This document shows, piece by piece, positions 1-64,000 of a stretch of DNA of 64,000 bases. Every line of letters begins with the position of its first letter. Within the stretch, counting starts at the first letter, position 1. The notes below the pieces were generated by a model that had not been told where the DNA came from, did not search any database, and was given only the letters and a program-made list of their open reading frames with translations. This stretch comes from Thereva unica. Lineage: Eukaryota; Arthropoda; Insecta; Diptera; Therevidae. Location: contig OX465282.1 of NCBI GenBank assembly GCA_949987705.1, forward strand, positions 89,392,070-89,456,069. The letters are read 5' to 3'. A program made the translations under genes and the position numbers.

Positions 1-511
1 GGTCTATGTTTTGTGGAACATGTAGACATAGAGGAGGTTGAAGTTGAGACGCTTGGCCTCCTATAATCCAACCGAAAGCCGTTGAGGATGAGTTTACAGA
101 TGAAGATGACTCCTGTTTAAAGGACTTGAAGAAAATGTCTACCCCAATAATGATGTCAATCTTGGATGGACGGTCGAAATATGGATCTGCTAACTCGTTA
201 ATCGATTTGTAGTGTTGAATAGATGATGATGATATTGGTGCTGATGGTAGATAACTGCTTACCGTGTTGAGGATATACCCTGTTATCATGAAGGTCTCTT
301 CAGTGAATCTTGATTTAAGGGTTAGATTAACACTACCACGGGTGCAGGTTGCCTTAGAATCTTCGCCGTCAATCCCATTTATGATTATTCTAGCATTTGT
401 GCGTTTCAAATTTAACCTTCGCATTCTGATATTAACGTTAATTGCGACCCGGAGTCTAATAACGCACGACATGTTTGATAGTTGTTGTAGCTATCCTTAA
501 CGAGAATAATT
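1..511 (-). pseudogene. BEL/Pao protease and linker remnant
   Basis: The minus-strand translation shows an aspartic-protease-to-RT linker typical of BEL/Pao: a DIIIGVDIFF motif followed by TAFGWIIGGQA. Upstream lies a stretch like the protease C-terminal half. It continues across the window edge. It was once contiguous with the gag at 1402-2294, from which an inserted MITE now separates it. Confidence 0.7.
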
Positions 512-522
512 GATGTTGGAAG

Positions 523-1390
523 TAGGGATGGCCGATTACATCGTGATTAATCGGACAATCGATTATTCGATTCGATTAATCGAAACAATCGCATCGTTTT
601 TTTCCAATCCGATTACATCGAAAATCGATTATTTCATGCGATAATTGCATCCGATTATTAAAAAATAAGAAAATAATTATTGGATTGTTAAAAATTGTAA
701 AACATAAACAACAGATAAAAGGTTGACAGAATTTGAACCTAGATAATTGTTATTAGGTTGGCAGTACAACGGCTTCACCACACGTTCCTATATCAAACGC
801 AAGTATTAAAAAGATCTAGGTAACGTAAACACCTTGTCTTGTCGGTTGGCATTCGCGACTAAAATTCTTGTGCGTCGATCATCCGTTGAACAGAGGGATA
901 GTAGATTTTGTTCGGCAAAACGGGCACCACTCAGCGAAACTCTGTGGGCAAAATATAATCTTAAGTAACTTGCTTCTAGATTGATAAGTAATATACTCTG
1001 TTATCAAAAATTATTCTATGATCGTTTCAGATGTATATTCTATATGGTTGCGAGTAGGTGGAATAAAAATATTGCGGCTAGGTAGTGACAGCTCCTTCCT
1101 CTCTTCTCTCTATCTTCCGTCTGTCTTTATTCTAAAGAATTGTAAAATCTCTTAATTGCATAACCACTACCTATAATTTAATTTTGATAATTTTATATTA
1201 CTATATTACTTTGTACAACCAAAAATTAAAAATAACAGTAGAAAAGTGTTTTTATCATTTTTTATTGAAAATTATTCGATTATTACATTAATCGATTGGT
1301 TTCAAACGATTAATCGATTAGAGATAATCGAATGATCCGATTAATCGGCATTCGATTAATCAACATTTTTTTAGTAATCGGCCATCCCTA
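523..1390. mobile_element. hAT-type MITE with 8-bp target duplication
   Basis: The left end TAGGGATGGCCGATTAC is the exact reverse complement of the right end GTAATCGGCCATCCCTA. The 8-bp GTTGGAAG flanks it directly on both sides (515-522 and 1391-1398). Length is 868 bp with no coding capacity. The interior near both ends is dominated by repeated CGATTAATCG-like motifs. An 8-bp duplication and a TAGGG-type terminus are the hAT signature. A stretch near 1035-1135 resembles the 3' body of the SINE at 16272-16733. The element sits inside the BEL/Pao copy. Confidence 0.85.
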
Positions 1391-1401
1391 GTTGGAAGTA
1401 T

Positions 1402-2294
1402 GTTTTGTGTTGAGTGATTCACCTAGGAATACCCTTGTTGCACTGGAGATGCATCTTGTGGAATTGATGCATCATTCTTTTATGCCGATGTGATGGAAGT
1501 TACCTTGACCACCGCTGATGATGATGAGGGTGCATTTGAAGAGAGTGGTTGGGTGCCTGTATGCAACAACGAGTGATGACGCTTGGAACATATCTAACAG
1601 TTGATTGTAGAGCGACAGTCCTTCACTAGATGCTTGCCTTTGATACAATTGAAGCAAAAACCGTGTTTCTTGATGAAGGCCTCACGATCTGAAAGTGACA
1701 AGTGTGTAAATTGAGGGCAGGCGAAAAGATTATGATTTCTGTTGCACATGCTGCATGTTATCGTGGTTACTGTGTGCGTGGACTTGCGCTTCTGAGATTG
1801 ACTAAGTTGAAGTTTTGCTACCCTTGGTTGATGATTATGTATCACACTTAACTCATAAATACGGTCGTCCAGAAATCGTTAGGTCATTGAATGTAGGATC
1901 ATCCACCGTAGCTGTTTGTCTTCTCCAAAGTTGTTCCGATTCCTTGTCTAGTTTGGACACCAGGACAAAATTTAACCAGTGGTCCCAACGCTCCACCGGA
2001 AGTCCTAATGCCGCCATTACTGTTACTGATTCGTTAAACAGATTTAAAATGGTTCGTAAACCTTCAGCAGTTGGATATCTTATACCTTCACTCTGCATTA
2101 TAGTTTTTAAATGAGACTCTATTATATGTATATCCTTTCTTATTATATTTTCTTTTCAGAAGCTCATATGCAGCCGTATAATTTACCTCTGTGATTGTCA
2201 AATGTTTCAATGTTGACGCAGCGTCTCCCCGTAGTGAAGTTTTAAGGTGCTGGAACTTTTGTACGGGTGATAATATTTTACTGTTGCCGACCAC
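1402..2294 (-). pseudogene. BEL/Pao gag polyprotein remnant
   Basis: Three overlapping minus-strand frames make up a broken gag. The segment at 2088-2294 holds a KFQHLKTSLRGDA motif typical of the BEL/Pao gag domain (DUF1759). The segment at 1853-2098 continues it with the VPVERWDHWL-like region (here LPVERWDHWL). The segment at 1594-1845 holds two Cys/His knuckles, the second a clean CxxCx4Hx4C (CFNCIKGKHLVKDC), preceded by the familiar LSLSDREAFIKKHG linker. Frameshifts separate all three. Gag would package element RNA in a cytoplasmic particle; this copy cannot be made as one protein. Confidence 0.8.
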
Positions 2295-2884
2295 TAATTG
2301 AAATATTTCATGGAATGAGGGTCATTCCTTATAATCCCCATCAAATGCAGGAATAGTGATGGTTGGCCTTTCTTATCGAAGGCTGTGTTTCAATTGTAGT
2401 TGATGTTGAAGTGGAGGTTGTAGGATTTTCTGTAAGTGACTGGACTATACAGCCGGCTTTGGTTCAAGACTAGTGTTTCCAAGGTTACGCTGGGTGTGTT
2501 CGCTTGAGCCTGATTTAGATCTCGTCCACTAGCTGTGAGCTCACTTAATTTTTCTTTACACTTGCTTATTGCGTTGATGCATTGAGTCTCAACTGTTTAT
2601 CGATGGTCCGCTTCCTCGCACAATTCCAAATCTGACATGTCGGCTTCAATCTGGTCCTGGGCCAGGGTGAACTCTTGGAACCTTTGTCTAATCAATTCCA
2701 TTATTGTTTCGACGTCATGTATGTTGCTGGTAGTTGCATGAAAAATCTTCTCACTGTTATTGCAATACCGTGTTAGTCCTCCTTTAATAGTGCTTCTTTG
2801 CTTTTTTAATTTTTCCTTCGTGTTGTTGTGAATTAATTACGTACGCGACACGACACTTCACGCTTACACGTATATACTCTTAAA

Positions 2885-2897
2885 GAGTCGGGCGCCA
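2885..2897 (-). other. Primer-binding site and LTR boundary of the BEL/Pao element
   Basis: On the minus strand TGGCGCCCGACTC follows directly after a sequence ending CTACAAACA, which is the expected LTR end (..CA) next to a tRNA-complementary site. The LTR therefore runs upward from base 2898; its far end was not resolved and lies somewhere in 2.9-3.3 kb. Confidence 0.55.
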
Positions 2898-3489
2898 TGT
2901 TTGTAGAATATTTGCCAATGGTTGAAGAATCTTTTCCTTTTAAAAATTAAACAGCACGAGAACTAATTTAAAAACGTTTTATTTCTTCCAATATATACAT
3001 ATATAAATCCGATTTTCTTTTGTTAATGACGGATAACCCAAAAAACGAAGCAAGCGAAAATTTCCCCAATAACCACTTTTACTGTAGAGTGTCTACTGCT
3101 CGAACACGAAGGGTTGCTACGACTGATCTTTAACAATCAGTTTTATGCAATTTTTGGCTAAGCAAAGATTGTTCGTGAGATGAATCTGCATAAAAATGTC
3201 ATATACGAAATTTACGTAGAACCAATGGTTTTTGAGATATGGGTTTGGGAAAACTCGGACATCGCACTACATTCTTTTCAGCCCCACCTTTGAACTATAA
3301 TGCAAGCAGCGGTTTTACATGGTATCCCTAGTAGGCCTAGTCCAAAGGTTACCAAGTATGAAATTTTTTTGTTGATTATCTCTCTATATCTTCTATCTCC
3401 ACTTCTTTCATGCTGTCATCTTCATCAACACTCATTCCAATTTGTTTGGGGATGCCTCATTCTATCATGGCTTTGTAGAGTTCTACTCT

Positions 3490-4275
3490 GGCTATGCTAT
3501 CATAAGCGGATGGTTCGAGCGGGTGGGGCCATTATATTTTGTAGGGCTGCGGAGAATATCTTGTACACGGTACTCAACAACGTTATACCCCGATAATTAG
3601 TGCACGCTATATCTCCTTTTATATGCACCGGGCAGAGGATGCCTTTTCTCCAGTCTTTTGGCATCACTTCCCGCTCCCATACTTGCACGATTAATTCTTG
3701 AATCGCTTGGTGTAACGTAGATCATAGGCCTTGTTGTTTTTTAGCCAGGCTATGGCTCTGCTAACTTCTTCTAAGCTTGGTGGCGGCAGCATAGCATTTT
3801 CATCAGATATTAGTGGAGCCTTTAAATCCTCAGTTAGCTCGCCATTTAGCAATTCATGAAAGTGTCCTTCCCATCGCTCCAAGATGCCTTTAGGACCGGT
3901 GGTCAGATTCCCTTCTTTGTCCCTGTACTGTACTGTACTGTTCTAGACGAGACTTTTTTCCCAGGCTTCTTTTTTCGTCTGTGAATTCTCTTTTCTTCTT
4001 TTCCGAGCTCTATATATTTTTCTTCGCGTGCTCTTGTTCCCTGAAACTGCTGCATTTCACGTGCATCCATTATCGAACCAGTCGTTCCGATCTCTACGAC
4101 TTCTGCCTAAGATAGAATCAGCAGTACCAATGACAATATTTTTAAAGTGGGTCCAGCTCTCATCAACGCCCGGCATCTCATCCCCAGGACTTATGGCGAG
4201 TTCTAATTCATGATCGTAGCTGTTGCATTACGTAATGCAGCTGTGTTGATTCGGGCCTGATCAGCGGATACAAAG
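3490..4275 (-). pseudogene. Non-LTR retrotransposon endonuclease/RT linker fragment
   Basis: The minus-strand translation gives a linker with RNDWFDNGC (about 4028-4100), a W-E-x-H-F segment (3691-3882) and the RT N-terminal motif W-R-K-G-I-L-C-P followed by NYRGITLLSTVYKIFS (3500-3688). This order (linker, then RT motif 0/1) matches an RTE-like endonuclease-RT family common in arthropods. Stops and frameshifts break it and the catalytic RT core is missing. Fragments of probably the same family lie at 9.8, 15.7, 19.9 and 23.3 kb. Confidence 0.7.
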
Positions 4276-4316
4276 CTTTTCAGGGCTGTAATGTAATACG
4301 CTCTCGGAGCACCATA

Positions 4317-4540
4317 GAGGTCGCGCCAAAAGAGTTGATGCCGAGAAAGTCGCGTTTTCCATGCGCAGTAGAATCCCCGCATGCCGTTCCCGTCCCTTAG
4401 CCTAGTCGCAACAAATTTCGAAGGGGAAATTTGAAAATACATAAGCGCATTTCTTATCCACATGTGCGCAATTTTTATTTGTGTGCAGCTTTAATTTCCC
4501 CAGCTGCGCGCTCCGGCATCAACTCTTTTGGCGCGACCTC
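4317..4540. repeat. 27-bp perfect inverted repeat with 170-bp spacer
   Basis: Bases 4317-4343 and 4514-4540 are exact reverse complements (core GGTCGCGCCAAAAGAGTTGA). Both lie in sequence that looks like the same non-LTR coding segment in opposite orientations. The pair therefore looks like two abutting inverted fragments rather than a regulatory hairpin. Confidence 0.6.
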
Positions 4541-5199
4541 TACCAACAAGATAGTGATGAGAGTCGAAGGTGGCACCTCGGTACGTTCGTACCGTCATCA
4601 GACCCGAAAGATGGTGGCGATGTATCAATACATGGTCTATGTGGTTGCGAGTGGCTCCATCAGGAGTTACCGAGGTGGCTTTATTGATATCTTTACGCGC
4701 AAATCTAGTAGACCAGCTCCCAACCTACTTTAGCGTTCATGATTTTATATATTATAACCACAGTTGAATCTGTCCCATTTGTTGTGTATTGTGTATTGTG
4801 CAGATAATGCAACTTTTCTTTAGGCGTTGTGCAGCATAGTAATTCATGTATAGCTGCTGAGAGCGATTCGCCTCCTTGTTTGATCAACTATGCTGGGGTA
4901 TTATCAATTCTTGAGGAATTGTTGTGTTTTAGAGATTGTATGTAATTCTTCCAGGCTTCATACATTTGTTTCTCTGGTAACATCGTTATGCGTTATGTAG
5001 ATGGGAATCTTGGACATGTCTGGTGCTTTCATTTGCGTTCAGCAGCTGAAAAATCCCCCACCGTTTCTTTACGTCTTCGCTGCCTGTGACTGCAGTGCAG
5101 TATCTTGTTCTATACCGGAAGCCTTTCTTGAAGAAGTTTATTTCCTTGTATGTTTCGCGAGTTTTGTTTTCTGCAAAGTTTTCCTCCGCTCTCAGGATG
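4541..5199. other. No recognisable gene
   Basis: Several short open frames overlap here on both strands, but none shows a motif I recognise. The sequence is probably degraded non-LTR DNA continuing from 4.3 kb. Confidence 0.4.
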
Positions 5200-5202
5200 T
5201 AA

Positions 5203-6020
5203 AGGCCCAATTACAATGACTGGATTAGAGCGGAACAGAATCGGATTGAACTGTCAAAGTGGTTTTCCAAGCATGCGTTTTCTATTTAACCGATTCCACT
5301 GAACGGATTCAAACGCATTTGACCGCATCTGTGCCGGATTCGTTTTAGTTTGTTTAGAAATCACCGGATTGAGCTGTCAAAATTTTGGTAAACAAAAGCT
5401 GTGAATGTTTAAGGTTTTATTTTTTTGATTTGTTATGTTTTTAGAAATGTTTTCGGACGAGCAGTTAATCGCAGAAGTGAAAGATTATGAAATACTGTAC
5501 AACAAGGCAAAGAGTGGATATAAAAATTCCAAGATTAAAAATGAAATGAAGTGTTTGTATACTAAACACTTTGACGTTTAAATGCGAACTGATCCGTTCA
5601 TTGTGGGGTGCTACACGGGGACTCAAGAGGTACGAAAAAACCGGTTTTACTGGCAAGAAACGAGGGAAGAGAAGGGAAAGAAGGCGCGCTTGACGAATCT
5701 TTAACGAAAGAATTTTCATCCAGAAATTCCCTGGGTGAAAACTAACACAAATGCACATTTCTTTCTCTTCTCTTTCTGACAAATGAAAATAAAGAAACGC
5801 CGCTTACTACACACACAGTCAAGGCTTTCATATATAAGGAATTATCTAAGCTGAAGACAGCCTCGTGTAGCATTAAATAACGAGACTCAAATATGAGTTC
5901 GGCCGACTTCTTGAGTCTCCGTGTAGCACCCCCCATTGTAATCAGTGCAGTTTCCTATCCGTTCTGATGCGTTCTTTTGACATTTCAATCCGCGTAGATC
6001 CGCTCATTGAAATTGGGCCT
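5203..6020. mobile_element. TIR element with TAA target duplication (Harbinger-like), split by a nested MITE
   Basis: The left end AGGCCCAATTACAATGA mirrors the right end TCATTGAAATTGGGCCT. TAA flanks both sides (5200-5202 and 6021-6023), which fits the 3-bp TWA preference of PIF/Harbinger. Subterminal matter (GCGGA, TGTCAAA) is also repeated in inverse at the two ends. There is no transposase, so it is non-autonomous. An unrelated 329-bp element is inserted at 5605-5933. Confidence 0.75.
5605..5933. mobile_element. Nested MITE with 6-bp target duplication CATTGT
   Basis: Termini GGGGTGCTACACGG and CCGTGTAGCACCCCC are inverted copies differing by one extra base. CATTGT precedes the left end (5599-5604) and follows the right (5934-5939). 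It contains the phrase AAAACCGGTTTTAC, which recurs twice at about 23.1-23.2 kb, suggesting a second degraded relative there. The superfamily is not clear from a 6-bp duplication. Confidence 0.75.
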
Positions 6021-6023
6021 TAA

Positions 6024-6548
6024 TTTTTGCGTAATTACCTTTTCTTCTTCCGGCAAATGTTTTTTGCTGTTTTTCGTGTTTCCTCGTATTTGCATTTCTT
6101 CTTTCTCGCCAGTCTCTCTATGTATATTTTCCTACTTTTATTTCTGGTCTGTATAGATGCTTTGCATTCCTCGTCGAATCATTCACTGGCTCTGGCTGCG
6201 CGTTTGTAACCTACAGTTTCCTTCGTGACATCTGTGAGTATTGTCTTCAATCTTATTCATTTTCCCTCGACCGTATCTTCATTATGGACCTATCATTTCT
6301 GCTAGAAATGCCTAATATCTCTCCAGCGTAGTCTATTCCCGCAGGCGATCGATCCTAAAATAAATAAAATTTGTGTATACAACGAAAAAGCAACGATACT
6401 TCGAAAATATCACGGTGCATAACAGAAATTAGTTGTAATTCACTAACGACATAACGTCGAAAAAACGTAAAGTAGAACTACGCAAAGTGAGGTAGGTCTT
6501 GGTATATACTGCTTTTATAGTATGTACTATATTTTTCTATTTCTAAAT
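6024..6548. other. No recognisable gene
   Basis: T-rich sequence with short spurious open frames; I see no motif, repeat or RNA gene. Confidence 0.4.
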
Positions 6549-6551
6549 ATT

Positions 6552-6856
6552 GGCGCCTATTGCGAGTGTCGATACCTAATCGACAAGCGACAATTATCGA
6601 TTATAGAGTGTCGACTATTTAGTTTGATATTGCGAATGTCGATTGTAATCGAAAATTGTCGATTTGACAGTCGACTTTTATCGATTGCTTTTTTGCTCAC
6701 GACAAAATTTGAAATGAATTTCAAAAAAAAAAAAAATTTTCTAATCAGAGTAGCCCAAATATTTGTCGATTGGGTTATACAATGCCAAAAAGAAAATTAA
6801 TCGACACCATCGACTATAGTCGAGTCGATCGTTAATCGACACTCGCAATAGGGGCC
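6552..6856. mobile_element. 305-bp MITE with ATT target duplication
   Basis: The ends GGCGCCTATTGCGAGTGTCG and its inverse (beginning GGCCCC in reverse complement) match over 22 bases with one mismatch. ATT flanks both sides (6549-6551, 6857-6859). The interior is packed with TCGAC/GTCGA motifs and has a 14-base A run. There is no coding capacity. The 3-bp duplication suggests a Harbinger-type source. Confidence 0.75.
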
Positions 6857-6859
6857 ATT

Positions 6860-8570
6860 ATTCGACTATAATATAATATAATATTCATGCGACTATTTCA
6901 TGCACTTATCATTAGCAAAAACAGCTGAGCTTTAGAAAGAGCTTTTCGATGCAATTGCAAATCTCATTATAGTTGCATTTTACTATTAAGTTTATAAAAA
7001 GCGCCAAAATATATGCAATAAATTACTGCCAGTAATCTACCGAGATTAGTTAACCGTCACTTCGGCTCTTTTGTTGCGACTTTGTACACCTGACGTTCGA
7101 GTTCAACTAATTGGAAGATTTACGGATATAGATCAAATAAAGGCAAGATTACGTTTTTCTTAAAAAGTCTTCAACAAGTAGAAAAAACTTACTGTGATGC
7201 ACTTTTTGGGGAATACTGCAAGAGACTAAAGCGGTTATCTTTACTTTAAGGCAAGTTAAGACTAAAGTGTCTCAAAAATGTCTCAAGATCTGTTGCAACA
7301 TCTCCAAAAACAAAGCCATTTTGAAAATGATCTAAAACACTTCATTATTCTACCTTTCATCATCTTTTCCCACTTGTGCAATGGCATGTCGAATTCTTTA
7401 TTATTAGCTTAAATCCAGGGCAAATTTTTACAAACCAGAATAAAAAATGTCTTGATGGCGGTTCAAATGATCTCATTAACAACTTTTTTTCAGTCTCCAC
7501 TTGGGAGTCATAAAACAATTTTTCGACACCAGTCGACACCATGGCCTAAAAAAACCAGCGGGCAGGCGCCTTTCATTGTTCCTCGAACTTCGCTATCATA
7601 AATCCCATGATGAATTTTTGGCAATTAAATTTAATTTGAATCAGCATTAAGGCAACTAGACACCGATTTCAGGTACATTTGCGCCAATTTGTTCAGGTGA
7701 ACAGCTCCCACAAAAATTCGGACACTTGAAGGTCTGGGCTTTAAGGTCTTGATCGCGTGCCACCGTTGGTGGTGATACTACCGTATGAATGAAGGATTGA
7801 CTTAGACCTCAGCTGGGCATATGAAGAGATCTCTTCAGCTACTTTCATATCAGACATGAAATCATGATCACAATGGACGATTGTGTAACGCAGGTAAGCT
7901 GATCTTGTTTATTTAGCTCAAAACTGGTAATTAATTGAGAGTGAAAATTTTACGGCTGCCAAAAGGAATTACTGCTCGGCCGCTGAATTCACTTTGTGGA
8001 TGACTTGGAGGTTTTAGTGATTGATTCGGGTAATAACTGTGTGAAACGATAATAGATCTAGGATTTTTCATCGTTGGTTAGTGGTCATACAATTGCTTAT
8101 GAGTTGCTTAGACATGTGCCTATCGCATTATAATTGATAGAACATGTATGCATTAGTTGATTGTAAAGAAAATTAGGACAATGAATATTGCAGTTCGTCA
8201 CGGACAAAAATAATTAAGCCTATTGGTTCCTTCATGTAAAAATACATTGACAATTAAAATACCTATATATTTATAATAAACTTGAAAGTTGTTTATCGTT
8301 TTCATTTTAATGAATGTGTTTTAGTGGCAGTAGATAAAGCCAATATCAAACCGAAGGTCACCTACGCAGCCTTACCTTACCTCTACGCAGTTTCAAGAAG
8401 AGAAAACTCGCAGATTCAAGAAGAGAGAAACGTTCCCAGAAACGGTTACAACGTGGGCTCCAGCAGCGAGAGGGATATTTTGAGCAAACTTCGATTGCAA
8501 AATCAAAAGCTGTGATTGACCGTTTTAAAGTATGACTCTGAGCCTGTTTTTAAGTGAGAGTTTATGCTTA
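6860..8570. other. Intergenic; one weak coding-like stretch at 8282-8515
   Basis: Mostly AT-rich sequence without motifs. At 8282-8515 (+) a 77-codon open frame ends in a polar, charged tail (ERDILSKLRLQNQKL) whose composition looks more coding-like than its surroundings. I do not recognise it, and there is no promoter or partner exon I can defend. Confidence 0.2.
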
Positions 8571-8574
8571 GGTG

Positions 8575-9240
8575 AAAACCTTTGTACTACCAGATCGTCA
8601 TGCTGTTCACGTCATGGTAGAATATGTAAGGTTAGTCAAAGGGTAGAAAATTGATAGGTTATATTAGAAGAAGTCGAGGGAGGGGTGATGCTGGAGGAGA
8701 TCGCCATGACCCCTGCCAAACCTGAATGGCTTAATGAGCACCATCAATAAGTTTGAGAGCGGGGTTATGCCCTTTGTCCAGAACTCGGCCCAGATATACG
8801 AGTTATATTCAAGGTGGGGACGAATATAAGACTTGTAGACTACATCGACGCACTGGTTTGATTGTATGCAACGCAGATCTTCAATTAAAGTTTTTCCCTT
8901 AGTTTCAGGTCCCCTATTGAAACTGGAAAGATTGTACAGCACGTTTTATTTGAAATGAGCCAGTACTTCGTTTTTCATTCGTTAGCATCATTCTTACAGC
9001 TTGAAAGGATTATGTCGACAAGGTCTGCTTGCCTTCCGAAGCCATATAAGGAACATAGAGTACCGTCGTCAGCAAAGGTCATTTATAACATCTACGAATA
9101 GAGCTTGGAGTATAAACTGGCGCTTAATTTTTAATTTTAATTTTGACCCCATTCAATACTACCTTGATTGAATGATCAGCAAGAAAGGTCTCATTCCAGC
9201 TCTTTGGAGAAAAGTCAATACTAATAATAAGTGGACTGTC
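8575..9240 (-). mobile_element. Jockey/CR1-like non-LTR retrotransposon, 3' end, decayed
   Basis: The minus strand encodes YKSYIRPHLEYNSYIWA (about 8800-8860), the conserved C-terminal region of this family's ORF2. Further upstream residues continue to about 9240. The 3' tail carries the phrase CCTTTGTACTACCAG (plus orientation), shared with the copies at 34.4, 54.7 and 59.2 kb. The frame is disrupted. Confidence 0.7.
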
Positions 9241-9479
9241 ATATTCTATCAAAAGCCTGTAAAAATCACTTTTTGACCAAACAAACACTCAAAAACGGTT
9301 TTTGGTTTTTTTCGAAAATTGTATTTTGTAGGCAATAACGTTTGGTATAAGTAGATGAAAAAAATAAATAGTTTAAAAAAACTAGAAAATACGCTTTTAT
9401 TTATTTAAAAATTAACCAAGAAGTAAAAAATAATTTTGAATGTGAAGTTTTTACTGCTGCAGCCACTTAAGGCTAGCCA

Positions 9480-9655
9480 AACTTGTCTCACCCTGCACCC
9501 TACAGCCTTTCTCTGCACGAACACTACGGTTTAGAGGTTCGTTTATAAGTAGAACAACTCGATTGTGGAAATGCTTTCCGAGTTCGGTGCTTCCGGGTTA
9601 ATATGAATAACATCTCAGAGCTCATCAACAGTTTCATCATCTTACCACAAAAAAA
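9480..9655 (+). mobile_element. Jockey/CR1-like ORF2 C-terminal fragment
   Basis: The stretch CTACGGTTTAGAGGTTCG and what follows match the C-terminal end of the family's ORF2 (compare 11300-11400, plus, and 54900-54990, minus). It ends in an A-rich run near 9650. It is a short orphan fragment in plus orientation. Confidence 0.55.
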
Positions 9656-9799
9656 AATTAAAGAGGAAGGGAAGATGAGATGCCACCCACTTCTCTCCCC
9701 ATTTACAAAATTCTTGAGGAACGTTCTTAGTAGTGAAGCGTCTAAACAGAACACATCGGAATAGGGCAGTTATTGAAGTCCGCGGATAGTTCTACATCC

Positions 9800-10360
9800 A
9801 TCTTAAGATTTAAGTGAGTGCATGAAACCCTTAAATAAAGCACGGAGCGCATATGCATGCCTGTTCCGCATATGGAGATCAACGGAGATCTCAACTAACA
9901 CCAAATTGCGGCTGTTCAACTCCAACGTTAAGGCAGTACTTTTGTACGGTTGCGAAACATGGAAAGTCACCCAATTCATCACAAGGCGCCTACAAGTCTT
10001 CATCAACAAATGCCTGCGTGGTATCCTAAAAATCCGCTGGCAGAGCTATGGCGCCGTGCCTGCCGGCCAAGAAAGGATAGACGACCAAATCAGACGAAGG
10101 AAATTTAATTGGGTTGGCCACACATTGCGACGCGAAAACGAAAATCTAGCCAAACAGGCCCTCGACTGGAATCCCCAAGGATCCCGTCGAGTCGAAAGAC
10201 CTAGAACAACGTGGAGGAGAACCCTACTAGCAGAAGCCGCAACAACTGGGAGATCCTGGTCGGAGCTGAGAGCTGTCGCGCAAAACAGAGTCCGCTGGAG
10301 GGCAGCTGGCGGAAACATGTCCCATGAGGTATTAAAGGAGCGCAATGATGGAACCCTTTA
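9800..10360 (+). pseudogene. RTE-like non-LTR ORF2 C-terminal domain
   Basis: The long open frame 9822-10451 contains LRLFNSNVKAVLLYGCETW, then INKCLRGILKIRW, RRKFNWVGHTLRR and RPRTTWRR. This is the standard C-terminal region after the RT fingers in a widespread arthropod endonuclease-RT family. The RT catalytic core is missing upstream, so this is a 5'-truncated copy. The last 30 or so codons of the open frame run into unrelated sequence. A close relative of its 3' part lies at 23325-23480. Confidence 0.8.
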
Positions 10361-10474
10361 TTATGCTTCCAAGTCCGCCATGAATTTCTATATACCTGCA
10401 CTGTTTCAAAGGCTCACCCATTCTAAGGTACGGTCTACGATCTGCGTATGACTGCGAGTAAATAGAAGCATATC

Positions 10475-11440
10475 AACCAAAGCTTTCACAACTTTGGGGA
10501 GTCTGGTCAGGTTGCTTTAGATATCTCAAAGGCTTTTGACAGAGTATGGCAACCTGCTCTGTTGACTAAACTCCAAGGTATTGGTATAAACATGGTTCTA
10601 AGGAACTGGATTTAGAGCTTTCTTTTTGGCCGTTCAATCAACGTAGAATTGGATGGCGTCGAATATAACCCCACACCGAACTTTTTCTAATCTTCATTAA
10701 TGATCTGCTCTCAAACCCACTTCACTGCTTCGCCCATGACGGTACTTTGCATTTCTCTTACTCCTTCGACAATATAAGACAAGCACATGCCAGACCTTGT
10801 TTTTACCACCGTGTACTGATGTCCACTACGATCAACCGGGATATCGAATCGATTCTTCATTAGGGCGATATGAATCGTGTTTAACGCCACCAAAACAAAG
10901 TACTGTCTGATCTCCAACAAAAATTGTACCGACCTTCCTCCTATCTCAGTGGATAAAGAGGATCTAACGGCTGACTGAACTCTTAACATCGTAGGGGTAA
11001 CTTCAACGGAGGCTCCGCAATAAAACGATCACATATTCCAAATCGCCAAGCAAGCCCCCCAATGCCTTGGATTTCTCAGGAGACGCAAGTTCCTCCTGCA
11101 ACCAGCCTCTTGGCTACAATATACAAATCCTACATTTGGTCCGGCCTTGAATACAACTCGTATATCTGGGCAGGCGCCCCAAAAACCACCTTGGCTTGTT
11201 CGACAAGGTGTAAATGCGTGCCCTGAAACTCATTGGTGATGGCCCCTTTCGCGCCTCCATTCCGCTCGCGCTCGGCTCGCCCATACTCTACAGCCCCCGT
11301 TCGTGCACAATACGGTCTAGAAGTTCGTTTATGAATAGAACAATTCGTTTGTGGAATAATCTCAGTATTTCCGAACTCCGTACAACACCTCAGAGTTCAA
11401 ACGTGAGGTTCATCGTCAAGTGATCCGAGTAGTGGTTTAA
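10475..11440 (+). mobile_element. Jockey/CR1-like non-LTR fragment, plus orientation
   Basis: The nucleotide sequence corresponds base by base (as a diverged reverse complement) to 54900-55810. It includes the RT segment with LDISKA-F-DRVW-like coding (10510-10550), the region before the conserved SYIW (about 11130-11170), and the C-terminal RLWNNLSISEL (11340-11380). Many stops and small indels are present, so it is inactive. It ends near an untranslated tail at about 11440. Confidence 0.7.
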
Positions 11441-11799
11441 TATATTTAAGCTAGTAGTTATAGGTATTCAAGAAGCTGCTCACCCCTTTTGTTTATCCCA
11501 CTACTGCTCCATGTGTCATGTTGAGCATTCGAAACACATCCTGCAATCATCTTCAGTCCGCTCTTTCTAGACGGATCCACTATATCCTTGATTTTAATGT
11601 ATAGTGGTGGATACCTGGGGTCAAAAGGGAGGTATGCTGAGTATAAAATACACTTGCTCCCCCTCTAGTCTTTATCTTCATCACTGCCACGTCCACTCCT
11701 GAAGTATCACGTTCACACTGCCATAGAGATACAAAATACATTTAGTATGATCCGTATCCATAAGCCATTTTATGGGATTGCACAGAACTGAATTGTTTA

Positions 11800-13558
11800 T
11801 AGACCAGTGCCGATAATTTTTGAGAAAAAAAATTCTTAGCAGTATAGGTTCTCCTGAAAAATTAGGAAAAATGGTACATATTCACGAAAGGGGAGGGGAT
11901 GCCAAAAGGTGGGTTTTGGGGGGTGAAACGTGTTTTTATGATTTCTGAGCAAAGTAGACCTCTTATCGAAAAACGTTTTAATGTATAAGTTGTAGATAAT
12001 TTAAAAAATCTAGAGCTTTCATTCAAACCATTTTTCGACATAACGCCAAAAACAATGGAGAAAAATGTTAAAACCGATTTTTTCACTTATCTTTTTTATC
12101 TTTCACAATCATGTTAATGTTAAATAATGTTAATGAAGTTTTGTGAAAATACACATTTTCATGTTACGAAAAGCCATAGTTTTTTGAAGCGATCGATTGC
12201 TTAGTTTTTATTTTATGAATTTAATTGAAAAAATTGGCCCTATTTTCAATCAAAAAAGTTGACGAACAAATTTTTGAGTTTTCAAATTTTTGAGACCGCT
12301 GTGTTTTCGTTGAGACCTCTACTTTTAGATGGTGTAAAAAATTATAGTGTCACAATGGAAAAACATCGATAAAAATTCGAAAAATTAAAAACATCCTTTT
12401 TCAAATATCGATTTTTCCGTAAACTTCGTCAGGCAAAACTGTAAATTTAATGTAATATATTATAAGGGACCTTCATGTTACCGTTTCAGTGGTAAAAAAT
12501 TGTTTAAACACGTATTTCACCCAAGACAAAGAGGCAAAAATTATCCATAAATAACGTGATGCAATTTTTGCGATTTTTCGACCCGCCTTCCCTCTTGGAG
12601 AGATGTCGTAAATCTAAGTCTAGCTAGACGCCTCCGCCCCTAATCTCACGTGTTTTTTTTTTCTCAAATTTTAAAAAATCGCTAGTATTTACACTAAAAA
12701 TAAGTATTTACCGGTGTAACCACAAGATTTAATTCTAGATAACTGATAGTTCGAACTCCTATTTGCCCCTCCTCTATTCCATTGGCTTTTCAGCTTGCAG
12801 TGGACACATAACTACCCAAACGTGAGCACTCATACCCAATAAGAATTTCATTACGCTAAGATTCGGGCCCTTCCTGTAATTCCATATATTCTAAGGGCTT
12901 TTTCGCGGGTCAGTGTTACTTGGCCCATATGCCACAGCATTCATTAAGCCCCGTCTTTTACTGGGATTTTTGGGCAGAATTTAGCCATATATTAGGCCGT
13001 GGCCTGAAAATTTATGCTTTGAAGACAAGTATTATCACACACTCATGCCTGCTGGGGCCTGCAGTCCAAGAAAATTTACAAAAATTTTTATGTGTAGGAG
13101 CATTTATCGTCAGCTTTTACCTGAAGATCTAAACTTTTATTCAGTCTCAAGCCGTGATTTTACACGAATTTACGCCGTATCCATTCTCAACGGAAAGCAA
13201 GGCGCGAAAACCATTCACAGTTGCGTTCGCGCTTGTTCGCGGGTGTTCACGGCGTGAGTCTGGAGTCGCCTTAAGGTACAAATACATTGGCGCAGAGGCT
13301 GTGACGTACATTATCTGCTACTTTTACTCATACATTATCTACTACTTTTACATTTAACGTTTTTTGATAAGAAGTCTACTTTTCTTAGAAATCGTAAAAA
13401 ACACGTTTTACCCCCAAAGCTCCCATTTTGGCATCGCTGCCCCCTTCCGGTCGTATGCTGCGGTGCTTTTGATTTTTCTCTGTTTATGTACCATTTATGC
13501 TAATTTTCCCGAATTTTTCTAGTTTTTGGCTTTTCAAACGGGATTTGGCACAGGTCTA
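11800..13558. mobile_element. Long-TIR non-autonomous element with TTA target duplication
   Basis: Termini TAGACCAGTGCC (left) and GGCACAGGTCTA (right) are inverted. TTA sits directly outside each (11797-11799 and 13559-13561). The arms stay recognisably complementary for about 200 bp: the region near 11860-12000 (GATGCCAAAAGG, GAAACGTGTTTTT, AAGTAGAC) is mirrored at 13340-13470. No transposase frame is present. TSD and size fit a Harbinger-type non-autonomous element, but the superfamily is inferred. Confidence 0.65.
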
Positions 13559-13561
13559 TTA

Positions 13562-14360
13562 ATTCAGTTTTAGTTTTGGATTTATTTTCTAAAATTCTTT
13601 AAGATATCCGATTTTTTAAAACAATCAAAGTAACTTCACTTTGTTAAACACACTACACATGAATTCACAATTTCCGTAGGTAAGTAAAAATTATTAATTC
13701 ACACTAAAACCCCTCTTCGAGTTTAATGACTCAATAAAGAGCAAAAATCTTCAATTATTTTCCTAGGAAGTACCCAACTAAAATGACCAGTCAAACTGAC
13801 CAAAAATTATGTTCAGTTTTTCATAGACTTGAAGGTCACCGCTGCCCCGATTAAGATTTCTATCGCCGCAATCCTAATCTCACAATCCAACAAAAGAAGC
13901 CGTTTAGCCCCAATCACAAAAAAAGCTAAGATCAAAAAGATTTCACTTTGACCTCTTCACAGGTTAAACTCCCATTCAGGAAAATCAAGCAGAATTTTCC
14001 ATTATTCACCTGGGAACATTTTCTTGTGATAATCGCATTCGGTTGGGCTAAGAAGACGTTGGCGACGTCTTAGGAGAAGAAGAATGGCTGAAGTTGGTTC
14101 GATGGCAGAATGCTGAGAAGTCGTACACGCATGCCGAGAGCTTGCGTTGATTCTCCCTAGTTTTGAGGAAATTTTTCTCGCACTGATAACCCGCTTGGCC
14201 GGACAAAGGAAGTAGCGGCTGTGATTTGGCGGCAATTTAAGAACAACGCAAGGTTGTGGTGCCCATTAAAGACGCTGGAGTTACATCACTAAGAAAATAA
14301 ATTGTTGGACGAGTCGAGTCGCTGGTCTAGGAGGAAACGCTTTACCCTAATGCCATTGCA
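13562..14360. other. Intergenic region upstream of the first cuticle-type gene
   Basis: No open frame with a recognisable motif. The AT-rich left half grades into more balanced sequence near the promoter at 14362. Confidence 0.4.
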
Positions 14361-14361
14361 G

Positions 14362-14397
14362 TATATAATGACGATCATAGTCCTAGGCTTCATCAGT
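14362..14397 (+). promoter_or_regulatory. TATA box and TCAGT initiator
   Basis: TATATAA (14362-14368) lies 31 bp upstream of TCAGT (14393-14397), the standard insect TATA-Inr spacing. The start codon is 41 bp further on. Confidence 0.75.
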
Positions 14398-14437
14398 TGG
14401 ATTTTGTGTGTTAACAGTGATTGAGTATTCTAGAATC

Positions 14438-14940
14438 ATGCTGAGATATGTAAGAAATTTGTTCATCAAAAAAGTGCAGTTTGTGTAATTTGTGTTTTTT
14501 TATTGAAGATCTTCTGTGCTGTTTTTGTGTCACTGACTGCTGCTAAGCCGGGCGGCTACTTGGATGATTCCAGTCTGTCATACGCCTCTGGATATGGCTA
14601 CCCTTACTATGGGGGCGGATATGGACACTCATATCTAGGAGGTCATATTGGACATTCTTATCCACCAGCTATATCACACCAAAGTTCAACGATTTTTCAC
14701 GATAAGCATCACCCAATAATTAAGCCAGTTATTAAGACGTATCTCCCGCCTCCACCTGTTGTAAAGACATACTTACCACCACCTGTGATTAAGTCATACA
14801 TCCCACCGGTTTACAAATACTCACATTATCCTAGCTACGCGTTTTCTGGATGGCCATCTTATGGATCCCATAGCCTTTGGGATTCAAGCTGGCCTTCATA
14901 TGGTTCTCATTATGGCTCTCATGGACTTTGGGATTGGTAA
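14438..14940 (+). CDS. Secreted Gly/Tyr/Pro-rich retinin-like cuticle protein, two exons
   Basis: Exons 14438-14449 (ATG CTG AGA TAT) and 14509-14940, joined by a GTAAGA...TTGAAG intron, give 147 residues. Residues 1-16 or so form a signal peptide (I-F-C-A-V-F-V-S-L-T-A-A) with likely cleavage before KPGGY. A Gly/Tyr/His-rich stretch follows, then the family core AISHQSSTIFHDKHH. After that come Pro-rich repeats (KTYLPPP, KSYIPP) and a C-terminal Trp/Ser/Tyr-Gly repeat ending LWDW (WPSYGSH twice). The S-H-Q-S core is shared with the four other such genes here and points to the retinin-like cuticle family. This member is the most diverged. It is probably an extracellular structural protein of cuticle; function is inferred from family and composition. 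Confidence 0.8.
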
Positions 14941-15689
14941 AGAGGTCCTTTGAGCTCGTAAGAAACCGACTTTTTTCTAATTTTAAAGTAAGTAAAATTA
15001 AGTACAATTTTCTTTTAATGCTTGGTGTGAGAAATAGTAAATGCAGTAAATATTTTTACTTGAAAACTAATTTGAGTTTTTTTTTTATTATTTTATGATA
15101 TTTAACTAATATTTTTCGTTAGGTATGCAAAAATGTAAAAAAATCACATACAATAATGTTCGTTTACATCCATAGATACAGCCATTATATTTGCAATATT
15201 CACGATACTACTCCTATCCACCACGTCCCCGTCGTGACCTCTGGGCAATGCAGGTAACTTGAGCTAAGGTGGGGGGCGCACACGAGTTTTCAGCGCGGAA
15301 AAACCGATCATACTGGTTGGGCACTAGGCTAAGAATTTTTGTTGTTTTGTGCACAACCACATAGACAATAGAATTTTTACACGGAAAAGAGGCAGAAATT
15401 TAAATGCACCGTGTAATACTCAAATTTTACACAGACAGGTTTGGCGTGAGTCCCAAGTGAATGGCCGTGTAATATCACTCAATAGCAGCATTGCAAGAGA
15501 CCAGATGGCGAGATAATAATAATAAGATTATAGAACTCAGAACATGTACAATCTTCCCTTGTGGAATAGCATAAACGGGCAAAGAATTTGGAGTGCCATT
15601 TTTGGTGGACAACTCAATAAATCCGAGCATCATCGATTTTAAAGGTATCAGTAGAACAATATGCTTACTAAGACTCAAGACGCGATTCC
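14941..15689. other. 3' flank of the cuticle-type gene; nothing else recognised
   Basis: AT-rich downstream sequence without an obvious AATAAA close to the stop. The later part (15200 onward) has short frames with no motif. Confidence 0.35.
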
Positions 15690-16085
15690 TGTTATTCCTG
15701 ATTATCTGTTCAGAATCAACATGCACGCTTCTACAGAAGAGAAGCAGGACGAAGAAAAGGATGCGTTCTACGGCACTCTGCTAAGAGCTTTTAATCAAAT
15801 TCCGTCGATCGTGAGAGACGCTAATGCGAAATTAGAAAAAAAAAAGAGGAATTCGTTGGTACCATAGGCCAACATAGCCTACACAACCACACAAATAATA
15901 ATGGTACCCGCCTAATTGACTTTTCACATCGCGCGGAATTATGTCCACCCTTTTTCCACATAAAAACATCCACAAAATGACGTGGATATCACCCGCCAGA
16001 ATTACGAAGAACCGTAGAAGAGTCTCCGAAAGGTTGGAACAAGAGCCGAATAGCATAAATGAAATATAGGAATGCATAAAAGATA
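15690..16085 (+). pseudogene. RTE-like non-LTR endonuclease (EEP) domain remnant
   Basis: The translation reads TEEKQDEEKDAFYGTL, then DANAKLEKK, a glycine/threonine-x-G-Q-H-S-L-H segment, NNNGTRLIDF and a basic H-I-K-T-S-T tail. These follow the order of an apurinic-like endonuclease of the RTE-like family (GDxNAK, then NGxRLxDF). The normally conserved GD before NAK is altered and frames shift at about 15840 and 15980. The hAT-type element at 16094 interrupts the sequence downstream. Confidence 0.7.
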
Positions 16086-16093
16086 GTTTAAAG

Positions 16094-17242
16094 CAGTGGT
16101 TCCCAAACTTTATTTCGTACGGAACCTTTCTACAATGTATAAAATTTGGCGGAACCCAACAATGAAAAAATAAAATAATATATGCATATATTTATCCTTT
16201 AATATATTTTAAAACGTTTTTATTAGCTCGCTTTCTTGTCTGTCTGTTTGTCTGGTACATATCTTGCAATTGGGGGCCTCGGTAGCCTAGGGGGTAAGGC
16301 GACTGGCTACTATCCGAGAGGTACCGGGTTCGATTCCCGGCCAGCCCCACGGTCCTTCGCCTTTTCCACTTTTCCACCTACATAACTTTCCGTCTTTCTT
16401 CTTCCCTCTTTACATTCCTGATTCCTTCTGTCATAGCCTTCCTTAGCCCTTCCCCGCTCCACCAAAGCGTATGTCATCGGTTGGTTGATGAGATTCAACT
16501 CGTTTCAGGAGGCCTAACACTCCAGCGAGTTGTTTCTCGATGCCCCGATGTCAAAGTCGCAATAGTAATGGTTGGAATTAGGTAGACTAAAAATATCGCG
16601 GGTAGGTTGTGGCAGTTCCTTTCTTCCCCGACTAGAGCTGCTGTTCGACATTGCAATCTATACGAATAAAATAGATTGTCGACAGTATAAAGGGCCTTTC
16701 CTGTGACTCTAGTCTTTCACATAAAAAAAAAATCGATTTTTGAAATACTTCCGGCTACCCGATGACCCTGAAATTTTGCACACAACTTCAGCTCCAATGA
16801 CAATGCAATATGGGATACTCAATATACCTTTAGATCTATGGCGGCAGTCTCAGGAGGGCGGATTGAAATATTCTTCACAACCCCTTCGACATGGGTATCA
16901 AATGAAAGGGTATGATAAGTAGAACACCATAAGCAATATAATATACTCAATATATCGTTTGCTCCATGGCGCCCATCTCAAAAGGGCGGATTAGCATTTT
17001 CTTCACAACCCCCTCGACATGGGAATATGGAATGGGGGCCAAAATGTTACGCGGCGTGACGTAGACCAAATTTCAAGGAAGAAGGGCCACTCGCACTTTC
17101 TGATTAGCAAGAACGCGTTAAACGGCCGGCGCAGCGCCAGTGAGTCTGCGAATGTATTTGCGCTTCGGCGCTGGTGACACGGAACCCTAAAATTTTTTCG
17201 TGGAACCCTAAGGTTCGGCGGAACCCACTTTGGGAATCACTG
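16094..17242. mobile_element. hAT-type non-autonomous element with 8-bp target duplication, carrying a nested SINE
   Basis: Left end CAGTGGTTCCCAAACTTT and right end TTTGGGAATCACTG are inverted. GTTTAAAG occurs on both sides (16086-16093 and 17243-17250), a perfect 8-bp hAT duplication. Subterminal CGGAACC/GGTTC motifs are also mirrored. There is no transposase. The interior includes two imperfect direct repeats (about 16814-16895 and 16942-17025) sharing GGGCGGATT and TCTTCACAACCCC, plus the SINE at 16272-16733. Confidence 0.85.
16272..16733 (+). mobile_element. tRNA-derived SINE, copy 1
   Basis: The 5' end is tRNA-like. An A-box-like GGTAGCCTAGGGGG and a consensus B box GGTTCGATTCC lie 45 bp apart, and a GGGG...CCCC acceptor pairing is visible. 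A unique body follows for about 380 bp and ends in an A run. A second copy in reverse orientation at 26065-26493 shares both the tRNA head and the body through the common end TGACTCTAGTCTTTCACAT (approximately), so this is a repeat family and not a lone tRNA gene. Pol III transcription from the boxes is the family norm. Confidence 0.8.
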
Positions 17243-17250
17243 GTTTAAAG

Positions 17251-17530
17251 GCCCCTGCCGCAGGCGCCATCGGTTGGTACGAAGAAGAAGCGGGGACGAT
17301 TGGTTTAAAAAATCTAGACCCGAAAAAAGGACATGGACCTGACAATCTGCCCCCAATTTTTTGGAACGATGCTCAAATCATATCTCATTCCCTCTGCATC
17401 TTATCTTTAGCAAATCATTATCGTTAGGAAGTTTCCTACGTTGTGGAACAAATCCTCCCTCATACCAATCCATAAGGCGTTTGATAAGCATTCAGTGGAT
17501 AACCTTTAATCTCTACTTTCAGAAACCGTT
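17251..17530 (+). pseudogene. Non-LTR RT N-terminal fragment
   Basis: The frame reads LDPKKGHGPDNLPPIFW and, after a frameshift at about 17410, SLSLGSF. This is the RT motif 0/1 pattern (K-x-x-GPD-x-IPP) of a Jockey-type element. Only about 90 codons remain, with stops after the shift. Confidence 0.65.
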
Positions 17531-17599
17531 TTGTGTATTTAAATCGAGCCACTTTGCTAATAGTGGCGCAATGTGTTAGGATATATTTTGTTTATACTG

Positions 17600-18800
17600 C
17601 AATTATGCAGAAACTATACATGCGACAAATTTCATCTTTCGGCAGTTTAAAGTATATGTACCAGGCTCTCACATCCCAAAAATCATCCCCTAGTATAACA
17701 AATTAACAAAGTTATGAATTTTTGAAAAAGGGGCATTTTTAAGGGGGTTTCTAGCTTTTCTCGACATTTTGTACAAAATTCTCTACAAATGTCCTGTTGA
17801 GGGTAACGTGATTCATCCAGCACTTTTTATTGTATGGGCAAAAACGCGAAAAAGGCATATTTGCACATTCAAAACCCAGCAAAAAAAAGTTTACCGACCG
17901 AGTTTCTTGTGGGTTTTCCCCCCATGTGGCCCCAAAACAAGCTCGTTTCTGCTACAGTGGTTACAAGGCTGTACGACCCATTTTGGAACTTTCTTGGGGA
18001 AATTTTCTCAGAATTTCCATCTTTTTTTAAGATTTCAAGAAAAAGCTGCCACGGAGGGGACTATTTGACTTAAAATCGCTTTTCTGAGTTCAGGAAGAAT
18101 CCTGAGTGAATTTCCGGTTACCGGTGACCGCAGCTTCTTAGAACAACTTGAACTTTCCACTTCTGACGCGTTTTTTTCGGTTTGAAGTTGAAACCGCGAC
18201 TGCCACGATGGGGACTTGTTTGAATATGCGTTTGCACTTTGAATTTTAGAGCAAGCGAATTTTACAGTTAAATCGAACGCGCCGAATGGGTTTTCGAATT
18301 GTTGCAGGTTCATGAAACATCCCCCGAGCAGAGGGAGCCACAACAGTACATTCGAACACATGCAGGCTCTAGCTGCACTGCGGTTCGCAATTTTAACGGA
18401 AAATTTCGGACAAAATTCGAATACGTGTAAGTTCTGTAGTTTTAGGCCCCAAAAACCATTCGTGAACGCCCTATCCCGAATCGCACAAGTTGGTCCATTT
18501 AATATGCGCAATTAATCTGGATTTTTGTAGTTGGGACATGCCCTATAGGTTTCTGGGGCCTGCCGGGCTTTATGGCTGGCTGGATGGCCATTTTTTTTTT
18601 TTTTGTGTGGAAAAATGTTGTCTAGGTCGGTATCCACCGAAAGCATTTTTTTTTGGGGGGGTACTCATTTCCGACTCTAAAACGGTCATCGGCTCCGGAC
18701 ACGCATATGCCTTTTTCCGCGTTTTTGCCCGTATACTCAAAAATCGAAAAAATCCCCATTTTTGTTGTTAATTATTATTTAAACAACGTGGAAACACGAC
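17600..18800. repeat. Long imperfect inverted repeat, possibly a decayed TIR element
   Basis: The phrase ATGGGCAAAAACGCGAAAAA (17834-17853) is mirrored, with a few changes, at 18690-18735 (CCTTTTTCCGCGTTTTTGCC). The GGGGCA/CCCCAT motifs around it also pair loosely. The open frames here overlap each other and show no motif. I found no clear termini or target duplication. Confidence 0.45.
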
Positions 18801-19860
18801 TAAAATTTGGCTGGTTTTTGGGTTTTAGTAATGGATACCCGTGAAGTGCAACTAGTTTGCTGTACAATTTTATAGGATGAAAAAATCTCGAATGACTGGT
18901 CTATTAGGAGACCGCGAGATTTATGTTACATATTTGAAGGAATTGTAGTAGGCCTGCCTGAATCTGAAAAAAAATTTATAAAAATTGATTCTTTATTTTT
19001 CTGTGGGAAAATATTTTTGATTTAACATTCGGCACGGCCCACCAAAACTCCCGGTAGTTGGGTAGACCTGTCCAGCTCTGGTGGTGGCACCCGACTTGTC
19101 ACTTCTGTCAAAACCCGAGATTCACTGCAGACCAGCGAGCACTAATAACAAGAGTGATGAGCTAGAACAAATTTTTAAAAATGTTTCATTGCCCTTGAAA
19201 TCAGCTGATAAAAATTTCAATAGGAGTGAAAAAGTCAAAATGAACAAAGAAGTAATATCTATGATAAAAGAAGGCAGAATTACTTAGCCACTAAACGCAG
19301 CGTATGTGAAAGAAAGATAAAAAATGAAGGGGAAGTGGCTGGAATGTATATTATAAGATTCCCGCCTTTTTTAATGGACAATACAAGTGCATTCGTACGC
19401 CCAAAACAACAATACATATGCATTCGTAAGCCAAAATCGCTATACCAACACGAATTGTTTACCCATCAAATTACTGCTCTGTTCCAGTTTTGCTTCCATT
19501 TGAATGTAAACATTCCAGTAGGGGAATCAAGGAACATCTTCTGTTTCTTTCGTAATAATGTATTTTTTGCATAAGATGTATTTCCATCGCGCGTTTGTTA
19601 TTATTTTTTTGACATTTTTGCTTACATGTTATTTCTAATCTCTTCTTTCATATGTTTAACTCTTTTACTTGTCCTTGAGCTCTACCTAATCACTCTTGTT
19701 ATTAGTGCTCGCTGCTGCAGACGAACACCAAGCAGCTCTGTTTGCAAGGCCTACCCTGCGGTGCCCCTGGTGTACTTGTTCGGACGAAGGAGATGGCGAA
19801 TGGCGATGGCCATAAAACAGATCCTTAAGTCGGTTGGGCTGAGGGTTGGCAACCCGCTCG
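18801..19860. other. No recognisable gene
   Basis: Short frames such as 19081-19287 are rich in Lys/Asn/Ser with no known motif. The sequence contains AT-rich spacer and no repeat I could pair confidently. Confidence 0.35.
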
Positions 19861-19869
19861 CATAAAAAA

Positions 19870-20030
19870 CAAAATTGCTACGAATCGGCAAAGAAAGCCT
19901 CGGACCCGAATATGAGAACACTGCTTGCTGATGGACGGCTGGGTGAAGTCCTGAAGGAGATGAATCGATATAAAATCAAGATTTTGGGACTCGGCGAGAC
20001 CAGATGGCCCCACGCGGGGGAGCATATCTG
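19870..20030 (+). pseudogene. Non-LTR endonuclease N-terminal fragment
   Basis: MRTLLADGRLGEVLKEMNRY followed by KIKILGLGETRW is the start of an apurinic-like endonuclease domain. In the active enzyme this E in the xETRW block helps bind the metal. The fragment is about 50 codons and stops abruptly. It probably belongs to the same RTE-like family as 9800-10360 and 15690-16085. Confidence 0.75.
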
Positions 20031-20039
20031 CCCAAAACG

Positions 20040-21270
20040 GTGAGTCGTTTACTTATATTCTGGCAGAAATTAAACTGAAAGCCGTAGGGATAGCGTTGGC
20101 GTAATATTCACCAAATAAGCCAGGTCCAGCCTCATTAGCTGCTCACAGTTTCTGTAAGGATTATTACCGCTACTCCAATGCTACGCTCCAACTGCAGACG
20201 CAGACGACCATATCCAGGAACTTTCGAAAATATCAGTTTTTGAATGAAATTTTGGCCAAAAAGTGATTTTCGAAAACTTTGACCTTGAATAACTTTCAAA
20301 AGGTTAATCGGGTCAACTTTTTCGTGGGAATTTAAGTTGTAGAGAATTCATTCTAAACATTTTGGGCGCTTGCACGGGGTTGTATGGCCTACAAAAACCG
20401 AGATACATGGAAAACTCGGGAAAAAAGAGATATGTATCTCTGGCGGTCATGTTTTTTTTTTTTTTGGATTCCGAAATTGTTTTCTTAAAAAGACACAAGG
20501 AAGGTGAGTACCAATTTCCAGTCATTTTGAAGTTTTGTCTCCTTTCGTGCGTTTTTTTTTTTGCTAATTTCCCCGGACCATTGAGGTCTAAAAGATATAC
20601 AAAATCATTTGGTCAAAAAAAAATCGCGTGCGGTATTTTTCGCATTACGAAAGCCCTTTTTCGACCTATTTATTAGACTAATACCCCACTAAAGGAAGAG
20701 ACCGGAAGTAGGCAAAAAGGAGTTTAGTGGAAGAAGACCGTTCATGAGAGACTCTCTCTGTTTTTCTGCTAACCCCAGCTGGACATTCGCAGAGAAGTCT
20801 CGTCGCCTTCCATGCAGAGTAGGCATCGTTTGATCCGCTCGAATACTAAGCAAATAATGCCTAAAGCAGTACAAATTGGAACAAAGCGTATTATCACAAA
20901 AAAACATCCAGATACTAATCTTCTAAAACCTAAAGCAAACATTTTCAAATGGTAGTGATCTAATCCGATATGTTCGTATTTGTTGTGAATAACACATCTC
21001 TGTTTACTCTAGTAGCTTTATAACTTAAACCGTCAGTCCGGAAGTTACCCCAAAGTCAAGCAGGGTTATTGCGTCTCTAACGTTTATCTGAGCATGAATC
21101 TAAAAACAGTAGAACTTAATACGAAAAAACGTAATGCCTGATTTCATTTGAGAATTGAAAATTATTTTGCCGTAAAACAAAAACCAAATCAAACGCTTCA
21201 ATGAATTACGAAAAAAATATATTCTCTCACACTATAAATTAATTTCTCAGGAACACAACAAATTAATAAA
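20040..21270. other. No recognisable gene; short-frame AT-rich sequence
   Basis: Contains poly-T runs (around 20453-20465 and 20551-20561) and no motif-bearing frame. The part from 20900 onward is the 3' flank of the minus-strand cuticle-type gene. Confidence 0.35.
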
Positions 21271-21274
21271 TTAT

Positions 21275-21701
21275 TCACCAGCCATGACCTCCGTGTCCAT
21301 ATCCGTAGCCACTGTAGCCACCATAGCCGCCGACGTATGCAATAGGTGCTTCATAAGTCTTAACCACTGGAACGGAGTATGATTGGATGCCATGTGCAAG
21401 AACTGGAGTTACATGAGGCTTGCTATGGACGATGGTTTGGCTTTGATGTGAAACAGCAGATGGAACACTGTGAACGATGGCCCCAACTTTGGCAACAACT
21501 GGCTCATGTACCTTGACGTATTCCTGATGTACTATTGGTGCAGAATATACTAATGGAGCTTCTACATGGCTGAGATATCCTGGACGGGCAGCAACAACAG
21601 CAAGGAGGGAAGACAACACCACCTTAAAGAGAAATTCATTAATAACTTTCACGATTTTTCTTTGGTGCCAATGGCGGAAGGAAACTCACCAACTTGAACA
21701 T
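21275..21701 (-). CDS. Secreted retinin-like cuticle protein, two exons
   Basis: Minus-strand exons 21701-21690 (ATG TTC AAG TTG) and 21622-21275, with a 67-bp GTGAGT...TTTAAG intron, encode 119 residues. A signal peptide ([16 protein letters not shown]) is followed by RPGYL, then [19 protein letters not shown], the core [16 protein letters not shown], a VTPVLAHGI segment, and a Gly/Tyr-rich tail ending GHGGHGW. The order RPGYL, V-x-K-V-G-x-I-V, [12 protein letters not shown] is the retinin-like family pattern and is closest to the gene at 58272-58679. Probable extracellular matrix or cuticle component; the tissue is not deducible from sequence. Confidence 0.88.
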
Positions 21702-21763
21702 TTTTTTATTTTTTAAGATTTTCACGGGTCTGTGCTGACTTAACTCAAAACTCCAAGAACTGG

Positions 21764-21800
21764 ACTGATAACTAAAACCGATCAGGTATGCCTTTTTATA
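21764..21800 (-). promoter_or_regulatory. TATA box and TCAGT initiator
   Basis: On the minus strand TATAAAAAGG (from 21800) is followed 32 bp later by TCAGT (21768-21764), about 63 bp ahead of the start codon. Confidence 0.75.
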
Positions 21801-21829
21801 CAACCCAACTTGTGATCGGACCACCTGAG

Positions 21830-23320
21830 GTTTTCTTCAGTTTGGCATTTGTTGCGTCACCAAACAATTACTTTTGGCCATGAAAATTGGCCTGCACCAA
21901 ATGAACGTGGAGTGGCCAGGTACTAACTACCGCGTGCCCACCTTTTTCATGCCGGATGGGTGCTTCGTGCCTGCATTGAAGAAACCTAGTCTAGTTTCTA
22001 GTACTTCGGACAAACGTCTCAATTGTGGGGACTTCTGTAATTAACGTTCGCTGCGATATCGAGATTTTCTCAAGATAAATCGGTTTGAAGGCTAATTTCT
22101 ATTTACACAAGTCAATCAGATTTTTTTTTTGTTATATTCATATGACCGGTCAATAACTTGACAAGAAAATTTTATTCAGGCATTTCGGGTGAGAAGGTAA
22201 AATCCAGTGCGTTTCTAGACCGAAACTAATGTGGTAGTTACAAATTTACAGCAGTGAAAATTATTTTTGATTAATTACATGACAACGAACAATAAATCTG
22301 ATACAAATCAATCATAAACATTTTGTTTTAATGGTCAATAACAAAAATTTCATATATTTTGAAATCGAAAGTGAAACTCCTTCCATTTTATAGATGCTAG
22401 CTTCCTGTTTGGTTTCCATCCTAGGATATTAACCTTCCGAAAAGGTTGCTATCGCTCCTTCTATGATAGCAGAGAAAAATCTTGAACAATTCTTCTGCAA
22501 GTTATCACTCGAAAAGGGAAAAAGGTCAGTCGGAGTCAACGACTTTCCTATGAGTTCTCTTTTTTATTTTGAATATTAAAAAGAGTCATCTTAACCCGGA
22601 ATGCCCTTACGGGATAGCAATAAGGATAAGTGCTGTCGATTTTACAGAATTCAATCGCAATTCAAACACATTTCGAATTTATCGAAATTTACTTAATGTG
22701 CGGCTATTTTGTGGATATACATATACTTTAGCAGGACGTTAACTCGTAACTCGTTTTGATAATAAATATTTTAATTTACTAAGAAGGTTCAGTGACTTGT
22801 GACATATGGAGAATGATTTGGAAGTTATATGCAGGCTTTACTAATTTTTTTAAAAAGTGTCTGAAGAGTTTTTCGATTCTCCATCTTTAAATCAGCGTCT
22901 AAAGTTTTGCTAACATTGCCTTTTGTATGTGATTCCAATTAGGGTCCCAAAAATTTTAAATATATCCCTTCAAATAAAACCTTACTGGATTATGATAATG
23001 AATTAATTAATATTAAAAATATAAAGCCTTCGCTCTACTAAGGCACGCTAAACTCTCGTCCCGTCACAGCTTAAATTAAATGGTTTAATGAGCTCCCTTG
23101 TACGGTGCCATATTCATGGCAAGTAAAACCGGTTTTATAGATGAGAGGGGGAAGGAAACGGTAGAAATTTACGAATAAAACCGGTTTTACTCAACAAACT
23201 TATGGAAATGATCAAGAAATGATAGACAAAAACCTAAGAGGGGGGGGGGCTTTCTCTGCCCGTTTTCGAAATAGGTGTTTTGAATTTTGCGTGTGAAGAA
23301 AAGTGTAGTTTAATGAAATA
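21830..23320. other. No recognisable gene; two relics of a MITE motif near 23.1-23.2 kb
   Basis: AT-rich spacer. The phrase AAAACCGGTTTTA occurs at about 23127 and 23180, as in the nested MITE at 5605-5933, so a degraded relative may lie here. Confidence 0.35.
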
Positions 23321-23324
23321 GAAT

Positions 23325-23480
23325 AATTGGCCCTTGACTGGAATCCGCAAGGATACCGTCGAGTCGGAAGACCTAGAAAAACGTGAAGGAAAACCCTACT
23401 AGCAGAAGCCGCAACAACTGGGAGATCCTGGTCGGAGCTGAGAGCTGTCGTGCAAAAGAGAGTCCGCTGGAGGGCAACTG
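23325..23480 (+). pseudogene. RTE-like ORF2 C-terminal fragment
   Basis: Nearly identical over about 150 bp to 10157-10312 (LDWNPQG, then the Arg-rich R-P-R-x-T segment and the AEAATTGRSWSELRAV run). It is an orphan piece with a few substitutions and no upstream domain. Confidence 0.8.
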
Positions 23481-23489
23481 TTTCCATCC

Positions 23490-25660
23490 TATGTGAGAGG
23501 GAGTAGAGGAGCCTTTAACGAAAATAATCGTAGTGTTTCCCGTGGTTTTTCGCTATGAACGGCAAAGGTTTCAAAGTTCCGAACATATTTATACCTTTCT
23601 AAATTCGCAACAGTTTCATTTTTCTTGTATCATCTAAATAAAAATTCCCTTTCAGAAATCCATCGGTTAATTTGAATCTTCCAAAGTTGCTTTAAAAATT
23701 TTCTAGGGCACTACAAGATTCCAGCTGAATCGGTTTTTTTTTCTATTTACCTTTCAAAAATAGGTGTCACCCACTAATCTTTTTTTCCGTTTTTAGCCTT
23801 TCAAAATAGCAGGAATAATGGAAAATAGCAAAGAAGCCAAAGGCGCTGATGTTTTTAACTGTTCCAAAAACTTTTAAAGTGGGTTTTCAGATGTTAAATA
23901 CATATGTTTATGAAAAGGGGTTTTAATTGCCTACTTATTGAATTACAGTGAAAAAGTATGAACAATTGTTGGAATATTAAAAACAGATCGGTGAGTGATA
24001 CCTATTTTTAACCGACTTCAAAAAAAGAGGAGGTTATCAATTCGACGTGTAGGTATGTTTTTGTTTAGTCCTGTTCACGCATAACTTTGTAACGCAATAG
24101 CTTTTTCGCTTTTTTCTTTTGTTTGTTTGAAGGGGTCGTTTTCCACGGTGGTCCCGTGCAATTTTTTCTTGATTTTGATGAAGGAGTTCGAAGTTAGGTT
24201 TAAAACACTGCAAAAATTAGCATACCCTGAACCTTTCATAGACACCGGACAAATTACTTTATTGTCGCCAAACTGGCAGAAGACCGGTGGAGGAGTGCGT
24301 AGGTCGGCGATCTTCGATCCAGCGTAGTATAGCGTTGCAGGTTCATGCCCCAGTCGGGGCAGCTCGATTTTTTCCTTTTTTCTTTTTCTAAATCTATTGT
24401 GATTGAAAGAATGTTCTAAAGCTTCTTCGGTGAGAAATTTCGTATTCTTATGGAATTTGTACGAATATTTTATATATTTTACTTTACCTATTTTCTGAAA
24501 TGATTTATTAACATATTAGACAATCGTCATGGCCATGGCGCAGAGGGCTTGCAGCGTACTTCTGGTCTGTGGACTCTGTGGGGTTGCGAGTTCGATTCTT
24601 CCGCGCTGATTTTTTTCAATATGATCGTCACAATAATTTTTTTTAAATATCCTTCGGGGAATTTTGTTTCATATTAAACAAGTTTTTGAGGTGAATACGT
24701 CTATAAATTTGCTTCCAGAACAAAAGACTGATGGTAACGAAATTATGGCATCTAGTTTTGATTTGCAGCTCAAAAACTATTGTTTATATCGAATAAATAA
24801 ATAAATCAAAGAATTTTATTGTTTACATTTAATTTCCCCGATATCAATGGAAATTAAGCATTTATACGCCTCATATTATCTTTATCTGTATGTGTGTGTA
24901 GTGTAAACAAATCTTGCAGCTTAATTTTGACCCACTTCCAAATTACCGATCAACTGCAAATTTTGCACATACGTATAGTTCGCATGACAATATAATTTGA
25001 CTATTTTGTAAAAAAAATCAAGATGGGAGTCGAATTTCGCAATTGGGCTCCCCCTCTTTTGAAGACGGCGCCAGGTAGTAGTTCACTTTCATTGCACTAA
25101 CTCTTGCTTCGAAAATTTGTTTTCATATCTTTGTTAGGCTTATGCCCTTAATACATCACCCACAGGGTGTTAGCACCGTATTCAAAAGTGATTCTTCATT
25201 CTAAATCCATTCTGATTGGATTAATGTTGTTAAGAATTCCAAACAATTGTCCTCGGAACGTAGGGACCCCAAAATGAATACGAAAAACAATTTCGAACGA
25301 AAAATAAATTTTTGATGGTGGCAAGTGGCAGGGCCGCGTTTTTGCAATAAAAGTTCAATTTTAGATGTACAAGCGTTGATCAAAGGGCGCCAAAAGACAA
25401 TCTCGCTCAAAATTTGAGCAACCTTTCATGCCCACACAAAACGCGGACTTTTCTTTAAGTATCGCTGGTTCGACCGGGTGGCCTAGAAACCCTAGCTACT
25501 GTCTTTCAACGAAGGAGGCCTTCCAGAAAGCAGTTAAAGTTTCGAAAACCAATGGCAATAGTCAACCAAGAACAACCACACTCTCGATGTTAAATATTCT
25601 TTCAACTCCACGAGTTGGAGCAAGAGAATCGAAGTGGTATTCTACTTTGGTGCATATATA
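23490..25660. other. Repeat-derived spacer with tRNA-like modules
   Basis: At 24008-24040 is the phrase CCGACTTCAAAAAAAGAGGA, an interspersed-repeat motif I have met widely in insect genomes. At about 24300-24360 and 24535-24612 are tRNA-like stretches with B-box-like GGTTCATGCCC and AGTTCGATTCT. These may be two SINE heads. No protein-coding motif is present; the open frame at 25428-25661 has none. Confidence 0.4.
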
Positions 25661-25669
25661 AGGTCAGGG

Positions 25670-26040
25670 AAGTTAAAGAGTGTCTAGACAATGCGAGCTT
25701 AGCACTTGTAGAATATACAACGTCCTTGCTTATAATCAGCAAGAGACGGAAGAGACGTTCATAAGAATTAGAGTAAGTAGGAGGTCATTTTTTATTTAAT
25801 GTTCGTGTGCCACAAAAGACAACCATACTATCAAGAGGCACACAAGTATGCGGTTGTGCTAATCGGCATAAAGACCTTTAAATAAAGCCCGGTACTGAGA
25901 GTGGTGGCAAACAGGAGAAGGCGTGGAAGCTACATAGCATACTTTCGACGATTTGGCTCTCTCGAAATATGCTGATGAAAAGGAAGACTTGTGAAACATA
26001 TGTATCTGTTTCAGATCCCCAGGTGGTTTTCACCTTAAAG
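25670..26040 (+). pseudogene. Possible R1-like RT remnant
   Basis: A short translation (KECLDNASLALVEYTTSLLI, then SKRRKRRS) resembles the region just after the RT active site in R1-clade elements (a leucine-rich L-A-x-x-K-T-E-x-x-L-I-T-S segment). Several stops follow. The match is by eye and weak. Confidence 0.35.
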
Positions 26041-26064
26041 AGGGCCAAACTAGATATGTACTGA

Positions 26065-26493
26065 TTTTTTTGTATGTGAAAGACTAGAGTCTCAGGAAAG
26101 GCCCTTTATACTGTTGACATTCTATTTTTCTTCGTATAGTGTGCAAAGTCAAACAGCAGCTCTAGTCGGGGAGGAAGGAACTGACCTACCCGCGTTATAT
26201 TTTGTCCACCTACTCCCAACCATTACTTTCGCGACTTTGACATCGGGCCATCGTGAAACAGCTCGCTGGAATGTTATGTCTCCTTAAACAAGTTGAATCT
26301 CATCAACGAACCAATGACATGCGCTTTGGTGGAACAGGGAAGGGCTGAGGATGGCATGACAGGAGGAATAAGGAATGTAAAGAGGGAAGAAGAAAGAAGG
26401 GAAAGTGGAAAAGGAAAAGGACCGTGGGGCTTCCGGGATTCGAACCCATGACCAAACGCCTTACTCCCTAGGGTACCGAGGCCCTTCCCCCCC
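26065..26493 (-). mobile_element. tRNA-derived SINE, copy 2
   Basis: Reverse-oriented copy of the SINE at 16272-16733. The minus strand begins GGCCTCGGTACCCTAGGGAG, has the B box GGTTCGAATCC, then the shared body, and ends in an A run (T run on plus at 26065). Divergence between the two copies is moderate, mostly point changes. Confidence 0.8.
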
Positions 26494-26499
26494 AAAAAG

Positions 26500-27054
26500 C
26501 ACACATAGACTCAGAAAATAAGCTACAACAAATACAAGCTACAAAGGAATAGGGTGAAAGAAATGAGGAAAATCAATCGCCGGAGTTTAAGAATTAAGAA
26601 ACAAACAGGAGAGAGAGTGTTAGGATATATAAGATGACCTAAAATAAAGGATGTTAAACGCAATCTCCAAAAAATTATATGTGACGTATCTTGTCTATGT
26701 CCCCTGTGTGTTTTAAAAACTTGAGGCTGCTGATACAAATTCTTTGCAGATGACGAGCAAGGAGCTGGAGAAGCCATCACCAAGGGAAACGGGGAACTTG
26801 AGTTTCATCGTATGGTGCCTGGAAGTCTCCACAGTGGAGGAATTCAAAAGCCATAATTAAATAATTGAAAACTTACAGGAATTGCATAGAAATTGTATAA
26901 ATAAAGCGGTTGTAGGCGTGTCGCAAAGCTTCATTTTTTATTCTTATTGTTCATTAAGGATTCCTCCCAGAAATCTATATCTCTGGCGAAATGGTGGCGC
27001 TGAAGGGGCTGACCACCAGGGAGGGCGTGCTATAACTTATATAATTAGAAAATT
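26500..27054. other. Left flank of the LTR element; no gene
   Basis: AT-rich sequence with short frames. From about 26880 to 27020 it includes a TATAAATAAAG stretch and a GC-richer patch (GGTGGCGCTGAAGG) that could be the end of another LTR and its leader, but I cannot pair it with anything. Confidence 0.3.
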
Positions 27055-27058
27055 AATT

Positions 27059-28274
27059 TGTAGCATATCAAAATTGCTACGAATCCAAAATATTAAAAAA
27101 AGTCCTAAGTCCTAAATGAAATCTTAGTAAAGCACAAAATTATTTCAAAATAAACATAATATAAATATTACAAAAATTTAACAATGACAAACCAAACATA
27201 AATATTACAAAAATTTAACAATGACAAATCAAACATAGATATTACAAAAAAAAATTTATTTTAATTAGACCTAACAATTAAAATACCTAATCACTTAAAA
27301 ACCTGTAAGACCCAAACAGAGCGGAAGTTCGAATGCCCGAGTCTTCGAAAACGGCCGCGTGGCGAGAAAATAGAGAACCGATCCTTCTTCTCGTGCCAGC
27401 ATGCAAAGAGTATAGACCTATAGTGAACAGAAAAGTAAAATTTAGAAAAGTGGAATTCAGTAAAGTTTAAAACATTTAATATATATATAATTACTCTAAA
27501 TAAATGTATCAAAGTTTAAATAATATGAGTAGTACACTCATAATAAAAAAAAATGTACCTAATTAAATAATGCTCCAGGTAGCCAGAACACATAAAATAA
27601 AAAAAGAAAGGGAATATGCAACAAAGGAAATAATTAAAACTACCTACCAACCACCAGGGAAAAGGAAATATATGGAATATAATAAAAGCATAACCTGTCG
27701 GAGGAGGCAAATAAATCAACGCCACATGCAGACACTGCACAACTTAACCAACGTGGGACTTCCAGATAAGAAAAAAAACATAATAATTCATATATATAAA
27801 ATAAAATAAAAAACAAAAAAAAAACCTTATTATAACTTATATTTATTCTATTATATTTATTATATTACATATTTATTTAACTTATTATCTATATTGGTCA
27901 AATTCATGCTTACATAGTCTGTAAATTATTCCCCTTAATTTATTATTTATGTAAATTGCATGCCTAGGAAATACAATATTAGTTAGATGGGCCCGGATTA
28001 AGTAGGTAAGCGAGTAAGTAGCATAAGGATGCTTATACCTTTAAGAAGTTTTGAATATTATAATAAATTACTAAGCGTTATGTGTAAGGCATTTGAGAAA
28101 AAGGATATGTTTTTATTTCATTCTCCGCAAACCAATTCATTTCCAAAAGAAAAGAAATATTATGACAGGGAACTACGTATACAAATTTCGTCGCCTTCCA
28201 TGGCCTACGAAGGGTTCCCGCCCGGGAAAAAGTAATAAACGTTAGATCCACGATATTAAAGGAAATACGCGATA
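27059..28274 (+). repeat. 5' LTR
   Basis: Begins TGTAGCATATC and is shared with the 3' LTR without any length change. The end is placed at GCGATA from the AATT duplication; the copies actually match two bases further (to ...GATAAA). The only difference I noticed is T at 27443 against C at 31670. It is AT-rich and contains an AATAAA-type signal near 27500. The open frames within it are duplicated in both LTRs and are not genes. Confidence 0.9.
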
Positions 28275-28279
28275 AAATT

Positions 28280-28297
28280 TGGGGGCTCGTCCGGGAT
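28280..28297 (+). other. Primer-binding site complementary to tRNA-Pro
   Basis: TGGGGGCTCGTCCGGGAT is a perfect 18-nt complement of the 3' end of tRNA-Pro including CCA. It lies a few bases after the LTR. The same primer is used by gammaretroviruses, but nothing else here is retroviral in that sense. The rest of the leader (28298-29659) has no recognisable frame. It offers a possible splice donor (AGGTAACA, about 28390) and acceptor (TTTATTTTAG, about 29530). Confidence 0.85.
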
Positions 28298-29659
28298 TTC
28301 TTTTTATAATCAAACACGCGTAAATTTCCTAACTTCATATTTAGGTGCCAACGACCAATATTCATATTTACGATTATCCCCTTCAAACTAAGGTAACAAT
28401 AGGAATCAGCCATTTCATTTCAATGCCATCTATCAATTTTTCATTCTTGGCAAAGCAAAATCGTAACCGTGCATTACAATATAAGGTCCAGTGTCAGTGT
28501 CATCCAAATCTCCGTCTGTCAAGTCGAAATTGCAATACAAGTCCGATTAATCCGTGTACTTCGGAATAATTAAAAGTAATAATATATAAAACAAGTGATT
28601 AGATATCTATTTAAATTAGTAACAACTAAAGTGAAAATAATGCTAGATAGTGTCAAACTAAGTGCGCCAAAATCTCAGATAGCGCCGTAGTCTAATTAAT
28701 TTGTAGTGCTTATATTTTTTAATGAAGTAAACAAAGTGATGACAGGCAGGGCTGCTGTGACAGATCCCATACCACAAAGTGATATTAAATTTTGTAAATA
28801 GTGCAATTGATAGTCAACTTACTTGCGACATATTGTGATTCATTTGCATGTAAGAATTTTTCAGATTTAATGTTACCTTCAAATATCATTGAAAATAGTA
28901 CCCATTTTAGTGTCTTTGAGTTAAATTTATGTTATTGTTAGGATTATCAACTCGATACCCATTCATTTGTTTCAAAGTACTTGTGATCTTATTATTATAC
29001 GTCGAAATTATAAGGTTTTCCTCAAAGGTTTTCTAAAATTTAATAAATTTTGTGCTACTTTATAGTTTAAGCGCTCAGTGATTTCATACAGATCGTTTAT
29101 AGTCATGTCATCATGATAAGATTCTGTTTTGAGTATTCCTTTTAGGTACAAGAAGATTTCTTTTGTTTCTTTAAGCCTGCTTCAGTTTATAGTTATTTCA
29201 ACCGATCCTAATTTGACCATACCTTTTGTTTTGAAAGGCAATATCAAAGTTGAGGGCGATAACATGAGGAAGTGGCGATCGGAATTTAAATAAATAAAGT
29301 TTTGAATAGAAGTATGGGTAATTTATGTAATTTATATGATAATGATAACAAGTGATGCGCAGTATAAGTGAAAGTTTATATTTTCTGATTGTGATTAATT
29401 TTTGGTCGGTAAATAGTTAATGCCTATTATTTGCGTGGGATATTTACGTATAGCCAAGTGAAGTAACATGACGTTTTAATATACTTCGCTCGAATTTTGT
29501 AGACATTTAAAATTTTGTTAGTTTATTTTAGACGAATGTTGGCAGCTCTCATTGTGTTGAATCTTTTATGTCCTAAATATCCGTAATAAAAGTTGGTGAT
29601 CTTATTTAGTAAATTATCTAAAATTTTATCTGTGCGTAAAGAAATTTAATTGATAGAAA
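28298..29659 (+). other. Leader region between primer-binding site and captured gene
   Basis: About 1.36 kb of AT-rich sequence with stops in all frames. No gag-like coiled coil or zinc knuckle is visible. It could combine retroelement leader and packaging sequence with the 5' UTR of the captured mRNA; I cannot locate the junction. Confidence 0.5.
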
Positions 29660-30409
29660 ATGTCGAGATCAAGAGCAAGTTATACGTGGGATCGCGGTAT
29701 TTTCCCCGCTCTACGAACAATTATGCATTTAATTGCCGTCACACATTATTGGTACGCGATTTACCACGATTTCAATCACGTTGAAATTCCGGTAGGCTCC
29801 AGGTTCCACGGAATGGGAAACTCTTTCGGAGGGAAATTCAAGTACCTGACTGTTTTAGATGCGTTTATCCAAGCAATTTACTCCACGATAAGTCTTTTAA
29901 ATGATTTTATCGGAACAAACGAAGTAGCACCAAAGAAAACGCCTACTATACGACAGTTAAAAGATTATTTGCTGGCAGCACTAGCATTTCCTGTAGCACT
30001 AAACGTTGGAATATCATTTTGGACAGTAATGGCTATAGACAGGGAGCTGGTCTTCCCAAAAGCGTTTGACGGATTCTTTCCCAGTTGGCTTAATCATGTT
30101 ATGCACACAACTATAACGGTATTTATTGTGCTAGAGATGTTTATCTCCTTAAGACAATATCCTAAACGTAGTAAAGGATTACTAGACCTTCTATTGTTTA
30201 TGGCAGGATATTTAGTTTGGCTTCCTAATATAAAACACGTTTCTGGTGTTTGGGTATATCCATCATTAGAAGCATTGGATCTTCCACAACGAATCGCCTT
30301 CTTTATTGTTAATTTAGGATTGGTAGTATTCTTGTATTTAACTGGTGAATCCCTTAACAATAAGATTTGGATAAAAGAACTAAAGCTTGCGCATCGTAAG
30401 ACAAATTAA
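29660..30409 (+). CDS. AIG1/ADTRP (FAR-17a) family membrane hydrolase, captured in an LTR element
   Basis: A 249-residue intact, single-exon frame with a good start (GAAAATGTC). Six hydrophobic segments are visible at about residues 15-36, 62-84, 103-125, 143-163, 174-194 and 213-230. Family landmarks include FKYLTVLD, WLNHVMHTT, GVWVYPSLE and LYLTGESLNN. Thr64 aligns with the catalytic Thr43, and His149 with His134, of human AIG1, a threonine hydrolase of fatty-acid esters of hydroxy fatty acids. The enzyme is therefore probably competent. Length fits the family (about 230-250). Host copies of such genes normally have introns (a general expectation I cannot test here). The lack of introns, the LTR boundaries and the A-rich tract behind it argue for reverse-transcribed capture. 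Expression would be driven by the 5' LTR, possibly through splicing. Confidence 0.93.
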   Translation: MSRSRASYTWDRGIFPALRTIMHLIAVTHYWYAIYHDFNHVEIPVGSRFHGMGNSFGGKFKYLTVLDAFIQAIYSTISLLNDFIGTNEVAPKKTPTIRQLKDYLLAALAFPVALNVGISFWTVMAIDRELVFPKAFDGFFPSWLNHVMHTTITVFIVLEMFISLRQYPKRSKGLLDLLLFMAGYLVWLPNIKHVSGVWVYPSLEALDLPQRIAFFIVNLGLVVFLYLTGESLNNKIWIKELKLAHRKTN

Positions 30410-30446
30410 ATTTAATTTAGCTACAAATTAATATATCAAAAAAAAA

Positions 30447-30507
30447 TACCGTTGAGGTATTTAAAAAAAAAAAAAAAACAAAAACCAAAAACAAAAAAAA
30501 AAAAAAC
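30447..30507 (+). other. Hairpin and A-rich tract behind the captured gene
   Basis: AAATACC-GTTGA-GGTATTT forms a short stem-loop, followed directly by an A-rich run (30461-30506, A's broken by a few C's). It begins about 50 bp after the stop codon. It looks like the relic of an mRNA poly(A) tail carried in with the gene. Confidence 0.6.
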
Positions 30508-31044
30508 GATTCCATAGAATTTTAAAATAAAATTTTTTGCACTTGCGTAGGGTATTTTTCATATGCAAACGATTTGTTTTTATTAAATTAAAATAAAGTT
30601 AGAATTCTTTGTAGCTTCAAGCAATTTTACTAAATGATAAACAAAACATTCATAATTAATTTGTTTTCCTATTGTTTAAAGTTGTTGCTTAGTTGTAGAA
30701 TCCACGTGTATTTAAAGGGCATTTTTTAAGCGATCAGTAAATCTAAATTTCTCTATAAAATGTATTACGAGTCATTTTATTAAAATATATAATGAAGAGA
30801 TTACCAAATTATACACATATATACAGTATATAAAAGAAACTAAGTACTTTCGGACAAATCCAAGGGATTCTCCGCGATGAATGCACAGTTTCTGAAAAGA
30901 TTTCTGACCTGTGTTATAGATTAAAAGATAGGAATGGGGTGGATATTGGTAAATGGCACATAAAGGATCTTAAGTAGTATTTGTTAAATAGTATATTTTT
31001 CAAGTTAATAATCCTTTTATAATCGTGTACTTCCAATAATTATT

Positions 31045-31215
31045 ATTAAGAGCGGCAAGCGTAGAGCTCCCGACTCAACTAATGTACAAAAAACTAATAA
31101 TTATAATTAAGAGCGGCAAGCGTAGAGCTCCCGACTCAACTCAAGTTATAAATCCTTTTAATCGTGTATTTCCATTGTTATTAAGAGCGGCAAGCGTAGA
31201 GCTCCCGACTCAACT
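31045..31215 (+). repeat. Three copies of a 36-bp motif near the 3' LTR
   Basis: The unit begins ATTAAGAGCGGCAAGCG and ends CTCCCGACTCAACT. It is present, effectively identical, at 31045-31080, 31106-31141 and 31180-31215. The first and third are each preceded by a related AATCCTTTTA...ATCGTGTA stretch, so a larger unit was duplicated. Each contains GAGC/GCTC pairing potential. Position just before the purine tract suggests a 3' regulatory or RNA-export role, which is inference. Confidence 0.85.
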
Positions 31216-31277
31216 AGTATACAAAAAAAATTGTCCTTAACACGGATTCGCGAAGCACAATTTTTTTTCCCAGGTTC

Positions 31278-31285
31278 GGAGGAAA
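31278..31285 (+). other. Polypurine tract
   Basis: GGAGGAAA lies immediately before the 3' LTR start TGTAGC, the expected site for plus-strand priming. Confidence 0.75.
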
Positions 31286-32501
31286 TGTAGCATATCAAAA
31301 TTGCTACGAATCCAAAATATTAAAAAAAGTCCTAAGTCCTAAATGAAATCTTAGTAAAGCACAAAATTATTTCAAAATAAACATAATATAAATATTACAA
31401 AAATTTAACAATGACAAACCAAACATAAATATTACAAAAATTTAACAATGACAAATCAAACATAGATATTACAAAAAAAAATTTATTTTAATTAGACCTA
31501 ACAATTAAAATACCTAATCACTTAAAAACCTGTAAGACCCAAACAGAGCGGAAGTTCGAATGCCCGAGTCTTCGAAAACGGCCGCGTGGCGAGAAAATAG
31601 AGAACCGATCCTTCTTCTCGTGCCAGCATGCAAAGAGTATAGACCTATAGTGAACAGAAAAGTAAAATTCAGAAAAGTGGAATTCAGTAAAGTTTAAAAC
31701 ATTTAATATATATATAATTACTCTAAATAAATGTATCAAAGTTTAAATAATATGAGTAGTACACTCATAATAAAAAAAAATGTACCTAATTAAATAATGC
31801 TCCAGGTAGCCAGAACACATAAAATAAAAAAAGAAAGGGAATATGCAACAAAGGAAATAATTAAAACTACCTACCAACCACCAGGGAAAAGGAAATATAT
31901 GGAATATAATAAAAGCATAACCTGTCGGAGGAGGCAAATAAATCAACGCCACATGCAGACACTGCACAACTTAACCAACGTGGGACTTCCAGATAAGAAA
32001 AAAAACATAATAATTCATATATATAAAATAAAATAAAAAACAAAAAAAAAACCTTATTATAACTTATATTTATTCTATTATATTTATTATATTACATATT
32101 TATTTAACTTATTATCTATATTGGTCAAATTCATGCTTACATAGTCTGTAAATTATTCCCCTTAATTTATTATTTATGTAAATTGCATGCCTAGGAAATA
32201 CAATATTAGTTAGATGGGCCCGGATTAAGTAGGTAAGCGAGTAAGTAGCATAAGGATGCTTATACCTTTAAGAAGTTTTGAATATTATAATAAATTACTA
32301 AGCGTTATGTGTAAGGCATTTGAGAAAAAGGATATGTTTTTATTTCATTCTCCGCAAACCAATTCATTTCCAAAAGAAAAGAAATATTATGACAGGGAAC
32401 TACGTATACAAATTTCGTCGCCTTCCATGGCCTACGAAGGGTTCCCGCCCGGGAAAAAGTAATAAACGTTAGATCCACGATATTAAAGGAAATACGCGAT
32501 A
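31286..32501 (+). repeat. 3' LTR
   Basis: Same length as the 5' LTR, differing at the one site noticed (C31670). Flanked on the right by AATT then GACCACTTC. Near-identity of the two LTRs indicates little time since insertion. Confidence 0.9.
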
Positions 32502-32505
32502 AATT

Positions 32506-34184
32506 GACCACTTCAGGAATCCTAGAAATGTGGCCGAGGGCTGTCAAGCCCCACTTTAATACTCGAAATCTAGGCTAGCCCGGCCTCTAGAATTTGTCTG
32601 GGGATGGAAAGGGAATATCCAGGACCCAGTGCGTCCTCCGACATCAATAATTAAATTTCATTAATAATATTTTATTCCCGATTGGAGTCGAGTTAAGCCG
32701 GTTGGAAGGCGTACTGGAAATCCCTAAAATAGTGGGTATCTCCCCGTATAAACTGGGCCCCTGAAGCGGAAGAAGTGTGAAAAAAGTGAAAGTGCCAAGG
32801 TCAAGTGGCGGTTTAAGCTAGGAGGAAGGAGTCGTTGGTGGAGTTGTTGGAAGTGCGGTTAATTGTAAAGTTAAGTACCCTACTGTACACTGATTTTTTT
32901 TTATAATATTTTTTCAATATAATTATTTTTTTACTTCATTTTATTATTTTGGTTTTTTCCAATAGTTTGGTTTTTTTATAATAAAGTATAATTTTGGAAA
33001 TTCTTTGTTTTATTGTTTAGTAGCATACATTTTTATTTGAAGTTTATTGTGGGTCCAAGCCCCATTAGGAGAGATTCGTAGCCCATTTTTAAGTAATTAT
33101 TCCCCGGCGTTTTTTTTTGTCGAACCACCCCTACGCTGAGTGCAGAGAGAAAATTGGTACGTAACAAAAAGAACCCTAGAATTAGCCACAGTTGATTTAA
33201 ACCATCCAGCTCTGCGACAAATATCATACAGCCAGATTTTTAAGCTTTCCACCTTGAAACGCCGAAGAACCAACCCACAATAAAAAGTCTAAGTGATAAA
33301 ACAACAAAGACGCCAATTGAGTTTAGAGATTCCAGCATTTATGTACAAGCCATGTGGGCAGTGGCCGCTTCCTTCTATCATAATATCCCTGGAGTCACAG
33401 GACCCATGAAATATTGCCTAATCTTTAACAAAATAAAGACGAGAGACCGTTTTTACATTTGTACCAAAACCATCACTTTCGCGAGCTGTTTGAGTATTCT
33501 TGACTTGTCTCTTCCACACAAAATATTATTGGCAAATCCGCTTAGATAATCTGAACGCCATGGGATTGCAAATAGAATCATCATCATGCCCTTCTAATTC
33601 CTGAAGCTAGGTAGCATGCACTGATCGTATTCTTTCAATGGAGTGAGCAGGTCTTATTGTTTAAAGCAAGTTGAGTATTAATTAATAATTAAATAGGCAG
33701 GTGGTTGTCTCATTGCAAAAGGACTAATGAAAAGAAGCTCTTTGAGTTTGTGCAATTGAGCATTGATTTTGTGTATAAAATGGAATTTCGTTTACTTGTT
33801 TTTTTTTTGTAGTGTGGTATTGGGTCCAAAAGTGCTTAGGCCAATCGCTTGGTCTATTGTACTGCACCGCTATACCTCACATTTCTAGGCCATTAGCGCT
33901 GAAACAAGTTTAGCCATTTAGAATAGACTAGGAAACATAACAAGCATTAGAAAGAAAAATATTGATTTTTAGAGAGTTTTAGATTTTGGGGATTCAACAA
34001 AAATAAATAGTTTTTTTATAAAAAAAAAGAAAAAAAGATTTGAAGAAACAACTTCCACATTTAAAATATTAAGTTTTTTTTTTTGTTTTTGTAAAGATAA
34101 GAGTAAATTGTTCAAAAATTGAAAGAAAATTGGAAGATCAAAAAAAACTCCCTCTTATTGTTGTCAGTAGTTTATGGCAGTATG
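32506..34184. other. Right flank of the LTR element; no gene recognised
   Basis: 32506-32880 is fairly GC-rich (GCCGAGGGCTGTCAAGCCCC) and looks like part of an older repeat. The rest is AT-rich with A and T runs. Short frames such as 33352-33549 show no motif. Confidence 0.3.
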
Positions 34185-34265
34185 CAGTATTGCGAGACAG
34201 ACTCGTCGGAGAGTTATGCCTCCTGAAACAAGAGAATCCCGCTAACCAGCCGACAAAGGACCAGT
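34185..34265 (-). mobile_element. Diverged fragment of the tRNA-derived SINE body
   Basis: On the plus strand the words GAGACAGACTCG, GAGTTATGCCTCCT and AAACAAG follow the same order as in the minus-oriented copy at 26230-26310. Only the middle of the body survives. Confidence 0.5.
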
Positions 34266-34424
34266 CCTAATTTTAACTTTGGTACCATATTATTCACCGA
34301 TTACGTCGGCGGGATGACTTATTAGGGCTACGAACCCTGTATTTTTGTAAACCTATAATCTATTTCCATAGAAGAGGTTCTAATGTAAGCAGAGCAGATT
34401 TTTTTGTATGTGGCAGTGCTAAGA

Positions 34425-34825
34425 GCAGGAATCAGCCTTTGTACTACCAGTCCGTCATGTTGTTTGTCATGGTGGAATGTCTAGCAGCAAGCTTAGTACG
34501 GGGTGAATAGGTTAAGGGTTATGAGGTTTGGAAGGGATGTTGAAGAAGGTGGTGGTGATGAACCCTACTTTTGAACTCTTGGATGTTGTAGGAGCTCGGA
34601 AATACCGACTGCGAAAGATTGTCGTATAGTTATCTACATATATTTAGAAACGAGTTGTTACTTTGTTGAGTGCGCGAATAGGCGAACTGCAGGTGGTAGT
34701 AGTGAGATGTGTGGGCTAATCTGGTGATGTAAGTATAAGATTGCCGTGGAGGCAGGAGAGAGTTTATTTCGATGAAGCCGCCTCTATGATAGTAGCGATA
34801 AAATAGTGTAGTGGCACTAGTGGTA
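34425..34825 (-). mobile_element. Jockey/CR1-like 3' end fragment
   Basis: Shares the 3' tail (TTTGTACTACCAGTCCGTCA, plus orientation) and the following C-terminal coding region with 54700-55050 and 59225-59600. The reading frame is not maintained. Confidence 0.65.
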
Positions 34826-34829
34826 GTGG

Positions 34830-35290
34830 GCCAGCAAACAGATATTATCCGCGTAGTTGAGATCCTTAAGGCGGTCTAGCATTCCCCATTGTATACCGCC
34901 AGTTCTACTATCTAGAGCACCACAAGAGTGTCTTTTATTACTATAAGAAATAGTAATGGCAAAAATATGCATCCTTGTCATACTCTTGAACTCACCTCAC
35001 ACCTATCGGATAACTTTCAGTTGTGAAGAACTCTATTTGTAATTGTTGTATAGAGCTTTCATAAATTATTCTATTATTTTATCTGAGAGTCCACATTGCC
35101 GTAAAACTCGATATATGAAACTTATGTTAACCGAGTATTCGACCCTCGGCTTTCTCATAGTTCACGAAAACAAGTTAAAGGGAGGATCGTCCTTCAGTCG
35201 ATTGCTCTACTATGATTCTTAAAGTAATATGATCTATTTATGAACCCTATCTGAATCCAGCCTGCTGCCTTTTAAGCGTTCGGTTTACTG
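34830..35290 (-). pseudogene. RTE-like RT remnant with altered active site
   Basis: The minus-strand translation gives GGIQWGMLDRLKDLNYADN, corresponding to the RT segment ending in YADDI. Here the second catalytic aspartate position reads N, and stops surround it. Upstream words continue to about 35290. Confidence 0.55.
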
Positions 35291-35699
35291 CCACTCTTAT
35301 CCTAGATTATAATACTTATGAGGACAAAATTTTACCTTTTTAAGATAGGTGAAACAAATGGAACGAGAACTACGATGGGCAAAAAAACACAATATTTCTT
35401 TTTAAACGATAAGGCTGTTTCTGATCCAAAGCAGCAAAGCAGAACCATCGGCAGAGAATTGTTTCTATTGGCTTACGCTGGTCACGTGACAAGAAAAGCA
35501 GCAGAGAGTTCTGCCGATGCCTTTTGATCTTAAATCCTTTTTCTCCTGGTTTGCAAAGCAGAATTTTTTGACTTTTGAAACATTTGTCTCTTGGCAAGTT
35601 GTTTTTAAATGACAAATGGCTCGGAAAATTGAGAATAGATAAATAATTAGCGATTATTAATATCATCTCGCACTATATTGGGGAAAAATTAGTATATTC

Positions 35700-37292
35700 G
35701 CAAACAATTTAATTTAACGTTAGTTGTAGGTATAAATCTGCTTCTGCGGCTGTTAAAAAAGTTGCATCTATACTGCTATACGGCCTATACGCGAAAAATT
35801 GTAAGAGGAGGATCTGAGAGACTTGTTCTTTTTTCGACACGAAATTTCCCGCAGTTGAAAAATTACTTTCGTTTTGCGTAGAAGTTGGTTTTATCGTTTG
35901 TAATGTTTGGCGTAAGTTGAACATTGGTAGAAAATATCGTGATTTCTCTCAATAACGTTTTGAAGTCTCCATCAGATATCTGAGATGATTTGTTGCTTTC
36001 AAGAAAGTTGTATTTCCAGCTGCATTTTAAGAATTTCTTCATTAGTGTTGTGCATATCCTTCTGGTTCACAACATTGGATTTTAATTCGCAATCTTCAGT
36101 TCCCATTATTTCTGCATTCTCTGTAGCTAATTCAACAATAAGGTTTCTATTACCAGGCGATTCATCAGTTGATACAGGAAAAAGCCTTACCATCAAGCTT
36201 TCAGCCGATTTGATGCTTTCATTTTTCCTGGTCATGCTGAAAAATTGATCTTCCACATTTTCCAAAGAGGATGGGTCCTGTAAAAATTTAAGAAAAGACA
36301 CTAATGATTTATGCCTTTTTTTCCTATACGAACTTTTAGTTCTTCAAGCAACTTTAAAGCAAAAACAGAATGATTTTTTCTAGTTCTTGAAAAATAAATT
36401 TGAGGACTCTTTCCGCCGTCAATAAGGTTGTATCATTATTACGACTTAACCTTTCTATTGATATTCGGGCAGGTTTCAAAACATCCAACATATCACTAGC
36501 GTTAGTAATATCATCAATGCTTAATAGATAATCCATGTAGCCTTTTTTATAGGATCAACTATAAGAAGAAATCATTCTACCATTGACTCTAATGTATTTC
36601 ACCTGGTCTTACAATCCAATAATAGCGATAACTCCTTTTGCCCTGCGGCTTTAACGCAATTTTGCAAGACGCCATTTCTTACCGGTGACTTCTTGAAAAG
36701 CTTAACACTTTTCGAATGTTTTGAATAGTGTTATTAATATTTATATCGGGTTCGGGATTGGTTATCAAATCGCTTAAATGCTGTTCCTGGAAGTTACTAT
36801 TAAATGAATCACCTTCATTTGGTTAACAATTAGAATTTTCGTCATCGCTGGTTTCTATATTTTCTGTTTTAGATACGATTATTTGCCATATTTTATCATG
36901 CACCGCTCGCACCGTCTGATGTAGATGCCACAATATCTTTAAAAAAAACGTATGCCAAACGATTCCAATTTTAAGTTCTATAATTTCTTCAGCAGGGCAG
37001 CTTCCTTTTTTGAAACTGGTCCTTTTTTGAAACTGGCTTCTGTTTTTGAAACTGGTCCATTCATCAATTGACAAACTAAATTTGTAATTCTGTTCTTTTA
37101 GCGATTTGATTTTAAAATCTAGTATATCTTTCATTAAGCAATAATACTTATTCACCAGATTTATGACATCTGACGGCTGCTGTGGCAATGAAAAGCCCTG
37201 CTCTTTTATACTTTTACGAATGAACTTGCTCTTACTTATACCCAAAATACTACCACCATCTTTGGCTGCTAATTCTTCCAATGGTTCAATAT
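35700..37292 (-). pseudogene. Decayed hAT transposase, main part
   Basis: Minus-strand fragments in order are 36823-37292 (includes KFSLSIDEWTS, the RNase-H-fold first catalytic aspartate region), 36354-36536, 35999-36301, and 35709-35924. The last holds the hAT C-terminal dimerisation signature ESNFSTAGNFVSKK. Frameshifts separate the pieces. The N-terminal coding part continues beyond the Harbinger insertion, at 41781-41877. Terminal repeats were not found. Confidence 0.75.
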
Positions 37293-37709
37293 CAGGGACC
37301 AGTTCATGCAATTCGACGTCGACTGAAAACGACGCGTTAAACGTCGTTTTGGGTTCACGCAAGTCGACGTTTTATGTTTGTCGTTTTAAAAGTGTCGTTA
37401 ATCTTCTCGACGCCAAAGTTGGCGTCGAATTCAGTTATTTGTATGTTAGTTTTTTAATATATTCGTTAATTTCTCTAAAATTAATTTAGTATGTGTGAAG
37501 GAAAGTAGTAATAAATGCGAACGCAGCCTATAATTGCCATCTATGATAAAAAATTGCAATTAACAGTGACAATTTAATCCTTCAAAATTTTGTTTATACC
37601 TATGTATGTGCATTTTTATTTAGTCAAATGTGTTAGGGATCCACAGGTCGAAAATGTAAGTATATTACAAATATATTATAATTTTTGAAAAATTGACAAT
37701 ATATTTTAG

Positions 37710-38460
37710 GGCAAATCAAACTAATAAAAAACAGCTGCAAATTATGGTGGAATGGATGGAGAGGCATCAGCCAATAGCAAAAATTCTTTGCAAACTACTA
37801 TAAATGGCAAAAAAAAGAAGAGCGAGTTATGGTGCCATCTAAGCGATATATGTATTAAATTCAAATGGACCGCCAATCAGAAACTCCAATGGATGGCAAA
37901 AGGTATTTGAATCAAATAAAGTAAAAAAATTACAATTACATTAAACTTATTTTAGGTATGGCGAGATTTCAAATATAATACCAAAAGAAAATTAGTGGCG
38001 AATAAGAAGTCTATTGCCAAGACTGGTGGTGGATTGAACGAAACTGTACATTTAACTCCACTAGAAGAAACTGTGATATCGGCGGCAGGTTTGGAAGCGT
38101 CTGTTTCAGGGCTCCAACATGGCAAAAGTTAAGGGCCTGGAAGCAATAATGTGGAACGTAGACCTGCACCTGCACCTGCACCCTGTGTTGACGATATTGA
38201 AGCAAATTGAATAAGCTTATTGGAAGATTCAACTTCTGATTTTGAAGCTGAAAATGTTCCACCTAGGCCTACAGAAGAAATGAATAATGGAAGAACAAAA
38301 TACATAACTCTTCAATTAGGCAACGGAGTGGTCAAAATTTATCTCCTGAGGCTTACAGTCTCTTTAAGGAAGAACTGCAAGAACGGAAAGAATTCCACAC
38401 AAAACTTCTTGCAGTTCTGCAAGAACGAAACTCGATAGAGAGAGATAAACTTCTACTCGA
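37710..38460 (+). pseudogene. Harbinger Myb/SANT-like accessory protein
   Basis: Segments include MVEWMERHQPIAK, a basic K-K-K-S-E-L-W region, WTANQK-like residues, then WRDFKYNTKRKLVANKK and the linker TGGG...LTPLEE. This is the trihelix/SANT layout of the Harbinger DNA-binding partner, which helps bring the transposase to the ends. At 38400-38460 a coiled-coil-like ELQERKEFH / LLEKGK region follows in other frames. Introns and/or frameshifts separate the parts. Confidence 0.65.
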
Positions 38461-38789
38461 GAAGGGAAAAATTAAACTGCTCCGAGAAGAGAGCCTCGTT
38501 AGAAAAACGTTCCTAAAAAAATAACGCTAGAGTTAAGATTTCAAAATGTGATTTTTTGTTTTTGTTTTTATATTTTATTTTAATCTTGAATTTTTTTTAC
38601 TCCTTGAAATGGAATTTATATTTTGCTTCTTTTTTTTTTTTTTTTTTTTTAATGAAGTTTAGCTAGTTTTATATATTTATATGACGTGTACATAGTTAAG
38701 ACTGAAATATTTGTTTTAGATACTGAATTCTTTTTATTTTGTTATTTACATTTATGTTTCTTTAGTTTAAAATTATTAAATGAAGTTAT

Positions 38790-39670
38790 AATATGATTGA
38801 CTTTTTAATGTTATTTCTAACCCTTTCCGCTTGTCGCCTTAAAGATGAGGAAGAATTAATATTCACATCAATTTCAGTTGACGATTCAGGTTCTTCATTA
38901 AATGGTGTAATACTATTATTCCTGACGTTGTAATGAATGCGAATGTTATGCAAGGCTGCACAAAAATAGGCAATGCTGGCTACTTTGCTAGGTGTGTACC
39001 TCGCTCTTCTCTCTTCGGAGAGTATTCTCCATACTCCTACAGAAACCTCATTAAAATAAAAATAATGTGATACAATTAATATTACCTTTATAAACTCCAA
39101 TGCAACGTTCCACCGTGCTTCGTGCTGTTTGCATGAACGTTGTTAAAGCTTTGCTCGGATGTATCCTCGGGATTCCGATATGGCGTTATCAACCATGGCT
39201 CAAGTGGGTAGGCACTGTCACCTTTTAAAAGAATTGTTTAACTACCTAACTTTTAGATTTTTGTCAAAAATATGTATAACTAAAATCGCAAATCTGTAAA
39301 AAAATCGTTTTCAGTGTTACTTTGTAACTTAAAATGATTATACTCACAATCATAACATTCAAGCTATGTTTGCCTTTTCTGTTGAAGAACATAAATTCAT
39401 CCTCCGTTGGTTTCAATAGATATATATATGTGTCCCGTCTATGCAGCCTACAACTGTAAAATTGATTTTAAAACCGTAAACTAAAACTTTCAGCCTTATA
39501 AACAAACCTCCGGGAATTTTATATTTTTGTAGGAATAATATTTTAGTGTTTTCCATTTCCTTAACACCTACCCACTCTCTACACAAATTTTCCTCCAAAT
39601 AGAAAAGGACATCCGAAAATATTGTTGATATGGATCCTTTTGAGATGGGAGTACAAAAATCATTTCTCAC
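38790..39670 (-). pseudogene. Harbinger DDE transposase
   Basis: Minus-strand exons or fragments: 39413-39670 contains VVGCIDGTHI with the first catalytic Asp. About 39120-39225 contains GDSAYPLEPWL with the second Asp, then FNNVH. After a one-base frameshift comes TVERCIGVYKG with the catalytic Glu. 38786-39000 contains the C-terminal KVASIAYFCAALHNIR. All three catalytic residues are present, but the frame is broken at about 39135. Homologous to HARBI1-type proteins. Confidence 0.78.
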
Positions 39671-40549
39671 TAAATTTTAGTATCCACCTGTTGCTAATAT
39701 TACAAGCGTCATGGCAAGTCTTGCAACTGGAGGAATATAGGCACTCCGAGTTCCCTCAGTTTAACCTATTTAAAACATAAATAAACGCTTCCTTCGAGAG
39801 CCTGTATCTCTGAATAAATCTAAAAGTAAAAATTGTTGTTATTTATTCCTATAACAGCTTAACAATACTTACGCATTTTCTGGAAGAGACAAGGGATCTA
39901 AATAATCTCTAAGGCCTCGCCTAGTTATTCTTTGGGAATATTCCCCTTCTGGCTGCCCTTCTAACATCAAATATCTCCACATTGTCACAAAAAATATTAA
40001 TAAAAACTTGCACTACTTCCAACTTCAAATAAACGAAACGTAAACAAACTTTGAAATGTCAATTTTCAATTCAATTTATTCGACTTAATATTCACAGTTA
40101 CAATATCTTATCTTCTAGTTACTAATACTAATGTAATTGATGGACTATATATATGTATTGTCCATTTGCCTATTATAATCATATGAAACTGCCGAGCTTT
40201 ATGCAATAAAAGTTGGAGTCTGCACACTTGCGACCGGTGTGCTTAATACAGTAACGGTCCTCAATGGGCTACACTACCTTAAGAAACTAAAATATAAAAT
40301 ATATATATGTACAAATGCTAAACTAAAACTAAAAATTATATCTAGGTTCAAAAGCACTAAAAAAGGGAATAAAATCACGATTCCATTACTTAACTAACAT
40401 TTAATCGAATCTCACTTAAAATAAGCCGACAAAATTTTAAATGAAATTCGATTATCATCTCATAGACAAAATAAAAATTAATATACATATTGTAATATTG
40501 TAAGGCAATCATTAGAAGACTAAACTAAAACTAAAAAAAATTTTACATC

Positions 40550-40920
40550 AAGACAAGTTAGATGAATTTCGCAAGATAGAAACTCATCTAAGTCGTCTTA
40601 GTCCAATAAATCTAAATTAGGAGAAAATTGCAGATTTTAATCTTAACATTAACATAAGTTTCAAATTTTATATTTTGACATGATTACTTTAAGCTTTATC
40701 AGTATTATCAATGGTTACAACTAAGTATTAAAATAATTATAATCAGGGTTAAATTTGAAGACAAGTTAGATGAGCCTCTTCAGCCATAACCTCATCCAAG
40801 TGGTCTTCATACGATTAACAATTACAACTAAGTATAAAAATCTTATTATTATCAGAACTGAATTGTGACCAAGTTAGATGAGCCTCTCCAGCCATAACCT
40901 CATCCAGGTCTTCGTACAAG
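40550..40920. repeat. Three diverged short repeats inside the Harbinger element
   Basis: The phrase ACAAGTTAGATGA...CTCATC...GTCTTC recurs at about 40552, 40762 and 40867. The last two share GCCTCTTCAGCCATAACCTC-like wording. Each unit has internal GATGAG/CTCATC pairing. The surrounding region (39700-41350) is AT-rich and has no frame I recognise; it may be another nested insertion. Confidence 0.55.
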
Positions 40921-41359
40921 TATTATTAACCGCAAATCAGTAAATCTTCTAGGTTTCCTCATTCCAGAACATTAGTGAAAAGATTATTTTTCTTCTTAAT
41001 CCGTAAGTCTCTTTTTTCCACTCTATCAGCTATATCCCCTCGTTTTTTGGTTACAAGAAGTTTAAACATTACACCGTAACACTTATACTTTTAATTATTA
41101 TTAATTATGACTTTATAAATTATTTAAATTCACTTGAATTGAGACATTTGTCTTTAGATAAATTTTGTTACTAACGGTAAATTACTTTTGCCGGTTCGCT
41201 TTTATGCGACCACGTTTTCTTTTTGAGATGCTCCGCATCTCGACACTTGCGTTCGCTTTGACGCTCACCAAGCGAATGAAATGTCATAAATAACAATGTA
41301 ATTACAACGGTTACATTGGATATTGCATATTTTTTGGGATCAGTTATTTTGTGAAAATA

Positions 41360-41668
41360 ATGGCCTCGATTCCCAGATCCGGCGGCGGGGAAGTGAGTTG
41401 CGGATTTGACACTTTGCGATTCTCAAATCCGCAACCCCGAATTTCTTTTTGACATTTTCCGCGCTGTAAAAGTGTGATCCGCAACAAATTTTCTGCGGAT
41501 TTGAACGACAAATGCGCCTAAGATAATCCGACATCGTATATTTCATTATCGCGTGAGTCTTCACTCCGAATTTTCGATTTAAACCAATCCGGGACTGCGG
41601 ATTTGAGAATCGCAAAGTGTCAAATCCGCACTCACTTCCCCGCCGTCGGATCTGGGAATCGAGGCCAT
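41360..41668. mobile_element. 309-bp palindromic MITE nested in the Harbinger element
   Basis: The left arm begins ATGGCCTCGATTCCCAGATC and continues to a CTCAAATCCGCA motif; the right arm is its near-perfect inverse ending GGGAATCGAGGCCAT. Arms are about 75 bp. AATA lies on both sides (41356-41359 and 41669-41672), a possible 4-bp duplication. The short frames in it are mirror images and are not genes. Confidence 0.8.
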
Positions 41669-41780
41669 AATATTCGACGCGTCGACTTACGTGAACCCAA
41701 ATTTAACGCTGAAGAAATTAATGTCGTTTTCATAAAGCGTCGACGTCGACGTCGAGTCGAATTGCGTGAACTGGCCCCAG

Positions 41781-41877
41781 TATTGTGGCAGTCACAAATT
41801 TGTCCATCGTTGATGATTTTGCAGAGCTATGGCTTTTTGAAGTTCCTGCAGTTGCTTTCCTCTTCATGATACTAGTT
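41781..41877 (-). pseudogene. N-terminal piece of the interrupted hAT transposase
   Basis: Minus-strand frame from 41877 reads MKRKATAGTSKSHSSAKSST then MDKFVTATIL, in the style of hAT N-termini. It stops at the Harbinger end, and the hAT frame resumes beyond 37292 on the other side. Confidence 0.6.
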
Positions 41878-42365
41878 AAATGACGATGAAGTCCAGTTGT
41901 TTGCGATACTTTATGTCATATAGATTTTTTACAAAGATTGCTATATCCTTATGTATGCTCAGGTTGTATAATGCGTCTGCTTCATTTTATGGCTTCAAAA
42001 TTGATACTAAAATTAAATTATTTAATTGTTTAACATTTTAAAACAGCCAAAATAAATATTTTCCATTTAAGGATTTTTTTCAGGATGTTGATTGTTGATA
42101 TGATAATCAATGTAGAAAACAAAAGGCAGACAATTAAAAAAAGTATATGCAGTTCCTCTTTCTCCGTAGTTTAAAATTAATTTGATTTAAATAATTTCTT
42201 TATTGAGAAATAACATAAATTGTCAAGAATCGAGAAATTGTAAATTGCTGAGAATTCTCGAGAAATCGACAATTGAGAATTCTCGATCATAACCCCTAAG
42301 CAGCGCCTTTCTATCCTTAAAATTAAAAGCCAACATAATAACAAACATTTCATCTTACTAATGCG
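41878..42365. other. No gene; flank of the hAT remnant
   Basis: AT-rich. A GAGAATTCTCGA-type phrase occurs twice (about 42250 and 42280), followed by ATCATAACCCCTA, which could be a hAT terminal end; I could not find its partner. Confidence 0.35.
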
Positions 42366-42371
42366 TTTATT
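42366..42371 (-). terminator. Polyadenylation signal of the minus-strand paralogue
   Basis: AATAAA on the minus strand, about 130 bp after the stop codon; a matching signal follows the plus-strand paralogue at 44185-44190. Confidence 0.5.
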
Positions 42372-42498
42372 TAAATATATATATATTTTTTTTTTTCTAA
42401 ATATAGAAAGTGTGAATTTTTATTACAGAAATTAATGTGCAAATTTTAAAATGATTTATCTAATTATTGCGAAAATGTCAAAATTATTTATCTAAAAT

Positions 42499-42893
42499 TC
42501 AATGATGTAAATCATGGTGTAAATCATGAGAAATAAAAGGTTTTGGAACAGGAGCAATATATGTGTTGAGTCCATGTGCCAGAATCGGAGTGACAATATT
42601 CTTGCCATGCACAATCGTCTGGGTATGATGGGACACAGCTGTTGGTACATTATGGACGACATCTCCTATTTTACTAACCACTGGTTCATGCACCTTCACA
42701 AAGTCATGATGAACAGGTTGATGCAATTTAACAAACTCTGGATGAACAACAGGAGATGCGAATAGTATCCCACTTCCAATCGGCTTAGGGGATGCAGTTG
42801 TAATAACGATAAGTGCAAACAGTGCTACCTTTAAAAGAAAATAATGTTAGAGTCGATTTTCGTTTTAGTTTTGATAGTTACCAATTTGTTCAT
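42499..42893 (-). CDS. Secreted His-rich retinin-like cuticle protein, paralogue A
   Basis: Minus-strand exons 42893-42882 (ATG AAC AAA TTG) and 42828-42499, with a short GTAACT...TTAAAG intron, encode 113 residues. Signal peptide MNKL-VALFALIVITTA; then [41 protein letters not shown], the core NVPTAVSHHTQTIVHG, VTPILAHGL and a C-terminal HDLHH repeat. It is 113 residues long like its plus-strand neighbour at 43694-44100 and differs at scattered sites. The S-H-H-T-Q-T variant of the family core and the loss of a Gly/Tyr tail define this sub-pair. Expected to be an extracellular cuticle or lens-type protein. Confidence 0.88.
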
Positions 42894-42948
42894 TTTGATA
42901 TTAATTTTGGTAATAAATTAGTGTTAATAAATTAAGATTGAAGAAGTA

Positions 42949-42984
42949 ACTGATTCCTTCCTACATATTCACAGACCTTTTATA
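42949..42984 (-). promoter_or_regulatory. TATA box and TCAGT initiator of paralogue A
   Basis: On the minus strand TATAAAAGG starts at 42984 and TCAGT spans 42953-42949, 31 bp apart and about 56 bp before the start codon. Confidence 0.75.
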
Positions 42985-43614
42985 GTACTCGGGTAGGAAT
43001 TTTCTCCAGACTCTTCTCATGATCAATTACCCACCCGCAAGTATCGCGTTTTTTACAAATTCATCATTGAAGGTCGATGAGCATACGACAAATGCCTTGG
43101 AAATTCTTCATCTAGAAATATTTTCGCTCATTCATTTTCATTACCCTAAAATTTTTGAAATGTAATCATTTAAAATATTTTTATCATCCATTTTTTTTTA
43201 AATTCGACATTAACAAAAAGAAATATTCAATAAATAGAATTCATTGTGATGGCATCCACGGAGTTAGACATTGGCCCCGTTCCAATTCCATTATAGTAAT
43301 TAAAATATTGGAAGCAAGTTTTCCTATGCAAATCCAACAATTTAGAAGCACTAGACCAGAACCTTTAGATTCAATATCAATATCAATGCCAATTGATTTT
43401 ACCTTTAAGCTATACGGAAATTTCTGTTTTGTGCAGTGAATTAGCGACATTTCGCGCAATCAATGCATCAGGCAAGACAATCTTAAAGAATTTTTCATAT
43501 GCTCATCGACCTTCAAGGTCGTGTTTATGCAAAATAAAAATAAACATTAAATCCACGTTTGAATAATCAATAAGAAGGAAAATCTGCTTTAGGAAAAACG
43601 TTGACAAGATTTGG
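42985..43614. other. Shared upstream region of the divergent cuticle-type pair
   Basis: About 630 bp between the two TATA boxes. It contains an inverted relation: CATTGAAGGTCGATGAGCAT (about 43065) and ATGCTCATCGACCTTCAAGG (about 43498), so both promoters may share mirrored control elements. The frame at 43155-43439 shows no motif. Confidence 0.5.
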
Positions 43615-43650
43615 TATAAAAGGTTTTGGAGTTTAGGGAATGGTATCAGT
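43615..43650 (+). promoter_or_regulatory. TATA box and TCAGT initiator of paralogue B
   Basis: TATAAAAGG from 43615 and TCAGT at 43646-43650, 31 bp apart, 44 bp before the start codon. Confidence 0.78.
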
Positions 43651-43693
43651 TCACTTGTCACTTCAGTTGCAATAAAAACAATACAATATAAAA

Positions 43694-44100
43694 ATGTTCA
43701 AACTTGTGAGTTTCCCGATTTTTAATCAAATTAATATTTTTAATAATATTTTATTATATTTCCTCTAAAGGTAACCATCTTCGCTCTTATCGCCGCTACC
43801 AATGCAGCTCCTGGACCTATTGGAGGAGATGTTCTCTTCTCATCTCCTGTTGTTCATCATGGGTTCGTTAAAGTGCATGAACCTGTTCATCATGACTTTG
43901 TGAAGGTACATGAACCAGTCGTTACTAAAGTAGGAGATGTCGTCCATAGTATACCTACAGCGGTGTCCCATCATACTCAGACTGTAGTGCACGGCAAGAA
44001 TATTGTCACCCCGATTCTGGCCCATGGACTCAAGACATATGTTGCTCCTGTTCCGAAACCTTTCATTGCTCATGATTTACACCATGATTTACATCATTGA
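43694..44100 (+). CDS. Secreted His-rich retinin-like cuticle protein, paralogue B
   Basis: Exons 43694-43705 (ATG TTC AAA CTT) and 43771-44100, with GTGAGT...CTAAAG intron, encode 113 residues. Signal peptide MFKL-VTIFALIAATNA with likely cleavage before APGPIGG. Then [33 protein letters not shown], core SIPTAVSHHTQTVVHG, VTPILAHGLKTY and the C-terminal HDLHHDLHH. The V-K-V-H-E-P-V phrase is duplicated within the protein. The polyadenylation signal AATAAA is at 44185-44190. It forms a head-to-head pair with paralogue A, consistent with an inverted duplication that kept both promoters. Confidence 0.9.
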
Positions 44101-44657
44101 ATTCTAGAAAAATAATTTTGTCATTTCCACATTATATTTATGTAATTTAAATTCACTCATCTTATATTAAAAACAAAATATTTAAATAAACGCATGCAGC
44201 AGATGAAACATAATTTTTATTTCTCATTACTGTGGGCACGGGAGTTACTTCGAGGAATTTAGTCGAGGTTGAGTTGAAGTTTCAACCACCGTATATGATG
44301 TCGAGTTGAGTTCACTTCAGGTTTAAATAGAGTTGAACTGAAATCTAAACCAAACCTCAACTTATTGTTTAAAATTCTCATTTATACATACGGGGTGTCC
44401 TTTGGGACTTCTTCCGTGTGATGTGTCACCTCCATATCAATGCCCGGCGATTCTCGCACTAAGTGAAACTCAAGTCATCGATATTGATTTCATGCGACTG
44501 GGTATAGCTTAGTATGTAAGCCATATACATATGTTAGGAATGATGTAGCTTTCCAGAAGGTGTGCAATGGTACATCTTCTGAATTTAATTACGGGTCAAA
44601 ATAATTCTTCATAGCCACGTCATATTCTTCTGTTTTCTATAGAGAAGTGCTAATATA
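44101..44657. other. 3' flank of paralogue B; no other gene
   Basis: Contains the polyadenylation signal and about 450 bp of spacer; a TTGAG/GTTGAAGT-rich patch at 44260-44370 is locally repetitive. No motif-bearing frame. Confidence 0.4.
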
Positions 44658-46644
44658 CAGGGTGTTCCAGACCACCCGTCCAGGCTGATTATTTTGAAGA
44701 GTTTCAAAAAAAAAGCCTGAACAAAAAAAAACACGTATTCAATATTTTTTGAAACTCTATCCAACCATACCAAAAACACCCCCATCCCTTACCCTCTGTT
44801 AGGGGTAGGGGGTGCAACTTTAAAAAATCAAATGGAAACGCCTATTTTTTTGCAGATTTGGATTTGTCAGAAAAAAAGACAAACATTTTGTCCGAGAATT
44901 TTTTTTAACTTCCCAGTATAGGAAGTTATTGTAATCGGTCCGAAAATCGAAATCGAAAATTTCAACGTATTTTCATCTTTCAAGGTCCCAGGAGCATGTT
45001 AAGCAAAAAATTGGGAGGAAGTATGTGTGTGTGTGCGTACGGATGTGGTCATTTTTTCCTGCACGCTATCGTGCGAACCAGAACTGATATCGACTTCGTT
45101 GAGGTGTCGTTCGAAGCGTATTAACCGATATATGATCTGAAAATATTTTCATGAAATTCGGTCCAGCAGTTTTTTTGTTTAAGCGACGTATGTGATTTTT
45201 GTACCTGCACGATATCGCCCGAACCACGAAAGATATCGTTTTACTTGAGGTGCCGCTCGAAGCGTATTAGCGACAATATAATCTGAAAAGAATTTTATAA
45301 TATTCGGTCGAGCGGTTTTTTGGTTTGGAAGAAATGCTCTGAAAAAAATTTCATAATATTCGGTAGGGCCTTTTTAGTTTAAATAGAAAAACTTCGGCTA
45401 ATTGTCGGAAAGACCTTAAATTGACAAGTTTTGCTAATATCTAATAAACTCAATGGAATAAGACCCGTTCTAAACGAAGTGATCTTTTTTGGGTTCTGTA
45501 CAGCGATAGCGCCTTCGAACAAAACATCACTTGTAAAAATCCGACAAGCTTTCAAAATCGTGGAAAAATTTCGTTACCCTTTACAAACCGCGCGAATTTT
45601 TCAAACCTTGGATTAGCACTTTTTCACGGGGAATTGTTTTCTAAGCGTGATACAGTTTCAGAAAATTGCGGTTCATCCCGGGTAGTAGTTACCGCAAAAT
45701 TTGTTCTTTTTGGTTAAGTCTGACAAGTACTTAACAGTTACAGTTTTGCCAATATCTCCGGAAAGCTTTGGAACTTCCAAATGAAGTCATTCGCTTCTCA
45801 GTTTGTCAATGGCGCTTCAACACGCTCAATACTAATTTGAACACCCTCTTTAGTGCAGCGAACGAAATACGGAGGAAATGTTTGTTTGCTAACGTTCAGA
45901 AAAAACAAATTCTCTAGAAAAATCTTGTGGACTTACTACTATTATAGTTATTTGAACTAGCTTCTCTCGGGATTGCTTTGTCATTAGTTCTGATACTAGC
46001 CAATTTTCCAGTAGTGCTAAACGAATAACAATTTTGTAAGTAGTCAGTTTATTCCATCTTCGTTCGTCATACTGGGAAGCTCATCGTGTGGACCGAAGGG
46101 GTCAAACCAACATCCCAACTAGTTCGATTTGCGGTAGATGGCACTGCAATCGACTAAAAACAGTTCCTAATTTAGATACATAAGTAAAAATGAATTTTTA
46201 TTTTATTATTTTAATTTTTTTGAAATTTATTATAGAAAAAAATTATTTTTGTTTTGTTTTTCCTATTTTACTATGATTTTAAAATTTTTTGTAGTAAATT
46301 TCAAAAAAATTAAAATAATAAAATAAAAATTCATTTTAACTTATGTAAATTAGGAACGGTTTTTGGTCGATTGCAGCGCCATTTACCGCAAATCGAAAAA
46401 AAATTCTCAGACAAAGTGTTTGTCTTTTTTTCTGACAAATCCAAATCTGCAAAAAAAATTAGGGGTTTGCATTTGATTTTTTAAAGCTGCACCCACTACC
46501 CCTAACAGAGGGTAAGGGGTGGGGGTGTTTTTGGTATGGTTGGATAGAGTTTCAAAAAATATTGAATACGTGTTTTTTTTGTTCAGGCTTTTTTTTGAAA
46601 CTCTTCAGAATAATCAGCCTGGACAGGTGGTCTGGAACACCCTG
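44658..46644. mobile_element. Palindromic TA-flanked transposon, split by a Helentron-like insertion
   Basis: Begins CAGGGTGTTCC and ends GGAACACCCTG, with TA on both sides, the Tc1/mariner-type duplication. The two arms are complementary over their entire length (for example CCCCTAACAGAGGGTAAGG on one side, its inverse on the other), so the original was a near-perfect palindrome of about 770 bp centred near 46260. The left arm is broken at 44906/46123 by the insertion described separately. It has no coding capacity. Confidence 0.8.
44907..46122. mobile_element. Helentron/HINE-like insertion of about 1.2 kb
   Basis: The intact right arm of the surrounding palindrome shows exactly what was interrupted, so the ends are well placed. 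No target duplication is present and the insertion is between T residues. The 5' end starts AACTTCCCAGTATAGGAAGT, a small hairpin. An inverted copy, ATACTGGGAAG, lies about 45 bp inside the 3' end, followed by a GGACC-GAA-GGGGTC hairpin and a terminal CTAG. Asymmetric inverted repeats, a 3' hairpin and a T-T target are features described for Helentrons and their non-autonomous HINE relatives. The interior has two 140-bp repeats (about 45052-45190, 45195-45350) sharing TTCGAAGCGTATTA-like words. No coding. Confidence 0.65.
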
Positions 46645-46649
46645 TATGT

Positions 46650-46800
46650 AGGTAATGAAACCTCGACATTAGCCATCGCAGCGAATCTCCGCATTTTAAT
46701 TTCCCACCCGGAATATGAAAACATTGTTGCGGGTGATTTTAACCTTTATAATGCCAATTGGCTAAATTACTCAAATGGCACCAGTGTTTCTGACAAGGTT
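46650..46800 (+). pseudogene. Non-LTR endonuclease fragment
   Basis: The frame reads ISHPEYENIVAGDFNLYNANW; GDFN before N-x-W is the endonuclease core of Jockey-type elements. It abuts the palindromic element on the left and the hAT transposon on the right. Confidence 0.7.
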
Positions 46801-46990
46801 GGGTTAGCTCAGTGGCGGATCCAGGGGGGGGCCATTGGGGCCATGGCCCCCCCCAAACCAACAAGTATCACTATTGTTTAAAAAAAAAATAAAAAAAAAT
46901 TGTTCCACTTTTCCACATTCTGTTCACACCAAGTGTGACAAACAGGTAAAAAGATTCGTGGGTCATCAGCATTTGAATCAGTATCATTAG

Positions 46991-47572
46991 TTGGTATTAT
47001 CTGACAAGGATCAAGGACTCTATTGCAAGTATTGCGTCATTTTTGCGGCCGGTGAATATGGCGGGCATCAGGCAAGCGCACGTATGGGTAATCTTGTGAA
47101 AACGCCACTGAAATCATTTGCAAAACTGACTGGAATACGAGGTCATCTTGAAAGCCACTTGAAAAATCAGTATCACAGAGATGCTGTAGAGGTCGGGCAG
47201 GAATTTCTTCGCCGCTACCACTCAAAAGATCCTGATGTTGTAAATATGATTACTACTCAACACAAAAAAACAGTTGAAGAAAACAGAGTCAAATTGCGCA
47301 GCATTGTTGAAACAATAATCTTTTGTGGACGTCAGAATATCCCACTTAGAGGCCACAGAGATGATGGTAGGATTGCGAGCTGTGACGATGTGGATGTTTC
47401 TTTTTCGACGAATGAAGGTAATTTCAGAGCTTTGCTTCAACTTCGAATGCTTGCTGGAGATGCCGTTTTACAAGAACATCTGAAAAACGCATCATCTAAT
47501 GCTTTGTATACTAGCAAGACCAACAAAATGAAATCATTGACTGTTGCAAAAATGAAGTGCAAGAGCAGCTAA
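46991..47572 (+). pseudogene. hAT transposase, N-terminal part (TTF-type zinc finger)
   Basis: Contains LYCKYCVIFA, then ASARMGNLVKTPLKSF, and H-L-x-x-H-L-K-N-Q-Y-H, the TTF-type zinc-binding domain (C-x2-C ... H-x3-H). The next block (IIFCGRQNIPLRGHRDDG) is the standard start of the DUF4371 region. The frame runs out at 47572 because of a one-base shift at about 47520. An in-frame stop also precedes residue W-like sequence near 46987, so the true start is uncertain. It would bind the transposon ends. Confidence 0.85.
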
Positions 47573-49113
47573 TCAATCAGGTGCTTCAATCAGGAATTTA
47601 TAGCATCATATTTGATGAGACTACTGATACGTCGCATACCGAACAACTTAGCCTTTCTTTACGGTATTTTTACGAGGGCCAAATCAGAGAAGATTTCTTA
47701 TCTTTTGTCGATTGTTACGAATCTATTCGCAAGGAGGACGTTGCTGAGCACGGAGAGAAACGACTTTCTGGCGAGGCTCTAGGTCATATAGTGCTGGATA
47801 TTGTCAAGTCTTTTACTTTGGATACCTCAAAATGTGTCGGGATCGGAACGGACAACTGCAGCGTAATGATTTCTGGAAACCAAAAGAATCTGGGAGCTGT
47901 TGCAACAATCCAGCTTGAAGCAACGAATGCCAAAAGATGCCCATGCTACAACCATTCTTTGAATAATTATCTTGCAAAGACTTGCAGTGTGGCGTCCTGC
48001 AGAAATGCTATGGGAACAATGAAAAAAGTGACTCAGTTCGCTAATGCTTCAGCCAAACGGGCTCACTTATTTCGACAAGAACTCGGTATAGCTTTCAGTG
48101 GGCTTTGCGAAACTAGATGGGCGGAAAGACACGATGGCGTTTTGCAATTTCGTACAAATTTGCCAGGAATCATGAACGCACTTGACAAAATCGAGAATTG
48201 GCAGGACAAGTCAACATCATCGGAAGCTTTTTGTCTTCGCAGTGTCCTTGAAAACAGCGACTTCTTGGTTTCAGCAATTGTTCTATGCGATGTCCTGGAA
48301 ACTACACAACAACTCAGTACTCTTCTGCAGTCTGAGTCGTTAGACTTGGTTTGTGCAAATGATGCTCTTCCAGATGTGTTGGCTATTCTACAGTCACATC
48401 GAGAAAAAGCATCTGAATGCTTTAAAAACCCATTCGTCGAGACGAAAATGATTACAGAAGAAAGAGGTATTCAAATTACCACTCCACGCAATTCCTCAAA
48501 AGCCCGACAAGAACATCGATCTAATCCACCGGCAGATAACGTGGAAGAGTTATACTTGAGGTCAGTTTATATCCCGGTCTTAGACTACGTTATTGCAGAT
48601 TTGAAAGAACGTTTACCTAAAGATACCTTAAATTCTTTTAATCTGGCCATATTCATTCCGAGCCCTATAACTGATAGCAGCGAAGATGTCAATAAAGCAT
48701 TGTCATTGGCAATCCAATATAAGGATTTTCTTGAAGATGTAAGGGGAGCTGTATCCTTTAAAATGAAAAAGGAGTATGAATCCTGGAGACAAAAATGGAA
48801 CCGAGAGAAGGAAAAGGGAAGTTCCATACCCGAAACTGCTGTTGCGACATTCAGTTATTGTAACAAGGATCAGTATCCTATCATCAGCACAATGATACAG
48901 ATATTGCTTACGCTTCCATCAAGTGTTGCGACAGATGAACGGTCCTTTTCAACATTACGTCGTATTAAAACATGGCTGAGGACCTGCATGGGTGAAGACA
49001 GGCTTACGGGTCTAGCCCTGCTAAATATTCACCATGATATCCATATGAATATTGATAATATTATCGAAAGATTTGCTAAACAAAAAGCAAGAAGACTTAA
49101 TTTTATTATTTAA
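47520..49113 (+). pseudogene. hAT transposase, catalytic and dimerisation part
   Basis: Continues the same protein in the next frame. IIFDETTDTSHTEQLSLSLRY carries the first catalytic acidic residue; a C-V-G-I-G-T-D-N-C segment the second. After that come CPCYNHSLNNYLAKTC, LCETRWAERHDGV and, near the end, TLPSSVATDERSFSTLRRIKTW, the hAT C-terminal dimerisation motif. About 530 codons are open without a stop, so only the frameshift near 47520 and the uncertain start separate it from a full-length gene. Ends with a normal stop at 49113. Confidence 0.9.
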
Positions 49114-49289
49114 ATAAATAAAAGTTAAGTTAAGTTATTTCAATAACTAAAAACAAAATCTTTGTGTTTTTATTTATATTTGTGAAGCTCTACAACCCTT
49201 CGTCAAAAGCTTAAAAAATTCGCCAATGGATGAGGATGGCCCCCCCCCCAAAATGAATTTCTAGATCCGCCACTGGGTTAGCTTAGGTT

Positions 49290-50370
49290 AGATATGGCTG
49301 AGGTGCTGGTTCACAACCCAAACACTTAGGTAGGCCAAAGGGCTAGGCCCATTGTGATACCAAAATGATCCCACTTTAAACCAGATGTTAAAGTGTCTTT
49401 TCTTCGCTAAACCACCTTGAAGATGCAATTAATCTTCTTTGTTGCGGGATCCCCAACCTCGGGATTTCCTAGGCTAGGGTGCTTAGGAAGAGTTCACCAA
49501 AAGTAGTAAGCCTCCTTTTGCTTAGGGCTAAGCAGTGAGAGAGAAGGTGTTTTAGACTTTCCTCCTCGTCTAGATTCTTACAGATGCTGCAAAAATCGTA
49601 GGTTTCGAGACCTAAGCGGCCGCATGCATCCCTATCAGACAGTGTCCGGTCAGCACTGTCACTGTAACTGAGAGGTCTCGTCTACTGAGGCTCAGCAGTG
49701 AGGTGGTCCACCTGAGGTCATAGGAGGGCCAAGTCAATTATGCCAAGGTGCGATTGTTAAGATCTCTCCAATGCTTCTGTGCTAGTTGCATTGTGTGGTG
49801 TTTGCATTGGAGTTTAAAAGTGGCGTAAGACATACTAATCCTTTCCTTTCCCGGAAGGAGAGTTGCGGTCGTGCCTTTCCTAGCCAGTTCGCTAGCTAGA
49901 CAGCTCCTAGACAGTTTCCCTTGAATATCTAATAACATGTAGACAGTCCGATTGCTATCGCCTTGCTGGTTGATTTGCAGATCAGCCTGTTGTATGGCTA
50001 GAGCCTCCACTTGGTATACATACATTGCGCGTAAACGGAAGGAGACTTTGATCCCACGTTCCGGTAAGAAGACTCCTCCTACTACTGGACCCTCGAGCTT
50101 AGAGCCATCAGTAAGAAGTTTATGGCATCCTGAATACTATGTGGTCTATTTCTCCATTCACGACGTGGAGTTCGTTGTTCTTCGTAAAGGTGACCTCGGA
50201 TGTGCGAAAATCAATATCTGTGGGAATGTTGACAAAGTCTAGCGCCTTAAAGTGCCCTACGCTGATCCCGGTGCAAGATCCAGATTCTTTTAATCTAATC
50301 CCTGCGATAGTCACATTTCCTCTTGACACAAGGTTCAAAGCAGGGAGGTATTGTAGGGACATCGTCCCAC
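49290..50370 (-). pseudogene. Non-LTR RNase H and C-terminal knuckle remnant
   Basis: Minus-strand reading: 50120-50377, then 49738-50140 with LTDGSKLEGPVVGGVFLP and YQVEALAIQQAD (RNase H with D and E positions), then ASELARKGTT, and 49500-49660 with C-R-A-C-G and C-S-I-C-K-N-L-D-E-E-E-S, a Cys/His tail of Jockey/R1-type elements. It is a 5'-truncated, frameshifted copy. Confidence 0.7.
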
Positions 50371-50738
50371 TACTCACGTATTACTTGACTGCAAAAGACT
50401 TTGCACAAAAGCATAGCAAACTTGCATCAAGTAATATTAAAAAAATTTAAAACAACAAATAAATTAATTAGTTGTCAATATAAAAAATATCTTTTGACGT
50501 ACATACTTATGTATTTAAGAGTTTATCACAAAATAAGAAATTAAATTATTATTAAAACAGATATAAAGACTAAAATATAATTTATATTAAAACTGTTATA
50601 AAAAACTTATAAAAAACTGTCCACAAATAAAAGTTCATAATACAACAACCTTAGTGTTAACAATAAAAGATAAAGCTGTTAAAAAACAAAGGTGTTTAAA
50701 TTAATGTAAGAAAGTGGATTGGAGCGAAGTCCAATAAG

Positions 50739-50755
50739 TGGTGACCCCGACTCCC
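50739..50755 (+). other. Primer-binding site of the Gypsy element
   Basis: TGGTGACCCCGACTCCC, the typical TGGTGACCCCGAC of insect Gypsy-type elements, placed directly after the probable LTR. Confidence 0.7.
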
Positions 50756-51094
50756 TAGTGGGGAAAAGAAAAAAGAGTAGGAAATTTTTTCAAGTTATTA
50801 AAATTGGTTCTCAACAATTAATTCAATAGGACGAAAAACAAGAAAGGATTAAGATAAGAGTTTTGATTACATTATATTTAAAAGATTAATTATATATATT
50901 TAAAACATTAATTAATTTAATTTCACATAAATTAAACACATTTATTTAAAATATTTAATTTCTCATTTATTTAAAATATTTAATTACTAATCAATTATTA
51001 ATAGAATTTTAAAAAGATTTCTTGTTTGTGTATCGGTTTACCGTTGAATTTAGAAACAATACTTATATCTTTGCTGGTTTCATCATTTTGTTAA

Positions 51095-51720
51095 ATGGAA
51101 AGGCAGAATTTTTTAGATAATTCTTTTGTGGTTGACTTGGAAGAATCCTTGAACAGCCTGGGAGGAGGGGCTGCCGGATCGACATAGGGTTTAGGCGGAA
51201 GTTGACGTAACCTCAACGGCTAGATTCAATCTGCCCGAATTCCATCAGAGCGACCCGGCAGTCTGGTTTTACCAGGCTGAGGCTCAATTTTCCCTTAATT
51301 CCGTAACTTCGGACAAGCAAATGCTGTCCCATATTATGTCCGCTTTCCCAACGGAGGCGACCAAAATACTCCTGCACGCTTTCCCGGATCTCAGCACCGC
51401 CAGCTATACGGATGCGAAGAGGCGATTGCTAGAACGATATGGATAATCGACAGGGAATCGACTCGAGCAGCTGTTGGCAGCGCACGAGCCCCGAGAACGC
51501 AAGCCCCTCAGATTTCCTTAGGGGCTTGCAAAGTCTGGCCCGAGACTGTTTGGGCGATGGGGAGGAGCTCATCCGGAATCTTTGGGAGCGGAGGCTTGCC
51601 AGACACTTCGAGGTGGTGCTCGCCGCATCCGCAGACCAGTCCCTAGGCCAGCTGTCAAAACTGGCGGATTACCGTATGGGAGATTACGGCCCATCCGACA
51701 CAGGCTCAGGTGGCTGAGGT
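51095..51720 (+). pseudogene. Gypsy gag remnant
   Basis: Starts near ATG 51095 (MERQNFLDNSF), then after a stop at about 51187 continues in other frames with QSDPAVWFYQAEAQF, SAFPTEATKILLHAF and, from 51450, ASPSDFLRGLQSLARDC and LWERRLARHFEVVLAAS. These are the capsid blocks of insect Gypsy/Mag-type gag. At least two frameshifts. Confidence 0.75.
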
Positions 51721-52124
51721 GAGGTCGTCGTTGTCCTTGGGGCGGACCGTGCACTCTCTCCAACGTGAAGTCCAGCAATTGCGAGGACTGGTGTTGGGGA
51801 GTGGGCAGGGTCAGGGCCAGGAGTCGACGAGAGGGTCTGCTGGTCCACGGCAATGGGGCTGATCACTGGTTCGTCAACCAAAGGCGCCATCGGCGGGGAC
51901 CAGTAACTCCACCAAACAAGGAGCGGTACCTAAACCCCTCATCTGCGCAGGCGCTACCGCGGACTCTCTGCTACTTCCACTACCGCTACGGTAGTGGGGA
52001 AGAGCGGTGCACCCCACCGTGCGCCTTTAAGAGTCCTGCCTTATCAGAAAAAAAATTAAATTGGCGCGGAGTCGCCACCATCCGTGGGCGTCTCTCAGCA
52101 GAGACGCTCCTAAATATTATATGT

Positions 52125-52480
52125 CCGCGACCAACATAACCAGATCGACTTTTTAATCGATTCTGGCGTGGACATATCTTTAGTTCCAAATCACGTTTAG
52201 GGTACAAACTACATGCCCTAATTTATTCTGCGGGCCGCAAATGGATCCACGATCCAAGCTTTTGGCACGAAGTTGCTGGAACTGAACCTAGGTTTTCGCC
52301 GACGGTTCATCCACAACTTCATAATAGCCAACACAAACAAAGCTATATTCGGTGCGGACTTTCTCACAAAGTTCGAACTCATCCTCGACTTCAAAAAGCG
52401 AGAATTAGTTGACTCACAGACCAGTTTTCGGACTGACGTCTGTGCAACTGGTGAGTATATGATCGAGAGCTTTGAATGCC
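52125..52480 (+). pseudogene. Gypsy protease remnant
   Basis: Contains FLIDSGVDIS (active-site DSG) and, further on, IIANTNKAIFGADFLTKFEL, which is the second protease block before RT. Frameshifts at about 52200 and 52260. Confidence 0.7.
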
Positions 52481-52564
52481 AACATCTTGGCAAATATAAA
52501 GCATTGTTAATGAAGTACACTTCATTAACACAACTACCTAATTTTAACCTACCGGTTAAACACA

Positions 52565-53217
52565 ATGTCCTACTTACCTTTCGTTACCGCGAAGCTCAAG
52601 GTAGCAAAATTGGAGTTTGAACATATGGTTCAACTAGGGATTTGTCGACCATCGTCGTCTCCCGCAGCATCTCCACTTCATCTGGTCCCTAAACGGGATA
52701 CAAATGATTGGAGGATAGATATCCAATTCCGCACATTCACCATTTTTCTGTGAACCTTCACGGGTGCACGATTTTCCCCATTGCACTAGAAGACGTGCAT
52801 AAGACTGCTTTAATAACACCCTTTGGTCTGTTTGAGTTTACTCGCATGCCATTTGGGTTAAGAAATGCAGCCCAGTCATTTCAAAGGTTTATGAATGAAG
52901 TCACAAGAGACTTAGACTTCATTTATGTCTATCTAGACGATATACTTTTCGCTGGTAAATCCGAGGATGAGCATCTCATTCACCTCGAAGTACTGTTTAA
53001 ACGTCTTGATAACTTTGGGTTAACCATAAAGTTATCAAAATGCGTTTTTGGTGTCAGTGAGATCATGTTTTTGGGACATAGTATCAGCAAGGATGGAATC
53101 CTTCCATCACCCGAACGTGTCCAAGCAATTAATGACCTCATAACTCCAACAACAGTTGAACAAATTCAAAATTGTTTAGGAATGGTGAGCTTTTATCACC
53201 GATTTGTTCCTAACTAG
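52565..53217 (+). pseudogene. Gypsy reverse transcriptase
   Basis: Motifs in order: [49 protein letters not shown] (catalytic YLDD), then a [10 protein letters not shown] and [11 protein letters not shown] block. The catalytic aspartates are intact, but the N-terminal part is frameshifted near 52730 and the frame ends in a stop at 53215. Confidence 0.85.
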
Positions 53218-53373
53218 CACAAATGTTAGTGCCAATTAATGAACATTTGAGGAAACTCCTCAATCGTCCATCAACAACAAAAAATAAGAAACAACTTCGT
53301 TGGCCCGCAGAATGTCAATAAGACGTGAAAGCCGCAATGGCTGCAGCAGTTATGCTGATACATCCACTAGAGG

Positions 53374-53830
53374 ATGCGAAATATATGTAGCGTCACAACT
53401 GATGCTTCCGATTTTGCTATCGGAGCTGTGCTGGAACAGTTTAACGGTCAAAGGTGGCAACCATTAGCTTTCTATTCTAAGAAGTTGTCATCTGCTGAAC
53501 GAAATTATTCTGCATTTGATCGCGAACTACTCGCAATCTATGCAGCAATAAAACATTTTCGGTACTATGTTGAAGGAAGAAATTTTGTGGTCTACACCGA
53601 CCATAAACCATTAATACATGCCTTTCACACAAAAACCGAAAGATCCCCGCCAAACAAGACACCGGAACCATATTCCCAGTTCACAACACATCAACATCAG
53701 ACATGTCTCTGGGAAACAAAACGTTGTCGCAGATTATTTATCTCGCTCTTTAGCGGCCGACAACGTTGACACAATCACCTTCGATTTGCCACATCTGGCG
53801 AAAGCACAAGAAGGTGACAAAGAGTTACAA
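53374..53830 (+). pseudogene. Gypsy RNase H
   Basis: SVTTDASDFAIGAVLEQ, then PLAFYSKKLSSAERNYSAFD, ELLAIYAAIKHFRYYVEG and FVVYTDHKPLIHAF. The acidic catalytic positions D, E, D are visible. After a frameshift at about 53640, NVVADYLSRS ends the connection domain. No integrase follows. Confidence 0.85.
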
Positions 53831-53939
53831 CGGCTCCAAGAGCATCCCAGTAGTTGCTCAAAGGTAAAACTAATGCTCACACCAATCCCTTTCACAACTC
53901 ATGAAGTTTGGTGTGAGATTAGCACGGGTACATTACGCA

Positions 53940-54140
53940 TACGTTTCTTCCCTATGGAAAGCGTTTTGTTCGCTTTCTTAATGAACTCTTCTGTGTTTTC
54001 ATCCCTGATAAGCTTCTTGTCCAGGTCTACTCCTAGATATTTGGCACTGTTGCTAAGTTTGAGCCTGACTTTGTTAAGCCGGGGGAGTTAGTGGTGGAGT
54101 TATATACCTTCTCGTGAAGAGGACTAATTCTGTGTTTTCT
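53940..54140 (-). pseudogene. Jockey/R1-type RT C-terminal fragment
   Basis: Minus-strand VNPENTELVLFTRRY followed by a L-x-L-S-N-S-A-K-Y-L-G-V-like segment, the region after the RT catalytic box. Short and isolated. Confidence 0.55.
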
Positions 54141-54312
54141 GGGTTAACAAAGCCAAATATCGTTATAGGCATGGACTTATTAAATCGTTTTGGACTAGAA
54201 ATGAAGTTCACAAGCCAACCAGAGGTAACCAGTACGAATATCTCTGAAACCGATTCAGTCTTAACTATCACCGCACACGAGGAGAATGAACTCGGAAAAT
54301 TTTTACAAAAGT
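54140..54312 (+). pseudogene. Gypsy-type protease C-terminal fragment
   Basis: KPNIVIGMDLLNRFGLEMKF is the second protease block (I-x-G-x-D-x-L). It is separate from the main Gypsy copy. Confidence 0.5.
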
Positions 54313-54314
54313 AA

Positions 54315-54699
54315 CTAGCCAAAATTTGAAAGATTAGGAAAAACTACCTTGTCGAACATAAGATTTGGCTAAAAACCGACCAGCCAACAAAACACCAGGC
54401 CTTTCTAAGGTCTTGTCGGCGTTTCTTATACAGTGTCGAGATGAATGATCCGCATTTATTCTGAAGGGAGCTATCCTGATCGACGGATCTTAAAACTGCT
54501 TTGGAAGGGGGTAGGATTCGGCAAATATAAGTACCCTTCCACCCTCCTTGGCCTCATTTGATCCGCCGCTGGTGCAATCCTAGAATATGCTTGATCAATT
54601 TGGGACTCCATATCTGATATTAATTGCAACAGGTTTGAATTTGTTAAAAGGGATGCTTTATGCTCCCGATTTACCTTTTTTTTATTTTATATGAAAAAA
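54315..54699. other. No recognisable gene
   Basis: Short spacer of unknown origin between two retroelement remnants. Confidence 0.3.
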
Positions 54700-56650
54700 A
54701 CCAAGCTTAGGTGTAACCCTTTATACTACCAGTGCGTCATGTCGTTCAGTTCATGGTGCAATGTCTAGTAGTAAGCTTGGTTGTTTGAAGAATAGAGGAG
54801 AATAGGAAAGGTTAGAGGGGGTCTGGAGGGTGTAGAAGAAAATGACGATGAACCTCACGTTTGAGCTCTAAGGTGTTGGACGATTTCGGAAATACTAACT
54901 GCGGGAGATTATTCCACAGTCGAGTTGTTCAATTCATAAACGAACTTCTAAACCGTAGTGTGCGTGAACGAGGGGGCTGTAGGGTATGGGGGTGAGCCGA
55001 GCGGGCTAGTCTTGTTTTGCCGGAAAAGTATTGCCGTGCAGGCAGGAGGTCCAAGGACCAGCCAAGGTGGTTTTCGGGGCGCGTGCCCAGATATGTGAGT
55101 TGTATTCGAGGCGTGGCCGAATGTAGGATTTGTATATTGTAGCCAATGCGGCTGGCTGGAGGAGGAACTTGCATCTCTTGAGAAATCCAAGGCATTGGGA
55201 GGCTTGTTTGGCGATTTGGAATATGTGATCATTCCATCGCAGATGCTCCGTTAAAGTTACCCCTAGGATGTTGAGAGTTGAGTCACCCGTTAGATTCTCT
55301 TTATCCACTGAGATAGGAGGAAGGTCGGTACAATTTTTGTTGGAGATCAGACAGTGCTTCGTTTTTGTGGCATTGAATTCGACGCGGTTCATTTCGCCCC
55401 AATGAAGAATCGATTCGATATCCCGGTTGATCGAAGCCGACATCAGTTGACGGTGGTAAAGACAAGGTCTGGCACGTGCTTGTCTTATATTGTCGAAGGA
55501 GCAAGAGAAATTCAGAGTACCGTCATCAGCGAAGCAGTGAAGTGGGTTGGAGGGGATTGGGAGCAGATCATTAATGAAGATTAGAAAAAGTGCAGGTGAA
55601 AGAATTGACCCCTGGGGAACTCCGGCCGAAATGGCGTGGGGTTGGATTCGACGCCATCCAATACTACCTTGATTGAACGGCCTGAAAGAAAGCTCTTAAT
55701 CCAGTTCCTTAGAACTAAGTGTATACCAATAGCTTGGAGTTTATTCAACAGAGCTGGTTGCCATACTCTGTCGATAGCCTTTGATATATCTAGAGCAACC
55801 TGGCTAGACTCACCAAAGCTGTGAATGCTTTGGTTGATACGCTCAGTTAAACACACAAGCAGATCGCCAGTAGACCGTTTAGATCTGAAGCCGTATTGCC
55901 TGTCGTGTATAATTTGGTTGGATTCTAGATATTTCATCAGCTTTTTATTGATTATTGTCTCCATGATTTTGGAGAGAACAGAAGTAATTGCTATTGGGCG
56001 GTAGTTTAAGGGGTCGCTGGCTTCACCTTTTTTTGGGATTGGCTGAACATGAGCTAGTTTCCAAGAGTCGGGATACACTCCGGAGAAGTAAGACAGGGCA
56101 AAAAGTTTGCGCAGGGGTTTAGCCAAAGGTGAGGTACATTTTTTAAGTACCATAGGGGGGATTTTGTCGGGACCAGTGGATTTATTGGCGTCGAATTCCT
56201 TGAGACACCTAAACACCTCGCGAGTCCTGAAGTGAACTCCGTCCATAGAGTGGGTGGTATTCTCGAGAGTGGGGGGTGACATAGCAGCAGAGAAGCTAAT
56301 AGGTCGGCCTTGGGTTTGCTTTCTGTTATCACTTCCTTGTTGTGAATAAAAGGAGGTGTTGAGGAGGAAGTAAAATTCTTCTTGATGGCGGTTACCAAGG
56401 ACCAGAAGTTTTTGCTGCCTGTAGTGGAGATAAGAATCTTACTTCTCAATCTATCATCAAAAAATGATTATTTGACTCTCCTGATGATGGAGTTACAGGA
56501 GTTTCTCAGTTTGATGTACTCACGACGAAGTGGCTTACCTTGAAAAGATCGACTCAAAGTTATGGATCCTATGTCACTGTCGATCCTAAATGATAACCAT
56601 AAAGTGCAGTTCTTGTCCGCCCGGTGGAATTTTAATCTAAAAGAAGGCAA
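54700..56650 (-). mobile_element. Jockey/CR1-like non-LTR retrotransposon, largest copy
   Basis: Minus strand, 5'-truncated near 56650. Reading downward: linker (56468-56650), 56054-56449, RT (55581-56282) with STGPDKIPPMVLKKC, NYRPIAITSVLSKIME, QYGFRSKRSTGDLL and QVALDISKAIDRVWQPALL, then 55006-55443 with VEFNATKTKHCLISN, LRWNDHIFQIAKQASQCLGF and YKSYIRPRLEYNSHIWA. The 3' end carries the family tail. The FADD box is disrupted by a frameshift near 55590, and there are other shifts. Not autonomous. Confidence 0.85.
55581..56282 (-). pseudogene. Reverse transcriptase of the Jockey/CR1-like copy
   Basis: About 230 codons open. Contains RT motifs 0 to 3 as listed for the element, including the LDISKAIDRVW block, where the usual AFD reads AID. 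Ends at 55581 by a frameshift just before the expected FADD motif, so the catalytic centre is split between frames. Confidence 0.8.
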
Positions 56651-58170
56651 AGCCTATTTTTTTAATTTCTCCTGATGTTTCTTTATATTTTTTAAATGTT
56701 CACTGAGCTCTTTACTTCAGATATCGGAAATCAGCATTTTGTCTCGATAGTATTGGTTGGGTTCGGTTGAAGATAGATAATATGTGTTGCGGATGTCAAT
56801 TCTTTCACTTTTCTCTCTATTATCTTTCCAAGCTTTCCGAAAATGTCACATAAAAAACAAAATATGATATGAAATATGTATAAAAACTTCGAATCATACT
56901 CTTTCATTCTCATTTCAGTTTCAGTTTCAGTCTTACCCAAAATGATTCCGGATCTGCTAATATATCCACTCAGAATTTCTCTATCACTTCATAAGTCCGG
57001 TAGCCCCAAACTCCCAGACGATGAAACCTGTTCAACTATTCACCACATGACTTAACAGACAAAACAAATTCCTTGATAAAATTTACCCCAAAAACGAAAT
57101 GAAGGAATGCAATGCTGAAAATTTATGGACTTGAAAAACATTTTTTTGCGCAATAGTTAGCCCACATTCGTCTCGTGTTACATAGGTAACATGTAGGTAG
57201 ACCTTCTTGACATATGACCCACTGCTTTTGTCCGGCGAGCCGGAGACGCTATGTTATACATACATATATTGCACAAAACGGACCTCAACCAATTCGCATT
57301 TCGCTCAACATTAAGATTTTATTGTTTGCATGTCCGTCGGCAGCAACAATTAAGAAATTTTTATTATCAAATAAAAGTGAATTCGTGAAAAATAGCGGCC
57401 ATTAAAGTTAGTTAGGAATAATGCTTCTGTTTCTCCAACCTGTGACTTACTAGCTGCGATTGTTGTTTGTTACATTTTAAAATTTCGTAGGAGCAACTGT
57501 TGACCCATAAACCACGCACTTAGGGAATTGTATCAGTTAAGAGGTAAAAGTTTTTGCTTGTACGTTACTATAAATAGTTGATTGTGTGTGTGTCGACATA
57601 TCGATATTCATTACTTCAACGATTTCCTTTCTTAACCAATAGACAAACCATCGATCCGCTGCAATAATTCTGCATTCACCTGGTTTCATTTTCCAGTCTC
57701 AGGTGCGTGTACCAATTTCAATCAAATTAATCAATATCGGAATTGAGACAAACATAAGAAAAAAATTTTCAGAGCAATGTCAATAGCACTTGAGCGTTAT
57801 TTAAGTGAAATATTTTCATCATACAAAAAAACAACAATAATGACCAGGTATAGGATAAAGTGGCCAGAAGGTGTTGTTGCTCTGACCATGCAGAGTTATA
57901 TACCGCTGCAGCGGCGTCATATATGCTACCTGTAAGTGTCCAGTACGGAAACTTGTTGCCGGCTGTCTGCCTGCATCCATTACAAGAGACGGCCACAGCA
58001 AACGATGTGGAGTGGATTAATTTAGGAGAGTATGCGGTAATGCCAGACAAGGTATCGACCTTCGAGGCCGAATTTCTTCCAGAAGCATAGTTGAGTGACG
58101 TGCAACTGAACATTGTTACACAATAGAAACCGTTTGCCCGACTCCAGATTGAAACCTGGGAAGATCTAGT
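56651..58170. other. Intergenic; one GC-richer open frame at 57860-58090
   Basis: The frame at 57860-58090 (+), 76 codons, includes MLPVSVQYGNLLPAVCL and EWINLGEYAVMPDKV. It is less AT-rich than its surroundings and may be an exon or relic. I do not recognise it. No other feature. Confidence 0.25.
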
Positions 58171-58174
58171 TTGG

Positions 58175-58211
58175 TATAAAAGGGTTAAGCATTGTGGATG
58201 GTGATATCAGT
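58175..58211 (+). promoter_or_regulatory. TATA box and TCAGT initiator
   Basis: TATAAAAGGG from 58175 and TCAGT at 58207-58211, 32 bp apart, with the start codon about 60 bp on. The same ATCAGTTCACT wording surrounds the start of paralogue B at 43645. Confidence 0.78.
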
Positions 58212-58271
58212 TCACTCTCAGAGCTTTAGCTATTCAGCACAGACCTGCGAACAAATCAAATAAAATTCAAA

Positions 58272-58679
58272 ATGTTCAAATTGGTAATTATGTGATGTTA
58301 GTTATTAACCATAATTTTCAAGCTAAAATTAAATCTTACACAGGTGGTGTTGTCTGCTCTTTTTGCAATTGTTGCTGCTCGTCCAGGATACTTGGGAGGA
58401 CATTTAGAGACTCCTCTAATCTACGCTGCTCCAGTTGTTCATCAGGAATACGTTCAAGTCCATCAACCAGTTGTTCACAAAGTCGGAGCGATCGTAGAAA
58501 GCGTCCCATCAGCTGTATCTCACCAAAGCCAAACAGTCGTCCATAGCCAAGGACATATCGTTACACCTGTGCTAGCTCATGGTGTTAAGTCTTACGTTAC
58601 CCCAGTTCTTAAGACTTATGCTGCTCCAGTGTTGAAGTCATATGTCAGTCCACTTGCATACGGCTATCATCATCACTGA
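58272..58679 (+). CDS. Secreted retinin-like cuticle protein, two exons
   Basis: Exons 58272-58283 (ATG TTC AAA TTG) and 58344-58679, with a 60-bp GTAATT...TTACACAG intron, give 115 residues. Signal peptide [16 protein letters not shown], then [39 protein letters not shown], core [28 protein letters not shown] and three K-T/S-Y-x-x-P repeats ending YGYHHH. Closest to 21275-21701, differing mainly in the C-terminal tail. AATAAA at 58731-58736 is the likely polyadenylation signal. Retinin-like proteins include corneal-lens and cuticle components; which applies here is unknown. Confidence 0.92.
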
Positions 58680-58739
58680 TACCTTCAATCTAATCTATGA
58701 AATCTTGTAATTTATCTCGTCTCAGATGCTAATAAATTA

Positions 58740-59224
58740 TTTTTAAATAATAATTATTTCTCGTACACTTAATTTTCAATTCATCATAAACCACTTTTAG
58801 TAACCTGAAACGATCGACAGCGAAGTCGTACACCTTACAGCTATTACCACACGACGGCGTGCGTTTAGTTGCGATATTTCTACAAGAATATATTGCAGCA
58901 AATTAAGATTGTCTCTTAAGAAATGCTGGGGTTTTTAATCACCTTCATATTTTGCCAGTCCATTATTAAAGTATATAATAGTGTTTCAAGTAATAGAGAA
59001 AATGTAGTACGCCGGCGCAATTTCAGTGGCAAATAAATGGCTATTATCAATGCTGATTGCGTTTCTTTTTATAGAACAGTGACGAAACACCGCTTAATCG
59101 AAACTATAGGCGGATGAATTATTGGTTACATATATGGCTCAAGATGCGCTTCAGTGATTTATTCGTTGATGAAATTGATTCTTAATGTTTCTTATGTTGT
59201 TTTTTTTTTTTTTTTGTGATACGA
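58740..59224. other. No recognisable gene
   Basis: Downstream spacer of the cuticle-type gene, ending in a T run at 59199-59214 that is the poly(A) end (minus strand) of the next non-LTR copy. Confidence 0.4.
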
Positions 59225-59742
59225 TGAAGCTTAGGAGTCACCCTTTGTACTACTAGTCCGTCATGTCTTTCGAGTCATGCTGCAATGTATAGTAGTAAGC
59301 TTGATCTGAAGGATAGAATAGAAAGAATAGCTTAGGGGTCTGGAGGGTGCATGAGTAGGTGTCGATAAACCTTGCGTTTGAACTCAGAGATGTTATATGA
59401 GCTCGGAAACATCGACTACGGAAGACAGTTCCACAGTCGAGTTGTTCTACTTATAAACGAACTTTTATACCTAATGTGCGCGAAGAGCAGGGCTGTACTG
59501 CGTGGAGGTGAGCCGAATTGACTAGTCTTGTCTTGCGGGAAAAAAGTTGCCGTGTAGGTAGGAGGTTCTTTATTTCAGTGGAGCAGTCACTGTAATAATA
59601 GCGATAAAACTTGCTGAGTGCAGCTATTTTCTTTCGGTGACTTAAAGGGACGATGGAACAGCAAAAAGTGCTATCGCCAATAAGTTTGATGGCGCGGTTT
59701 TGCACATTTTCCATCCAATCCAAGATGGTTTTAGGAGCGCCC
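59225..59742 (-). mobile_element. Jockey/CR1-like non-LTR copy, 3' half of a split element
   Basis: Minus strand: family 3' tail, then the C-terminal coding DWMENVQNRAIKLIGD and LLPTRQLFSRKTRL. The sequence breaks at 59742 and resumes at 61488, where the SYIWAG motif is completed, so the two parts were one element. Confidence 0.78.
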
Positions 59743-61487
59743 CATAGTCATGCCAAATCTCGATTTCGTGGCCAAAAATCCAAAAATCGAAGTTTCAATT
59801 TAGGACTTTTTATGTATCGGAATAGTTAGATCGGTACCTTAAGTGATTGGAATGAGCGATACGAGGGCCGAGTCACCAACATTGCTCGCGTGAGGTGGAG
59901 TGTAACATAACCTTCAAGCGAATCGTTTACGAAGCTCACACCCAACACGTTTTTCAAAAAATTTAAATCGTCGGTAGTTTTTTCCTCTCTTAAGATATTT
60001 TGGTGATTCCAAATGGACAAAAAAGGAGAAAGTAAGTAGATTCAGACCAATTAATAACAATTAATAATGATAACGTATGATTGCTTTTAATTTTATCGCA
60101 TAATTTACAATGTTGTTTTTAATACTTTTTACTTCAAAAAATCATTCTTCAAATATGTAGAAGTAAAATCCTCCACGATCCTCCGCTCTGAATTTTGTTT
60201 TATGGTGTTCTTCAATCATTTTTAAACAATTTAAATAAAACTAAACTTGCCCCGGGTTGCCCCCATTTTTTTAATCACATTTTTTACGCAGCTGCGCACT
60301 AGATTTTCAGGCAAAATCAAGTTTTGCTAGTACAGTTTCCAGAGTAAAAAATTCACTAAAAATGAAATTTGAAATGGTGGGAGTTTAGCAATAGGAGAAA
60401 AGGTAACCGTTGAGTTCCGGGCCGTACTTTGTGAAAATCACGAGAAAATCCGATTGAAAGGATTTTCCGACGCTTTCCCGGCCGTATCTCGGGAAAAACG
60501 TCGAAATTGGAAAAATGTTAAGAGGACAAAATTAAAGCTATGAAAATCCTCCACAAATTAAGCCTTTCCCGGAAAACCTCACGTTTGGTCGGAAAATGGA
60601 GGTTAAGGAAAAAAATTATGAAAAATTATTTCGTATATATGTATATTGTTTTCTTTATGCAGGGTGTCCCACCTAAAGTTACAAAGTGGCGGGGTGTAGA
60701 TAGGCTTTGGATAGACGAACAAAAAATCATATGAGAGGGGGGCGGAAATCGTAACGGTTTAGCCACTAGGGCGTTTTGATTTTTTTTGGATAGAGGCTTA
60801 CATATCACCCTGTATTTTAGTAACCCGATGGCCTACTTCCATGAATTGGGTAGCAGTATACGCAGAATACTCCCACCTTATCTAAAACAACAAGTGTTGC
60901 TGGTTTGGTGTGTTGCAAAGCAAGTCGCATCGAAAATATGCAAGACGTTTTTTGGCGACTTTTAGTATCGTCAGCTTCTCTAATATGTATGTACATATCT
61001 AGCATACGTAAATTGCCGAGAGGGAAATTCAAATCATTAGAACCAATTGAATTACTGAAACCGCGCAGCTTTTATTCACAAATCGAAATGCCGATAAATG
61101 GAAGCAGTGAGGAAGAAACCGAACACTCTTATGATGAATATTAAGCTGTTTTTGCAAGATGCATCTTTGTTCTGTATTTTGTGTGCTTACATTTAATAAA
61201 AACTGATAATGAAATTTACTTTATTTAGATTTTTATTATTCTACAGTATGTCCATCTATATTACCGAAAAATTATATCCAATTTGACATTAGCGATCTCG
61301 AATGCACACACACACACATCAATTTTTGTCCAAATTTAATGAGCACATTTGGTCCGGCATTTTGTTTTTTGAAAAAAATAATATTTTATTTGAAATCCCT
61401 GATCTCAACAACCTTAATGGACTCATTTCCAAAACCATTTGAACAGGATTTCTAATTTTGGCCACAAAATCAAGATTTGGCATCACT
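59743..61487. mobile_element. TIR element inserted in the Jockey/CR1-like copy
   Basis: The left end has ATGCCAAATCTCGATTTCG and the right end CAAGATTTGGCATCACT; they are inverted over about 40 bp with a few changes (also GTGGCCAAAA). GCGCCC lies on both sides (59737-59742, 61488-61493), and other copies of the retroelement show that only one GCGCC block belongs there. The interior has no transposase. It includes a CAGGGTGTCCCACC...CACCCTGTA pair (60660-60815) that may be another small insertion. The frame at 60905-61144 is unrecognised. Confidence 0.65.
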
Positions 61488-62140
61488 GCGCCCGCCCAGA
61501 TATACGAGTATTCTAGGTGGGGTCAATTGTAGGACTCGTAGATTGTGGCTAGAGCAGCTGGCTGAAGGAGGAACTTGCATCTCTTAAGGAATCTGAGGCA
61601 TAGATACGCTTTTTTGGCGATTTGAAATATGTGACCATTCCATTGCATATCATTCGATAGAATCATGCTCAGTATGTCAAGAGATTGGTCGGCGTTAGGT
61701 TATCCTCCCCCACTAACTTAGAGGGAAAGTCGGTACAGGTTTTGGTGGATATAAGGCAGTACTTTGTTTTTTAATGCGTTAAATTCGACCCGATTCTTGC
61801 GGTCCCAGTCAAGAATGAGTTCGATGTCCGCGTTAAGAAAGCTGGACATGAGTTCGCGGTTTAAGAGACAAGGTCTGGCACTTGTTTGTCTAAAGTTAGC
61901 GTAAGAGTAACGCAGAGTGCTGTCATCGGCGAAACTGTGGAGTGGGTTAGAAGGGATTGGGAGCAGATCGTCAATGAATATTAGAAACAGGATCGATCCT
62001 TGGGGAACGCCGGCTGAGATTGAGTGTTTGTTGGATTCAACCAAATCCAATACTACCTTGATTGTTTGAACGGCCAGAAATAAAGCTCTCAATCCATTTC
62101 GTAAGGACTGAGTCGATACCAATAGCTTGGTTTTATTTCA
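61488..62140 (-). mobile_element. Jockey/CR1-like non-LTR copy, upstream half of a split element
   Basis: Minus strand 61718-62122 reads VPQGSILFLIFIDDLL, then LHSFADDSTLRYSY (catalytic FADD intact) and DWDRKNRVEFNALKNK. The region below 61720 continues toward SYIW. This copy retains an intact RT active-site motif although the gene is truncated at about 62140. Confidence 0.8.
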
Positions 62141-62149
62141 TTAAGGGCG

Positions 62150-64000
62150 TAATAATGTGATTTACCTCACATCCATTCGGATTGTAGTTAGAGATATTGC
62201 GAACTTTGTCGTATGAAAGGGGCAGCCCCTCTAAGAACCGAGGACGAGGACACGGTTGGTACTGGGATTATATCGTTTTGTAGCGCAGCGTTACGTAAAT
62301 ATTTGCCAAGATAAAAGCAAGATCTTATGCAGGAGCACTCCACCCCGAATTCTATGCTGGATGTACATATAGAAGACGCTCTGGAGGACACCTACACAGG
62401 GTATATTGGCGAACTCTACAATGCGACCAATGCGATGTTAAAATATCGATGTTTTCACGCTCAACATCGATGTTTCGATAACAACCAACACCAAACATAA
62501 AAAAATTCTGATTATAATAGAGTGATGCCGGCCACACGGAGTTGCTAGCTCGCCGGATGGGGGTCGTGGGGTGTGTGGCCGGGCCGGTGCTTACATGGTT
62601 CACCACTTACCTTAAATGTCGGTGCGATTGATTCCTTTCGTCACTCCATCTTTATCTGCGTGGTGCCGGTCGTGACATCACGATTCGCGGACCTGGAAAA
62701 ACTCTAAAATAGCATCAAAGCAAAGGACAGAACCCCGGAGCGGAACCTCAGTTCAACCATCCTGAAAGCAATCTTTAAAATTTAGGCTATCATGCCTATT
62801 AAAAAACTGGCGCCAATACTGTTGTACATTAAATTCTATTTACAACACAAAGGACTTCAAAAAAAATAACAAAAAAATATTGTTGATTAAGTGTGATAAC
62901 ACAAGTTAAGTATAACAACAAGTTAAATTAATAAGTTAGTGCCGATAAAGTCGGGTAAAAAAAACAACTGATAGAATCTATTGAACAAAAGGAGAGGGAA
63001 AAACACGTCGACCTGGCCAGTTCGATTTCTTTGCAGAACAATAATTAAGAACAAGTATAATTATTTATGAAACCAACCACAAGTTAAAGTGCTCACACTA
63101 GCAAGTATTTAAAGTGTATGAATGAATGGAACAGTGTAGTGTAATTCTCGTTAGGGTGCAATTTCAATATAATTTAATATAATAAAAATGTTAATATTCT
63201 GATATTAAAAGTATGTAACATAGTTACTACAACAAAATGAAAACGACTGAACAATTCAAAAACAATGTACAATAGATAGAAAAAAAAAACATAACAAATC
63301 TGGAGTCGCGCCTCTGGCGTCCTTCACAGAAAATTGCGGCGCCAGTTATTTTAGATCAATATCTTCTGTCGGTTGCTATACTCAATTCTCCAATGCTGCG
63401 TCCAATTAAATAGCGACTCGCTACCACCAAATTTAAACAATCCTCTGTTTAAATAAAAGCTACAGCCACTTCGAGTCCCTAGCTATTAACTGCTGTCAAC
63501 TCAATAGTACAAGTTAGGTGAACCCAGAATTTGTTTTTGGAGGTTGTTTAGCAGGGCCAAAACACATTTAGTTCGGGCTTCCTAATCTCTTTCTCACAAT
63601 TTTAACATAAATCACAATGCAAAAATACCTTATTCTCTCTCCTTCTCTTGTGCGAAACTATATAATTACCACATTCGACCTTCCTACCGCAACGTTCATC
63701 CATGGGCCAAAATAAGGATGCTTCGTTGTGGATTCACCAGCCAACTTTCATCTCAGGGCCTCACCTATTACGCTCTAGGTAAATAGGTTTCCCAGATAGG
63801 TAAATAAGTTGCCAGTTTTTTTTATTCAAATGGGCCTAATTAGCGATGAATTTCGTTGCTTATTTCTTCAGGAACTATTCATGTCACATCGGCACCAATC
63901 GATTGTATTTGATGCTCCCTTCTACCAGAAAAACTTATTTTCTGTATTTTCACTAATCGCGAATTATCGTCAGGATGGCGTAAATTCAACATAAAGGGCT
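62150..64000. other. No recognisable gene; possible LTR/leader fragments
   Basis: The word AACTGGCGCC at 62805-62814 and its inverse GGCGCCAGTT at 63338-63347 recall a primer-binding-site-like TGGCGCC and may mark remains of retroelement leaders. Otherwise the frames are short and without motifs. Confidence 0.3.

Follow-up and report, generated by a model that had tools for sequence, protein, structure and literature searches.

In oncogene-transducing retroviruses, host mRNA replaces viral genes and a helper is needed for propagation. In the available part of PMC5408686, LTR elements are described as capturing mRNA when the template is switched at microsimilarities, and transduction by LTR elements is occasionally reported according to the excerpted text of PMC6431247, which also mentions host gene capture by retroviruses. 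In the accessible portions of two further sources, plant TRIMs contain gene fragments (30 elements, seven subfamilies; PMC4717578) and rotifer LTR elements carry a GDSL esterase ORF (PMC5408684). Gene capture by LTR elements is already known, mostly as single retrocopies, fragments or transforming retroviruses. In the openly licensed literature, at the level of titles and abstract openings, no animal LTR family was found in which many copies bear a host gene whole and intact, nor was any AIG1 gene found on such an LTR element.

The locus studied here occupies positions 27059–32501 of the window, the 64,000-nucleotide stretch of DNA that was analysed. With high confidence, we assign it to a family of non-autonomous LTR retrotransposons whose cargo is a host gene; the family arose by mRNA capture, was probably moved in trans, exchanged LTR types and most likely carries the gene as a passenger. 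LTR-mediated retroposition (Tan and coworkers, as cited in the part of PMC5408686 available) is alike in its spliced host mRNA between LTRs and in its short common sequence at a join, here the 3′ join, and probably in its template switching; the retrocopies in that excerpt are individual, whereas here one capture of a whole coding region was mobilised again and reached about 40 sites. Maize Bs1 and gene-carrying plant TRIMs (PMC5408686 and PMC4717578, in excerpt) are likewise non-autonomous LTR elements with host exon sequence, and the TRIM carriers have target duplications, as does the present family. The TRIMs of that excerpt (PMC4717578), however, hold gene fragments, whereas the family described here holds an entire coding region plus portions of the UTRs, is present in more copies and, judging by the genes of the window, belongs to an animal. 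Bdelloid LTR elements also bear a lipid-hydrolase-type gene, but their GDSL esterase is an ORF3 added to gag and pol and belongs to another enzyme family (PMC5408684, in the portion accessible), whereas the gene described here stands in place of gag-pol and has its parent in the same genome. Oncogene-transducing retroviruses differ from the present case, in which the gag-pol relative L021 has no env and the copies are germ-line. A single genome holds the parent gene, the switch point, the gag-pol relatives, the early-branching copy L060 and some forty descendants, and the path from captured mRNA to mobile gene family is thereby testable stepwise. The case shows a retroelement multiplying one host gene about forty-fold, with a cargo that crossed LTR lineages.

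The window element is young, is 5,443 bp long and has the paired LTRs, primer site, purine tract and target-site duplication of an LTR retrotransposon. The left target-site duplication AATT occupies 27055–27058, and the right AATT lies at 32502–32505, neither being assigned a strand; all features between them are on the forward strand. The 5′ LTR (TGTAGC...GCGATA; 27059–28274) and the 3′ LTR (31286–32501) measure 1,216 bp apiece with a single mismatch. Both LTRs of the original prediction were borne out, as was its purine tract, a short GGAGGAAA at 31278–31285 directly before the 3′ LTR. The perfect tRNA-Pro primer site that it had also proposed corresponds to an 18-nt site at 28280–28297 of putative tRNA-Pro type, the known murine-retrovirus-type site. 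Among 19 carriers in which this site was read, three (the window copy, L034 and L036) have the form that would fit tRNA-Pro perfectly, and the other 16 carry two changes, a form also present in L021. Copying of the site from the primer could explain the perfect ones.

The element leader (28275–29624) is common to the gag-pol relatives L019, L021 and L023/L024. It is followed by a short-form remnant of the host 5′UTR (29629–29659), of which about 234 nt are kept in other copies, the captured gene (29660–30409), the captured host 3′UTR up to an ATACAGT switch site (30410–30820), a pol 3′-end remnant (about 30821–30978) and three copies of a 61-nt repeat unit (31035–31230) that is single in the gag-pol relatives. 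The predicted absence of gag, pol and env thus held except for this pol remnant, and the element, otherwise devoid of its own gag-pol, is non-autonomous. LARDs are defined by an internal part without coding capacity, and this class was ruled out by the intact 249-codon gene. A Retinin-like ORF is also present in the window and agrees with an insect host.

The 29660–30409 ORF (249 aa) gave a single Pfam match, to PF04750 (FAR-17a/AIG1), over residues 19–234 (E 6.9e-64; 215.6 bits versus a cut-off of 24.5). This match places the ORF in the AIG1/ADTRP (FAR-17a) family; the earlier description of an intact, intronless AIG1-family gene is upheld. By motif, Thr64 and His149 of the element protein presumably correspond to the catalytic Thr43 and His134 of AIG1. 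Both residues are retained in 33/33 full copies, and T150, which adjoins His149, is P or K in three of them. AIG1 and ADTRP are hydrolases of FAHFAs, with catalytic Thr and His according to the available part of PMC8123165, and family membership suggests hydrolase activity for the product of the captured gene. A single-sequence structure prediction of the protein (mean pLDDT 47) was set aside.

The original prediction had held that a retroelement packaged and now mobilises a host gene, and had called for further copies of the LTR-gene unit, an intron-containing parental AIG1 gene and an autonomous partner; a single copy in the genome with introns at this site or LTR-free orthologous flanks in related species, or LTRs produced by assembly duplication, were to count against it. 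Further copies, such a parent and gag-pol relatives with the same LTR and leader were found. The parent, L059, lies elsewhere (C5:90156252-90158916) and comprises three coding exons, with two GT-AG introns of 1,847 and 68 bp between them. After splicing it has 249 codons, and 722/750 coding bases match the window copy; its host UTR sequence matches the cassette on either side. Both introns are missing from the element copies, as is typical of retrocopies. Neither LTRs nor sequence of the leader, gag-pol or the element 3′ end turned up in the 5.4 kb fetched around L059. Because the parent has introns and matching UTRs and the copies are intronless, the elements hold a copy of the spliced mRNA. 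The window copy was discarded as the closest to the parent, since at residues 36, 42, 75, 151, 153 and 164 most copies have the amino acid of the host, from which the window copy deviates.

The 910-Mb genome to which the window belongs was searched with the protein and, with match counts that are lower bounds, gave at least 52 matches, which we grouped into at least 42 places, namely 41 intronless copies (the window's included) and the parent. The sequences of all 41 copies were fetched and compared. Full length was retained in 33, of which 32 are without a stop, and the gene is continuous with the element 3′ end in 40/41, the exception being L058, which ends within the gene and has no join to element 3′ sequence. 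The first 542 bases of the LTR gave 40 scored matches among 168 candidates in the genome. LTR pairs diverge by 0–1.2% in 10 elements, with zero mismatches in five; movement of the family was therefore recent. Six of the first ten copies, including that of the window, have a short 5′ form without about 475 bp across the leader end and host 5′UTR, and L015 has lost additional leader sequence. The extra 505–512 bp of the long-form copies were considered as an intron and rejected, their ends not being GT-AG; about 269 bp are element leader and the rest is host 5′UTR. A second cargo suspected in L027 was likewise dismissed, L027 being a copia-type element.

Multiplication of one locus by assembly or segmental duplication might be read from the coding regions of the 33 full copies, which are 97.5–98.5% identical to that of the window. 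However, perfect 4-bp target duplications were found in 16 of the 18 elements examined at both ends, and all 16 differ: AATT, AGTA, TGCA, AAAG, GTAG, GACT, CAAG, ACAG and TTTC in the first nine, and ATTA, AATG, GTAT, GCTT, GCAT, AATA and ATCT in the others. The remaining two have an altered 3′ LTR end (L010) or a 5′ LTR start that was not found (L040). With separate contigs and flanks as well, duplication is refuted for those 16 elements and, since the carriers also have two LTR types, its overall probability is negligible. The differing target duplications also exclude the origin of the LTRs by assembly duplication, and the family spread to about 40 sites by integration. Together with the intron-containing parent and the gag-pol relatives, they support the predicted capture and mobilisation of a host gene.

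At the 3′ join, the host sequence ...CATATATACAGTA and the pol sequence ...GATACAGTTTATAAAAGAAACTA have ATACAGT in common, which would be as in a template switch. At the 5′ join, analysed in long-form copies, the leader stops upstream of the gag frame and is followed by 9 nt of unmatched origin and then by host 5′UTR, with no clear microhomology at this join. Compared with LTR-mediated retroposition, the short shared sequence is present at the 3′ join, and the 9 unmatched nucleotides stand at the 5′ join. Since the joins are concordant between the window copy or L009 and the oldest-looking copy, L060, we infer one capture by template switching. In such a capture, the spliced mRNA of a host AIG1/ADTRP-like gene would have been copied along with RNA from a Ty3/gypsy-type element, the reverse transcriptase switching from pol into the mRNA 3′UTR at the common ATACAGT and then jumping back into the leader of the element, ahead of gag. 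The host 5′UTR, coding region and 3′UTR would thereby have taken the place of gag and almost the whole of pol, leaving a chimera with the LTRs, primer site, leader, 3′ end and purine tract. An intronless copy with UTRs could also stem from a LINE-made processed pseudogene that inserted into an LTR element and was later amplified with it, but the insert replaces gag-pol rather than splitting it, neither a poly(A) tail at the 3′ join nor a target duplication around the insert is visible, and ATACAGT is common to host and pol at the join; this origin is very improbable.

L021, L019 and L023/L024 have the leader and 3′ end in common with the carriers, but with gag and pol present. In L021, gag occupies a frame of 501 codons (Retrotrans_gag) and pol one of 1,050 codons that comprises protease, RT, RNase H and integrase, with Ty3 as the best PDB match. 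The order in L021 is that of Ty3/gypsy; the gene carrier lacks an RT of its own by which it could be classified. No env was found in L021, in which the pol frame stops about 180 nt before the 3′ LTR match. Both frames of L021 are open, yet its 3′ LTR is truncated: the 5′ LTR is 97.9% like that of the window, and the 3′ LTR match covers only 311 bp. In L019 and L023, pol is broken. The proposed autonomous partner has a possible counterpart in gag-pol relatives with the same LTR and leader. Since these relatives carry Ty3/gypsy-type gag-pol between the same leader and 3′ end, the captured gene was probably moved in trans by them; having kept its LTRs, primer site, leader, 3′ end and purine tract, the chimera could be packaged, copied and integrated by their products.

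The carriers have more than one LTR type. Type A was found in five, and 15 were confidently assigned to type B; 13 of the 33 full copies had been typed from about 30 LTR bases, which is unreliable, and were dropped. B LTRs are 91.5–92.1% identical to that of the window over 84–90% of columns aligned, and 86–91% in local pieces, against 97.5–98.5% for the coding regions of the 33 full copies. Among the few gag-pol relatives examined, none has a type-B LTR. No coding site is fixed between the five type-A and 15 type-B carriers, and at 7/19 shared coding sites all four combinations with LTR type occur, a count that supersedes an earlier 24/33 in which the 13 poorly typed copies were included. Long and short 5′ forms are found on both types alike. 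Gene and LTR type are therefore incongruent, and the presence of the cassette on two LTR types without a fixed gene difference indicates that it changed LTR lineage. Passage of the cassette between types would be explained by recombination between co-packaged RNAs. L060 bears an LTR of a third type, about 82% like A, and of the 14 sites that separate the host from all 33 full copies it shows the host state at nine; together, these features mark it as an early branch.

Changes polarised by the host comprised 62 N : 22 S among singletons, 24:11 among shared changes and 8:6 among fixed differences; this count replaced an unpolarised one (shared 24 N : 10 S, singletons 62:23). The neutral expectation from the singleton mutation spectrum is 2.76:1 N:S. 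Fixed and shared changes combined (32:17) have somewhat fewer N than the singletons (p 0.33). Mean dN/dS is 0.79 over 496 pairs of the 32 intact copies, after 0.85 in an earlier count on nine copies. The copies probably evolve near neutrally with the gene as a passenger, and the frame is mostly open most likely because they are young; weak constraint, or a weak or recent function, may nevertheless apply. Selection on the gene, considered in the original prediction, is unsupported, N:S being near the neutral expectation.

A functional cargo, in which hydrolase translated from element RNA would aid the element, for example through lipids or membranes, and be kept by selection, would accord with the 32/41 intact copies, the invariant Thr64 and His149, the host-to-copy dN/dS of 0.46, which includes the host's own constraint, and the GDSL esterase on other retroelements (PMC5408684, in excerpt). 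We consider it unlikely in view of the dN/dS among intact copies, the singleton ratio close to 2.76:1 and the replacements of T150. Moreover, the window copy has 19 ATGs after its 5′ LTR and ahead of the gene's own ATG (26 in L009), and L014 and L057, which differ at 14/749 bases, have a common frame loss near codon 210; this is either one loss spread by movement or two losses. Passenger status is favoured also over a more elaborate and rather improbable scheme, in which the element would be a selfish vehicle for a working host hydrolase that is produced from element RNA and helps the element through membranes, particle assembly or transfer, with the array of 3′ repeats as a cis signal selected for efficient trans packaging. 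A growing cis signal would fit the repeat counts. When up to 4 substitutions are tolerated, the unit's core occurs once in all four gag-pol elements or derivatives (L018, L019, L021 and L023), once in L060, twice in L061 and three to five times in the other 21 of the 23 carriers counted.

The captured AIG1-family gene occupies positions 29660–30409 of the window, and its product departs from both the host protein, encoded by the intron-bearing parent gene, and most of the other copies at residues 36, 42, 75, 151, 153 and 164. Three of these six positions lie within 15 residues of His149, which we take from the motif to correspond to the catalytic His134 of AIG1. Two other gene-carrying copies, L014 and L057, have in common a loss of the reading frame near codon 210, which reflects either a broken cargo gene that went on moving or a recurrent deletion.

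The primer-binding site (28280–28297) was read in 19 carriers, three of which (the window copy, L034 and L036) have the form that presumably matches tRNA-Pro perfectly, and the remaining 16 of which differ from it by two changes. The unit of the repeat at 31035–31230, near the 3′ LTR, was counted by matching its core with up to four substitutions. Three to five units were found in 21 of the 23 carriers counted, two in the carrier L061, and one in the early-branching carrier L060 as well as in all four gag-pol relatives or derivatives.

At the genomic locus L027, a copia-type element (6556–8468 of that locus) adjoins an LTR of the gene-carrying family. In the window, a 532-codon frame, measured from stop to stop (47515–49110), contains a hAT dimerisation domain and apparently represents a hAT transposase. 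An ORF at 14434–14937 is Retinin-like (PF04527, E = 1.1e-8), as would suit an insect host, and broken RVT_1 reverse-transcriptase frames are present on both strands at 52708–56438.
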